A stretch of DNA of 64,000 nucleotides from Myxococcales bacterium (GTDB lineage Bacteria > Myxococcota_A > Polyangia > Haliangiales > Haliangiaceae). The stretch spans positions 1 to 64,000 of the forward strand of contig JAEUJY010000101.1 of NCBI GenBank assembly GCA_016794525.1. The letters run 5' to 3'. Positions 1 to 64,000 of the stretch are shown here, piece by piece (positions within the stretch are counted from its first letter, which is position 1; the number at the start of each line of letters is the position of its first letter). Position numbers and translations under genes: made by a program. The notes under the pieces were generated by a model, which had not been told where the DNA came from, did no database searches, and saw nothing but the letters and a program-made list of their open reading frames with translations.

Positions 1-1118
1 CGCCGCCGACGCGCGCGACCACCGCCAGCACGCCGCCGCCGGCCCGCGCGCCGCACCCGAGCACGTCGCCGCCCCGCGCCGCCCACGCCTCGACGCCGCC
101 ACCCGCCGCCGACCCGCGTCGGGCCGCGCGCCCGTCGCGGCCCGGTCGCCCGCCCGACTCGCCCGCCGACGAGGCGCTGGCGTGGTTGGCCGGCCTCACC
201 GAGGAGGTCGCCCGCGGCGCCACGCTGCCCGCGACGCCGCCCGCCGAGGTGCCCGACACCGCCGCCGCCGCGTTCGAGTCGCTGGGCCGGGTCGCGGCGC
301 GCCTCGACGAGATGACCCGCGCCCGCGCGCACATCGTCGCCACCGAGCGCGACCTCGACCGCGCGCGCAAGATGTACCGATCGATCCTGCCGCTCGCCAG
401 CGTCGGCAAGCACGGCCAGATGCGGTTCGCCGGCGCGTCGACGCCCGCCGCCGAGACCGGCGGCGACTGGTGGACCTACCGCAAGCTGACCGGCGAGCGC
501 CTGCTGGTCGCGGTCGGCGACGCCACCGGCCACGGCGTCTACTCGGCGATGATCGGCTGCGCCGCCCACGGCGCCGTCGAGGCGCTGTCGCTGGTCGGCG
601 AGGAGCGCATGACCCCGCGGGCGCTGCTCGACGCCATCAACGCCGCGATCCGCGTGCCCGGCGCCGATCGCGCCGCGATGACCTGCTTCGCCGCGCTGTT
701 CGATCCCGGCGGCACGATCAGCTTCGCCAACGCCTCGCACATGCTGCCGCTGCGCTGCGCCACCGACGCCGACGGCGCGATCACCAAGGTCACCGCGCTG
801 GTCCCCGCGCAGGCCCAGAACCTCGACGACGACAGCGACGTCTACGCCTCCGAGATCACCGAGGGCGCCCACCGCCTCGCGCCCGGCGAGCTGGTCGTGC
901 TGTTCACCGACGGCCTCACCGATCGCCGCGATCCCGGCGGCCGCGCCTTCGGCCACCGCCGCCTGCAGCAGGCCCTCACCGGCGCCCGCTACGCCGGCGG
1001 CGTCGACGCCCTCGCCGCCCTGCGCGACACCCTGCTCGCCGAGGTCACCCGCTTCGCCGACGGCGTCCCCGCCGACGACGACGTCACGCTGATCCTGTGC
1101 GCCCGCGAGCGCGGCTGA
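1..1118 (+). CDS. SpoIIE/PP2C-type serine phosphatase, 5' end outside window
   Basis: This is the C-terminal part of a metal-dependent phosphatase of the SpoIIE/RsbU family, which dephosphorylates anti-sigma-factor antagonists in partner-switching pathways. The reading frame is open from base 3, so the start lies upstream of the window. The first ~60 visible residues are a Pro/Ala/Arg-rich linker. The phosphatase domain follows with GGDWW (about 459-473), GDATGHG (about 517-537), FTDGLTD and a terminal DDDVTLIL; the acidic residues in these motifs bind the metal. No sensor domain is visible in the part present. A TTG at 186 could be read as a start, but the open frame and linker before it argue for a longer protein. 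A second SpoIIE phosphatase lies at 33671-35365. Confidence 0.85.
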   Translation, partial: PPTRATTASTPPPARAPHPSTSPPRAAHASTPPPAADPRRAARPSRPGRPPDSPADEALAWLAGLTEEVARGATLPATPPAEVPDTAAAAFESLGRVAARLDEMTRARAHIVATERDLDRARKMYRSILPLASVGKHGQMRFAGASTPAAETGGDWWTYRKLTGERLLVAVGDATGHGVYSAMIGCAAHGAVEALSLVGEERMTPRALLDAINAAIRVPGADRAAMTCFAALFDPGGTISFANASHMLPLRCATDADGAITKVTALVPAQAQNLDDDSDVYASEITEGAHRLAPGELVVLFTDGLTDRRDPGGRAFGHRRLQQALTGARYAGGVDALAALRDTLLAEVTRFADGVPADDDVTLILCARERG

Positions 1119-1494
1119 GCCGCACCGACGGCCACGATGGCGCGCTGCGGATCGGGACCGCGGTCGTGCGGTTCGACGACGTGCCCGCTCGGCAGGACGC
1201 AGCGCGGGCCACTGTCCTGTGCAGCGGACACGTCGCGCCGCAGCCGCGAGGCTGGCGGCGGCCGCGGCGATGGTGCGGCGGTTGCAGTCGGGGTGAGGCA
1301 TGCAGATCGACGGCGAGCCTCGAGGACAGCCGACGCGCGCGCCGCGTCACCCGATTGGGGTGATTGCGGGAAGGCGCGCCGTCGGGCAGCGTGAGGGAGT
1401 CGAGTCGCAGCGCATCGGGGGGTGCGCTGGGAGCGGCGTTCAGTCGACAGCACGGGCGATCGCGTGGCACGCGCGTCGCGGATGGAGGAGCCAC
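1119..1494. other. intergenic region, 376 bp, no gene recognised
   Basis: No credible coding sequence is seen here; the overlapping open frames lack a convincing start and family resemblance. A short inverted repeat, TCACCC-GATTG-GGGTGA at 1347-1363 (6-bp stem, 5-nt loop), could be a weak transcription stop or an operator, but has no T-run. The last bases carry the GGAGGAG ribosome binding site of the next gene. Confidence 0.5.
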
Positions 1495-3330
1495 ATGAAG
1501 GCAGTCGCGGTCATCGCGCTCATGACCCTGTGCAGCTGCTGGCAGCCGGCGGCGACCCAGTACGCGTTGCACGTCCATCCAAAGGACCCGGCGCGCAACG
1601 AGCTCTGCTATCGCCAGGTCAGCGACGAGTCGGTGCCTGCCACCGTCGCGACCTCGGCCGATCCGACCAAGCCGGCGGCCGGGAGCGCGACCGACCGCGC
1701 TCCCGGGACGGGGGCGACCAACGCCTGGTCCTGTGGCGCCGCCGCCGCGCAGCCGCTCCACGTGCCGTCGACGATGACCGTCTACCTCCACGACGTGAAG
1801 AGCGGCGACGAGTACGACCTCCGCGTCGCCGAGTTCTCCCGTGAGGCCTCGCCCGAGCAGGTCAAGGCGCTGTTCGCGCAGGTCCTCACGCGCGCCGCGA
1901 ACCTGGCCAAGCTCAGCGCCTCGGGCAAGGCCGGCTCGGCGTTCGCAGACATCCTGGACACCGCGGCCACCCAGGTGGGCGAGCGCGCGCCCGAGATCGC
2001 GGCGGCGCTCGCCGACCGCCTGGTCCCTGCGGCGGATGCGCCGGCGCGCCCCGGCAACGACGTCCTCTTCGCGCGACACCTCAAGCCCGGCGGGGGCCTG
2101 CTGGCGGCCTCGTCGTTCACGACCGATCTCACGCCGACCCGCGAGCCGAGCATCGGACGCCCCCCACCTCGCCTGATCGAGTTCACGCCGAGCGTGCTCG
2201 ACTACCTCCGTGGCAAGGGGGCGGACGACGCGGCGATCGCGCGGCACGTCGTCGACTGGTGCGACGGCACATCCTTCGACAACGCACCGATCGCGTCGAA
2301 GAAGTGGTCCGAGGCGTTCGCGCCGGCGAACCTCGACATGGCGAAGCTGATGGCGCGGCTCGACGTCACCTCGACCGACATCGCCGCGTACCTGCTCGGC
2401 AAGAAGGACAAGTCGCTGTTCCAGGAGCGCACCGGCGCGCTGCTCGACGAGGTCACCAAGAAGGGCTTCTCGCCATCGTCGCTCGAGGCGCGCACGTTCT
2501 ACGCCATGGTCTGGGCGCACAACATCCGCAAGGACGCGACGCGGTGCCAGCGCAACCTGCAGATCGCCACCGAGCTCGTCACCGACGCGACGCTGCGCGC
2601 GGCGCTCGAGGCCGCGCGCGCCAGCCTCACCAAGCTCACCGACGCGGCGCGCCCGTTCGATGAGGGCTTCGCCCAGTTCGCGCCCGCCTTCGAGGCGGCG
2701 TTGACGACCGTCAACACGCGCACGCTGCTGGACGGCAGCTTCAGCTTCGGCGTGATGACGCTGCACCCCGGCACCATCGACCTCGGGGTCGGGACGGTCG
2801 CCAAGGGTGGGAGTCGCAGCGAGGTCGCGTCCTACAAGTTCCCGATCAAGGGCATCGAGCGACTCGCGGTGTTCGTCGGGCCGGTGGCCACCGGCTGCCT
2901 CTGGGGCTGCATGGACCGCGTGGTCGAGTCGACGACGCCGGCCGACGCCACGACGCCGGCGTCGCGCAAGCTGGTGGGCGAGTCGACCTCGTACGACTTC
3001 GGCCTAGGTACGGCGCTGCACATCACGGCGAACTCGTGGATCGACTGGGGGCTCGGGGCGGTGGTGGGCTATCCGTTCAGCGCGCCGGCGGGCTCGTCCA
3101 ACAACATCCTGACCGGGCTCGGCCTGCGCCACTCGTCGGGGTTGGAGCTGGTGGCCGGCCTCCACTGGTTCCAGATCGGCGTGCCCAAGATCCCGGACGG
3201 CCAGTCCGAGTTCCAGCCGATCGACCTCGGGCTCCCCGGCAACGCCGCGCTGACGGTCGACGACGTGTCGACCCAGAAGGTCCAGGTCGGCGCGTTCCTG
3301 ATGCTCGGCTTCGCGCCGGGCGTCCTCTGA
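1495..3330 (+). CDS. large predicted lipoprotein/exported protein of unknown function
   Basis: A 611-residue protein I do not recognise. The start at 1495 is chosen because a strong GGAGGAG site sits just upstream and the protein then opens with a short signal peptide ending in LCSC, which could be a lipobox (Cys13 or Cys15). The open frame extends further upstream to 1300, but that stretch does not look like protein. The middle is rich in charged helices. The C-terminal third (roughly 430-611) is Gly/aromatic-rich with alternating polar and hydrophobic residues, like a small outer-membrane beta-barrel, and ends FLMLGFAPGVL. It is followed 26 bases later by a small Cys-rich protein, with which it may be co-transcribed. 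Confidence 0.7.
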   Translation: MKAVAVIALMTLCSCWQPAATQYALHVHPKDPARNELCYRQVSDESVPATVATSADPTKPAAGSATDRAPGTGATNAWSCGAAAAQPLHVPSTMTVYLHDVKSGDEYDLRVAEFSREASPEQVKALFAQVLTRAANLAKLSASGKAGSAFADILDTAATQVGERAPEIAAALADRLVPAADAPARPGNDVLFARHLKPGGGLLAASSFTTDLTPTREPSIGRPPPRLIEFTPSVLDYLRGKGADDAAIARHVVDWCDGTSFDNAPIASKKWSEAFAPANLDMAKLMARLDVTSTDIAAYLLGKKDKSLFQERTGALLDEVTKKGFSPSSLEARTFYAMVWAHNIRKDATRCQRNLQIATELVTDATLRAALEAARASLTKLTDAARPFDEGFAQFAPAFEAALTTVNTRTLLDGSFSFGVMTLHPGTIDLGVGTVAKGGSRSEVASYKFPIKGIERLAVFVGPVATGCLWGCMDRVVESTTPADATTPASRKLVGESTSYDFGLGTALHITANSWIDWGLGAVVGYPFSAPAGSSNNILTGLGLRHSSGLELVAGLHWFQIGVPKIPDGQSEFQPIDLGLPGNAALTVDDVSTQKVQVGAFLMLGFAPGVL

Positions 3331-3356
3331 CGGCTCGCTTCGCGCAGGAGGCTCCG

Positions 3357-3617
3357 ATGGTGAAGTGCCCTGGTGTCGTGATGGGAAAGCACGCGGTCGT
3401 CCCGCAGCCACCGGCCAACGTCGTGGTCGGCGAGCAGGGGAACTGCAACCGCTGCGGGTGCCGGTACGCGGTGGTCGCGGTGAACCCGACGGTGCTCGGC
3501 CCCGGCTACGACGAGTACGTGCGGAAGCTCCACGAGCAGCTGGAGTCGTTGCGGCAGGGGCTGCGGGATGTGGTCGAGCAGCACGCGGTCGAGCAGGACG
3601 TCGAGGCCGATGAGTGA
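3357..3617 (+). CDS. small Cys-rich protein, possible zinc-binding knuckle
   Basis: An 86-residue protein of unknown family. The ATG at 3357 has a good upstream AGGAGG. Cysteines at 4, 30, 33 and 35 (the last three as CNRCGC) could bind zinc or another metal; this is inference. The second half (about 52-86) is a charged, probably coiled-coil helix (KLHEQLESLRQGLRDVV). There is no signal peptide, so it is probably cytoplasmic despite following an exported protein. Confidence 0.6.
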   Translation: MVKCPGVVMGKHAVVPQPPANVVVGEQGNCNRCGCRYAVVAVNPTVLGPGYDEYVRKLHEQLESLRQGLRDVVEQHAVEQDVEADE

Positions 3618-3739
3618 CGCGGCCGCCGTGCACGCGCGCGCGCCGAGCCACGAGCGAGCCGCGTCGGCCGGTAGCTCGCGGCCCAGCCCGCCCAGCGACC
3701 GCGGCGATCGCGGCCATGCCCCGCGTGGGGTGACCGCGC

Positions 3740-4444
3740 TCAGCTGATCGGGAGCCGCTGCCGCACCAGCGCCAGCAGCGCGTCGCGGTCGAGGCCGAGG
3801 CTGGCGCGGGTGCGGGCGAGCGCGGCGAGCTGGCGCAGCGCGGCCTCGACGTCGGGCCCGCCGACCGCGGCGACGATCAGATCGACGATGGCCTGGGCCT
3901 CGGCGTCGCGCAGCGCGAGCGCGAGGCGGGGCCGCTCGGCGGCGGGGCACCCGCGCTGCACGTGCTCCTGGGCGCGGGCGATGAAGCCGCGCGGCCGCGG
4001 CAGGGCGGGCCCGCGGTCGGCGATGCCGGCCGCCAGCGCGCCGGCGGCGACCCGCGCGCACGCCTGGGCGCGGAGATCGTGGGCCCAGGTCAGGGCCGGC
4101 CGACGGACGATCTCGGCGATCACCTCGCGCACGACGCCGGCCGCGACCTGCGCGGCGGGCGACGCGACGTCGACCGCGGGCGTCGCGACGTGGCCGCGCG
4201 CGACCCGGACGGCGTCGACGGCCTCGAGCAGCACCAGCCCGGTGGCCAGCGCCTCGGGGTCGCGCGGCCCGGCGCGCAGGCCGAGCTCGACGTGGACGTC
4301 GAGGGCGTCGCACACCTCGGCCTCCGACGGTGGCGCCGCGGCGCGCCGCTCGCGGACCAGCTGCGCCGCGCCGCGCGCGATGTGCCAGCGCAGGTGCTCG
4401 CCGGTCCAGGGTTCGTGGGCACCATCCTCGGGGAACGCGATCAT
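3740..4444 (-). CDS. hypothetical helical protein
   Basis: A 234-residue, Ala/Arg-rich, mostly helical protein with no signal peptide, no clear membrane segment and no motif I recognise. The start at 4444 is supported by AAAGGAG about 8 bases upstream on the minus strand. It lies 54 bases downstream of the methyltransferase gene on the same strand, so the two may form an operon. The function is unknown. Confidence 0.65.
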   Translation of the reverse strand: MIAFPEDGAHEPWTGEHLRWHIARGAAQLVRERRAAAPPSEAEVCDALDVHVELGLRAGPRDPEALATGLVLLEAVDAVRVARGHVATPAVDVASPAAQVAAGVVREVIAEIVRRPALTWAHDLRAQACARVAAGALAAGIADRGPALPRPRGFIARAQEHVQRGCPAAERPRLALALRDAEAQAIVDLIVAAVGGPDVEAALRQLAALARTRASLGLDRDALLALVRQRLPIS

Positions 4445-4498
4445 GCGGGGCTCCTTTGCCGACGGCTATCGGCCGCCGGGGAACCCGGTTGCGTGAAA

Positions 4499-5239
4499 TC
4501 AGCCGGCGGCGCCGCGCAGCGGGCCGGCGAGCGGATCGACACCGGGATCGCGCGGCGGCCGGGGCGCCGCGTCGACCCGCACCCAGACCTCGAGCACGTC
4601 GGTGCTGATCTTCTCGCGCTGCACCAGCTCGAGGCACGGCGGCCACGCCCCGCCGAAGCCGTGGAAGGTCACGACCCGGGCGCCCGGCCGCAGGCTCCAG
4701 GCCTTCTCCTCGGTCGCGGTCACCAGCCGGCGGTGCTGCGCCACCCGGGCCGCGTGGGAGTACTCGCCGGCCAGCGGGCCGACCTCGCGCAGCGACGTCG
4801 CCGCCGCCGGCATCAGGTACTCGCCGAACGGGTTGTACAGGTAGACGCCGTCGTAGCCGCCCCAGTCGAAGGTGGCCATGTCGGTCTGGAAGAAGCTTGT
4901 GCGATCGGCGACGCCCAGCGCCTTGGCCGCCAGCTCGGCCGCGCGGATCAGCGCCGGCCGCAGCTCGAGCCCGCTCCACGCCGCCGGCGAGCGCAGCGCG
5001 CCGACCAGGCACACCTTGCCGACGCCCGCGCCGACGTCGAGCATGCGCTCGCCGGCCACCGGCGCCAGCAGCTCGACCACCCGGCGCGCGACCGCCAGCG
5101 GCGTCCAGTGCACCCGCGACATCGTGCGCAGCGGCACCGGGTACAGCCGATCGAACGCGTGGTCCGCGACCTCGCCCCCGTCGCGCAGCTCGGCGGCGAG
5201 CTGGCGCGGATCGAAGTGCGCGCGGCGCGGATCGGTCAT
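4499..5239 (-). CDS. class I SAM-dependent methyltransferase
   Basis: A 246-residue Rossmann-fold methyltransferase. Motif I (LDVGAGVGK, about residues 66-74) binds S-adenosylmethionine. The acidic end of strand beta-2 (GLELRP) follows, and an YNPFGEY segment around 135-141 occupies the motif IV position that normally contacts the methyl acceptor. The substrate cannot be told from sequence. The N-terminal ~45 residues (YPVPLRTMSRVHWTP) resemble the lead-in seen in DOT1-like or small-molecule methyltransferases, but this is a weak hint. It probably heads a two-gene operon with the hypothetical protein at 3740-4444. The start codon lies 80 bases from the tRNA-Asp 3' end. Confidence 0.8.
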   Translation of the reverse strand: MTDPRRAHFDPRQLAAELRDGGEVADHAFDRLYPVPLRTMSRVHWTPLAVARRVVELLAPVAGERMLDVGAGVGKVCLVGALRSPAAWSGLELRPALIRAAELAAKALGVADRTSFFQTDMATFDWGGYDGVYLYNPFGEYLMPAAATSLREVGPLAGEYSHAARVAQHRRLVTATEEKAWSLRPGARVVTFHGFGGAWPPCLELVQREKISTDVLEVWVRVDAAPRPPRDPGVDPLAGPLRGAAG

Positions 5240-5294
5240 GGCTGGTTGGGGTGGGCCGGGCGCCTCGACGGCGCGCGCGGCCCGAAAAGACCAA

Positions 5295-5318
5295 GAGCCA
5301 TCACGTGTGTGATGGCTC
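5295..5318 (-). terminator. rho-independent terminator of the tRNA operon
   Basis: A perfect 10-bp stem (GAGCCATCAC / GTGATGGCTC) with a 4-nt loop lies one base past the CCA end of tRNA-Asp. On the minus strand it is followed by the T-rich TTGGTCTTTTC. This matches an intrinsic terminator. Confidence 0.85.
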
Positions 5319-5319
5319 G

Positions 5320-5396
<77 letters not shown>

Positions 5397-5424
5397 AGAA
5401 ATCTCAGCTAGTTGTCAGGGCTCG

Positions 5425-5496
5425 TAGGCGGAGCAGGGTTCGAACCTGCGACCACTGCCTTGTAAGGGCAATGCTCTTCCGCTGAGCTATCCGCCC
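5425..5496 (-). tRNA. tRNA-Val (anticodon TAC)
   Basis: A 72-nt cloverleaf on the minus strand with D-arm GCTC...GAGC, anticodon loop CTTACAA (anticodon TAC), and T-arm GCAGG-TTCGAAC-CCTGC. The acceptor stem is GGGCGGA/TCCGCCT, so the first pair is a G-U wobble. The 3' end reads A then CGA, so unlike the neighbouring tRNA-Asp the CCA is not encoded and must be added after transcription. It is transcribed first, about 15 bases after the predicted transcription start. Confidence 0.95.
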
Positions 5497-5517
5497 GCGT
5501 CTCCGCGAGGTTGGAGG

Positions 5518-5546
5518 TTTCTAGACGAGCGCAAGCGCGGTGTCAA
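5518..5546 (-). promoter_or_regulatory. sigma-70-type promoter of the tRNA-Val/tRNA-Asp operon
   Basis: On the minus strand a consensus TTGACA (5541-5546) is separated by exactly 17 bp from TAGAAA (5518-5523, 4 of 6 consensus bases). The start site would fall near 5511, about 15 bases before the tRNA-Val 5' end. Confidence 0.85.
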
Positions 5547-5579
5547 GGCCGGTGCGCACGATCGTGTTCGCGGCCATGT

Positions 5580-7037
5580 TCACTGCGCGACGCGCGTGCC
5601 GATCGACGCCGCCGGGCTGAGGACCGCGCCGGTGGTCATCGGGGTGCGGCCCTCGCGCGTGTTGAGGCGCACGCGCCCCGCGGCGCCGCCGCCACCGCCG
5701 GTGCCGTCGCCCCCGCCGCGGCCGTTCGACGGCAGGCCGACCACGTCGGCGGGCACCGCGGTGACGCCGCCGACGCCGCCCCGGCCGTTGTCGTTGTTGA
5801 TGCCGTCGCCGACGCCGCCGGCGGCGTGCTGGGTGTCGTTGCGGCCGAACTCGCCGTCGTTCGCCAGGTGCCCGGCGCCACCGCCGCCGCCGTTGGCGGT
5901 CACCGCGGCGCCGTTGGCCAGGGTCACGCTGGGCGCCTCGAGCAACAGCGCGCCGCCGGCGCCGCCGCCGCCGCCGCCCCACGCGGTGCTGATGCCGTCG
6001 CCGCCCACGCCGCCCGAGAACACCTCGGCGTCGGCGCCGTCGACGACGATCGACACCAGCGACGTGAGCTGCAGGCCGCCGCCGCCGCCGCCGCCGTTGG
6101 CCGCGCCGCTGCCGCCGCTGGTCGCCCCCCGGCCGCCGCCGCCGCCGCCCGCCAGCGGCACCAGCGACGGGCCGCTGCAGGTGGCGATCGACGCCGGCGC
6201 GCCGCCGGCGATCACCGACGCGCCGCCGCTGGCGCCCATCGTCGCCATGCCGCCGCCGGCGCCGCCGGTCTCCCACGCGGTCGTCGAGTAGTTGCCGGCG
6301 CCGCCCGGCGCGCACCCGCTCGCCGCCGCGTTGAGCGTCCCGCCCAGCCCGCCGCCGGCGCCCGGGCACGACGTGCACGTCGCGCCGGCGAGGTCCTGGC
6401 CGCCGCTCACGTCGATCCAGCCGCGGACGGTGATCGGGCCGGCGGCGACCACCGCCGCGACCCGCGCGCCGCGGAAGCCGACCCAGGCGTTGGCGTCGGG
6501 CAGGCTCAGCGTGCGCAGCGACCACACGCCCATCTCCGGCGCGCCGGTCTGGGTGCGCGGCGTGAAGTCGATCTGCGCGATGACGCCAGTGCCGGCGCCG
6601 CGGATGACCATCGGGTCGGCGTTGGCGTGGTCGTAGCTGGTGATGCTGCCGTCGTCGGTGTTGAACACGACCAGCCGGCCGCTGGCGATCGCGAGGTCGA
6701 CCGTCGACGCGATCGCGGCGGCGGTCGGCACGCCGTTGGACGGCTGGAACACCAGGCAGTGCGCGCCGCCGGTGGTGCCACACCCGGCGGGGCAGGTCTC
6801 CGGCGGCATGCCGCCACAGGTCATGAGCATGTCGCCGTTGCAGCTCGGCGTGCACGGCGGCCCGTCGATCGCGACCGGCGCGTCGATCGCCATCGGCGCG
6901 TCGGGATCGCCGGCGGCCGCGTCGGGGTCGCCGGTGGCCGCGTCGGGGTCGCCACCGCCACCGTCGATCTCCCCCTGCGGGTTGAACGAGCAGGCGGCGA
7001 TGACGAGGGCCAGCGCAGGCCACGACGAGCGCATCAT
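5580..7037 (-). CDS. glycine-rich surface lipoprotein
   Basis: A 485-residue secreted protein with a signal peptide ending IAAC (lipobox, Cys16). An Asp/Pro/Ala linker with repeated GDPDA units and an AIDAPVAIDG segment follows. A Cys-containing patch comes next (about 60-95; CTPSCNGDMLMTCGG), a motif often seen in myxobacterial surface lipoproteins. The rest is dominated by Gly-rich tracts (GGGGGG, GGAGG), which suggests a repetitive or parallel-beta extracellular structure. Its role is not known; cell-envelope or matrix structure is a guess. Two adjacent ATG codons (7037, 7034) are possible starts. It lies 42 bases downstream of the aminopeptidase gene on the same strand. Confidence 0.75.
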   Translation of the reverse strand: MMRSSWPALALVIAACSFNPQGEIDGGGGDPDAATGDPDAAAGDPDAPMAIDAPVAIDGPPCTPSCNGDMLMTCGGMPPETCPAGCGTTGGAHCLVFQPSNGVPTAAAIASTVDLAIASGRLVVFNTDDGSITSYDHANADPMVIRGAGTGVIAQIDFTPRTQTGAPEMGVWSLRTLSLPDANAWVGFRGARVAAVVAAGPITVRGWIDVSGGQDLAGATCTSCPGAGGGLGGTLNAAASGCAPGGAGNYSTTAWETGGAGGGMATMGASGGASVIAGGAPASIATCSGPSLVPLAGGGGGGRGATSGGSGAANGGGGGGGLQLTSLVSIVVDGADAEVFSGGVGGDGISTAWGGGGGGAGGALLLEAPSVTLANGAAVTANGGGGGAGHLANDGEFGRNDTQHAAGGVGDGINNDNGRGGVGGVTAVPADVVGLPSNGRGGGDGTGGGGGAAGRVRLNTREGRTPMTTGAVLSPAASIGTRVAQ

Positions 7038-7079
7038 CGCTCGACGCTATCACGCGGTCGGAGCGGCGGGGGCCGCCGT

Positions 7080-9662
7080 TCACCGACCGCGCGGTCGGGC
7101 CGGACGGGCCGCGCGCTTGCGCGCCACCGGTCGCGCGCGCCGCGGCGGCGCCGGCCGCGCCTCGAGCTTCTCGAGCCGATCGCGCAGCGCCGTCGTCGTC
7201 GCGCGCAGCCCCGCCAGCTCGTCCTTGAGCCGCCCGAGCTCGTCGCTGGTCGCCGCCGCCGCGCCGAGGTCGCGGACGATCTCCTTGCCGCGGCGACGTA
7301 GCCGGCCATCCAGTTCGCGGGCCAGGAGCTTGTCGATCGCCGGCACCGCGGCGCGGTCGCCCCACGACGCCAGCGCCTCGAGGGCCGCGGCCTGCACGCG
7401 GAAGTCGCGATCGGCGAGCAGCTCCTCGACGAACTCGCGGGCCCGCACGGCGTCGCGATCGCGGCGCCCGCGGCACAGGCTGGCCAGCGCCCCCAGCGCG
7501 GCGCGCCGGCCGCCCGACGGCGTGCCCCAGCGCGCGCCGGCGATCAGCACGTCGACCGCGGCGTCGTCGCGGGCCTCGGCGAGGCCGCGGTACGCGTGCT
7601 GGCGGATGATGTCGGTGAACGACGGCCGGGCCGCGGCCTGGCGCAACAGCGACGGCGCCTGCGCCGCGCGCAGCTTGCCCAGCGCCAGGCACGCCTCGGC
7701 CTCGACGAAGTAGCTGGCGTCGCCGCGCTCGACGACGTCGGCCACCACCGCCGCCGCCTTGAGGTCGTGGCGGAACTCGCCGAGCGCGCGCACGATCGCG
7801 CGGCGCGCCCGCGGGTGGGCCTCGGTGATCGTCGCGCGCACCAGCGCGTCGCGCGCGGCCTCGCCGCCGATCGTCGCCAGCGCCGCCGCGGCGGCGCCGC
7901 GCACCGCCCAGAACGCGTCGTCGGTCAGCGCCTTGGCCAGCGCCGCCCGGGCCTGCGGGCCGGCGATCCGCCCGAGCGCCCGCGCCGCGTAGCCGCGATC
8001 GATCGCCAGCGGCGCGCCGTGCAGCTCGGCGATCCACCACGGCAGCGGCTTGTCGGTGTCGACCGCGGCCAAGAGCGTCCGGCCCGGATCGATCACGCAC
8101 TGGGTCGGCTCCTCGGCCGCCGGGAAGAACCACACGCCGCGCCGCTCGTCGAGCACGACCGCGTGGGCGTGGCGGTGGCCGTCGACGACCAGCTCGACGG
8201 CGAGCGGCAGCCGGAACAGCGGCGTCGCGCCCTCGACCGCCTGCACCTGCTCGACCCGCACCTCGCACAGCCCGGCGTCGCGGTCCCAGCGGGCCGCCAC
8301 CTTGAGCTCGGGGTGGCCGGCGCCGTCGGTGATCCACTGGTGGAAGAACCAGTCGAGCGAGCGGCCGGTGGCCTCGGCGATCGCGCGCGCCAGATCGCGG
8401 GTCTCGACCGCGCCGTGGCGGTGCTTGACCAGGTAGTGGCGCAGGCTGGCCCAGAAGCCGTCGTCGCCCAGCTCGCGCCGCAGCATGTGCAGCACCCGGG
8501 CGCCCTTCTCGTAGAGGTGGTGATCGAAGATGTCGATCGGCTCGTCGTAGACCCGGGTCGCGATCGGCCGCCGGTAGCGGTTGCCGTCCTCGGCGAAGTA
8601 CATGTCGAGCCACTCGTCGAGCTCGAGGTCGGCGGCGTCGCGGCCGGCGTGGTGCTCGCGCCAGACGTACTCGGCGTAGGTCGCGAAGCCCTCGTGCAGC
8701 CAGCCCTCGCCCCACTCGCGGCAGGTCACCAGATCGCCGAACCACTGGTGGGCCAGCTCGTGCGCGACCAGCGCGTCGATGTCGTAGTCGAGCGCGGCGC
8801 GCTCGTCGATCAGGATCACGTCGGTCAGCGTCGTCGCGCTGGTGTTCTCCATGCCGCCGAAGATGAAGTCGGCGGCGAACACCTGCGCGTAGCGCGGGTA
8901 CGGGTAGTCGACGCCGAACTTCTGCGAGAACAGCTCGAGCATCGCCGGCGTGCGCGCCAGCGTGCGCGCCGCCTCGGCCTCGCGGCCGCGCACGACGTGG
9001 TAGGTGACCGGCACGTCGCGCCACCGGGTCTCGATCGTCGCGAGGTCGCCGGCGACCAGCGTCACCAGGTAGCAGGCGTGCGGCACGTCGAGCCGCCAGT
9101 GCAGCGTGCGGGTCGCGCCGTGGGCCCGCTCGTCGACCAGGACGCCGTTGGACAGCGCGGTCCACGCCGCCGGCACCGTCGCGATGACCTCGCTGGTGGC
9201 CTTGTCGTGCGGCGAGTCGATGCACGGGAACCAGTGGCGCGAGTCGTCGTCCTGGCCCTGGGTCCACGCCATCGCCGGCTTGTCGGGGTAGCCGGCGTCG
9301 GGCGCGGTGAAGTACAGGCCGCGGCGCGGCTGGCCGCGGTAGTCGATCGCGACGGTGAGGCGCGCGCCGACGGTGGCGCGGGCGACCACCGCCAGCAGCT
9401 TGCCGTCGTGGCGGAACCGCGCCGGCTTGCCGTCGACCCGCACCGCGTCGATCTCCAGCTCGACCGCGTCGAGCACCAGCTCGGCGATCGACGGCGCGAC
9501 CACCGCGACGGTGAGCGTCGCGGTGCCGGCGACGCCGCGCGCGGCGGGATCGAGCGCGACCGCCAGGCGGTAGTGCTCGACGTCGATGGGCCGGTCGGGA
9601 GCGAAGCGGGGCCGGGTGCCAGGCAGCGCGAACGGGCGGCTCATCGTCGCCGACGGTCGCAT
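7080..9662 (-). CDS. M1-family zinc aminopeptidase with HEAT repeats
   Basis: An 860-residue gluzincin aminopeptidase that removes N-terminal residues from peptides. The exopeptidase motif is GGMEN (269-273, family GAMEN). The zinc site is H301-E-L-A-H305 followed after 18 residues by E324, the M1 signature. Residues ~1-200 form the beta-rich N-terminal domain. After ~500 come several helical HEAT-like repeats (ALAKALTDDAFWAVRGAAAA and similar). A short coiled coil (LGRLKDELAGLRATTTALRD) and an Arg/Ala/Pro-rich basic tail end the protein. There is no signal peptide, so it is likely cytoplasmic. ATG codons at 9662 and 9644 (MSRPF) are both possible. It follows a small double-glycine-leader peptide gene by 55 bases on the same strand. 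Confidence 0.92.
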   Translation of the reverse strand: MRPSATMSRPFALPGTRPRFAPDRPIDVEHYRLAVALDPAARGVAGTATLTVAVVAPSIAELVLDAVELEIDAVRVDGKPARFRHDGKLLAVVARATVGARLTVAIDYRGQPRRGLYFTAPDAGYPDKPAMAWTQGQDDDSRHWFPCIDSPHDKATSEVIATVPAAWTALSNGVLVDERAHGATRTLHWRLDVPHACYLVTLVAGDLATIETRWRDVPVTYHVVRGREAEAARTLARTPAMLELFSQKFGVDYPYPRYAQVFAADFIFGGMENTSATTLTDVILIDERAALDYDIDALVAHELAHQWFGDLVTCREWGEGWLHEGFATYAEYVWREHHAGRDAADLELDEWLDMYFAEDGNRYRRPIATRVYDEPIDIFDHHLYEKGARVLHMLRRELGDDGFWASLRHYLVKHRHGAVETRDLARAIAEATGRSLDWFFHQWITDGAGHPELKVAARWDRDAGLCEVRVEQVQAVEGATPLFRLPLAVELVVDGHRHAHAVVLDERRGVWFFPAAEEPTQCVIDPGRTLLAAVDTDKPLPWWIAELHGAPLAIDRGYAARALGRIAGPQARAALAKALTDDAFWAVRGAAAAALATIGGEAARDALVRATITEAHPRARRAIVRALGEFRHDLKAAAVVADVVERGDASYFVEAEACLALGKLRAAQAPSLLRQAAARPSFTDIIRQHAYRGLAEARDDAAVDVLIAGARWGTPSGGRRAALGALASLCRGRRDRDAVRAREFVEELLADRDFRVQAAALEALASWGDRAAVPAIDKLLARELDGRLRRRGKEIVRDLGAAAATSDELGRLKDELAGLRATTTALRDRLEKLEARPAPPRRARPVARKRAARPARPRGR

Positions 9663-9717
9663 GGGCCGCCGCGACGGACAAGCCGCGGCCCGGCGGACGG
9701 CGCGCCGCCGCGCGCGC

Positions 9718-9981
9718 CTACTGGCCGCCGGGCGCGGCGCCCGGGGCGGCCGGCACGTTGCCCAGCTGGCCGGTCAGCATGCAGTTGCCGAACTCGCGCA
9801 TGCTCGACGCGCCGGTCGCGCAGCCGATGACGCGGCTGGCCGCGGTGCCGAGCTGATCGAGCGCGCCGATCGGCTTGTTCAGATCGCCGCTGACGTTGAC
9901 GTTGGCGTTGACGTCGGCGCCGAGGCCGCCGGTGATGGTGGTGAGCGCGGTGGTGTCGATGGTGGCGAAGTCGGTGGACAT
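9718..9981 (-). CDS. small double-glycine-leader peptide (bacteriocin/RiPP-like precursor)
   Basis: An 87-residue peptide starting MSTDFATIDTTALTTITGG. The acidic, hydrophobically patterned leader ending in Gly18-Gly19 matches the class II bacteriocin/ComC-type leaders cut by C39 peptidase-containing ABC exporters. Such leaders are known; their presence here is read from the sequence and not tested by a profile search. The mature part would be 68 residues: Gly/Ala/Asn-rich with alternating valines (ADVNANVNV), two cysteines (54 and 67) that could form a disulfide, and a Pro/Ala/Gly-rich end. An AGGAG lies upstream of the ATG. No exporter, maturase or immunity gene is nearby. The neighbours are a Ser/Thr kinase (upstream, 185-bp gap) and an M1 aminopeptidase (downstream). 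An antimicrobial role is not shown. Confidence 0.65.
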   Translation of the reverse strand: MSTDFATIDTTALTTITGGLGADVNANVNVSGDLNKPIGALDQLGTAASRVIGCATGASSMREFGNCMLTGQLGNVPAAPGAAPGGQ

Positions 9982-10166
9982 GGGGAGGCTCCTGCGGACG
10001 TTGGGGTTGGGTGCGCGGTCGCCAACCAGCATGAGCACGCGCCATGCCACCGCCGCGACGGCCCAAGTCCGCGGCGGCGCGCGCGGCGGCCACCGCGTGC
10101 CCGGGGCCGGGCCCCCGCTTCGTCGACCGCGGTTCGCAACGCGGCCTGCGACCGGCGGCCCGGCGG

Positions 10167-12803
<2,637 letters not shown>

Positions 12804-12862
12804 GGCCGCAGTATCGCATCGATGCCCGGGCCTGCGCCGCGCCCGCGCGGCGATCGACGACG

Positions 12863-13390
12863 CTACGGGGCCGGCGTCGGCGGCGCCGGCATCTGCTCGC
12901 CGCGGGTCAACACCACCGACAGCGCGAACATCATCGCCCGCCGCACCTCCGGGCTGCCGGTGTAGGTCAAGGTCGCGCCGGCCTTGATCATCGGGTGGTC
13001 GATGTCGCGCATCAACAGGCCCGAGATCTCCCCCTTGCTGGTGAACGACAGCTGGTCGGCGCCATCCATCACGAACGTGCCGTTGCCGCGGATGCCGACG
13101 TTGGTCGCCTGGCCGTTGACCAGCACGCTGTCGTCCTTGAGCAGCCGGAAGTTGAGCTTCTCGTAGACCGTGATCCGCCCGGCCTTGCTGACCTTGAACA
13201 GCGGGTTGTTGTCGAGGGTGACGGCGCCATCGGCCGCCATCGCCAGGGTGTGGGTGTCGCCGGCCGGGTTGGTGATCGCCACCGAGGCCGGCCCGATCTT
13301 CAGCGAGACCGCCAGCGGGTCCTTGCCGCAGGCGACCAGGGCCAGGACGCACGCGACCGGGATGAGGCGAAGCCAGGACCGGGTGGACAT
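12863..13390 (-). CDS. predicted lipoprotein, unknown function
   Basis: A 175-residue protein starting MSTRSWLRL with a signal peptide ending LVAC (Cys21). The mature part is predicted to be mostly beta-strands with repeated polar/hydrophobic alternation (GDTHTLAMAADGAVTLDNN), and it ends in an Ala/Pro-rich tail. I do not recognise the family. It sits 88 bases from the divergent sigma-54 activator and 60 bases ahead of the Ser/Thr kinase, with which it may share a transcript. Confidence 0.7.
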   Translation of the reverse strand: MSTRSWLRLIPVACVLALVACGKDPLAVSLKIGPASVAITNPAGDTHTLAMAADGAVTLDNNPLFKVSKAGRITVYEKLNFRLLKDDSVLVNGQATNVGIRGNGTFVMDGADQLSFTSKGEISGLLMRDIDHPMIKAGATLTYTGSPEVRRAMMFALSVVLTRGEQMPAPPTPAP

Positions 13391-13459
13391 GGCAAGAGGG
13401 TAACGCCGCGGCCCGGGCCGCGCAGCCCCCTGCCACCACGCCCCCGGCGCCCTCGACCT

Positions 13460-13474
13460 GCGGTAAGTTACCGC
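13460..13474. promoter_or_regulatory. perfect palindrome just upstream of the FHA sigma-54 activator
   Basis: GCGGTAAGTTACCGC is a 15-bp perfect inverted repeat around a central G. It ends four bases before the ATG at 13479, where the ribosome binding site should lie. It could be an operator or an RNA hairpin that controls translation. Confidence 0.45.
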
Positions 13475-13478
13475 GCCC

Positions 13479-14924
<1,446 letters not shown>

Positions 14925-14932
14925 CCGCGGCG

Positions 14933-15640
14933 ATGCCCGCCGACGGCGACGATCCGTTCCGCACCGCGAGCCACGGCCACTCGCCGACGCTGGCGCGCCT
15001 GGCCAGCCGCCACCCGGCGGCCGAGGCGATCCACGCGGTCGAGCGGCGCACCGACATCGACGATCTGGTCGGCGTCGCGCTGGGCGACGCCCCGCCGATC
15101 GGCTGCGTGATGATCCTCGGCTACGTCGGCACCCTGGCGGTGGCGCTGGCGTGGTCGCTGGGCTGGCTGCCGCTGGCCGCGGTGGCGATCGGCGCCGGCA
15201 CGATCGTCGGCGGCCACCTGTTGCAGGCGGTGGGCCGCGCGCGCTGGCGGCGCCGCACCCAGGCCGCGCTGGCGTGGACCACGACCCAGCCGTTCCCGAT
15301 CGCCGGCGTGCGCGGCTTCTTCGCCGCCACCGTGCCGATGATCGACGTCAGCTTCGCGACGCCGCCGACGGTCGACGCCTTCGCCGCGGGGATCCGCGGC
15401 CACACCGGCGGCGCGCGGGTGGTCGTGATCGACGACGCCACCTACCGGATCGAGCTGCCGGTGCGCGGCGGCGACGCCGACGACGGCTCGGCCACGACCG
15501 CCGACGCGGCGTGGCTGAAGCGGTTCGTCGCCGAGGTGCTGGTGCCGCTCCACGAGGAGCTGGGCGTCACCGAGGTCCAGCTCGGCGGCAGCGTCCGCGC
15601 CGACGAGCCGCCGCCGGGCCTGCCGCCGGTTCGCCCTTGA
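14933..15640 (+). CDS. hypothetical membrane protein
   Basis: A 235-residue protein with two predicted membrane segments near residues 58-100 (VMILGYVGTLAVALAW and LPLAAVAIGAGTIVGGHLL). A soluble C-terminal domain of ~130 residues follows, with strand-helix alternation (VVVIDDATYRIELPV). The gene starts 8 bases after the FHA sigma-54 activator, so the two are almost certainly co-transcribed. No family is recognised. A role as membrane partner or output of that regulator is inference from position only. Confidence 0.7.
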   Translation: MPADGDDPFRTASHGHSPTLARLASRHPAAEAIHAVERRTDIDDLVGVALGDAPPIGCVMILGYVGTLAVALAWSLGWLPLAAVAIGAGTIVGGHLLQAVGRARWRRRTQAALAWTTTQPFPIAGVRGFFAATVPMIDVSFATPPTVDAFAAGIRGHTGGARVVVIDDATYRIELPVRGGDADDGSATTADAAWLKRFVAEVLVPLHEELGVTEVQLGGSVRADEPPPGLPPVRP

Positions 15641-15686
15641 GCGCATTCGGTCGACACCGTCCCACGCGCCACGCCCTCCCGGGAAG

Positions 15687-16436
15687 TCAGCCGATCAGCC
15701 CCCAGCTGAGCTTGGCCACCAGCGCCAGCGCCACCGCGACCGCGGCCAGCCGCACGACGCCGCCGCCGCGCGTGAGCACGACGTGGGCGCCGACCAGCGC
15801 GCCAACGAACTGCCCGGCCGCCATCGGCAACGACACCGACCAGACGATCGCGCCGTGGGCCCCGAACCACGCCACCGCCGCCAGGTTCGACGCGAAGTTG
15901 ACGACCTTGGCGTTGGCGCTGGCCGCGTCGGCGGCCTCGCCGAGCAGCCACAGGTAGCCGACGATCAGCAGCGTGCCGGTGCCGGGGCCGAAGAAGCCGT
16001 CGTAGCCGCCGACCACCAACGCGATCGCGGTGGCGGTGAGCAGGGGCCGCGCCGGCGTGCGCGCCGTCGTCGGGCGCGGCACCAGCACCAGCACCGCCGC
16101 CACGCACAAGAGCACGATGATCAGCGGCTTGAGCGCGGCGGTGTCGAGCTGCGACACCGCGGCGGCGCCGGCCAGCGAGCCGGCGAACCCGGCGGCGAAC
16201 GACGGCAGGCTGCGCCGCCAGGTCAGCTTGCCGGCGCGCGCGAAGCGCAAGGTCGCCGCGCCCGAGCCGAACACCGACTGCCCCTTGTTGGTGCCGAGCG
16301 CGAGCGGCGCCGGCACGCCCGCGGTCAGGAGCGCCGGCAGCGTCAACAGGCCGCCGCCGCCGGCGATCGCGTCGACGCACCCGGCCACCGCGGCCACCGC
16401 GGTGAGCGCGGCGGTGGTAGCCAGGCCGAGATCCAC
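15687..16436 (-). CDS. TSUP (TauE/SafE) family membrane permease
   Basis: A 249-residue polytopic membrane protein with about seven to eight hydrophobic segments. It has two copies of the family pattern: CVDAIAGGGGLLTLPALL near the N-terminus with downstream GTNKGQ, and GGYDGFFGPGTGTLLI near residue 145. TSUP proteins are thought to move sulfite, sulfonates or other organosulfur anions across the inner membrane; the substrate here cannot be told. It stands alone, convergent with the gene at 14933-15640 and divergent from the decarboxylase at 16511. Confidence 0.9.
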   Translation of the reverse strand: MDLGLATTAALTAVAAVAGCVDAIAGGGGLLTLPALLTAGVPAPLALGTNKGQSVFGSGAATLRFARAGKLTWRRSLPSFAAGFAGSLAGAAAVSQLDTAALKPLIIVLLCVAAVLVLVPRPTTARTPARPLLTATAIALVVGGYDGFFGPGTGTLLIVGYLWLLGEAADAASANAKVVNFASNLAAVAWFGAHGAIVWSVSLPMAAGQFVGALVGAHVVLTRGGGVVRLAAVAVALALVAKLSWGLIG

Positions 16437-16510
16437 CGGCGCACTCTACCGCCACCGCCGCCGCCGCGCGCGCGGTCGACGACGCGGTTCGCAGGCCGTA
16501 CGCTGCCGCG

Positions 16511-18001
16511 ATGTCCGCCGCGCCGCCGCTGCCGCCGCCGTCCCCGCGCCTCACCGCCGCCTACGACGCCGCGCGCTTCCGCGCCGACGGCCACCACCTG
16601 ATCGATCGCCTCGCCGACCACCTCGCCGCGGCGACCGCCAGCGACGACGCGCGCGTCCTGCCGTGGCTACCGCCCGCCGAGGGCATCGGGGCGTGGCCGA
16701 CCGACTTCCCCGACGAGCCGGCCGACGATCTGCGCACCACCGTCGACCGCACGCTGGCGACGTCGATCCGCCTGCACCACCCGCGCTACCTCGGCCACCA
16801 GGTGCCGCCGCCGGTGCCGGGCGCGGCGCTGATCGACGCGCTGGCCGCGCTGCTCAACAACGGCATGGCGGTCTACGAGATGGGCGGCGCCGCGACCCCG
16901 CACGAGCTGGCGGTGATCGGGTGGATGGCGAAGACGCTGGGCCTGCCGGCCACCGCGGGCGGGCTGCTCACGTCGGGCGGCTCGCTCGGCAACCTGACCG
17001 CGCTGCTCGCCGCGCGCCAGGCCCGCGCCGGCCACGACGTCTGGACCGACGGCAGCGCCGCCGCCCCGCCGCTGGCGGTGCTGGTGGCCGCGACCGCGCA
17101 CTACTCGATCGATCGCGCGGTGCGGATGCTGGGCTGGGGCGCCGGCGGCGCGATCGCGGTCGCCGTCGACGAGCAGCACCGCCTGCGGCCTGACGATCTC
17201 GGGCGCGCGCTGGCCCAGGCGCGGGTCATCGGCCGGCGCCCGATCGCGGTGGTGGCCTCGGCGGGCTCGACCGCCACCGGCGCCTACGATCCGCTGCCGG
17301 CGATCGCCGACTTCTGCGAGGCCCACGGCCTGTGGCTGCACGTCGACGGCGCCCACGGCGCCGCCGCCGCGCTGTCGCCGCGCCACGCCCACCTGGTGGC
17401 CGGCATCGCGCGCGCCGACTCGGTGGTGTGGGACGCGCACAAGCTGATGGCGATGCCGGCGCTGTGCACCGCGGTGATCTACAAGGACGAGGAGCACGCC
17501 TACGGCGCGTTCGCGCAGGAGGCCTCGTACCTGTTCGCGCGCGAGCGGCAGTGGTGGAACCTCGGGCTGCGGACGCTCGAGTGCACCAAGCGGATGATGG
17601 GCACGATCGTCTACGCCAGCCTGCGCGCGTACGGCGTCGGCTTCTTCCGCGACTACGTCGAGCGGGTGTTCGCGCTGGCCCAGGCGCTGGCGGCGCGCGT
17701 CGACGCGTCCGCCGACTTCGAGCTGGCGCTGGCGCCGGCCGCCAACATCGTCTGCTTCCGCTACCGCCCGGCCGGCGGTCCGCCGCCGGGGCCGGCCCTC
17801 GACGCGCTGCAGGCCGCGGTGCGCACGCGCTGCCGCGACGCCGGCACGTACTACTTCCTCGACACCCAGCTGGCCGGCGCGCGCTGGCTGCGCACCGCGC
17901 TGATGAACCCGCTCACCACCGGCGCCGAGCTCGACGGCGCGCTAGCCGCGATCCGCGCCGCCGCCGTCGACGTCGCCCCGAGCTTTCCCACCGCCGGCTG
18001 A
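16511..18001 (+). CDS. PLP-dependent group II amino-acid decarboxylase
   Basis: A 496-residue pyridoxal-phosphate enzyme of the glutamate/aromatic-L-amino-acid decarboxylase family. Visible features are TSGGSLGNLTAL (about 155-166, phosphate binding), HVDGAHG (about 277-283, the Asp that contacts the PLP ring nitrogen) and VWDAHK with the Schiff-base Lys311. The substrate (glutamate, aspartate, aromatic or a diamine) cannot be fixed from these motifs. The last 60 bases are also coding, on the other strand, for the end of the gene at 17942-18811. The ATG at 16511 lies 74 bases from the divergent permease. Confidence 0.9.
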   Translation: MSAAPPLPPPSPRLTAAYDAARFRADGHHLIDRLADHLAAATASDDARVLPWLPPAEGIGAWPTDFPDEPADDLRTTVDRTLATSIRLHHPRYLGHQVPPPVPGAALIDALAALLNNGMAVYEMGGAATPHELAVIGWMAKTLGLPATAGGLLTSGGSLGNLTALLAARQARAGHDVWTDGSAAAPPLAVLVAATAHYSIDRAVRMLGWGAGGAIAVAVDEQHRLRPDDLGRALAQARVIGRRPIAVVASAGSTATGAYDPLPAIADFCEAHGLWLHVDGAHGAAAALSPRHAHLVAGIARADSVVWDAHKLMAMPALCTAVIYKDEEHAYGAFAQEASYLFARERQWWNLGLRTLECTKRMMGTIVYASLRAYGVGFFRDYVERVFALAQALAARVDASADFELALAPAANIVCFRYRPAGGPPPGPALDALQAAVRTRCRDAGTYYFLDTQLAGARWLRTALMNPLTTGAELDGALAAIRAAAVDVAPSFPTAG

Positions 18002-18811
18002 CGGCGGCGGGCCCACGTCGACGCGCTTGAGGCCGGCGCTCTTGAGCCGGGCCAGGAGCCGCGGCCGCGCGCTCGAGCGCGGGCTGCGGTAGTGCAGGTG
18101 CGGGCCGGCGGCCACCGTCGCCAGCGGATCGATCGGCGCCAGGTCGCGCGCCGCCAGCCAGCCGACCACCCGGCTGGTCAGCGCGTCGTCCTCGGACAGC
18201 CACAGCAGCGTCTTGTGCTGCGTCAGCCGCCACGTCGAGCGCGGCGCGCGCACGTAGATCGCGACGTCGACGTGCCCGCTGGTCAGGCAGTCCTCCTCGA
18301 AGTCGTCGAGGAAGCGCAGCGCGCGCCGCGCGTCCTTGAGCCGCGGCGTCAGCCACACCTGGCGATCGCCGACCGGATCGGCGTGCGCGGCGACGTCGAT
18401 CTCGACGTTGTCGGTCGCCGGCAGCCGCTCGATCACGTCGAGGAACACGTCGCGCGCGGCCTCGCCGGCGACGACCGCCTCGACCACGTGGGTGCCGCCG
18501 TCGGTGGTGCGCGCGTAGCCGGGCGCGATCGCGGCGCGGCTCCGCTCGCCGAGCGCGGCGACCACGCCGGCCGGGTACTCGAACAGCGCCAGGCCGGTCG
18601 GCGCCTCGGGCAGGACCACGACGCCGCGCCCCACCGACTCGCCGAGCGGGGCCGCGGTCGCCGCCGCCGCCCCGATCGGCCACACCCGCCCGGCGCGCCC
18701 GACGCGCGCGACCGCGCTCGCGATCGCCAGGCCGGGGTGCGCGCCCTCGGCCGCGGCCAGCGTGACGGCGCGGCCATCGGTGAGCGCGACGTGGTACCAG
18801 CGCTCGCTCAC
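17942..18811 (-). CDS. hypothetical protein, last gene of a three-gene operon
   Basis: A 289-residue protein of unknown family. The GTG start (MSERWYHVALTDG) overlaps the TGA of the upstream lipoprotein gene in a GTGA, so translation is probably coupled. The sequence is an alternating alpha/beta soluble protein without a signal peptide. A region around 150-215 (VWLTPRLKDARRALRFLDDF) and a basic C-terminal tail (RSSARPRLLARLKSAGLKRVD) are notable. Its 3' 60 bases overlap the decarboxylase gene tail-to-tail, and an earlier stop would have avoided this. The role is unknown; the two upstream genes encode exported proteins. Confidence 0.65.
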   Translation of the reverse strand: MSERWYHVALTDGRAVTLAAAEGAHPGLAIASAVARVGRAGRVWPIGAAAATAAPLGESVGRGVVVLPEAPTGLALFEYPAGVVAALGERSRAAIAPGYARTTDGGTHVVEAVVAGEAARDVFLDVIERLPATDNVEIDVAAHADPVGDRQVWLTPRLKDARRALRFLDDFEEDCLTSGHVDVAIYVRAPRSTWRLTQHKTLLWLSEDDALTSRVVGWLAARDLAPIDPLATVAAGPHLHYRSPRSSARPRLLARLKSAGLKRVDVGPPPSAGGGKARGDVDGGGADRG

Positions 18812-20031
18812 GTCGGATCCATGTGCACGACGACCACCGTGACGTGGTTGGAGATGCCGCCGCCGCGGGCGGTGCCGTCGTCGACCAGGCCGGGCGCGGT
18901 GGTCGGCCAGCGGTTGCCGATCAGCGCGTCGGTCGACACGAAGATGCCCGACCCGCTGGTGCCGTCGACCTGCCAGCCGTCGAGCGCGGCGGTCGGGTAG
19001 CGCACCATGCCGAAGGTCGGCGCGACGACCGCCCCCGGCACGGGATCGTTGTCGCGATCGATGACGAAGCCCACCACCAGGCCGTTGGGCGGGAAGCCCT
19101 CGAGGCCGGTCGCGTCCTGCACCAGCGTCAGCACCTGCGCGATCAGCGCCGGGTCGGGCCACACCCCCACCACCGGCAGCACGCCGGCCGCCGTCGTCAC
19201 CGCGGTCGCGCACGACGCCACCGGGATCGATCCGGGCGCGACCTCGAACACCTGCAGGCAGCGCACGCCGTCGATCGGCCCGGGCAGCTCGGCCTGCCAG
19301 TGCGGATCGGGCCCGGCCACCAGCTCGAGCCGGGTCAGCTGGCTGGCCAGGAGCAGCGTGTCGCCACCGCGCTCGACCGTCGAGCCGTACGAGACCTGCA
19401 GGTCGCCAGCCTCGTCGGGCCGCACCAGCCGCCACGAGCCGGGCACCGCGACGGTCGCGTCGACCGTCAGCGATCGGGCCCGGCACTCCGCGGTGTCCAG
19501 CTGCGCGACGTCGGGGCAGCCCATCTCGAGCGTGGCCACCTCGCGCTGCCCCACCGGGAAGTAGATCTCCCGGCCCAGCGCCGGCACCGGCTCCGGCGGC
19601 TGCAGGTCGAGGTTGGGCTGCGGGTACCCCAGTACGTCGAAGCGTCCGGACACCGGACAGTCGGTGCCGTCGGGCAGGTCGGCGTCGGCCAGCGCGTCCT
19701 TCGACCACACCAGCAGCTGGATCCGCACCATCTGGTTGGGGATCTCGATGCCGGCCGGGATCGGCAGCTCGCGCAGGCCGCACACGTCGATGCCGGCCGG
19801 CACGTCGTAGCAGCCGGTGAAGTACACCCGAGTGTCGTCGACGGCGTCGACGATGCGCAGCCGGGCGCGGGCCCCGCACGACATCGGGATCGCCGTGCAC
19901 GACGTGACGCCGGTCGGGCCGACCGGACACGCCTGGGCCGGCCCGGCGGTCCAGGTCAGGCGCAGCCCGAACTGGTCCGGCTCGCTGCACGCGACCAGCA
20001 CCGCCAGCCAGGGCACCCAGCGCAGGCTCAT
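18808..20031 (-). CDS. large predicted lipoprotein, unknown function
   Basis: A 407-residue exported protein starting MSLRWVPWLAVLVACSEPD, lipobox LVAC at Cys15. It contains about a dozen cysteines in the mature part (for example TSCTAIPMSCGA, TGCYDVPAGIDVCG), suggesting disulfides in the periplasm or on the surface. The middle is a beta-rich domain (SWRLVRPDEAGDLQVSYGS), and the C-terminal part resembles carboxypeptidase-regulatory-like beta domains (VVGFVIDRDNDPVPGAVVAPTFG). The ATG overlaps the TGA of the upstream gene (ATGA), and its own TGA overlaps the GTG of the next gene. Confidence 0.75.
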   Translation of the reverse strand: MSLRWVPWLAVLVACSEPDQFGLRLTWTAGPAQACPVGPTGVTSCTAIPMSCGARARLRIVDAVDDTRVYFTGCYDVPAGIDVCGLRELPIPAGIEIPNQMVRIQLLVWSKDALADADLPDGTDCPVSGRFDVLGYPQPNLDLQPPEPVPALGREIYFPVGQREVATLEMGCPDVAQLDTAECRARSLTVDATVAVPGSWRLVRPDEAGDLQVSYGSTVERGGDTLLLASQLTRLELVAGPDPHWQAELPGPIDGVRCLQVFEVAPGSIPVASCATAVTTAAGVLPVVGVWPDPALIAQVLTLVQDATGLEGFPPNGLVVGFVIDRDNDPVPGAVVAPTFGMVRYPTAALDGWQVDGTSGSGIFVSTDALIGNRWPTTAPGLVDDGTARGGGISNHVTVVVVHMDPT

Positions 20032-21230
20032 TGCACGCCGATCGACCCGTCGAGGGTGGTGGTGCCGCTGGCGCGGGTCAAGATCGCGGCGATCACCGCG
20101 GTCACCACCGCGGCGCCGGCGACGCCCATGCCGACCCGCGCCCAGCGCCGCTCGTGCCAAGGGATCTCGGGCCCGGGGGGTGGCATCACCGGGCCGGTCG
20201 GCGGCACCGGCGGCTTGCGCGGCTTGGGCGGCGGGCGCAGCGGCGCCAGCACGCCGCCGAGATCGCCGTCGAACGGCCGGGCCGGGCCCAGCCCGCCGCG
20301 CCGGGTGTACACCCGGGTGGCGACCGCGCCGGGGTGGGCGTCCGCGTCGGGCACGACGACGATCGCGTCGTCGGCGTTGCCGACCGCCAGCAGCGCGGCG
20401 ATCGCGGCGAAGCGCTGGCCGTCGTCGACCGCGGCCCGCAGCCGGTCGCGCGCCCGGGCCGCCCGCACCGTCGCCGCCGCCAGCACCGGGTTCAGATCGA
20501 CCCGCACGCTCTGGCCGGCGGTCGCGACCACCCGGCGCCCGACCAGGATGATGTCGGCGCCGCGCGCGCTGACGACGTGCGGCCCGGGCGACAGCTGGGC
20601 CACCGCCGGATCGCGGCCGATCGGCGCGCCGTCGACGAGGATCTCGTCGGCGCCGGGCGCCGCGATCATCACCGCGCCCGAGCCGGGCGGCGGCGTCACC
20701 GCCCGCGCGAACGCGGCGATCTGATCGGGCGGGTAGACCGCGGGGTCGAGGGTCCGCCCGGGCGACAGCCGGTGGACCAGCGTCCAGGTCGACGCCGCCG
20801 CCCCGGCGTCGCCCGCGTCGCCGGCGATCGCCAGCCCCTCGACGAAGGCCAGGTTGGCCAAGAGCTCGCGGGCGGTCTTGTCGCCGGCCTCGCCGGCCAG
20901 CGCGTCCTCGGCGGCCCGGGCGATCGCGGCGGCCTCGGCGTAGGCGAACCGCACCAGCCGGTCGCGGGCGTTGGTCAGCGCGGTGCTGGCCGAGGCGATC
21001 GCGGTGCCGTCGACGGGCGTCGGGTTGGCCAGCGCGTCGACCAGCCCGGGGGCGATCGGCCCCAGCGTCGGCTCGGGGCCCAGCGCGGCGTTGAGCCGGA
21101 CCACCACGGCGGCCCCGCTGCCGTCGGTGGTGGCGTCGACCACGACCACCGGACGCTCGTCCGCCTTGGCCGTCGTCGCGGCGGCGACGAAAGCCCAGGA
21201 CGCGAGCGCCAGGGGGGCGCGCATGGCCAT
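20028..21230 (-). CDS. exported protein with PEGA-like region and C-terminal membrane anchor
   Basis: A protein of about 400 residues with a Sec signal peptide (MAMRAPLALASWAFVAAATTAKA). A helical TPR-like middle (about 80-165) and a PEGA-like beta unit (ADEILVDGAPIGRDPAVAQLSPG) follow. Then comes a Pro-rich stretch (PPPKPRKPPVPPTGP) and a hydrophobic span near the C-terminus (VGMGVAGAAVVTAVIAAIL). This plan is common in myxobacterial envelope proteins. ATG at 21230 is chosen; 21224 and 21242 are alternatives. It is the first gene of a coupled three-gene operon and is divergent from the PEGA kinase with only 40 bases between starts, suggesting joint control. Confidence 0.75.
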   Translation of the reverse strand: MAMRAPLALASWAFVAAATTAKADERPVVVVDATTDGSGAAVVVRLNAALGPEPTLGPIAPGLVDALANPTPVDGTAIASASTALTNARDRLVRFAYAEAAAIARAAEDALAGEAGDKTARELLANLAFVEGLAIAGDAGDAGAAASTWTLVHRLSPGRTLDPAVYPPDQIAAFARAVTPPPGSGAVMIAAPGADEILVDGAPIGRDPAVAQLSPGPHVVSARGADIILVGRRVVATAGQSVRVDLNPVLAAATVRAARARDRLRAAVDDGQRFAAIAALLAVGNADDAIVVVPDADAHPGAVATRVYTRRGGLGPARPFDGDLGGVLAPLRPPPKPRKPPVPPTGPVMPPPGPEIPWHERRWARVGMGVAGAAVVTAVIAAILTRASGTTTLDGSIGVQ

Positions 21231-21270
21231 ACTATAGGGCATCCTCCGGGCCGCGCCGGTGATCGCCGCC

Positions 21271-23378
<2,108 letters not shown>

Positions 23379-23382
<4 letters not shown>

Positions 23383-23900
23383 GGGCGGTCGCGGCGCTGG
23401 TCGTCGTCGCGATCGCGGCGTGCCGGCCGTCGCCGCCCGCGCCGCCCACGATCGCCAACCGCCCCGGCGCCCACGGCCAGGCGCCGACCGCCGCCCGCGG
23501 CGCGATCACCAAGGCCGGCGTCGAGGCGCTGCTGGCCCGGCGCTTCGCCGACGAGCTGGCCGCCGGCACCTACGTCGCCGAGTGGAACGGCACCGAGGAC
23601 GACGTGCTGTCCGAGCTGGCGGCGATGGGCTGGGACGATCTGGCCCAGCTCGCCGCGGCGATCCCGATCGACTACGAGCGCCGCGCCGCGCACCAGTTCA
23701 CCGCCGGCAACCCGGCCAACATCCCCGGCACCGTGCGCGACTTCATGATCCTCGCCGACGCGCGCCGCTACTTCGCCGACGCCTGGCAGAACCACTGGGC
23801 GACGCTGGCGCCCGGCGACATCGACGTCTACCGCGCGTACCACATCGACCTGTCGCCGCTGCGCGCGGCCAGCGTCATCCCCGACGACGCCGCGCCTTGA
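23379..23900 (+). CDS. small predicted lipoprotein coupled to the PEGA kinase
   Basis: A 173-residue lipoprotein (MRAVAALVVVAIAACRPS, Cys15). The GTG start overlaps the kinase stop in a GTGA. The mature part is helical with aromatic-rich segments (YVAEWNGTEDDVLSELAAMGWDD; YFADAWQNHWATLAPGDIDVYRAYHID). The family is unknown. Tight coupling suggests it works with the kinase, perhaps as its envelope ligand or a reporter of envelope state; this is inference. Its last 26 bases overlap the ferredoxin gene on the other strand. Confidence 0.75.
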
Positions 23901-24171
23901 CCTCGACGGTGACGTCGCCGAGCACCTGGGTCCGGCACGCGAGCCGCAGCCGGGTGATCCGGTACAGGTTGCCGAGGTGGCGCTCCTCCTCGTCGGCGTA
24001 GGCGCTCAGGTGCGCGTCGCCGTCGATCACCTTCACCCGGCACAGCCCGCAGGTGCCCTTGCCGACGCACGCGGTGTCGATCCCGGCGGCCACCTTGGCG
24101 CCGGCGTCGAACAGCGTCGTGCCGGCGGCCACCTCGACGGTGACGTCGGCGGGCAGGAACCGCACCTTCAC
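23875..24171 (-). CDS. [2Fe-2S] ferredoxin
   Basis: A 98-residue electron carrier with a beta-grasp fold. Cluster cysteines are C35, C41, C44 and C79 (C-x5-C-x2-C-x34-C), closer to the adrenodoxin-type spacing than to the plant type (C-x4-C-x2-C). The GTG start at 24171 overlaps the stop of the 3-methyladenine glycosylase gene (GTGA). The partner reductase and the acceptor are unknown. The basic tail (VKARRRRG) extends into the opposite-strand lipoprotein gene. Confidence 0.88.
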
Positions 24172-24734
24172 CGCGGCCTCGACACCGCCGGGTGCCCGGC
24201 CAGCGCGAACCGCAGCCGCCGGCGCGCCCACGGCCCGGCGTAGTCGACGCCGATCCGTGCGGTCGTGACGATCGCGGCCCCCGGCCGCCCGGCGCGGACG
24301 TGCAGCGCGTCGGTGTCGAGCGTGCGGCCGTGCTGGGCCGGGCCCAGCCCGAGCGCGCGGGTGACCTTGCCCGGGCCGCGGCCGACCGCCGGATCGGCGG
24401 GTGGATCGTCGGGCAGGCCCGCCACCGGCGCGATCGCGCGCACCAGCACGGCCCCGGCCTGGCCGTCGCGATCGCTGACGATGTTGAACATCTGGTGGAT
24501 CCCGTAGCACAGGTAGACGTAGGTCACGCCGCCGGGGCCGAACATCACGCGGTTGCGCGCCGTCGGCCCGAACCGCGCGTGCGACGCGCGATCCTCCGGG
24601 CCGAGGTAGGCCTCGGTCTCGACGATCCGGCCGGCGCGATCGCCGTGCACCAGCACGCAGCCGATCAGCGCCCGCGCCACCACCGGCGTCGGCCGCTGGA
24701 ACCACGCGAGCGGCAGTCGCTCACCCGCTGCCAT
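24168..24734 (-). CDS. mpg: 3-methyladenine DNA glycosylase (AAG/MPG family)
   Basis: A 188-residue base-excision repair enzyme that removes 3-methyladenine and other alkylated purines from DNA. Family markers seen are [10 protein letters not shown], the [15 protein letters not shown] block with the catalytic Glu, [22 protein letters not shown] and the C-terminal IGVDYAG. The length is near that of short bacterial members. The start at 24734 overlaps the 3' end of the upstream exonuclease gene by 14 bases, and its stop overlaps the ferredoxin start, so the three genes form one compact operon. Confidence 0.93.
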
Positions 24735-25536
24735 CGTCCCGGGGCCGGCCGTCGTCGGCGAGCTTGGGGCCGTCGTCCTTGAGCTTGCGCGGGTCGGCGC
24801 AGGCCAGAAGCTGCGCGCGATCGATCGCCGCGATCACCGGCGCCACCCGCGGCTCGGCGGCCAGCGCCTCGAGCAGCGCGGTCGCGGCGTCGACGTACGC
24901 CGGCGGCGCGAGCACGCCCTGCAGCAGCCGGAACCGCAGCAGCACGAACGCGGTCTGCACCACATCGGCCAGGCAGTAGTCCTGGATCTTCGCCAGCTGG
25001 CCGGCGCGGTACAGCCCCTCGACCTGCGAGCCGTCGACGCCGATCTTGCCGGGCAGCCCGAACAGGCGGGCCACCGCGTCGAGCGATCCCGAGCGCGTCG
25101 CGCCGTGGTCCGCCAGCCAGTCGCACAGATCGATGTGCCCCTCTTCGCTGTAGCGGTACCGGACGCCGCGCTCGCGGTAGTACCAGGCCAGCGGCACGCC
25201 GTGGCACAGCGACCGCAACGCGATCACCGGCAGGTCGAACGCCCGGCCGTTGTAGGTCACGAGCACCGGCTTGGCCCGGCCGACGAACCGCGACAGCTCG
25301 ACCAGCGTGCGCTGCTCGTCGGCGCGCTCGTCGCCGATCACGCCGAGCTTCTTGAGGCGGTAGTCCTTCCCCAGCCACAGGCAGCCGACCACGATGATCC
25401 GGTGGGCCCAGGTCGGCGGGAACGGCGCCTCGGTGCCGTGGGGCAGCTCGGGGCGGCTCCAGCGCGCGGTGTCGGGCACCGTCTCGAGGTCGAGGACCAG
25501 GTACTCGTGGTCGGCCACGGCGCGACGGTATGCCAT
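24721..25536 (-). CDS. PolB-like 3'-5' exonuclease (RNase H fold, DEDD type)
   Basis: A 271-residue predicted 3'-5' exonuclease resembling the proofreading domain of B-family polymerases. The DEDDy residues can be placed: D16 and E18 in LDLETVP (Exo I), N96 and D101 in [10 protein letters not shown] (Exo II), and Y187-x3-D191 in KIQDYCLAD (Exo III). The C-terminus is Asp/Lys-rich. The ATG at 25536 (MAYRRAV) is chosen over upstream codons because homologous-looking sequence starts there. It heads the operon with the alkyl-base glycosylase and ferredoxin, so a DNA-repair role is likely. Confidence 0.88.
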
Positions 25537-25624
25537 CGCCGGCGAGGCCGCCACGGTGTGGAATCGGTCACGCCCCGGGCCCACCCGACGGTGGATCGGC
25601 GGCTTGCTGCGGCGAAACGTCCAC

Positions 25625-25640
25625 CGTCACGGCCGTGACG
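25625..25640. promoter_or_regulatory. 16-bp perfect palindrome in a divergent promoter region
   Basis: CGTCACGGCCGTGACG is self-complementary over 16 bp. It lies between the divergent exonuclease operon (start 25536) and the CFI-box protein gene (start 25686). It could be an operator for either. An ACGGTGGA/TCCACCGT inverted repeat also flanks its left side. Confidence 0.4.
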
Positions 25641-25685
25641 ATTGCCTCTTCCCCCGCCCGTCCCCGACGGCAATAATCACCGGCG

Positions 25686-27278
25686 ATGCGCTTGGTCTCC
25701 GCTGCGTTCCTCGCCGCCCTCGCGGTCGGCGCCAACCCCGCCGCCGCCGATCCGCAGTGCCGCGTGATCGACGTCGACTTCCAGCCATCCGACCGGCTGC
25801 AGATCGTGGCCTGGCTCGAGGACGCCAGCGGCAACTACGTCGACACGCTGTTCATCACCGACGCCGTCGGGCGGCGCGGCATCGGCAACCGCCCCGGCCG
25901 CTACGACTTCAACAGCGGCCCGCGCTGGCCGTACGGGCGGCGCACCACCACCTTCCCGATCTGGTCGCACAAGCACGGGCTGACCTTCCCGACGCTGCAG
26001 TTCCGCAACCGCGACGACTCCAACCTCTCGCACCCGTTCAACCAGTCGTCGTCCGAGGCGTTCTTCTGTCGCCCGCTCGCCCCCAACGAGCCGGGCTGGG
26101 ACACCGCCACCTGCAGCTCGCCGATCTTCACCGACAAGGGCGCGCTCGACAGCACCGTCCCGTCGCGGTACCCGCCGCGCGAGGACATCGCGATGGTGCA
26201 GGGCATCGACGACCCGGGCGTCGCGACGTTCGACGACCTCAACCCGTTCGACACCGTCTCGCAGGCGACGCCCGCCGCCGATCTGCCGTTCACGGTCAGC
26301 TGGCCCATGCCCGGCGACCTGCCGGCCGGCGACTACGTGCTGATGGTCGAGGTGGCCAAGGAGTTCGATCACAACACCACGTACTCGGTGACCGCGCGGC
26401 CGGCCCCCGAGGGCATCCCGTGGTCGCAGTACGGCCTGCCCTACCGCGGCCAGCCGTCGGTCGTGTACCGGCTGCCGGTCACCGTCGGCTCGACCACCGC
26501 GACCGCGTCGACGATGACCTACGCCGGCTACGGCGATCCCGACGGCATGGACGGCAACCTGCGGTCGCCCGACCTGTCGATCACCAGCGACGTGCCCGGC
26601 TCGGGCGCGGGTCGCCTGCTGGTCCGGACCGACGGCACCGCGATGTTCCGCTTGCGCGCCACCGCGCGCCCCGAGGACGACTCGATCGCGCCCGGCGCCG
26701 CGACCGAGCTCGCCGCCGCCGACACCCAGCCCACCGCGGTCACGCTGAGCTTCGTCGCCCCCGGCGACGACGGCGGCGCCAACCCCGTCGCCGGCTACGA
26801 GGTGCGCTACCGCGCGATCGAGCCGATCGACGAGAGCAACTTCGCCACGTCGTCGCCGATCAGCACCTCGATCGAGGTCGACGAGCCTGGCCAGGTGCAG
26901 CTGTTCGACGTCACCGGCCTGTTGCCCGAGACCACCTACTACGTCGCCGTGCGCGCCTACGACGAGTGCCGCAACTACGGCCCCCTCGCCATCACGCACT
27001 TCACCACGCCCGAGCGCCCGATCGGCGAGGTCGACGCCTGCTTCGTCGCCACCGCCGCCTACGGCACGCTGCTCGCCAACGAGGTGAGCCATCTCCGGCA
27101 GTTCCGCGACGGCGTGCTCCGCCGCAGCGTGCTCGGCGAGCTGTTCGTCGAGACCTACTACACCGTCGGCCCGGCCTTCTCGACCGTCGTCGCGCACTCC
27201 GATCCGCTCCGCCAGGCGGCGCGCGACGGCCTCGCGCCGCTGGTCTCGGTGGTGCGCGGCCTGAAGTACGAAGAGTAA
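25686..27278 (+). CDS. secreted fibronectin-III protein with CFI-box-like C-terminus
   Basis: A 530-residue exported protein. A Sec signal peptide ([21 protein letters not shown]) is followed by a beta-rich domain of ~320 residues. A fibronectin type III domain comes next (about 345-445; [48 protein letters not shown]). The C-terminal ~75 residues begin [16 protein letters not shown] and continue with LRQFRDGVL and [10 protein letters not shown]. This matches the CFI-box-type C-terminal module seen in many secreted bacterial proteins, whose role is not firmly established. The stop is 25 bases before an eight-unit tandem palindromic array. Confidence 0.82.
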
Positions 27279-27302
27279 CCAGCGCGCGGGCATCGGCCGC
27301 TC

Positions 27303-27491
27303 TCCCACGTGGGACATCGGCCGCCCTCCCACGCGGGACATCGGCCGCCCTCCCACGCGGGACATCGGCCGCCCTCCCACGTGGGACATCCCTCCGCCCC
27401 TCCCACGTGGGACATCCCTCCGCCGCTCCCACGTGGGACATCGGCCGCCCTCCCACGTGGGACATCCCCGGCCGCTCCCACGTGGGACATC
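27303..27491. repeat. eight-unit tandem array with a 12-bp palindrome in each unit
   Basis: Units start at 27303, 27327, 27351, 27375, 27401, 27427, 27451 and 27476 (period 24-26 bp). Each begins with TCCCACGTGGGACATC; units 2 and 3 read TCCCACGCGGGACATC. TCCCACGTGGGA is a perfect palindrome. Linkers are GGCCGCCC or CCTCCGCCNC variants. The array fills the gap between two convergent genes (stops at 27278 and 27520). It could act as a bidirectional transcription stop, a protein-binding array or a recombination-prone satellite. Confidence 0.9.
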
Positions 27492-27519
27492 CCCACGCCC
27501 GCGGATCGACGCAGGCCGC

Positions 27520-27878
27520 CTACGGGCCGAGCACGCGCTGGCGCAGCGCGATGGGCGCGAACGGCTTGCCGATCACGTCATCGACGAGGCCGGCGGCCTG
27601 GGCCGCGATCACGTCGGCGTCCTCGACGTAGCCGGTGATCAGCACGATCCGCGTGTGCGGCGCGGCGGCGCGCACCCGCGCGGCCAGCTCGGTGCCGGTG
27701 CCCGCGCCGAGCCGCTGATCGGTGATCAGCACGTCGACCGCGACCGCGGCGCAGGCGGCCAGCGCCTCGGCCAGGTCGCACGCGACCAGCACGTCGGCGT
27801 AGCGCGCCAGCGTCCGCTGCACCAGCTCGCGGTTGTAGCGTTCGTCGTCGACGACCAGCACCCGGGGTCGCGTCAGCG

Positions 27879-27882
<4 letters not shown>
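27520..27882 (-). CDS. single-domain response regulator (receiver)
   Basis: A 120-residue CheY-like receiver with D12-D13 (VVDDE), phospho-acceptor D55 (LITDQRLG), T83 (LITGY) and K106 (IGKPF). There is no output domain, so it acts through protein contacts or a phosphorelay. The GTG start overlaps the stop of the histidine kinase gene in a GTGA, making the kinase its likely phosphodonor. Confidence 0.93.
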
Positions 27883-29177
<1,295 letters not shown>

Positions 29178-29238
29178 GCGGGTACAGCTAGGTTGGCGTG
29201 ACGGGTCGGTCAGGGGCCGGTGGCCCCGCGGTAGGTTC

Positions 29239-29739
29239 TCACGCCTCCGCGAGGAACGACAGGTAGCGCTCGGGCAGGTCGTCGAACTCCATCGCCGCCT
29301 GGCAGTCGGGGCAGGCGAAGGTCGGCAGGCTGGGCCGGGCGCCCGGCCCCTGCGACGGCACGTCGATCAGCTGCTCCTCCTCGCGCCCGCACGCGTCGCA
29401 CACGTACGGCGCGTAGAACGAGCGGATCTTCGCCCGGCCGCGGAAGTTGTAGATCATGTTGAGCTGCGTGACGATCGCCGGCGAGCAGTGCGAGAACGAC
29501 AGCTCGGTCACGTGCGGCAGGTCGCGCACGAAGTTGACCCACTCGCGGACCCCGCAGCTGTTGATGCGGCGCACCTCGCCCAGCATGAACGCCACCGGGC
29601 CACGCAGCCGCCGCCGCAGGTCCGCGAAGTCGGCGTTCTCGTCGATCTCTCCGACGAACTCCACCGTCGTCATGCCCGGCCGCTCACGGATGCGCCAGGA
29701 CAGCGGCGCGCCGTCGGTCACGGGATCGATCGCGGCCAT
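29239..29739 (-). CDS. STAS-like anti-sigma antagonist protein with C-terminal zinc ribbon
   Basis: A 166-residue protein. Residues ~14-105 look like a STAS domain ([34 protein letters not shown]), the fold of anti-anti-sigma factors such as SpoIIAA. The usual phospho-Ser position is occupied by S61 in the NSCG segment. Residues 110-150 form a two-knuckle zinc ribbon (C114-x2-C117 and C143-x2-C146). The gene starts one base after the stop of the PhnD-like gene and is followed by the histidine kinase. SpoIIE phosphatases act on such proteins, and one lies upstream at 33671-35365. No RsbW-type kinase is seen in the window. Confidence 0.75.
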
Positions 29740-29740
29740 G

Positions 29741-30667
29741 TCACTCCATCCTCTCCGGGGGCCGCTCGAAGTGCTGCCGCACGCCGGTCGTCGCCGTCTC
29801 GTCGATCGTCTCCGGCTCGATCAACACGTCCTTGGCCTCGAACCGCACCGGGTCGGGGCTGGCGAACACGCCGTGCTTGACCGCGCGCCCCATCGAGCCG
29901 TTCAGGCCCTGGAACGCGCCCTTCTGCGGTGACGACCAGCCGTTGATCGCGCCGCCGCCGCCGAACCCGACCACCGCCGCCGCGACCTTGTCGACGGTGC
30001 CCTGGGGCACCTTGCTGTTGATCTGGACGAAGCCGGGGTTGGGCACGCTGCCGGTGTCGAACAGCTTGGCCAGGCCCTTCTGGGTCCCGATCGGCGCGAA
30101 CACCGCGGCCGCGCCCTTGTACGACGCGACCTCGGCCACCGCCGCGGTGATGTCGGGCTTGCCGACCCGCCCGGCGAAGAACGCCGGGTCGACCTCGGAG
30201 TCGAGCATCGCGTTGTCGATGAAGGCGTTGTCGTCGCAACCGGTCTGGACGTAGGCCAGCTTCTTGCCCTTGAGGCCCTGCATGTCGCTGACGCCGTCGG
30301 CGAACAGCGCCCACTGCCGCGACGTGCCGCCGCCGACCTCGGCGCTGGCCAGGAGCGACCAGCCCAGGTTCTTGGCGTAGCACTGACCGTCGACGATCGC
30401 GAAGTCGACGCCGGCGCTCTTGAGCTGCGAGAACTGCGCGAACGACTTGGCGTCGACCTTGGCCCCGGTCTGGGCCTCGATCGCCTTGGCCAGCGACTGC
30501 GCGTACTGCAGGCGGGCCTGGGCGGTGCCGAACTCGACGGTGGGGGCGTAGATGCCGATCGTCAGCGCGGTCGGCGCGGCCGGCTGGCTCTCGCCGCGGC
30601 GCGCGTAGACCGCGGCGCCGGCGGCGACGATCGCGGCGATGGGGACGAGGGCGAAGAGCTTGTTCAT
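29741..30667 (-). CDS. PhnD-like periplasmic substrate-binding protein
   Basis: A 308-residue protein with an N-terminal hydrophobic segment ([19 protein letters not shown]) that acts as a signal peptide or anchor. A two-lobe binding fold of the phosphonate/phosphite-binding (PhnD) type follows ([52 protein letters not shown]). No ABC permease or ATPase is nearby. The operon instead continues with STAS, histidine kinase and receiver genes. A ligand sensor feeding the kinase pathway is therefore more likely than transport, which is an inference from context. The ligand is unknown. Confidence 0.82.
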
Positions 30668-30698
30668 GGGAGCTCCGGAGCTGGGCCGGTGGTCAGGT

Positions 30699-30758
30699 TC
30701 TCGCGTTTCGGGTGGGGGCCCCACGTCTTGTGGGGGAGGGGCTTTGCGAAAGCCCCTC
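30699..30758 (-). repeat. 60-bp intergenic double-hairpin element, copy A
   Basis: Read on the minus strand, this element follows the stop of the TPR gene. It forms a 10-bp stem GAGGGGCTTT-CGC-AAAGCCCCTC, then a second hairpin CCCCAC-AAGAC-GTGGGG. It is identical to copy B (33604-33663) at 58 of 60 positions, and the two differences form one base pair in the first stem (G-C here, T-A there). A terminator or RNA-processing signal is likely. Confidence 0.85.
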
Positions 30759-30771
30759 CTGGATCTCGTAC

Positions 30772-33345
30772 TCAGAAGCCGTAGAACCGCTTCTTGTTGT
30801 CGATCCACTTCTGCAGGTCCTTGGCGTTGACGCCGCGGGCCTTGGCCTTGGTCCAGGCCTCGTACGCGTCCTTGGGCCGGCCCATCTGCTCGTAGAGGAT
30901 GCCCAGGTTGACCAGCGCCTCGGGCGGCGTGCCGTTGAGGTCCTCGAGGGTGCGCAGCTGGTCCTTGCCCAGCGACAGCACCGCGCGGTTCATCGTGACG
31001 CGGCGGCGGATGTCGTCGTCGGCGAACTTGGCGGCCGACTGCAGCGCCTTGTCGGCCTGGCCGCTCTTGCCGCTCTTCCAGCTGTCGTACGCCACGTACT
31101 CCCACGACGACGCGATCAGCGACCGGACCTTGGTGGCGAACGCGCCGCTGGCGCCGCCCTGCAGCGCGGTGAACTCGTCGGCGGCCTTCTGCCGCGCCTG
31201 CGGCGAGTTCGACCGGTAGTTGGCGTAGGCGCCGAAGAACTGCGAGCCGACCTTGTTGTACGGCGGCCGCAGGTACGCGCCCTGGTTGCCCTTGACCGCG
31301 AGGTCCTTGAAGATGTTGGCGGCGGCGCCGTTGTCGCCCTTCTCGAGCAGCGCCAGCGCGTACGAGAACTGGAACGCCGCCGGCTCGGTACCCTTCAGCA
31401 GCGCCGGCTCGCGGGTCGCGCGCTCGAAGTCGGCCACCGCCTCGGCGGCCTTGCCGGCCTTGATCGAGCGCCAGCCGCGCTTGAACAACCCGATCGCCAG
31501 GTTGCGCTTGGCCGCGGTCGCGACCTCCGGCACCTGCGCCGAGAACTGCACCGCGACGTTGAGCTTCTCGACCGCGTCGTCGAGGTCGGTCTCGAACAGG
31601 AGCGGCGCCCACTCGGTGTAGATCTCGGCCACGACCAGGTTGGCCTGGTTCTTCTTGGCTTCGGTCTCGGCCGACGCGTAGTGCTCGGCGGCCTTGGCCT
31701 TGTCGGGCTTCTTGCTGCACAGGAGGCTGCGCGCCAGCAGCCGCTCGTAGCCCATCGCGTAGCCGCGGCGGTTGCCCTCGAGCTTGGCCAGGTGGCGCTG
31801 GGCGCCGTCGCAGTCGCCGCGATCGATCGCCAGCACCGCCATGTTGAGCGAGGTCATCGGCGACTTCGGGTCGACCGCGGCGGCCTCGTCGAGGAAGTTC
31901 TGCGCGGCCTTGTCGTCCTTGGCCAGCGCGCCCCACGCCTGGGCGTTGATGGTCTCGACCAGCGCGCGCTGGATCTGGGCGTCCTTGGGCTGCAGCTGCG
32001 CGGCGGCCTCGAACCGCTGCCGCGCGACCGCGAGCTTGCCGAGGTTGTACTGGGCCTTGGCCGACACCAGCACGACGCCGACCTTGTCCTCGGTCGACGC
32101 GGTGGCGAACTCCTTGCCGCTGATCAGGCGATCGGCGGTGGCCAGCGCCTTGGCGTCCTGGCGCGCCGCGAGGTACGCGCCGCCCAGCTCGGTCGACAGC
32201 TCGTAGCTACCCGGCGACGCCGCGATGCCGGCCTCGAGCTTCTCGATGGCCAGCGTCAGGTTGGGGTTGGCGCCGGTGCCCGAGAACGGCAGGCGGCGGT
32301 AGGTCTTGCCGAGCTGGATCGACAGGTTGACCTGCTCGCGCTGCTGGCCGGCGCGCAGCAGCTTCTCGGCCTTGAGGTAGTTATCGAGCGCCGACGCCCA
32401 GTCCTTCTCCTGGAAGTACGCGTCGCCGGTGAGGATGAACCCGCGGGCCTCGTTCTTCTTCAGGCGGAGGAACTCGGTGGCCGCGCTGCGGGCGCGCACC
32501 GGCTGCTTCTTGGCCAGGTACGCGACGCCGAGGTTGAACCACACCGACCCGTTGGCGTCGACCTTGCGAGGATCGGCGACGACGCGCTCGCACACCGCGA
32601 TCGCGCGGTCGAACTGGCCCTGGCCGGTGTAGCCGGCGCACAGGCCGTTGTCGGCGTTGACCACCGCGTTGGCGCGCTTGCCGAACTTGCGCTGCACCGT
32701 CTCGAGCTGGCTGACCGCCTTGTCGTAGTCGCCGGCCGCGTCCTTGCTCTTGCCGTCGCGCAGCGCCGCGCGGGCGCGGCCGAGGTACGCGAAGCCCAGG
32801 CGGATGCGCGGCAGCGCGTCGTTGCCCTCGAGCTCCGACGGCCGCGCCGCCAGGTACGCCTCGTAGGCGGTGATGGTCCGGACCGGATCGCGGTTCGAGT
32901 AGAACTCGCCGATCAGGTTCTGGTTGAGGAACGACTTCGGCTTGCGCGCGACGACCTTCTCGGCGATCGCCACCGCGTCGGGCTTCTGCCCGAGCTGCCA
33001 CAGGATCAGCGCCTCTTGCTCGAGGATCTCCGGCGCCTCGGGGTGCTGCGCCTTGGCGACCTTGCGGATGAACGCCAGGCCACCGTCGAAGTCCTTGAGG
33101 ATGATGTAGATGGCGGCGCGCTTGCCGTAGGCCTCGGCCGCCACCTGCGCGGGGTACTTGCGGATGGCGTTGTCGTAGGCGTTCGCGGCGCGCTTGAAGT
33201 CGCCTTCCTCGAAGTACTTGTCGCCCTCGCGCAGGTCGTCCTCGGCCTGCGCGTGCGCGGCGGGGATCCACCGCGGGATCGCGGCGGCGCTGCCCAGGGC
33301 AGCGGTGATCAGCACAGCTCGGATGCAGGTTCCGTAGGTACGCAC
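30772..33345 (-). CDS. exported tetratricopeptide-repeat protein
   Basis: An 857-residue protein with a Sec signal peptide (MRTYGTCIRAVLITAALGSA, cleavage near AHAQA). TPR units run over almost the whole length (GDKYFEEGDFKRAANAYDNA; FNLGVAYLAKKQPVRARSAA; ALVNLGILYEQMGRPKDAYE). TPR superhelices scaffold protein complexes; here probably in the periplasm. The partner is unknown. The start at 33345 follows a good sigma-70-type promoter (33407-33436), and the gene ends in the 60-bp double-hairpin element. The neighbours are signalling proteins on both sides. Confidence 0.9.
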   Translation of the reverse strand: MRTYGTCIRAVLITAALGSAAAIPRWIPAAHAQAEDDLREGDKYFEEGDFKRAANAYDNAIRKYPAQVAAEAYGKRAAIYIILKDFDGGLAFIRKVAKAQHPEAPEILEQEALILWQLGQKPDAVAIAEKVVARKPKSFLNQNLIGEFYSNRDPVRTITAYEAYLAARPSELEGNDALPRIRLGFAYLGRARAALRDGKSKDAAGDYDKAVSQLETVQRKFGKRANAVVNADNGLCAGYTGQGQFDRAIAVCERVVADPRKVDANGSVWFNLGVAYLAKKQPVRARSAATEFLRLKKNEARGFILTGDAYFQEKDWASALDNYLKAEKLLRAGQQREQVNLSIQLGKTYRRLPFSGTGANPNLTLAIEKLEAGIAASPGSYELSTELGGAYLAARQDAKALATADRLISGKEFATASTEDKVGVVLVSAKAQYNLGKLAVARQRFEAAAQLQPKDAQIQRALVETINAQAWGALAKDDKAAQNFLDEAAAVDPKSPMTSLNMAVLAIDRGDCDGAQRHLAKLEGNRRGYAMGYERLLARSLLCSKKPDKAKAAEHYASAETEAKKNQANLVVAEIYTEWAPLLFETDLDDAVEKLNVAVQFSAQVPEVATAAKRNLAIGLFKRGWRSIKAGKAAEAVADFERATREPALLKGTEPAAFQFSYALALLEKGDNGAAANIFKDLAVKGNQGAYLRPPYNKVGSQFFGAYANYRSNSPQARQKAADEFTALQGGASGAFATKVRSLIASSWEYVAYDSWKSGKSGQADKALQSAAKFADDDIRRRVTMNRAVLSLGKDQLRTLEDLNGTPPEALVNLGILYEQMGRPKDAYEAWTKAKARGVNAKDLQKWIDNKKRFYGF

Positions 33346-33406
33346 GCGGCCTCCGATGATCGCTAGGTCCGACGCTCCGCACGAGCTCGGGCCCCCACTA
33401 GTAAAA

Positions 33407-33436
33407 ATTGTATCAGCAACCAGGTATCGGCGTCAG
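33407..33436 (-). promoter_or_regulatory. sigma-70-type promoter of the TPR gene
   Basis: On the minus strand CTGACG (33431-33436) is followed after 18 bp by TACAAT (33407-33412, 5 of 6 consensus bases). It lies in a locally AT-rich patch, unusual for this genome. It would give a leader of about 55 bases ahead of the ATG at 33345. Confidence 0.65.
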
Positions 33437-33603
33437 GCGATCACACGCCTGTCGCGTCCCCGTCACGGCGCCGACCTCGTCCCACATCTCCACCCGTCGC
33501 CCTCTCAGCACACCTCGTAGGCCCGCCTCACCCCTCGGTGCCCGGGCCACCTCCCTCCATCAAACTCGCTGGGTCGATCAGAATACCGATCCGCGATGTG
33601 GGC
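33437..33603. other. rest of the 33346-33670 intergenic region, nothing recognised
   Basis: Between the TPR promoter and copy B of the 60-bp element there is no open frame with a plausible start and no clear hairpin or operator. It is C-rich on the plus strand. Confidence 0.5.
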
Positions 33604-33663
33604 TCTCGCGTTTCGGGTGGGGGCCCCACGTCTTGTGGGGGAGGGTCTTTGCGAAAGACCCTC
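33604..33663 (-). repeat. 60-bp intergenic double-hairpin element, copy B
   Basis: Second copy of the element at 30699-30758, in the same orientation and again just downstream of a gene on the minus strand (the SpoIIE phosphatase, stop at 33671). The first hairpin reads GAGGGTCTTT-CGC-AAAGACCCTC, so the single pair that differs from copy A keeps complementarity. Confidence 0.85.
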
Positions 33664-33670
33664 AAAGGTC

Positions 33671-35365
33671 TCAGAAGATCTTGCCGATGACGAGCGTGAT
33701 GTCGTCCTTGCGCATCGTCTCGCCGAAGAAGTTGGCGGCGTCGGTCACCACCGCGTCGCGGATCTCGCCCGGGTCGAGTGCGGCAGCCCGCCGCACCGAG
33801 GCGCGGAACCGCTTCTCGCCGTACTCCTCGCCGGTCGCGCTCTCGCACTCGACGATGCCGTCGGTGTACCAGACCAGGATGTCGCCGGGGAGGAGCTCGG
33901 TGGTCTTGGTCTCGTACTTCGACTCCTTGAGGTCGCCGAGGCGGTTGCCGCGGATCATCAGCGAGCCGAACTCGCCCTGGCCACCCTCGCTGGTCCGGTA
34001 CAGGTACGGGAAGTTGTGGCCGGCGTTGGCGTAGGTGATCGTCCGCTTCTTGATGTCGACCGTCGACGCGAAGCAGGTCATCACGAACTTGCGCTTGGCG
34101 CTCTGGTAGATCGCCGAGTTCATGATCTCGAGCAGGAGCGACGGATCGACGTTGTCGCCGTGCACCGAGCGCGCGACGTCGCACGCGGCCTTGGCGGCGG
34201 CGGTGATCATCGCCGACGGCACGCCGTGGCCGGTGACGTCGCCGATCACGACGAGGATCTTGTCGCCCACCATCTCGTGCCAGGTCCACCAGTCGCCGCC
34301 GCACTGCGACGCCGGCTGGAAGTAGCCGGCGAACCGGAACACGCCCTTGTCGACCGGATCGTGGGTCGGGACCAGCGTCTCCTGGATCGTCTTGGCGACC
34401 TCGAGCTCCTTCTCCATCGTCGCCTTCTCGGCGGTCTGCTGGAGCAAGATCGTCAGCTGGTCGGCCATGAAGTTGAAGTTCTCGCCGAGCATGCCGATCT
34501 CGTCGGTCGAGCGGACCTCGACGCGGGCCGCGAGGTCGCCGCGCGCGATCTGATCGGCCTTCCACGCGAGCAGCTTGATCGGCTTCGAGATCTGCAGCCC
34601 CTGGAAGATCGCGAGCAGCGTCCCGATCAACACGAACAAGAGACCGACCACGCCGGTGCGGACGGCCGCGGTGCGCGACGCCTTCTCCTTCTGGTGCGCG
34701 CTGACCGCGGCGAACTCGTCGATCGGGGTCAGGTCGTAGCCGAACACGAGGTAGCCCTGGCGCGCCTCGCCGGGATCGGTGGCGACCGCGGCGGCCGCGG
34801 TCGGCTCGGCGCCGACGAACACCGGGAAGCCGAACACCTCGAGCTTGCCGTCCTCGCCGGTGAGATCGATCTGCACCAACGGGTCGGCCTGGTTGGCGCT
34901 GGCGCGGGTCTTCCACTCGCCGAGGATCTTCTCCCACGAGCCGTGCTTGACCGGCACGTGCATCGTCGCCGGGTAGCCGCCGGCGTCGCACAGGGTCGCG
35001 TTGCCGCGCGTGACCTTGCAGTACGCGATCAGGTTCTGATCGCGGCCGAGCACGTAGACGATCTTCAGGCCCTCGTCCTGCCGCACGGTCTTCTCGACCA
35101 GCTGCTGGATCTCGGTGTCCTGGTTGTCGATCAGGAACTTCTCGAGCGCCTTCGCGAACACCTGGGTCGTCGTGGCGCCCTTGGTCTTCAGCGACTGCCG
35201 GAAGGTGTCGATCTTCTCCCGCGACGCCTGGTCGTACGCGCTGCGGATGTTGCAGGCGTTCAGCGCACCGAACCCGACCACCGTCAGCAGGATGAGAAAG
35301 GTCGTGGTCAAGATCATCTTGACCGAGATGCTCAGGCCGGCCCGCTTTGCCATTGGTCGTCGCAT
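33671..35365 (-). CDS. membrane SpoIIE/PP2C phosphatase with HAMP domain
   Basis: A 564-residue membrane-bound phosphatase. TM1 lies at about 17-36 (MILTTTFLILLTVVGFGAL). An extracytoplasmic sensor region of ~200 residues with two cysteines, TM2 at about 237-262 and a HAMP linker (ISKPIKLLAWKADQIARGDL) follow. The SpoIIE phosphatase domain (about 345-560) has QCGGDWWTWH, GDVTGHGVPSAM, WYTDGIVE and RKDDITLVIG, whose Asp residues bind metal. It should turn an envelope signal into dephosphorylation of a STAS protein; the STAS gene at 29239-29739 is a candidate substrate. ATG at 35365 or 35353 (MAKRAG) can start it. Copy B of the 60-bp element follows its stop. Confidence 0.93.
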   Translation of the reverse strand: MRRPMAKRAGLSISVKMILTTTFLILLTVVGFGALNACNIRSAYDQASREKIDTFRQSLKTKGATTTQVFAKALEKFLIDNQDTEIQQLVEKTVRQDEGLKIVYVLGRDQNLIAYCKVTRGNATLCDAGGYPATMHVPVKHGSWEKILGEWKTRASANQADPLVQIDLTGEDGKLEVFGFPVFVGAEPTAAAAVATDPGEARQGYLVFGYDLTPIDEFAAVSAHQKEKASRTAAVRTGVVGLLFVLIGTLLAIFQGLQISKPIKLLAWKADQIARGDLAARVEVRSTDEIGMLGENFNFMADQLTILLQQTAEKATMEKELEVAKTIQETLVPTHDPVDKGVFRFAGYFQPASQCGGDWWTWHEMVGDKILVVIGDVTGHGVPSAMITAAAKAACDVARSVHGDNVDPSLLLEIMNSAIYQSAKRKFVMTCFASTVDIKKRTITYANAGHNFPYLYRTSEGGQGEFGSLMIRGNRLGDLKESKYETKTTELLPGDILVWYTDGIVECESATGEEYGEKRFRASVRRAAALDPGEIRDAVVTDAANFFGETMRKDDITLVIGKIF

Positions 35366-35464
35366 GTTATGCCCGGCGCTCGGCGAGGGTCAAACCGACG
35401 CGGCCGCGCCTGCGTGGCCGCGCGCCGGTTCCATTCCGGCTGCAAGATTCCAGTGCGCGCGTGA

Positions 35465-38400
35465 CTACAGCGGCCCGCCGCTCGCCTGCCGCCCTGGCGA
35501 CGCCGGCGCGGCGGCAAGCGAGCGGTGCAGCACGAACCCGGCGGCGGGGTCGCGATCACGAGCGCGCGTGAGGGACTGATCCATGCCGCCCTCGACGCCG
35601 AAGCGCGTCGTCGCCAGCACCTCGCCGGTGGCGCTGCGGACCGTGACCTCGTCGCCACCGTTGTTGAGCTGCAGCGCGCCGAGCGCGACCGCGACCACGC
35701 CGGGCAGCGCCGGCGCGCCGCCACCGAACACCACCAGCGCGCCGCCGGGCGGCAGCGTCGTGCCCGCCGCGAACCGGCCGCGCACGCCGGTGGCGTCGGC
35801 GATCGTCGCGCCACCCAGCGCCAGCGGCGCCGCCCCGACGTTGATCAGCTCGACGAACTCGTCGTCGACCACGCTGGCGACGCCGTCGCCGTTGGCGTCG
35901 AACCCGGCCGGCGGATCGGCCAGCACCTCGTTGATCATCAGGCGCGGGGCCGGCGCGCCGCCGGCGAACGGCCCGCCGTCGCTCTTGCGGCCGGGCGACG
36001 CCGGCGCCATGGCGACGGTGCGGTGACCGACCAGCGCGCTGCCGCCGTCGCCGTCGAGCTGGCGCACCAGCGACTGGTCGCGGCCGGCCTCGGGGCCGAC
36101 GTGGACCTGGGCCAGCACCCGACCGTCGGCCCCGCGCACGATCACGTCGTCGCCGTCGTTGTTGAGCCCGAGCCCGCTGGTGCCCACGGTCACCACGCCG
36201 GGGATCGTCCGGGCCGCGCCGCCGAACACCACCAGCGCCTGGCCCGGCGCCAGCGCCGTGCCGGCCGCGAAGGTCGCGCGCACCGCCACCGCGTCGGCCA
36301 GCGTCGCGCCGCCGAGGTCGAGCGCGGCCGCGCCGGCGTTGACCAGCTCGATCATCTCGTCGCCCTGTGGCGAGAACACCTGATCGCCGTTGGTGTCGTA
36401 GTCGGCCGGCGGGTCGGCGAGGATCTCGTTGATCACCAGGCCCGCGGCCGGCGGCGGCGGCGGGGCCGCACCATCGCCGAAGACGCGGACGCGATCGACG
36501 AACCATCCCTCGCCGCGGTTGGCGTTGGCGTCGACGGTGTCGACCTCGAAGCGCAGCCGCACCTTGCGGCCAGCGAGCGGCGCCAGATCGAGCAGCCGCG
36601 TCGCGAACGCCCCGCCGGTCGAGCCCGTGACCTTGTCGAGGGCGACCACGCGCGTCGGATCGCTGGCGTCGATCACCGACACCCGCAGCCGATCGCGGTC
36701 GGGCGCGGTCTCGACGTCGACCCACTCGTCGAACGCGAGCTTGGGCGCGGCCAGCGCGGCGAGATCGATCACCGGCGACTCCAGCGCGCCGCGGTTGGGC
36801 GCGCCGGTGTCGTAGGTGCCGGTGGCCTCGTCGCCGTACCCGTACGCGGCCGCCCCCTCGGCGGCGTGGCGGTGGGTGACGTGCCACAGGCCGTCCTTGC
36901 GCCACCCGCCCAGACCGTCCTCGGCGCCGGCGCCCCACGCCACCGTCGGCGCCGGCAGCGCGATGAACGCGATGTTGGACAGCGGCGAGGTCTTGCCGCG
37001 CACGTCGATCACGCGCAGCGCGACGTGGATCAGCCCTGCCGGCGGGACGGTCGCGACCTGCGTCTCGTGGTGGCCGGCGGCGCCCGGGGTCGGCGCCGGC
37101 AAGAGCGCGCCGGTCGCGAACGTGGCCTCGGTGAGGAGCCGCGTCGACCAGCGCAGCTCGTAGCGCGCCGCGCCGCCGGGCGCGGTCCACCCCAGGTCGA
37201 CCACGGTCGGCGAGCGCGCGACGCCGCTCAGGTCCACGACCTGGCTGGGTGGCACGGGGTCGCGCTCGACGACGAACCCCAGGCCGTGGCGCTCGGCCGC
37301 CGCGCGCAGCAGCGCGTAGTGCGGCGTGCCGTTGCCGAGGTCGCCGTCGTCGTCGTCGCGCAGGAACACCTCGCGCACCGCCTCGGGGATGCGCGGCGCG
37401 TTGGTGCGCAGCGACGGCAGGATCAGCGCCCGCGCCGCGGCGTCGCCGCTGGCCTCGCCCAGCGCGGCGACCAGCCCCGCGCGCACCTGCCACGCGAACC
37501 CGGCCCACGCCTGGCCCAGCGCGTGGGGCTCGTCGGATCCGCCGGCGGGGTACCGGTAGGTGTTGTCGCAGGAGCGCAGCGTTCGCCCGCCCTCGAACAG
37601 ATCACCGCCCACCGTCGGGGCGCGGTAGATCAGGCACGCCAGCGTGTCGCCCCAGCCCTCGGACAGGCCGCTGTTGGTGATGCCGCCGAACGCGTGGTCG
37701 ACGAAGTGGCCGTACTCGTGCGCGACGATCGTGGCCTCGGCGCTGTTGCGACAACCGCCGCCGGCACGGAAGAAGTTGATGCTGCGCGACGCGGGCGAGA
37801 AGTACGCGTTGCACGTGTCGGCGAGGTTGACGTTGGTGGTGAGCGGCGCGCCCAGCGCCGCCGCCGGGACGCCGTTGTCGATCAGGAACTGCCACGCGCG
37901 GGTGGCCTCGCGGAACGCGGTGGTCTGGGCCAGCTCGGCCTCGACCGTGGCCCGCCCCAGCGCGAAGTCGACCTGCGGCGCCGCTGGCTGGGTGGCCATC
38001 AGCGTCGGCCCGCTCAGGTTACGCACCACCGCCGCCGGACCGCTCAGCGCCGCGAGCAGGGACGCGCCGGCCGCGGCGTCGAGCTGGTAACGCCCGGCCG
38101 CGTCGGTGAGCGCGGTCGTGCCGTTGCTGGCCACCGACGCCGACGGCAGCGGCTGCGCGACCGCGCGACCGCGCCCCAGCGGCGCCCCGCCCTCCCAGGT
38201 CCACGCGGTCACCACGCCGCGGCTGGCGTCGATGCGGTCGTCGACCACCTCGACGCGTCCCGCGCGCGGCCCGCTGGCGATCACCAGCGCGCGCCGATCG
38301 TCACGGTCGGCGGTGATCTCCCAGGCCAGCTGCAGCTCGCCGTCGATCGGCCAGATCGCCAGCTCGCCGGCGAGCGCCGTGGACGCCGGCAGCCGCAGGT

Positions 38401-38860
38401 GATCGCGGGCCTCGCCGTCGGCCAGCTCGCGGCTCACGGTCGGCGCGGTGGCCACCGCCGCGCCCTGGTACAGGTGGTACGCCGACGCCAGCAGCCGCGC
38501 CTCGGCGTCGGTGGCGTCGGCCACGAGGTACGCGTACGCGCCGCGCACCGAGATCCCGTCGATCGCCTGCTGCGCGAACACCGAGGTCAACGTGCGGGGA
38601 CCCGCGGTCGGCAGCGTCACCGTCGTCGTGGTGAAGTCGCGCGCCGTGAGGTCGCCGAACGCCTCGCGCAGCGGCGACGATCCGATCAGCACCTGATCCA
38701 GATCGGCGCGATCCCGCGCGAGCCCGGCCACCCGCTCGTCGTGGCGATCGCCGCCGGCGACCTCGCGATCGTAGCCCGGCCCGCCGCCCCCGCCGCCCTC
38801 GCCCGGCTCGGTGCACCCGAGCAACGCCACACAACCCACCAGCACGCTTCGCAGACGCAT
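35465..38860 (-). CDS. lipoprotein metallopeptidase with lamin-tail-like domains
   Basis: A 1131-residue surface protein. The lipobox is LLGC (Cys16). A propeptide-like region precedes a gluzincin catalytic core: H381-E-Y-G-H385 and, 15 residues on, E401 in SEGWGD, as in M4/M36-like proteases. A fibronectin-III-like unit (about 545-640) and a beta-sandwich that looks carbohydrate- or MAM-like (about 660-790) follow. Two tandem lamin-tail-type repeats come last (LVINEILADPPADYDTNGD and LMINEVLADPPAGFDANGD). The function is probably extracellular protein degradation or attachment. A phased array of CCGGACA motifs lies ~105 bases upstream of the start. Confidence 0.87.
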   Translation of the reverse strand: MRLRSVLVGCVALLGCTEPGEGGGGGGPGYDREVAGGDRHDERVAGLARDRADLDQVLIGSSPLREAFGDLTARDFTTTTVTLPTAGPRTLTSVFAQQAIDGISVRGAYAYLVADATDAEARLLASAYHLYQGAAVATAPTVSRELADGEARDHLRLPASTALAGELAIWPIDGELQLAWEITADRDDRRALVIASGPRAGRVEVVDDRIDASRGVVTAWTWEGGAPLGRGRAVAQPLPSASVASNGTTALTDAAGRYQLDAAAGASLLAALSGPAAVVRNLSGPTLMATQPAAPQVDFALGRATVEAELAQTTAFREATRAWQFLIDNGVPAAALGAPLTTNVNLADTCNAYFSPASRSINFFRAGGGCRNSAEATIVAHEYGHFVDHAFGGITNSGLSEGWGDTLACLIYRAPTVGGDLFEGGRTLRSCDNTYRYPAGGSDEPHALGQAWAGFAWQVRAGLVAALGEASGDAAARALILPSLRTNAPRIPEAVREVFLRDDDDGDLGNGTPHYALLRAAAERHGLGFVVERDPVPPSQVVDLSGVARSPTVVDLGWTAPGGAARYELRWSTRLLTEATFATGALLPAPTPGAAGHHETQVATVPPAGLIHVALRVIDVRGKTSPLSNIAFIALPAPTVAWGAGAEDGLGGWRKDGLWHVTHRHAAEGAAAYGYGDEATGTYDTGAPNRGALESPVIDLAALAAPKLAFDEWVDVETAPDRDRLRVSVIDASDPTRVVALDKVTGSTGGAFATRLLDLAPLAGRKVRLRFEVDTVDANANRGEGWFVDRVRVFGDGAAPPPPPAAGLVINEILADPPADYDTNGDQVFSPQGDEMIELVNAGAAALDLGGATLADAVAVRATFAAGTALAPGQALVVFGGAARTIPGVVTVGTSGLGLNNDGDDVIVRGADGRVLAQVHVGPEAGRDQSLVRQLDGDGGSALVGHRTVAMAPASPGRKSDGGPFAGGAPAPRLMINEVLADPPAGFDANGDGVASVVDDEFVELINVGAAPLALGGATIADATGVRGRFAAGTTLPPGGALVVFGGGAPALPGVVAVALGALQLNNGGDEVTVRSATGEVLATTRFGVEGGMDQSLTRARDRDPAAGFVLHRSLAAAPASPGRQASGGPL

Positions 38861-38965
38861 GGAACGCTCCCTCCGCGCGCGGCCATCGCGCGCATGGCCC
38901 GGCGCTCAGCAAGGCCCAGGCCATGTCCCCGCGCGTGCCGTCTCGCCCAGTTACGCGTGCGGCGG

Positions 38966-39030
38966 TGTCCGGGAATGTCCGGATCCCGGACAAAACCGGA
39001 CAAATCCGGCCATCCCCGGACAGCCGGACA
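38966..39030. repeat. 10-bp-phased array of CCGGACA/TGTCCGG motifs
   Basis: TGTCCGG occurs at 38966 and 38976. CCGGACA occurs at 38986, 38996, (as CCGGCCA) 39006, 39016 and 39024. The first six are spaced exactly 10 bp, one helical turn. The orientation flips at 38982-38986, giving the palindrome TGTCCGG-ATC-CCGGACA. It lies upstream of the metallopeptidase gene (start 38860, minus strand) and 9 bp outside the C-terminal extension of the broken barrel gene. A cooperative operator is the simplest reading. Confidence 0.7.
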
Positions 39031-39054
39031 GCCGCCGGCCCGGCCGCGCCGCGG

Positions 39055-39615
39055 TCACCACCACGCCAGGCCGGCGCCGATCCACCAGAGCTTCCCGTCG
39101 CCGATCTGCACCACGCCGCCGAGCAGCTCCGGATGGTAGCGCAGCGTCGGATCGCTGGTGGTCAAGCCGGCCGTGAACGCCAGCGCCTCGTCGCTCGGGC
39201 CGCGCACAGTCTGGCCCTAACCGTCGACGATCCAGCTCGGCGTCGTGCCAACGCCGAGCTCCGCGAACGCGTAGCGGCCCTGGATCCGCCCGGTCAGCAT
39301 CACCGGCACCCGGGTCGCCTCGTAGGTGGGCAGCATCACCACCCCGCCTTCCTTGGTCTCGCCGCCGTGGAAGTACATCGCCCGCACCCCCACGCCGACG
39401 CCCACGCCGCGCCCGAACAAGACGCCGCCGTGCGCGGTCAGCAAGAGCGCACCGAACTCGGGCGCGTATGGCTCGTCGAACGAGCCCAGCCCGATCGCCG
39501 CGCCGGCTTGCCCCCGCATCTCGGTGGCGCGCACCGCCCGCGGCGGGTCGCCATGCGCCGCGCCCGCGACCGCGAGCGCGAGCCCGATCGCCGCGAGGAC
39601 CACGCGCGCCTTCAT
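39055..39615 (-). pseudogene. beta-barrel-like exported protein interrupted by an in-frame TAG
   Basis: The ATG at 39615 opens a 132-residue protein with a clear signal peptide (MKARVVLAAIGLALAVAGAA) and alternating beta-strand sequence (GVLFGRGVGVGVGVRAMYF), ending at TAG 39217-39219 after TPSWIVDG. The same frame then stays open for 53 more codons to TGA at 39055. These read like the natural end of a small outer-membrane barrel: GVVQIGDGKLWWIGAGLAWW, with a terminal aromatic. Either a nonsense mutation (or sequencing error) broke a ~186-residue protein, or the TAG is read through. It lies 28 bases before RtcA's stop on the same strand side and is not obviously part of that operon. Confidence 0.7.
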
Positions 39616-39684
39616 CGATCGATCGTCGCAGGGCCGCGCACGCGGAGCTAGCCATCGGCGCGCCCGGCGTGGCGCGCACCACAC

Positions 39685-40707
39685 TCAGCCGCGCGGTGGC
39701 ACCGTCGCCAGCCACGTGCCGTCGCCCTGCGCCGTCAGCGCCACCTCGACGCCGAGGAACGCGCGGATCACGTCGACCTGGGTGCGGGTGTGCAGGCTCG
39801 GCTCGACGGTGACGAAGCTGCCGCCGCCGCCCAGCGCCATCGGCACCAGCAGCTGATCGGCCAGGTACTCGCCGACCGGGGCCACGCTCGCCAGGTACGC
39901 CGCGCACTCGCGGGCCACCTCGCGCGCGAGGTCCTCGGCGCCGACGCCGCGATCGAGGTGGCCGGTGAACACCTCGGTCACGCGCTCGGCCTCGACCACC
40001 AGCGTCACGGTGTTGCCGGGGCCCGGCGACGGCAGCTCGACGGCCGAGCCGACCTCGCGCGGCCAGCCCAGCAGCCGGGTCGCGGTCGCGACCTCGCGCT
40101 CGGCGACCGTCGCCGGCATGCGCGCCACCGCCGCGATCGCGTGGCGCCCGGTGATCGCGCCGCGCTCGCGCAGCGCCAGCGGCCGCCGCCGCTCGCCGGC
40201 CGCCACCTCGATCTGCACGCGCCCGCCGCCCACCGGATAGAAGCCGGCGAGGTGCAGCGTCGCCGACACCGGCGCGCCCATCCGCCCCAGCACCGGCGCC
40301 AGCGTGCGGGTGAAGAACTCGTACGACGGCGCCGACGGGTTGTGCGTGCCGCCGATCAGCTCGAGCGACCACGCGCCGCCCTGGGCCAGCAGCGCCGGCA
40401 ACACCGCCTGCGCCACCAGCATCGTGCTCCCCGCCGACCCGATGTCGAACCGGTACGCCCCGGGCACCAGCGGCCCCGGCGCGAACGTGAGCTCGGTCGA
40501 CCCCAGCTTCGCCCCGGTCACCGTCGCCCCGCTCACCGCGCGCGCCGCCTCGACGCACGTCAGGTGCTGCCGCAGCAACCCCGGCTTGCTCCGCTTCGCG
40601 CGGATCCGCCTGATCGCGAACGGCGTCGCCGTCGCCAGCGCCAGCGCCAGCGCCCCGCGCAGCACTTGCCCCCCACCCTCGCCCTGCGATCCATCGATCT
40701 CCAGCAT
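39685..40707 (-). CDS. rtcA: RNA 3'-terminal phosphate cyclase
   Basis: A 340-residue RtcA. The enzyme uses ATP to turn an RNA 3'-phosphate into a 2',3'-cyclic phosphate through a covalent His-AMP. Seen are the start motif LEIDGSQGEGGGQVLR, the GSAGSTMLVAQAVLP segment, EVFTGHLDRGVGAEDLA and, near the C-terminus, HTRTQVDVIRAF with the likely catalytic His. The length matches E. coli RtcA. The ATG at 40707 has AAGGAG upstream. It is the second gene after rtcB, with a 185-base spacer that contains unusual inverted repeats. Confidence 0.95.
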   Translation of the reverse strand: MLEIDGSQGEGGGQVLRGALALALATATPFAIRRIRAKRSKPGLLRQHLTCVEAARAVSGATVTGAKLGSTELTFAPGPLVPGAYRFDIGSAGSTMLVAQAVLPALLAQGGAWSLELIGGTHNPSAPSYEFFTRTLAPVLGRMGAPVSATLHLAGFYPVGGGRVQIEVAAGERRRPLALRERGAITGRHAIAAVARMPATVAEREVATATRLLGWPREVGSAVELPSPGPGNTVTLVVEAERVTEVFTGHLDRGVGAEDLAREVARECAAYLASVAPVGEYLADQLLVPMALGGGGSFVTVEPSLHTRTQVDVIRAFLGVEVALTAQGDGTWLATVPPRG

Positions 40708-40723
40708 CGTCTGCTCCTTATAT

Positions 40724-40863
40724 CCCGTGCCCAGGGCGGCGGCGGGGCACTCCGACCTGCGCAAACCACGACGGGTCGACGGGGAGGCAGGCCGCTCCGA
40801 TCCCGCTGAGGAATCGGCACCAGGATCGGAGCCGGGCACGGGCACGGGCACGGGCACGGGCAC
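40724..40863 (-). ncRNA. structured rtcB-rtcA spacer, candidate leader or small RNA
   Basis: On the minus strand, five GTGCCC repeats (40834-40863) are complementary to GGGCACGGG (40724-40732), which ends just before the rtcA ribosome binding site TATAAGGAG. Inside this closing stem lies a perfect 10-bp inverted repeat GCTCCGATCC/GGATCGGAGC (40823-40832 with 40794-40803, 19-nt loop), and a CCTGC/GCAGG pair can close a third arm. Known rtcBA operons in other bacteria can carry tRNA-like Y RNAs. Whether this is such an RNA, or an attenuator of rtcA, is inference. Confidence 0.4.
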
Positions 40864-40892
40864 GGAACCGTCCACGGCCACGGCCCCCCCGG

Positions 40893-42182
40893 CTACCCCT
40901 TCACACACACCACCTGCCGCAGCGTCGCCACCACGTCGACCAGGTCGGCCTGCGCCGCCATCACCGCGTCGATCGCCTTGTACGCGGCCGGCGTCTCGTC
41001 GACGACGTCCGCGTCCTTGCGGCACTCGATGCCCGCGGTCGCCGCGGCGTGATCCTCCACGGTGAACCGGCGCTTCGCCTCGGCCCGCGACATCGCACGG
41101 CCGGCGCCGTGGCTGCACGAGCAGAAGCTATCGGGCTGGCCCTTGCCGCGGACGATGTAGCTCTTGGCGCCCATCGAGCCGGGGATGATGCCGAGGTCAC
41201 CGACGCCCGCGCGCACCGCGCCCTTGCGGGTCACGAGCACGTCGGCGCCGAAGTGACGCTCGGTCGCGACGTAGTTGTGGTGGCAGTTCACCGCCAGGCG
41301 ATCGGTCGTGAACGCGGGCAGCGCACCCAGGCCACGCAGCGCGCGCAAGACCGCCTGCATCATCAGCTCGCGGTTGGCCCGCGCGTAGTCCTGGGCCCAG
41401 CTCACCGCGCGGACGTAGTCCACGAAGTGGTCCGTGCCCTCGGGCAGGTACGCGAGGTCCATGTCCGGCAGGTTCACGAACCAGCGCTGCATGTCGCGCT
41501 TCGCCAGCTCGATGAAGTAGCTACCGACGCGGTTGCCGACGCCGCGCGAGCCCGAGTGCAGCATCACCCACACCGCGCCATCGAGGTCCAGGCAGATCTC
41601 GATGAAGTGGTTGCCGGTGCCCAGCGTGCCGAGGTGCGCCGCGTCGACGCCGCGGCCGATCTTGGGGTGCTTGGCGACGACGGCCTGGTAGCCCGGCGCC
41701 AGCGCCGCCCACGCGTCGGCCGCCGCCGTCGGCAGGTCGTGCCACGCGCCGCGATCACCGGGGCCGCCGTTGTTGGTGCGGCCGTGGGGCACCGCGGCCT
41801 CGATCGCCGAGCGCATCGGCGCCAGGTCGTCGGGCAGATCGTTCGCCGTCAGCGACGTCTGCACCGCGATCATGCCGCAGCCGATGTCGACGCCGACCGC
41901 CGCCGGGATGATCGCGCCCTTGGTCGCGATCACCGAGCCGACCGTCGCGCCCTTGCCGTGGTGCACGTCCGGCATCGCCGCCACCCACTTGTGGATGAAC
42001 GGCAGCGACGCGATGCGCGCCAGCTGCGCCTTGGCCTCGGCCTCGAACGGCACGCCGCGGGTCCACGACTTCACCGGCACGCCACCGGGCACGTGCATGG
42101 TCTCGTAGGCGCGCGGCGCCTCGGCCGCCGGGGCCGTCGTCATCGGGGTCATCGTCGCGTCCATCGTGGTCATCGTCGTCAT
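40893..42182 (-). CDS. rtcB: RNA-splicing ligase RtcB
   Basis: A 429-residue GTP- and manganese-dependent RNA ligase that joins 2',3'-cyclic-phosphate (or 3'-phosphate) and 5'-OH RNA ends. Family blocks seen are AMPDVHHGKGATVGSVIAT, AVGVDIGCGMIA (Mn site with Cys), GTLGTGNHFIE, MLHSGSRGVGNRVG, NCHHNYV, SHGAGRAMSR (guanylylated His) and GIECRKDADVVDETPAAYK. The first ~20 residues are Met/Thr-rich and outside the family core. AAGGAG sits upstream of the ATG at 42182, but a start a few codons later is possible. The gene is expressed from a sigma-54 promoter (42213-42228) next to the divergent rtcR. Confidence 0.96.
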   Translation of the reverse strand: MTTMTTMDATMTPMTTAPAAEAPRAYETMHVPGGVPVKSWTRGVPFEAEAKAQLARIASLPFIHKWVAAMPDVHHGKGATVGSVIATKGAIIPAAVGVDIGCGMIAVQTSLTANDLPDDLAPMRSAIEAAVPHGRTNNGGPGDRGAWHDLPTAAADAWAALAPGYQAVVAKHPKIGRGVDAAHLGTLGTGNHFIEICLDLDGAVWVMLHSGSRGVGNRVGSYFIELAKRDMQRWFVNLPDMDLAYLPEGTDHFVDYVRAVSWAQDYARANRELMMQAVLRALRGLGALPAFTTDRLAVNCHHNYVATERHFGADVLVTRKGAVRAGVGDLGIIPGSMGAKSYIVRGKGQPDSFCSCSHGAGRAMSRAEAKRRFTVEDHAAATAGIECRKDADVVDETPAAYKAIDAVMAAQADLVDVVATLRQVVCVKG

Positions 42183-42212
42183 GGTCGTCTCTCCTTGCCG
42201 ACCGGTCGCTAG

Positions 42213-42228
42213 AGCAGCCGGCGTGCCA
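42213..42228 (-). promoter_or_regulatory. sigma-54 promoter of rtcBA
   Basis: On the minus strand TGGCACGCCGGCTGCT matches TGGCACG-N4-TTGCW with a single mismatch; the GG and GC dinucleotides that define the -24/-12 elements are correctly spaced. Transcription would start about 20 bases before the rtcB ATG. This fits control by the RtcR activator encoded next to it. Confidence 0.88.
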
Positions 42229-42281
42229 GGCCACCGCGCAGCGCAACCACTTGATTCAACACGCCGCCGTCGCCGCAGACG

Positions 42282-42306
42282 TATCCTATCGGATAATCGG
42301 ATATCC
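42282..42306. promoter_or_regulatory. candidate RtcR binding site (inverted repeats)
   Basis: TATCC-TATC-GGATA (42282-42295) and the palindrome GGATATCC (42299-42306) lie about 55-90 bases upstream of the rtcB sigma-54 promoter. They end 10 bases before the rtcR start. This is the right distance for an enhancer. GGATAAT inside it may also serve as a weak -10 element for rtcR, giving self-control. Confidence 0.5.
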
Positions 42307-42316
42307 TCTCGTCTAG

Positions 42317-43906
42317 ATGCCGCCTCGCAAGCGCCGGGTCGTCCTCGGCTTCCTCGGCACCACGCTCGACAGCGGCGCCAAGGCGCAGCGCTGGTCCCGG
42401 TGGCGCCCGACCATCGCGATGTGCCGCCACCCCGACCTGCCGATCGATCGGGTCGAGCTGTGGCACGGCCCCGACGCCGGCCCGGTGCTCGCGCAGGTCA
42501 CCGCCGATCTGGCCGAGGTCGCGCCGGCTACCCGCGTCGTGCCGCAGCTGCTGACGATCCGCGACCCGTGGGACTTCGAGGAGGTGTTCGCGGCGCTCCA
42601 CGACTTCGCGCGCACCTACCCGTTCGACCCGGACCGCGAGGACTACCTCGTGCACATCACCACCGGCACCCACGTCGGCCAGATCTGCCTGTTCCTGCTG
42701 GTCGAGTCGCGCCGCCTGCCCGCGCGCCTGTTGCAGACCAGCCCCGGGACCCGCGGCGCCGGCTCGCCGATCGGCCGCTACGAGATCATCGACCTCGACC
42801 TCGAGCGCTACGCCGGCCTGGCCGCGCGCTTCCGCCGCGAGCACGCCACCAGCCAGGCGCTGCTCAAGGACGGCATCGCCACCCGCGCGCCGGCCTACAA
42901 CCGCATGATCGACGAGCTCGAGACCGTCGCGCTGGCCGGCCGCGATCCGATCTTGTTGCTCGGCCCCACCGGCGCCGGCAAGTCCCAGCTGGCGCGCCGC
43001 GTCTACGAGCTCAAGCGCCAGCGCCACCAGCTGGCCGGCCCGCTGGTCGAGGTCAACTGCGCGACGCTGCGCGGCGACGGCGCGATGAGCGCGCTGTTCG
43101 GCCACGTCAAGGGCGCGTTCACCGGCGCCGCCGCGGCCCGCGACGGGCACCTGCGCGCCGCCGACGGCGGGGCGCTGTTCCTCGACGAGCTGGGCGAGCT
43201 CGACCTCGGCGAGCAGGCGCTCTTGCTGCACGCCCTCGAGACCAAGCGCTGGCGGCCGGTCGGCGCCGACGCCGAGGTGGTCAGCGACTTCGTGCTGCTG
43301 GCCGGCACCAACCGCGACCTCGGCGCCGAGGTCGCCGCCGGGCGGTTCCGCGCCGACCTGCTGGCGCGCGTCGATCTGTGGACGTTCCGCCTGCCCGGCC
43401 TCGCCGAGCGCCGCGAGGACCTCGCGCCCAACCTCGATCACGAGCTCGAGCGCGCCGCCGCGGCGATCGGCCGGCGGATCACGCTGGCGGCCGACGCCCG
43501 CGCCCGGTTCCTGGCCTTCGCCGAGAGCCCGGCCGCGACCTGGCCCGGGAACTTCCGCGACCTCGCCGGCGCGGTGCACCGCATGGCGACCCTGGCGCCG
43601 GGCGGCCACGTCGACGTCGCCGCCGTCGACCGCGAGATCGCCCGGCTGACCCGCGCCTGGCACGGCGCGACCGCGCCCGATCGCGTGACCCGCGTGCTCG
43701 GCGAGCGCGCGGCGACCCTCGATCGCTTCGATCGCGCGCAGCTCGAGGACGTGCTCGCGGTCTGCGAGCACGCGTCGAGCATGTCGGACGCGGGCCGGCA
43801 GCTGTTCGCTGCCTCCCGCATGCGCCGCTCCACCACCAACGACGCCGACCGACTGAGAAAGTACCTGGCGCGCTTCGAGCTCCGCTGGGAGCAGGTCGCG
43901 CCTTGA
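42317..43906 (+). CDS. rtcR: RtcR, sigma-54-dependent activator of rtcBA
   Basis: A 529-residue enhancer-binding protein. The N-terminal ~185 residues (RVVLGFLGTTLDSG; EDYLVHITTGTHVGQICLFLL) form the RtcR regulatory domain, related to CARF domains, which is thought to bind an RNA-derived ligand. The AAA+ domain has Walker A GPTGAGKS (216-223), GAFTGA (266-271), FLDELGEL and WPGNFRDLAG. The C-terminal helix-turn-helix (AQLEDVLAVCEHASSMSDAG...) is the RtcR type. It is divergent from rtcBA across a 134-base region holding a sigma-54 promoter and inverted repeats. Confidence 0.95.
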   Translation: MPPRKRRVVLGFLGTTLDSGAKAQRWSRWRPTIAMCRHPDLPIDRVELWHGPDAGPVLAQVTADLAEVAPATRVVPQLLTIRDPWDFEEVFAALHDFARTYPFDPDREDYLVHITTGTHVGQICLFLLVESRRLPARLLQTSPGTRGAGSPIGRYEIIDLDLERYAGLAARFRREHATSQALLKDGIATRAPAYNRMIDELETVALAGRDPILLLGPTGAGKSQLARRVYELKRQRHQLAGPLVEVNCATLRGDGAMSALFGHVKGAFTGAAAARDGHLRAADGGALFLDELGELDLGEQALLLHALETKRWRPVGADAEVVSDFVLLAGTNRDLGAEVAAGRFRADLLARVDLWTFRLPGLAERREDLAPNLDHELERAAAAIGRRITLAADARARFLAFAESPAATWPGNFRDLAGAVHRMATLAPGGHVDVAAVDREIARLTRAWHGATAPDRVTRVLGERAATLDRFDRAQLEDVLAVCEHASSMSDAGRQLFAASRMRRSTTNDADRLRKYLARFELRWEQVAP

Positions 43907-43935
43907 ACACGTGCCCGACGCGGGCCTGGGTTCAG

Positions 43936-43959
43936 GGTCCGCTCCTTGCGGAGCGGATC
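43936..43959. terminator. bidirectional hairpin between convergent genes
   Basis: GGTCCGCTCC-TTGC-GGAGCGGATC forms a 10-bp stem (one G-T pair) with a 4-nt loop between the stops of rtcR (43906) and the lipoprotein gene (43965). There is no long T-run on either side, so it may terminate only partly or need Rho. Confidence 0.65.
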
Positions 43960-43964
43960 GCGAC

Positions 43965-44669
43965 TCAGTGCTTGCGCTCGCTCGGGACCAGCATGTAGGT
44001 CACCGCGTTGCCACGCTGCTTCATCGGGGCGACCACCATGCCGGTGAAGTGCGCGTCCGCGACGGTCGAGGTGCAACCGCCCGGGACGTCGGTCGTCGCG
44101 AACGACGGGGCCGCCGCGATGTCGACCTGACGCATCGTCAGGTTGCTGAGGGTCACGTCGATCGCGCCACCGACGGTCGGGGTGATGCTGTTGATCGTGA
44201 TCGTACCGCCGTTCGGCATGTACTTCTGGCTGACGTTGAGCATCATGCCGACCTGCTCGACCTTGGTGTAGATGCGGAGGCAGGCGCCACAGGTCGCGTA
44301 GTCCGCCTGGGCCGCGTTGATCGTGTAGGTGCCCGGAGCGATCGCGCCCGGCGTCGTGCTGTTACCGAACGGCGCGTAGTCGTTGTAGAACTCCAGGAAC
44401 ATGACGGTCGGCGGCATGTCCATGCCGAGCGTGATGCCGGTGCTCAGCGTGTACTGGCCGGCCGGCATGGTGCCGTCGCTGCGCTCGAAGTCGATGCCCG
44501 TGCCCTCGCCGAGCGACAGCCCAGCCGGGATGTCGCACGCGCCCGCGGCGTCAGGGCCGCCGGAGCCGTCGATGCGCCGGGCATCGATGGCAGAAACGGT
44601 GCCATCGTCACCGCCGCAGGCGGCCAGCGACGTGGCGAGAATCAAAGCAAACGTGGTGGTGGTACGCAT
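43965..44669 (-). CDS. predicted lipoprotein with Asp-rich linker
   Basis: A 234-residue lipoprotein (MRTTTTFALILATSLAACGGDD, Cys18). An Asp/Gly/Ala linker (SAIDARRIDGSGGPDAAG) of the kind found in other lipoproteins of this window follows, then a beta-rich domain with four or more cysteines (ADYATCGACLRIYTK). The family and role are unknown. The third-position bias is slightly less extreme than in its neighbours. Confidence 0.75.
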   Translation of the reverse strand: MRTTTTFALILATSLAACGGDDGTVSAIDARRIDGSGGPDAAGACDIPAGLSLGEGTGIDFERSDGTMPAGQYTLSTGITLGMDMPPTVMFLEFYNDYAPFGNSTTPGAIAPGTYTINAAQADYATCGACLRIYTKVEQVGMMLNVSQKYMPNGGTITINSITPTVGGAIDVTLSNLTMRQVDIAAAPSFATTDVPGGCTSTVADAHFTGMVVAPMKQRGNAVTYMLVPSERKH

Positions 44670-44772
44670 CCGCGGAACCTAATCCGGGGTGCGTAAGCGG
44701 TAAAGCACTTTTTTGCAGGAACGTTGCCGGGGGCACGCGGCGGCGTTTCGTGGTTGCCGAACCGCCGACGAC

Positions 44773-44991
44773 CTACGACCGATCGCCGGCCGCCGGCGCG
44801 CCGTCGATCCCGCCGCCCGACTGGTCCTCGCCGTCGGCGATCTTGTAGTCCTCGTCGAGCCAGCGGCCCAGATCGATCAGCTGGCAGCGCACCGAACAGA
44901 ACGGGAACGGATCGGGGGCGCCGGCCACGGCCAGCGGCACCGGCCGCTGGCAGCCGGGGCACATCCCTCGATGGCGCGGCGCCTCGCCCAC
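44773..44991 (-). CDS. yacG: DNA gyrase inhibitor YacG-type zinc protein
   Basis: A 72-residue protein with the YacG zinc finger: C11-x2-C14 (MCPGCQRPV) and C32-x3-C36 ([22 protein letters not shown]). YacG binds GyrB and inhibits gyrase in E. coli. The GTG start lies two bases after the stop of the PocR sigma-54 activator, so it is co-transcribed with it. The C-terminal tail is Asp/Gly/Ala-rich. The assignment rests on the strong SxRCxLIDLGxW block. Confidence 0.9.
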
Positions 44992-44993
44992 GG

Positions 44994-46580
<1,587 letters not shown>

Positions 46581-46639
46581 GCGGCACTATAACCGACCAC
46601 GCCCCGCGCGCTAGCGCAGCGGGCCGTCCGTTCGAGGCG

Positions 46640-47563
46640 CTACACCCGCTGCCAGCGATCACCGACCGCGCGCGCCCGGCCGTCCTCGGCCAGCTTGATC
46701 AGGTGGGCCAGGAGCGACCGCTCGGCGATCGGCGCGAGCGCCGGCGGTGTGTCGGCGTAGGCGACCGCGACCAGCGCGGCGCTCGGCTGCGGCGCGTCGG
46801 TCAACGCGGCCGCGACGCGCTCCTCGCGCATGCGGCGGTGCGCGAGGTACTCGCGCAGCTTGGCCGGGCCGTCGGCGATGACCGGCCCGTGGGCCGGCAG
46901 CAGCGCGCCGACGCCGAGCGCCAGCAGCCGCTCGAGCGAGGCCAGGTAGGTGGCCATGTGGCCCTCGCCGGGGCCGGGGTCGATCAGGATCGTGCCTAGC
47001 CCCGCGACCAGGTCGCCGGCGATCACCGCGCCGCTGTCCTCGGCCTGGAACACCAGGTGGCCGGGCGCGTGGCCGGGCGTGTGCAACGCGCGCAGCCGCA
47101 CGCCGTCGGTCGCGATCACCTCGCCGTCGGCCAGCGCCCGGGTCACCTCGACGCGACCGGCCAGCCGCGCGGCGGTGGCGGGGTGGGCGGCGATCGGCGC
47201 TCCGGTGCGCGCGGCCAGCGCCATCGCCGCGCCGACGTGGTCGCCGTGGTGGTGGGTGAGCGCGATCAGCGCCACCCGCGCGCCGGCCGGCAGCGCGGCG
47301 ACCAGCCGCTCCTGCTCGTCGGGCCAGGGCGACGCCGGGTCGATCGCCACCAGCGCGCGGTCGCCGACGAGGTAGCAGCCGGTGTGGGTCGCCGGGGGCA
47401 AGGTCGGGGTGCGCAGCGGCACCACGGCGATCCCGGGCGCGGCCGTCGACGGCGCCACCTCCCCACTCGTACCCGAGCCCAGCCGGCTCCGGATGTCCGC
47501 GTAGATCTGTTCGATTCCGGCCGCGGCGGGGGGATCGGGGTCGGGGTTGCCGCGGTGTGGCAT
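46640..47563 (-). CDS. metallo-beta-lactamase-fold hydrolase
   Basis: A 307-residue enzyme of the LACTB2/glyoxalase-II-like branch of the metallo-beta-lactamase superfamily. The metal motif is THHHGDH (HxHxDH), with HTPGHAPGH, GDLVAG and the late LLPAHGP also in place. The C-terminal ~80 residues (LREYLAHRRMREERV...) look like the winged-helix end of LACTB2-type enzymes, which cleave RNA or thioesters. The substrate is unknown. The ATG at 47563 (MPHRGNPD) is preferred to an upstream TTG at 47620, which would run into the divergent promoter. Confidence 0.87.
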   Translation of the reverse strand: MPHRGNPDPDPPAAAGIEQIYADIRSRLGSGTSGEVAPSTAAPGIAVVPLRTPTLPPATHTGCYLVGDRALVAIDPASPWPDEQERLVAALPAGARVALIALTHHHGDHVGAAMALAARTGAPIAAHPATAARLAGRVEVTRALADGEVIATDGVRLRALHTPGHAPGHLVFQAEDSGAVIAGDLVAGLGTILIDPGPGEGHMATYLASLERLLALGVGALLPAHGPVIADGPAKLREYLAHRRMREERVAAALTDAPQPSAALVAVAYADTPPALAPIAERSLLAHLIKLAEDGRARAVGDRWQRV

Positions 47564-47583
47564 GGCCGGAGGGTCGACAAAGG

Positions 47584-47612
47584 GTGACGAGGGTCGCGCC
47601 TGCGCGTACAAT
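47584..47612 (+). promoter_or_regulatory. sigma-70-type promoter
   Basis: GTGACG (47584-47589), exactly 17 bp, then TACAAT (47607-47612). It would start transcription about 15 bases before the ATG at 47635, giving a very short leader to the small unknown gene and probably the ArsA-like gene. Confidence 0.65.
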
Positions 47613-47634
47613 TCTATCAAGAACGGCCCTGGCG

Positions 47635-47916
47635 ATGGTCAGCGTCACTGCTCGTAAGATTCGCGATCACAGCGTCGAGCGCGCCTCGGCGGGGCTGGGT
47701 CGTGTCTACACGGGCTACTTGATCAGCTACCCGATCGTCGGGCGCGGCATGGTCATCTTCCGCGACCCCCACGGCCACCGCATGATCACCACCCCGGTCA
47801 AGCGGGTGCTGGGCGAGCCGGCGGGCAAGATGATCTACGTCGAGACCGAGAACAGCGTCTACAAGCTCGAGATCCACGGCGAGCCGCTGTTCCCGATGAA
47901 GCCGAGCGGCGAGTGA
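47635..47916 (+). CDS. small conserved-looking protein, unknown function
   Basis: A 93-residue soluble, beta-rich protein (RVYTGYLISYPIVGRGMVIFRD; KMIYVETENSVYKLEIHGEP) with no cysteines, signal or known motif. It starts at the ATG just downstream of a good promoter, and the frame's upstream extension overlaps that promoter. It precedes the ArsA-like ATPase by 76 bases on the same strand. Confidence 0.65.
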   Translation: MVSVTARKIRDHSVERASAGLGRVYTGYLISYPIVGRGMVIFRDPHGHRMITTPVKRVLGEPAGKMIYVETENSVYKLEIHGEPLFPMKPSGE

Positions 47917-47992
47917 CGCGCGACGCGGGGCCGCTTCGGCGCCCGGTGGCCCCTGGACACTCCTGGCGGTTTCGGTAAGGTCCGCGCTCCCG

Positions 47993-48931
47993 GTGTCGCT
48001 CCTCGACCGTCGCCTCATCCTCGTGCTCGGCAAGGGCGGCGTCGGCCGTTCGACGGTGGCCGCCGCGATCGCCAGCGCCTGCGCCCGCCGCGGCCGCAAG
48101 ACGCTGCTGTACCAGGCCAACGCCACCGATCGCCACGGCGCGTACTTCGGCAAGGCCGCGCTCGGGCCGGCGCTGGCCGAGCTCGGCCCCAACCTGTGGG
48201 GCGTCAACACCACGCCGGCGGAGGCGCTGCACGAGTACGGCCTGATGATCCTGAAGTTCGAGAAGGTCTACCAGATGGTCTTCGAGAACCGGATCACCAA
48301 GGCGTTCCTGCGCGCCATCCCGGGCCTCGACGACTACGCGATCCTCGGCAAGGCCTGGTTCCACACCACCGAGGAGAAGCGCGGCAAGCCGATCTGGGAC
48401 ACGGTCGTGTTCGACATGCCGGCGTCGGGTCACTCGATGTCGATGCTGCGCATCCCGTGGGTGATCCTCGAGACCGTCCCCGACGGCCCGCTGACCCGCG
48501 ACGCCCGCACGGTGCAGACGCTGCTCCGCGATCCGGCGCGCACCGCCGCGGTGCTGGTGACGCTGGCCGAGGAGATGCCGGTGATGGAGGCGTCCGAGCT
48601 GGCCGCCAAGATCAGCGCGCTCGGGGTGCAGCCGGCGCGGGTCATCGTCAACCAGGTCGCGCCGGATCACTTCCCGGCCGGCTCGCCGGCGGCCAAGGTC
48701 GCCGACGCGCTCGCGTCCACCCCGCCCCGCGCCGCGGCGCTGGCGGCGATGACCGGCCACGCCACGCTGGCCCGCGGCCGCCGCGCGCTGTGCGAGCGCT
48801 ACCTGGCCGAGGTCGCCGCGTTGATCCCGGCGCCGGCGCGCCAGCTGCCGTTCTTGCCGCGCACCGCGCTGGGCCCCGCCGACATCGCCGCCCTGGCGTC
48901 GCAGGTCGAGGCGGCGCTGACGACGGCCTAG
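47993..48931 (+). CDS. ArsA/GET3-like ATPase with altered P-loop
   Basis: A 312-residue ATPase of the ArsA/Get3 (SIMIBI) class. The deviant Walker A reads GKGGVGRST (13-21): the signature lysine K14 is present, but the usual P-loop lysine is Arg19. The switch region [12 protein letters not shown] (about 140-151) corresponds to the D-x-P-(A/T)-GHT block. There is no clear metal-binding Cys set for arsenite, and no arsenic genes are nearby. Homologues of this form are found as paired ATPases in actinobacteria and myxobacteria, but only one copy is here. The GTG at 47993 starts it. Confidence 0.88.
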
Positions 48932-48932
48932 C

Positions 48933-49346
48933 TCACGGCGCCGGCGCGGGCGCTGGCTCGGGGCCGAGGTCGGCCGCGGGATCGGTCGGCGCCTCGACCT
49001 GCACCGCGACGCCGGTGGCCTGGGCCGAGCGCCAGCCGATCAGCTTGCGCAGCGTCCAGATGCCCGAGTCGGGCGTGATGTCGAACTGCAGGTTGGCGAC
49101 CTTGTCGGCGCCCATCGTCTTGGCGGCGACGATCAGCATCCGGTTGATGACCCGGTCGAGGTCGACGTCGCCGGGGATCGGGACGAACAGGAAGTAGCCC
49201 GAGGTGGCGTTGACCTGGATCGCGGCGATCGGCCGCAGCCCGGGGCCGACCGCGACGTTCTCGGGCTGCACCCGCACCGTCGAGACCGACGAGCAACCCG
49301 CGGCCGCCAGCGCGGCGGCGAGCGCGACGTGAACTGGCGCACGCAT
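48933..49346 (-). CDS. small predicted lipoprotein
   Basis: A 137-residue lipoprotein (MRAPVHVALAAALAAAGCSS, Cys18). The mature domain is mixed alpha/beta (LRPIAAIQVNATSGYFLFVPIPG; VAAKTMGADKVANLQFDIT), reminiscent of YjfN/Lp-type small envelope lipoproteins but not assigned. It ends in a Pro/Ala-rich tail. GTG at 49355 is an alternative start. It is convergent with the ArsA-like gene (one base between stops) and divergent from the PEGA protein at 49397. Confidence 0.7.
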   Translation of the reverse strand: MRAPVHVALAAALAAAGCSSVSTVRVQPENVAVGPGLRPIAAIQVNATSGYFLFVPIPGDVDLDRVINRMLIVAAKTMGADKVANLQFDITPDSGIWTLRKLIGWRSAQATGVAVQVEAPTDPAADLGPEPAPAPAP

Positions 49347-49396
49347 GCGCGCCACGGTAGCACGCGCGCGCCGCGGTCCTGGTGTACGATCGGGCG

Positions 49397-50323
49397 GTGA
49401 ATCTCCGGGGCCTCGCTGCGTTCGCGCTCGCGCTCGCGGTCGCCGTGGCCCCGGTCATGGCCCAGCCGGCGCCGCCGGTGCCGCCGCCGCCGTCGGACGA
49501 GGTGCTGCCCGAGGAGGCGCTGACCCAGAAGCTGGCGGTGTGGCGCATCGACGCGCTCGGCATCGACACCGAGCTGGTCGGCCGCCTCGAGGCGCTGTTC
49601 CGCATGGAGCTCGACCGCCTGGCCACCGCGGCGCTGCCCAGCCGCCGCGACATCGACAAGGCCATCGCCGGCGACGCCGAGCTGTCGCGCTGCGGCGGCG
49701 AGGATCGCTGCGTCGCCGCGATCGGCAAGAAGCTCGGCGTCGACGTCATGGTCACCGGCTCGGTGGCGGCGATGGGCGACAACTACATCATGAACATCAA
49801 GGCGGTCGACGTGGCCAAGGGCACGCAGATCCGCCGCATCGCGTCCGACCCGCTGCGCGGCAGCCCCGACGAGCTGATCGACGCGATCCGCGTCGCCGCC
49901 TACCGGCTCCTGGCCCCCGATCAGCTGTACGGCTCGGCGGTGGTGCTGACCGACCTGCTGGGCGCGACCGTCGAGGTCGACGGCAAGAAGGTCGGCGCGA
50001 CGCCGCTGCCGGGACCGATCGCCAAGCTGCCGCTGGGCGAGCACACGCTCAAGGTCTCGGCCAAGGGCTACACGCCGTTCGAGCAGCCGGTCACCGTGCG
50101 CTTCCAGAAGGCCACGCGGGTCGTCGTGCGCCTGACCGTCGCCCCCGGCGATCCCGAGGGCGTCGCGCCGCCGATCGTCGTCACCCGCCGGCCGTCGCCC
50201 TGGTACTCGTCGACGTGGGCCTACGTCGGCGTCGGCGTGGTCGCGGTCATCGCCGGCGTCGCGATCGGCTACGCGGCGTCGCGCCCGACGATCGTCGACT
50301 GCGCCACCGAGGCCTGCCGATGA
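49397..50323 (+). CDS. exported protein with PEGA domain and C-terminal membrane anchor
   Basis: A protein of about 308 residues with a signal peptide (MNLRGLAAFALALAVAVAPVMA). A domain with paired cysteines follows (ELSRCGGEDRCVAAIGKKLGVDVMVTGSV), like the curli-assembly/CsgG-like or TolB-N fold often seen before PEGA units. Then come a PEGA repeat (GATVEVDGKKVGATPLPGPIAKLPLG) and a C-terminal membrane span (VGVGVVAVIAGVAIGYAA). GTG codons at 49397 and 49382 are both possible. Its TGA overlaps the next ATG (ATGA). The following gene has the same layout, so the two are probably ancient duplicates. Confidence 0.8.
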   Translation: MNLRGLAAFALALAVAVAPVMAQPAPPVPPPPSDEVLPEEALTQKLAVWRIDALGIDTELVGRLEALFRMELDRLATAALPSRRDIDKAIAGDAELSRCGGEDRCVAAIGKKLGVDVMVTGSVAAMGDNYIMNIKAVDVAKGTQIRRIASDPLRGSPDELIDAIRVAAYRLLAPDQLYGSAVVLTDLLGATVEVDGKKVGATPLPGPIAKLPLGEHTLKVSAKGYTPFEQPVTVRFQKATRVVVRLTVAPGDPEGVAPPIVVTRRPSPWYSSTWAYVGVGVVAVIAGVAIGYAASRPTIVDCATEACR

Positions 50324-51213
50324 GGCGCGTGGCGATCGCGACGCTCGCGGTGGCGCTCGGCGCCGGGGTCGCGCACGCGCAGCCGACGCCGCCGGCCACG
50401 ATCGCGGTCGCGCCGCTGACGATGCTGGGCGCCGAGGACACCTCGACCACCGGCAAGCAGATCGAGGCGCGGGTGGCCAAGGACATCGCCGGCCTCGGCG
50501 GCAAGGTCATCACCGCCGCCGAGGTGGTCGACGCCACCAAGAAGGCCAAGAAGCCGGCGCTGCGCGCGTGCGACGGCGATCCCGGCTGCCTGGCCGACCT
50601 CGGCGCGCTGGTCGGCGCGTCGGTCGTGGTGTTCGGCGAGGTCGGCGGCCTGGGCGACGTGCAGGTGCTGTCGCTGGGCGCGGTCGACGTCGCCACCCGC
50701 AAGGAGCGGCGCCGGGTGCGGGTGTCGCTGGCGTCCGCCGAGGAGGGCGGCGTGCCCGGCGCGGTCACCCGGCTGCTCGATCCCGACCGGTACCTGGGCG
50801 AGCTGAAGCTGACGGTGTCGGTCGACGGCGCGTCGATCTACGTCGACGGCAAGCGGCTGGGCAAGTCGCCGACGCCGATCGTCAAGCTCGCGGTCGGCGC
50901 CCACGCGCTGCGCGTCACCCACCCCGAGCACCGCGACTACGTGCGCTTCGTCGACATCGGCTTCGGCACCGCGACGCCGGTCGAGGTCAAGCTCGAGAAG
51001 TTCGCGTCGGTCGAGTCGGCGGTCGAGTCGACCGATCACCCCAAGCCGACCGGCCCGATCACCTACGTCGATCAGCCGGCGCGCTGGTACCGCCGCTGGT
51101 GGGCGGTGGCCGGCTTCGCCGCGGTCGCGGTCACCACCGCGGTGGTGATCGGCGCCAGCATCGACTACGACGTCGGCGCCCAGGGCGAGGGCACCGTCAA
51201 GCCGCCGCCGTGA
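50320..51213 (+). CDS. exported PEGA-domain protein, paralogue of the preceding gene
   Basis: A 297-residue protein with a signal peptide (MRRVAIATLAVALGAGVAHAQ) and the same order of domains as its upstream neighbour: a Cys-pair domain (ACDGDPGCLADLGALVGASVVVFG), a PEGA unit (VSVDGASIYVDGKRLGKSPTP) and a C-terminal membrane span (WWAVAGFAAVAVTTAVVIGA). The ATG overlaps the upstream stop, and its stop overlaps the GTG of the formylglycine-generating-enzyme-like gene. It probably acts in the envelope with both. Confidence 0.8.
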   Translation: MRRVAIATLAVALGAGVAHAQPTPPATIAVAPLTMLGAEDTSTTGKQIEARVAKDIAGLGGKVITAAEVVDATKKAKKPALRACDGDPGCLADLGALVGASVVVFGEVGGLGDVQVLSLGAVDVATRKERRRVRVSLASAEEGGVPGAVTRLLDPDRYLGELKLTVSVDGASIYVDGKRLGKSPTPIVKLAVGAHALRVTHPEHRDYVRFVDIGFGTATPVEVKLEKFASVESAVESTDHPKPTGPITYVDQPARWYRRWWAVAGFAAVAVTTAVVIGASIDYDVGAQGEGTVKPPP

Positions 51214-52409
51214 GGGCGGCGCTGGTCGCGGCGATCGCGCTGGCCGCGTGCGGCGGCGACGATCACGCCACGATCGACGCGGCGCCGATCGACGCGCCGG
51301 CGCCGCTGGGCACCTGGGACGCGCCGATCGTGATCGCCGCGCTGCCGTACGCCGCGGCCGGCGACACGACGACGGCCACCGAGGTGCGCGCCGAGCGCTA
51401 CGACTGCGCGGGGACGATCGACGAGCGCGGCGCCGAGGTGGTCTACCGCCTCGACCTCGCGGCGCCGACGATCGTGACGATCGCGGTCGACGCCGCGGCG
51501 CCGGTCGACGTCGACGTCCACGTGCTGCGCGCCGCCGCGACCGGCGCGCTCGCGGCCGGCTGCCTGACCCGCGACGACCGCGCGTTCGTCGTCGACCTGG
51601 CCGGCGGCAGCTGGTGGATCGCGGTCGACACCTACGCCGGCGGCGCGGCGCCCGCGGCCGGCGCGTACACGCTGACCGTCGACGTGCCCCGCTCGACCGC
51701 GTGCCTGACCAACCCGATCCCGATGTGCCAGGCCGGCGACGCGCCCGACGTCAACGGCGCGCCGACGCCGCCGGCCGGCCTCGGCGGCTGCCCCGCCGGC
51801 ATGGCCCGCGTCGACGCGTTCTGCGTCGATCGCTGGGAGGCGGCGCTGGTCGGCGCCGACGGCACCGGCTGGTCGCCGTACCAGAACCCGGGCGCCGCCG
51901 CGGTGGTCGCGGTCAGCGCGCCGGGGCTGGTGCCGCAGGGGTACATCAACCAGACCCAGGCCACCGCCGCGTGCGCCGCCGCCGGCAAGCGGCTGTGCAC
52001 CGACGCCGAGTGGCTGCGCGCGTGCCAGGGCGCCGCCGGCACGACGTATCCCTACGGCGCGACGCGGATGCCCGGCGTCTGCAACGACGCGCGCACGTGC
52101 CACCCCGCGGTCCAGTACTTCCAGTCGAGCGACAGCTCGGTGTTCTCGATGATCGGCCACGGCTGCCTCGACCAGCTCCCCGACGGCCTGGCCCGCACCG
52201 GGGCCCACGCCGGCTGCGTCTCGGCCGACGGCCTCTACGACCTGATGGGCAACCTGCACGAGTGGACCGCCGATCCCGCCGGCACGTTCCGCGGCGGGTT
52301 CTTCGTCGACACGATGATCAACGGCAACGGCTGCCTCTACCGCACCACCGCCCACGACGTCTCGCACTGGGACTACTCGACCGGCTTCCGCTGCTGCGCC
52401 GACCCGTGA
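51210..52409 (+). CDS. lipoprotein with formylglycine-generating-enzyme-like domain
   Basis: A 399-residue lipoprotein (MRAALVAAIALAACGGDD, Cys14) with the Asp-rich linker ATIDAAPIDAPAP. A beta-sandwich (about 30-165) precedes a C-terminal FGE/SUMF1-type domain (about 190-399; AGMARVDAFCVDRWEA, AAAGKRLCTDAEWLRACQG, GNLHEWTAD, STGFRCC). True FGEs oxidise a Cys of sulfatases. Many surface proteins of this fold instead bind ligands, and catalytic cysteines are not certain here. It is coupled to the two PEGA genes by a GTGA overlap. Confidence 0.85.
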   Translation: MRAALVAAIALAACGGDDHATIDAAPIDAPAPLGTWDAPIVIAALPYAAAGDTTTATEVRAERYDCAGTIDERGAEVVYRLDLAAPTIVTIAVDAAAPVDVDVHVLRAAATGALAAGCLTRDDRAFVVDLAGGSWWIAVDTYAGGAAPAAGAYTLTVDVPRSTACLTNPIPMCQAGDAPDVNGAPTPPAGLGGCPAGMARVDAFCVDRWEAALVGADGTGWSPYQNPGAAAVVAVSAPGLVPQGYINQTQATAACAAAGKRLCTDAEWLRACQGAAGTTYPYGATRMPGVCNDARTCHPAVQYFQSSDSSVFSMIGHGCLDQLPDGLARTGAHAGCVSADGLYDLMGNLHEWTADPAGTFRGGFFVDTMINGNGCLYRTTAHDVSHWDYSTGFRCCADP

Positions 52410-52431
52410 GCGGCCGGCGGCGCCGGCGGCC

Positions 52432-52896
52432 TCACCGCAGGCGCTGGGACATCCGCGCGCGGCGGATGGTCGTGCCGTCGGCGCAGCCGCCGCTCGGCGC
52501 GTCCTCGTAGGTCGGCGTCAGCGCCACCGCCAGCACCTCGACGCCGTCGCGCGCGACCCGCAGGTCCAGCTGCGCCGGACCGTCGGCGAGCGTCGCGTCG
52601 AACGCCTCGACGATCAGCCGGTCGTCGGCCACCTGCGGCCACACCAGCACGTGCAGCGCGCCGGCGCCGCCCTGCTCGGTCGTGCACGTCGTCGCTTCGC
52701 AGGCGACGACGACGGTCTCGCCCCACGCGTCGACCTGGATGCGGTAGGCGCCCGGCGTGGCGCCGTCGAGCGTGATCGCGACGCCGCCCCGGTAGGCGAT
52801 GTTGTCGCAGCTCGCGCTGACACAGCCGAGCGAACCAGCCGCCGGCGCGACGCTCGCCAGCACGCCGCACATCCACAGCCCGAACCTGCGCGTCAT
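52432..52896 (-). CDS. small predicted lipoprotein
   Basis: A 154-residue exported protein (MTRRFGLWMCGVLASVAPAAG) with a possible lipobox SLGC (Cys25). The mature part is a beta-sandwich with cysteines (SASCDNIAYRG; VACEATTCTTEQGG; SGGCADGT). The family is unknown. It follows the coiled-coil lipoprotein gene by 11 bases on the same strand and is probably co-transcribed. Confidence 0.7.
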   Translation of the reverse strand: MTRRFGLWMCGVLASVAPAAGSLGCVSASCDNIAYRGGVAITLDGATPGAYRIQVDAWGETVVVACEATTCTTEQGGAGALHVLVWPQVADDRLIVEAFDATLADGPAQLDLRVARDGVEVLAVALTPTYEDAPSGGCADGTTIRRARMSQRLR

Positions 52897-52907
52897 CGCG
52901 GCGGCGC

Positions 52908-53849
52908 TTACTTCGACAGGTACGGGTAGATGCTGTTGAGCTTCTTGTTCGCGCCCTTGTAGTTGCCGTCGACGAACAGCTCGGTGGCCGACCCGAGCAG
53001 CTCGGACACCGCCTTGTTGTCGTCGTCGGACAAGGACTTCTTCTTGGCCAGCGCCGACAGCCGCGCGCTCTTGGCCTGGACGAACCCGCGATCGACGTTG
53101 AGCGCGTTGACCTGCTTGAGCAGCTGGGTCGCGGTGACGTAGGCGGTGCCGAGGTCGTTGTCCTTGAGCGCGTCGCTGGTGTCCTTGTACAGCTCGCGGA
53201 TCGCGCCCGGCAGGTCGTCGACCAGGATGCCCTTGTCGCTCATCGCGCTCTTGGCCTTGCCGAACGCGCTGTCGACCTCGGACCGCGAGTGCTTGCCGGC
53301 CTTGGGATCGACGGTCTGGATGATCGTCGTGCCGCCGCCGGCGCCGCAGGTCTCCTTCTCGCGCAGCGCCTGCTCGTGCTCGCGGGTCGCCATCGCCGCC
53401 TCGCGCAGCGCCACCTTCTCCTCGCGCGCCGCCAGCGCCTTCTCGCGCGCCGCCATGCCGGCCTCGCGGGTCGCGACCTGCGCGGTGACGTCGGCGCCGG
53501 CCGCGAGCAGCGTCTTGCGCTCGGCGACCAGCTGCTCGAGCATCTCGGACTCGGCGCTGCTCAGCGAGGCCTCCTGCGACTTCAAGGCCTCGACCTTCCG
53601 GTCGACCTCGGTGGTATCGCCGCCCTCGGACGCGATCTTCTCGCGCTCCGCCGCCAGCTTGGCCTTCTCGTCGGCCAGGCCCTGCCGGCTCTTGAGCAGC
53701 GCGTCGCGCCGCGCGACCAGCGCCTCCTCGGCGGCGGAGTCGACCGCGGCGGTCGGGGTCGGCTTGGCCTTCCCCTTGTCCTTGCAAGCAGGTGCACAAA
53801 CCAAGGCTGCGGCCACGAGTCCCCAGTGAAGCCAGCGCATAGGCTTCAT
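52908..53849 (-). CDS. coiled-coil lipoprotein
   Basis: A 313-residue lipoprotein (MKPMRWLHWGLVAAALVCAPACKDKGK; likely Cys22). Residues ~38-170 form a long Ala/Glu/Lys-rich coiled coil (ALVARRDALLKSRQGLADEK; AREKALAAREEKVALREAAM). A helical domain follows (ELYKDTSDALKDNDLGTAYV). It could tether the outer membrane to the wall or act as a scaffold; no homologue is recognised. It is divergent from gltB with a 60-base gap that carries a perfect palindrome. Confidence 0.75.
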   Translation of the reverse strand: MKPMRWLHWGLVAAALVCAPACKDKGKAKPTPTAAVDSAAEEALVARRDALLKSRQGLADEKAKLAAEREKIASEGGDTTEVDRKVEALKSQEASLSSAESEMLEQLVAERKTLLAAGADVTAQVATREAGMAAREKALAAREEKVALREAAMATREHEQALREKETCGAGGGTTIIQTVDPKAGKHSRSEVDSAFGKAKSAMSDKGILVDDLPGAIRELYKDTSDALKDNDLGTAYVTATQLLKQVNALNVDRGFVQAKSARLSALAKKKSLSDDDNKAVSELLGSATELFVDGNYKGANKKLNSIYPYLSK

Positions 53850-53880
53850 ATTGTATGTGTGCGAAGGGGGGCTGCGCCAG

Positions 53881-53897
53881 CTAACGCATTGCGTTAG
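53881..53897. promoter_or_regulatory. perfect 17-bp palindrome upstream of gltB
   Basis: CTAACGCATTGCGTTAG is an inverted repeat of 8 bp arms around one T, 12 bases before the gltB ATG. It lies in the 60-base gap to the divergent lipoprotein gene. It is a likely operator or 5'-leader hairpin for glutamate synthase. Confidence 0.55.
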
Positions 53898-53909
53898 ACT
53901 TGACGCACC

Positions 53910-59956
<6,047 letters not shown>

Positions 59957-59999
59957 GACCGCGACCGGCCTCGGCGCCGTCGCGCGCGGCGGCCGGCGC

Positions 60000-62831
60000 T
60001 CAGCGCTTGCCGACCGCCCCGCCGCAGGTGCAGGCGCCGCCCGGCTGCGGGTGGACGACGAAGTACGCGATCGGCGGCGGCGACGACGTGCACGCGCCGG
60101 CGCTGCCCCAGGTCGGCGGCAGGCCGCCGCCCGCGGTCGAGCCGATGCCCGACCCGGGGCAGGTCGCCGCGCTCACCGACGACAGCGTCGTGAACATCGG
60201 CGTCTGGCCGGTCATGCCGGGCGCCAGCGCGACGTAGGTGTTGGGCGAGCTGGTGCACGCCGGGGTGCTGGCGAGGCTGTAGCTGTTGACGCCGGCGCTG
60301 GCGTTGAGCCGGTTGGGCGGCTGGTAGACCAGCGTCCCCGGCATCGGCATCGGCAGCGTGGTCTGGCCGTAGAGCCCGGCCAGGAAGTTGCCCGGCACCT
60401 GCGCCACCACCACCAGGCGGTCCATGATCAGGCAGGTCGGCAGCGTCGGGACGGTGTCGTTGCGGCCCGAGATCACGCCGGCCCACGCGGTCGGCAGCGT
60501 CACCGTGACCGCGCCGGTCGGCGCGCCCGGGAACCGCCCGATCCAGATCGTGTCGTCGGGCGACTGCAGCACCATCAGCGTCTTGACCGGCACGCCGGCG
60601 TCGGGGTTGAAGACGACGTTCGAGTTCTCGTCGTTGCGGTTGTCGTCACGGATCGAGTGGATCGTCACCGGGTGCGGCACGTTCCAGTCGTCGACCGAGA
60701 ACGACAACGTCGAGCTGCCGACGACGTAGTTGGCCAGCCCGGCGTTGATGTTGACGCTGACCGCGCTCGCCGGCCGGGCGGTGAGCGTGACGTTGACGGT
60801 GCGCTCGTCGTCCTCGGGGATGGTCAGCGACGCCGGGCTGAAGGCCAGCCCGAGCACGTCGTTGTCGGTGACGGTGACGGTCGCGGCGGTGCTGAGCGCG
60901 GCGCCGTCGCTCCAGGTGACGGTCGCCACCTCGCCGACCGCGTTGGCGTCGTCGAGGCCGGTCAGCGTCACGACCGCCCCGGTCTGCCAGTTGGAGCCGT
61001 TGAGCGTGACCATCGGCGAGCCCATGATGCCGACCGACATCGGATCGCTGGAGACGCCGCTGATCACGTAGCTGGCGCCGCCGGGGTCGGCGGACAGCCG
61101 GAGCGTGACGGTCGCGGTGCCGCCCTCGGTGAGCGGCACGGACATCGGCGTCACCGTGAGCCCGGTGACCGTCGTGTCGCGCACGGTCACGTTGACGTTG
61201 ACCGTCGCGGCCCCGGCCGTCGACAGCCGCACCGAGCCGGTCTCGCCGGTGGCGTTGCCGTCCGGCCCCGCGGTCAGCGTCACCGGCTTGGGCTGGTTCC
61301 AGTCGGACGGCCCGAAGGTCAGCATCGACGGCGTGGCGTTGACGTTGGTCACCAGCGACGCCACCGCCACCATCGTCGCGCCGGCCGGCTGGAAGCCCAG
61401 CGAGACGTCGAACATCACCGACGCCCCCTCGTCGACCGTCACCGCGCTCGGCGCGTTGATCACCTGGGTGTCGTCGTCGGCGATCGTCAGCGTCACGGTC
61501 ACCGGGGTGGCGGCGTCGGGGCTGGTCAGCGTGATCGTCGCGCTGTCGTTCACCAGGTCGGCGTCCTGGGCGACGCTGACGTGCACGGTCTTGGGCGTCG
61601 CGTAGTCGGCGGCGGTGAACGTCAGCTGGGTGGCGTCGACGCCGATCGGCCCGGCCACGCCGAGGTCGACGGTGGTGGTCGAGGTCGGGGCGTAGGCCAG
61701 CCGGACCCCGATCGGTATGCTGGCCGTGCCCTCGGTGGTGTTGATCGTGCCCGGGCTGGCCTGGATGACCTGGACGTCGGGATCGGTGGCGGTGACGGTC
61801 ACGGTCTGGGGCGTGATGCCGGTGGCCGCCAGCGTCACGATCGCGGTGCTGTCGGCGTGATCGACGTCGGCCGGCAGGTCGATCCGCACCGGCTTGGGGG
61901 TGGCGAAGTCGCTGGTCGTGAAGAAGACCGCGCTCGGCACCGCCGCGGCGTGGCCGTTCGACGCCGTCACGTTCACCGTCACCGGTCCGGGCGGCATCTG
62001 CGTCAGCGACACCGCGAGCTCGGGCGCGGCGCTGCCGCCCTCGGTGCCGGCGACCGACGCCGGCGTCACCGCGATGTTGAGGATGTCGTCGTCGGTGACC
62101 GTCACCGGCACCGCCACCGACGTCAGGCCGCTGGCGGCGAACGTCACGTCGACCTGCTCGGAGGTGGTGTTGCCGTCGGCGACCGCGTGGACGGTGACCG
62201 GCTTGAGCGTGTCCCACTCGCCGGGCGTGAACATGACGCTCGGGGTCGACACCCCGACCGCCAGCCCGTTGGCCGAGGTCACCGCGACGGTGACGTTGCC
62301 GGTCGGCCGCGCGGTCAGGCTCACCTGCAGCGTCGCGTCGGTGTTCTCGAGGACGTTGACGCCGGTCGTCGGCGCGACGAACAGCCCGAGGCGATCGTCG
62401 TCGGCGACCGCCACCGGCACCGACACCGTGCCGACGCTCGACTGGAAGACGACGTCGCCGGAGATCGCGGCGGCGTCGTCGTCCTGCGCCGCGCGCACGG
62501 TGACGACCTTGTCGCCCCAGTCGTCGGGGGCGAAGGTCCACATGGTCGGGCTGGTGGTGACGCCGGGATCCGACGGCGTGATGACGACGTTGACCGCCGC
62601 CGTCGGCGCCGCCGACAGCCGGATCACCACCGACGTCGAGCCGCCCTCGAGCAGATCGATCGGCGTCGACGGCGAGACCTGGAGCCGCGCGCCGCCGGCG
62701 TCGACGGTGTCGCTGCCGTCGATGCCGCCGTCGGAGACCGCGGCGTCGCCGTCGTCCGGCAAGACGTAGTGGGTGCCGTCGACCTTGCAGGCGACCAGCG
62801 CGAGGCATCCGATCCAGACGTAGGCGCGCAC
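60000..62831 (-). CDS. repeat-rich surface lipoprotein with Calx-beta-like domains
   Basis: A 943-residue lipoprotein (MRAYVWIGCLALVACKVDG, Cys15) with an Asp/Gly linker (DGGIDGSDTVDAGG). It is built from about seven or eight beta-sandwich repeats of ~95 residues. Each has an EGG/EGT-type strand, a WDTLKPVTV- or DWNQPKPVTL-like strand and a closing TVTDDD or IADDD, as in Calx-beta calcium-binding domains. A C-terminal Cys-bearing domain (ACTSSPNTYVALAPG; GACTCGGAVGKR) follows. It probably acts in adhesion or surface structure with calcium. The GTG start overlaps the stop of the upstream gene (TAGTG). Confidence 0.85.
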   Translation of the reverse strand: MRAYVWIGCLALVACKVDGTHYVLPDDGDAAVSDGGIDGSDTVDAGGARLQVSPSTPIDLLEGGSTSVVIRLSAAPTAAVNVVITPSDPGVTTSPTMWTFAPDDWGDKVVTVRAAQDDDAAAISGDVVFQSSVGTVSVPVAVADDDRLGLFVAPTTGVNVLENTDATLQVSLTARPTGNVTVAVTSANGLAVGVSTPSVMFTPGEWDTLKPVTVHAVADGNTTSEQVDVTFAASGLTSVAVPVTVTDDDILNIAVTPASVAGTEGGSAAPELAVSLTQMPPGPVTVNVTASNGHAAAVPSAVFFTTSDFATPKPVRIDLPADVDHADSTAIVTLAATGITPQTVTVTATDPDVQVIQASPGTINTTEGTASIPIGVRLAYAPTSTTTVDLGVAGPIGVDATQLTFTAADYATPKTVHVSVAQDADLVNDSATITLTSPDAATPVTVTLTIADDDTQVINAPSAVTVDEGASVMFDVSLGFQPAGATMVAVASLVTNVNATPSMLTFGPSDWNQPKPVTLTAGPDGNATGETGSVRLSTAGAATVNVNVTVRDTTVTGLTVTPMSVPLTEGGTATVTLRLSADPGGASYVISGVSSDPMSVGIMGSPMVTLNGSNWQTGAVVTLTGLDDANAVGEVATVTWSDGAALSTAATVTVTDNDVLGLAFSPASLTIPEDDERTVNVTLTARPASAVSVNINAGLANYVVGSSTLSFSVDDWNVPHPVTIHSIRDDNRNDENSNVVFNPDAGVPVKTLMVLQSPDDTIWIGRFPGAPTGAVTVTLPTAWAGVISGRNDTVPTLPTCLIMDRLVVVAQVPGNFLAGLYGQTTLPMPMPGTLVYQPPNRLNASAGVNSYSLASTPACTSSPNTYVALAPGMTGQTPMFTTLSSVSAATCPGSGIGSTAGGGLPPTWGSAGACTSSPPPIAYFVVHPQPGGACTCGGAVGKR

Positions 62832-63802
62832 TAGAACCTCACCGCCGCCGCGACGCCGGCGGCGCCGGGCGTGAGCACCGGCGTCACCGCCACCCGCTCG
62901 GGCGCGGCGCGACCGCCGGTGAACCACAGGATCGCCGCCGCCGCGACGGCCGCGCCGCCGACGCCGTAGGCCAGGTTGGCCAGCGTGGCGCGGGTGCGCG
63001 CGCGATCGAGCGCGTCGTTGGCGGCGACCGCCTCGGTGCACACCACCGCGGCGCACAGGGCGTGGGCGTCGTCCTCGAGCGCGCCCGCCGACAGGCCGGC
63101 CCACACCCCGACGCCGACCACGATCACGCCGGCGGCGCCGACGCCGATCGCCACCTTGCGCCGCCCGGGCAGGCCGGTCGGCTCCTGGCTGGGGGCCTCG
63201 ACGTGCGTGACCAGGCCGGGATCGACGATCGGGTTCCGGGGCGCGATCGTCGTCGTCGCGTCGGCGAGCTTGGGCACCTCGATCGTGACGTCGCCGCCCT
63301 CGATCGGCACGGCGACGGTCTGCTCCCACGGCTCGAAGCCCAGCGCCGTCGCGCGCAGCACCAGCTGGCCGCCGTCGACCGGCACCGCCCGCCCCCACAG
63401 CGCCTTGTCGACCGGCGCGCCGTCGCGGGTGACCGCGAGCGCGGCGACCGGCTGGGCGATCTTGATGGTCAGCTTCGACAGCCGCGGCCCGAGCGCGGCC
63501 ACCTTGGCGTCGGCCACCTGCTTCTTGGCGGGATCCTTGGCGCGCGCCGACGCGTCGGCGTAGGCCGACCACGCCGACGCCAGCTGGCCGCGCTTCTCGC
63601 GACAGTCGCCGAGCCGGATCAGCGTGCCGGTGCGCGGCTCGATGCGGTTCGACGCCTCGAACGCGTCGCACGCCTCCTCGAGCTTGCCCTCGCGCATCAG
63701 CCGGTCGCCGTCCTGGAACAGCACCTCGGCGGCCGCGTCCTGGGCCAGCGCGACCCGCGCCAGGGCGGCCAGCGCCACGACGATGACGATCACGTTCCGC
63801 AT
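62831..63802 (-). CDS. exported TPR/PEGA-like membrane protein
   Basis: A 323-residue protein with a signal peptide (MRNVIVIVVALAALARVALAQ). An N-terminal TPR-like helical pair (LFQDGDRLMREGKLEEACDAF; LGDCREKRGQLASAWSAY) leads to a PEGA-like beta unit (LTIKIAQPVAALAVTRDGAP). Two hydrophobic segments follow (KVAIGVGAAGVIVVGVGVWAG and AYGVGGAAVAAAAILWFTGG). This layout is common in myxobacterial envelope proteins linked to Ser/Thr kinases. The ATG at 63802 gives the signal peptide; the open frame's longer N-terminus is Arg/Ala-rich and overlaps the upstream gene. Confidence 0.8.
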   Translation of the reverse strand: MRNVIVIVVALAALARVALAQDAAAEVLFQDGDRLMREGKLEEACDAFEASNRIEPRTGTLIRLGDCREKRGQLASAWSAYADASARAKDPAKKQVADAKVAALGPRLSKLTIKIAQPVAALAVTRDGAPVDKALWGRAVPVDGGQLVLRATALGFEPWEQTVAVPIEGGDVTIEVPKLADATTTIAPRNPIVDPGLVTHVEAPSQEPTGLPGRRKVAIGVGAAGVIVVGVGVWAGLSAGALEDDAHALCAAVVCTEAVAANDALDRARTRATLANLAYGVGGAAVAAAAILWFTGGRAAPERVAVTPVLTPGAAGVAAAVRF

Positions 63803-63821
63803 GCGGGTGCTCCAGCGGCGA

Positions 63822-64000
63822 TCAATCGCCGCGATCCATGGTCTCGGCCGACGGGCCCGACGAGCCGGCGCCGCCGCCGGTCTTGCCGCCGGCCTTGCCA
63901 CCGGCCTTCTTGCCGCCGGCCTTCTTGCCGCCGCGCTTGCCCGGCGTCGCCGCGGCGGTCTCGCCGTCGGGATCGTCGGGGGTCACCACCTCGGGCGCGA
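63822..64000 (-). CDS. 3' end of a gene with a Lys/Gly/Ala-rich tail
   Basis: The last ~58 residues of a protein whose start lies beyond the window. They read APEVVTPDDPDGE, then repeated KKAGG/KAGGK units (histone-H1-like, strongly basic), then GSSGPSAETMDRGD. The stop is 19 bases before the ATG of the next gene, so both belong to one operon. Nothing visible identifies the main domain. Such tails occur on nucleoid proteins, but also on myxobacterial kinases. Confidence 0.6.
   Translation of the reverse strand, partial: APEVVTPDDPDGETAAATPGKRGGKKAGGKKAGGKAGGKTGGGAGSSGPSAETMDRGD

Follow-up and report, generated by a model that had tools for sequence, protein, structure and literature searches.

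The window is the whole stretch of DNA that was analysed, 64,000 nucleotides long, from a genome of 9.8 Mb in 177 contigs (G000). On its minus strand lies the gene for a TPR-repeat protein (positions 30,772 to 33,345, assigned by the Pfam TPR families). The gene next after it (29,741 to 30,667) is its successor in congeners as well, and has no Pfam match at 1e-4. Upstream of the TPR gene ends a HAMP/SpoIIE phosphatase gene. A short repeated element stands behind two of these genes: copy 1 follows the stop codon of the TPR gene, and copy 2 lies upstream of that gene, behind the phosphatase gene.

The copies, at 30,699 to 30,758 and 33,604 to 33,663, are identical at 58 of 60 positions, and the homology has sharp limits at both ends. 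The two mismatches are the two partners of a single base pair in hairpin 1, G-C in one copy and T-A in the other when read on the minus strand. The original prediction had described the two copies, the paired differences and the 10-bp stem, and all of it was borne out. It had also placed both copies behind stop codons on the same strand. These are indeed there, both TGA on the minus strand. The stop at 30,772 to 30,774 precedes hairpin 1 of copy 1 by 12-13 nt; it follows from the list of open reading frames, and orthologues in congeners end at the matching residue. The stop at 33,671 to 33,673 precedes hairpin 1 of copy 2 by 6-7 nt, and is supported by the reading frames, Pfam and orthologues.

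On the minus strand, in 5' to 3' order, a unit consists of the stop codon, a leader of 0-15 nt, hairpin 1, hairpin 2, and the tail CCCCCACCCGAAACGCGAGA. The consensus of hairpin 1 for the two window copies is GAGGG(G/T)CTTT-CGC-AAAG(C/A)CCCTC. In copy 1, hairpin 1 (GAGGGGCTTT-CGC-AAAGCCCCTC, a stem of 10 bp) occupies 30,736 to 30,758, hairpin 2 (CCCCAC-AAGAC-GTGGGG) 30,719 to 30,735, and the conserved tail (CCCCCACCCGAAACGCGAG) 30,700 to 30,718. In copy 2, hairpin 1 (GAGGGTCTTT-CGC-AAAGACCCTC) is at 33,641 to 33,663, the identical hairpin 2 at 33,624 to 33,640, and the tail at 33,605 to 33,623. The predicted fold of both copies contains both hairpins (z = -1.6 and -2.3), so the second hairpin, which had been claimed too, is confirmed. 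Hairpin 1 and the tails are further delimited by the family alignment, and hairpin 2 of copy 1 by comparison of subfamilies. Copy 2 continues into a 3' extension, GAGCCCACATCGCGGATCGGTATTCTGATCGACCC (33,565 to 33,604, minus strand), which upon clustering of downstream flanks is akin to those of about ten other copies.

Family, distribution and stems

The element has many more copies. At least 50 matches to a window copy were found in the genome (40 candidates scored). A 20-base core pattern matches 72 times, against 3 for its reversed control, and the hairpin-1 pattern matches 124 sites, against 0. With a covariance model based on 60 copies, at least 137 matches appear in the genome (150 candidates scored) and 88 in the nearest congener, G003. 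This congener is nearest by identity of the TPR protein, 83% versus 60-65% for the remaining congeners. Given a family of at least 137 copies and the 124 to 0 control result, a chance origin of the likeness between the two window copies is excluded, and the suggestion of a family-wide element holds.

The covariance model has no match in 33 other genomes of the order, these being 5 congeners, 23 further members of the family and 5 more members of the order. A pattern of hairpin 1 plus CCCC, run over 84,980 species genomes, finds only Kofleriaceae bacterium MAG Gw_SlAct_bin_340, taken to be G003, and the host of the window is accordingly placed in the Kofleriaceae (Myxococcota). The viral contigs hold no match, so a phage or virus origin is rejected. 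The Rfam covariance models give nothing at gathering score and only chance hits with E of 5-8, outside the element; a known Rfam RNA family is therefore rejected as well. Similar stop-adjacent repeat families are absent from 400 kb of G006, a congener that does not carry the element.

Within the family the tail is CCCCCACCCGAAACG and variants of it. Additional hairpin-1 copies are optional, and units can form head-to-tail arrays. At five loci (L150, L190, L204, L013 and L082), whole units or tails are repeated head-to-tail behind single genes, with periods of about 53, 72, 79 and 88 bp.

Hairpin 2 comes in several versions. Next to the one in the window there are CCCCGGC-ATNC-GCCGGGG, CCCCAGC-ATTC-GCTGGGG (mostly in G003), CCCCGTCGGGG-GCATG-CCCCGACGGGG, and single others. 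In hairpin 1, counted over 114 copies, pair 5 is T-A in 76, G-C in 35 and C-G in 1, with 2 copies where it is broken; pair 6 is C-G in 89 and T-A in 24, with 1 broken.

An alignment fitted to the covariance model (A3), the pairing figures of which lean towards that model, has 98.0% of stem cells paired across 125 distinct copies, against 87.7% when shuffled, and 193 cells with two-sided changes, against 57. Such changes are present in 11 of the 16 pairs, and the signal is lost when the partner is slid. An alignment made from sequence alone (A2) agrees with this for hairpin 1, where most two-sided changes fall at two or three pairs and may stem from few events. The palindromes are kept across the family.

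From the two copies it had been concluded that covariation was present, and that selection thus acts on an RNA. The covariation is real and family-wide. The step to RNA was too strong for two copies, since arm-to-arm repair of DNA palindromes would produce the same covariation. Mismatches that could be read as G.U in the sense RNA number 17, versus 9 for A.C (p = 0.17). It had also been proposed that GTGGGG can pair with a downstream CCCCAC. This is possible in the subfamily of the window, with 5 bp and a 3-nt loop. Other subfamilies have lost the pairing, and as a conserved feature the alternate fold is rejected.

The C-runs that flank hairpin 2 co-vary as pairs in all subfamilies: CCC-T-CCCC goes with a tail CCCC-A-CCC, and CCCC-TT-CCCC with CCCC-AA-CCC. 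On the opposite strand these amount to four G-runs, which makes a quadruplex conceivable.

Position and upstream genes

For 119 distinct copies the upstream gene was determined, scored only where codon usage supports the gene. It runs in the sense direction in 115 copies and antisense in none; 4 are unscorable. Hairpin 1 starts at most 15 nt behind the stop codon in 78 of the 115, with a mode of 5-9 nt. Another part of the element intervenes in 29 of the other 37, and in 27 of those 29 that part itself starts no further than 15 nt from the stop. Eight distant copies are left, several of them due to short genes that a simple gene caller misses, such as those for L32 (at L041) and L27 (at L214). 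Counted by array, 105 of 115 (about 91%) start within 15 nt of a stop codon. For comparison, such positions make up 13% of the intergenic bases in the 64-kb window.

The hairpin-1 end always faces the stop codon, also between convergent genes. The downstream neighbour is co-directional for 73 of 112 copies, about two thirds, and convergent for 39. Gene ends in the window, a small sample, split 33 to 18, which is an equal share. The genes that carry the element end in TGA 84 times, in TAG 18 times and in TAA 13 times; in the window these numbers are 36, 13 and 2. This usage is much alike, and TGA as a DNA target is rejected.

The genes upstream of the 76 distinct sites in the window's genome include those for S21, L32, L33, L31, S1, EF-Tu and the omega subunit of RNA polymerase (RpoZ). 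Seven of this class are observed, where about 0.7 would be expected from 72 class members among 7800 genes, both of which are estimates (Poisson p about 1e-5). Also present are GroES, SSB (twice), CTP synthase and cytochrome oxidase subunits. The nearest congener adds L11, L27, IF-2, RpoB, GyrB, a ClpX-like protein and CarD. The names S1, CTP synthase and ClpX are based on domain hits and appearance. This excess at core genes fits insertion favoured by expression, and it equally fits retention for a function.

Insertion into empty sites

All 11 sites that were compared with relatives are empty there, tight operons among them. The TPR gene and its successor are about 13-26 nt apart in the readable congeners, G003 included, and about 100 nt here with the element. 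Five congeners have a short gap without the element at the phosphatase site. Nine further sites, selected for conserved upstream genes, are empty (9 of 9) in the orthologues that were retrieved from G003, G005 and G006, and in most cases the protein C-terminus and stop codon are unchanged. The spacing in the cytochrome oxidase operon is about 120 nt where the element is present; it is 15 nt in G003 and falls well below that in G005 and G006. The copies are therefore insertions, many of them recent, in line with the earlier suggestion that the element is mobile. No target-site duplication is evident by eye in the pairs of filled and empty sites.

The groES-groEL gap measures 29-43 nt in five congeners and over 200 nt in both carriers, where the insert consists of an extra hairpin 1 and whole units in tandem. 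At a second groES-groEL locus in the same two carriers the genes are about 20 nt apart, and the element is missing. This is a natural experiment, with and without the insert, both within one genome and between species.

About seven sites are common to both carriers, several of them with a different subfamily in each. This means that the family was present in the ancestor of the carriers, and has moved further since.

Nature of the element and its possible effects

It has long been asked why REP-like repeats crowd behind stop codons. For the most part REPs are found no more than 20 bp from the 3' ends of open reading frames, and their subfamilies show compensated stems (PMC3733652). REPs at most 15 nt from a stop codon reportedly stall ribosomes (Liang et al. 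2015, cited in PMC12306157), and the E. coli figures for this closeness are 260 of 496 or 446 of 4,072 (PMC12306157).

The reading we favour, as somewhat better than an even bet, is that of a lineage-specific, recently mobile, REP-like palindromic element that lacks the tag and a linked transposase, the hairpin of which may act on termination, translation or decay rather than as a terminator. Like the GTAG- or CGTC-tagged REPs that go with RAYT (TnpA-REP), it is a short dispersed palindrome with more than 100 copies, compensated subfamilies and arrays, largely within 20 bp of the end of a reading frame, between co-directional and convergent genes alike (PMC3733652). Unlike these it has neither tag: the base before GAGGG can be A, G, T or C, and the leader is variable. 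It is also built from two consecutive hairpins and a conserved tail, and it clusters only head-to-tail and in the sense direction, not in alternating fashion as in BIMEs.

A possible further difference concerns the mover. There are 17 Y1 domains in the window's genome and 1 to 10 in five congeners without the element. No Y1 (RAYT-type) transposase was found in the other carrier, G003, which is 99% complete and holds 88 copies, so mobilisation by a RAYT is not supported. A reverse transcriptase as lineage-specific mover is rejected too, because RVT_1 genes are present in all seven congeners and show no correlation with the element. A retron-like reverse transcriptase gene (L353, on G000:C165) occurs in congeners too; in the window's genome it has an element copy about 600 nt upstream, and no link between the two is seen.

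The REPs of E. coli that lie close to stop codons (Liang, Rudd and Deutscher 2015) likewise have a stem directly behind the stop, within operons and at operon ends. Their sequence is unrelated, and the share of arrays within 15 nt of a stop given above sets the present element apart.

BOX in Streptococcus pneumoniae and ERIC are modular intergenic repeats with a variable number of core modules, found in transcribed intergenic regions. The element shares this composite build and setting with them, and differs in its sequence, its strict placement at stop codons and its single orientation.

When a stop codon occupies the A site, the front edge of the ribosome lies about 9-10 nt downstream, which is about where hairpin 1 starts. 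This makes an effect on termination plausible. Copies insert immediately behind stop codons in the sense direction, and thus stand at the beginning of the 3' UTR or of the spacer within an operon. With its base mostly 5-9 nt behind the stop, the hairpin would sit near the front edge of the terminating ribosome. By analogy it would then act as E. coli REPs reportedly do within 15 nt of a stop, through slower termination, altered translation or altered 3'-5' decay. The hairpin may tune translation or mRNA decay in this way, or it may merely be tolerated there.

It is possible, though on the unlikely side, that the element is a purely selfish REP- or MITE-like repeat without effect on host genes, in which case its position would reflect an insertion preference or purging from elsewhere. 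The near-identical recent copies and empty sites in the sister species are what such a repeat would leave, and so is the occupation of gene ends regardless of the downstream neighbour, as well as the second groES-groEL locus that does without. Passive purging leaves unexplained why the hairpin-1 end faces the stop even between convergent genes, and why ribosomal and other core genes are over-represented.

Rather unlikely is a protector or processing site at mRNA 3' ends, with hairpins that resist exonucleases or are cleaved by RNase III, and that are retained at highly expressed genes. Two perfect stems with two-sided changes agree with this, as does the excess at genes for ribosomal proteins, EF-Tu, S1, RpoZ and GroES. 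On its own, however, this reading leaves the tight spacing from the stop codon unaccounted for, and all other relatives manage without the element.

A more speculative reading, which we hold to be improbable, is that insertion itself is steered to the nucleotides behind stop codons, in one orientation and with a preference for abundant mRNAs. What leads the element to its sites would then be translation termination, or mRNA pieces cut back to the terminating ribosome in an RNA-mediated process, and not a DNA target. Since many copies are near-identical and absent from the corresponding sites of the sister species, misplaced copies had little time to be purged. This short time argues for directed insertion; strong selection could have the same outcome. 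The constant contact of the hairpin-1 end with the stop, also between convergent genes, speaks against passive tolerance. With recent copies, known empty sites, no antisense copies among 115 and the core-gene excess, insertion preference and selection could be separated here.

The original prediction had seen a possible terminator, and this part was not supported. No U-run follows the stem, and a terminator scan has no match at either window copy. The element also stands inside operons, between the TPR gene and the next gene, in the cox operon and in groES-groEL. On these grounds a classical terminator as the main function is rejected: Rho-independent terminators share the GC-rich hairpin behind a gene, whereas the element lacks the U-run, sits within operons and is mobile.

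Very doubtful is the variant in which hairpins 1 and 2 stop transcription without a U-run, as a portable terminator that has spread. The location after stop codons, the stable GC-rich stems and the 39 copies between convergent genes would suit it, but co-directional neighbours predominate to the same degree as at gene ends of the window, and tight operons are among the sites. In addition, a terminator-like motif (GTTTTC; G(C/T)GTTTTCGG) follows 8 copies at 36-62 nt on the sense strand, against about 0.6 expected and 0 antisense, and in the cases read a hairpin precedes it, the arrangement of a real terminator. Double hairpins that covary behind stop codons thus need not be terminators, which is a trap for annotation in high-GC genomes.

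Other repeats were seen at gene ends as well. Long hexanucleotide arrays (CTCGGTCTCGGCC and its complement) stand immediately or shortly behind stop codons at L255, L277 and L350 in G003, and at L185 in G000. 13-mers of this type occur at up to 13 of 306 gene ends in G003, and in G006 no 13-mer recurs in 4 or more of 297. At L258 in G003, the last codons and stop of an aspartokinase-like gene (GAGCGCGCCGCGCTGTAA) are repeated about 4 times in tandem behind the gene, as if gene ends duplicate locally.
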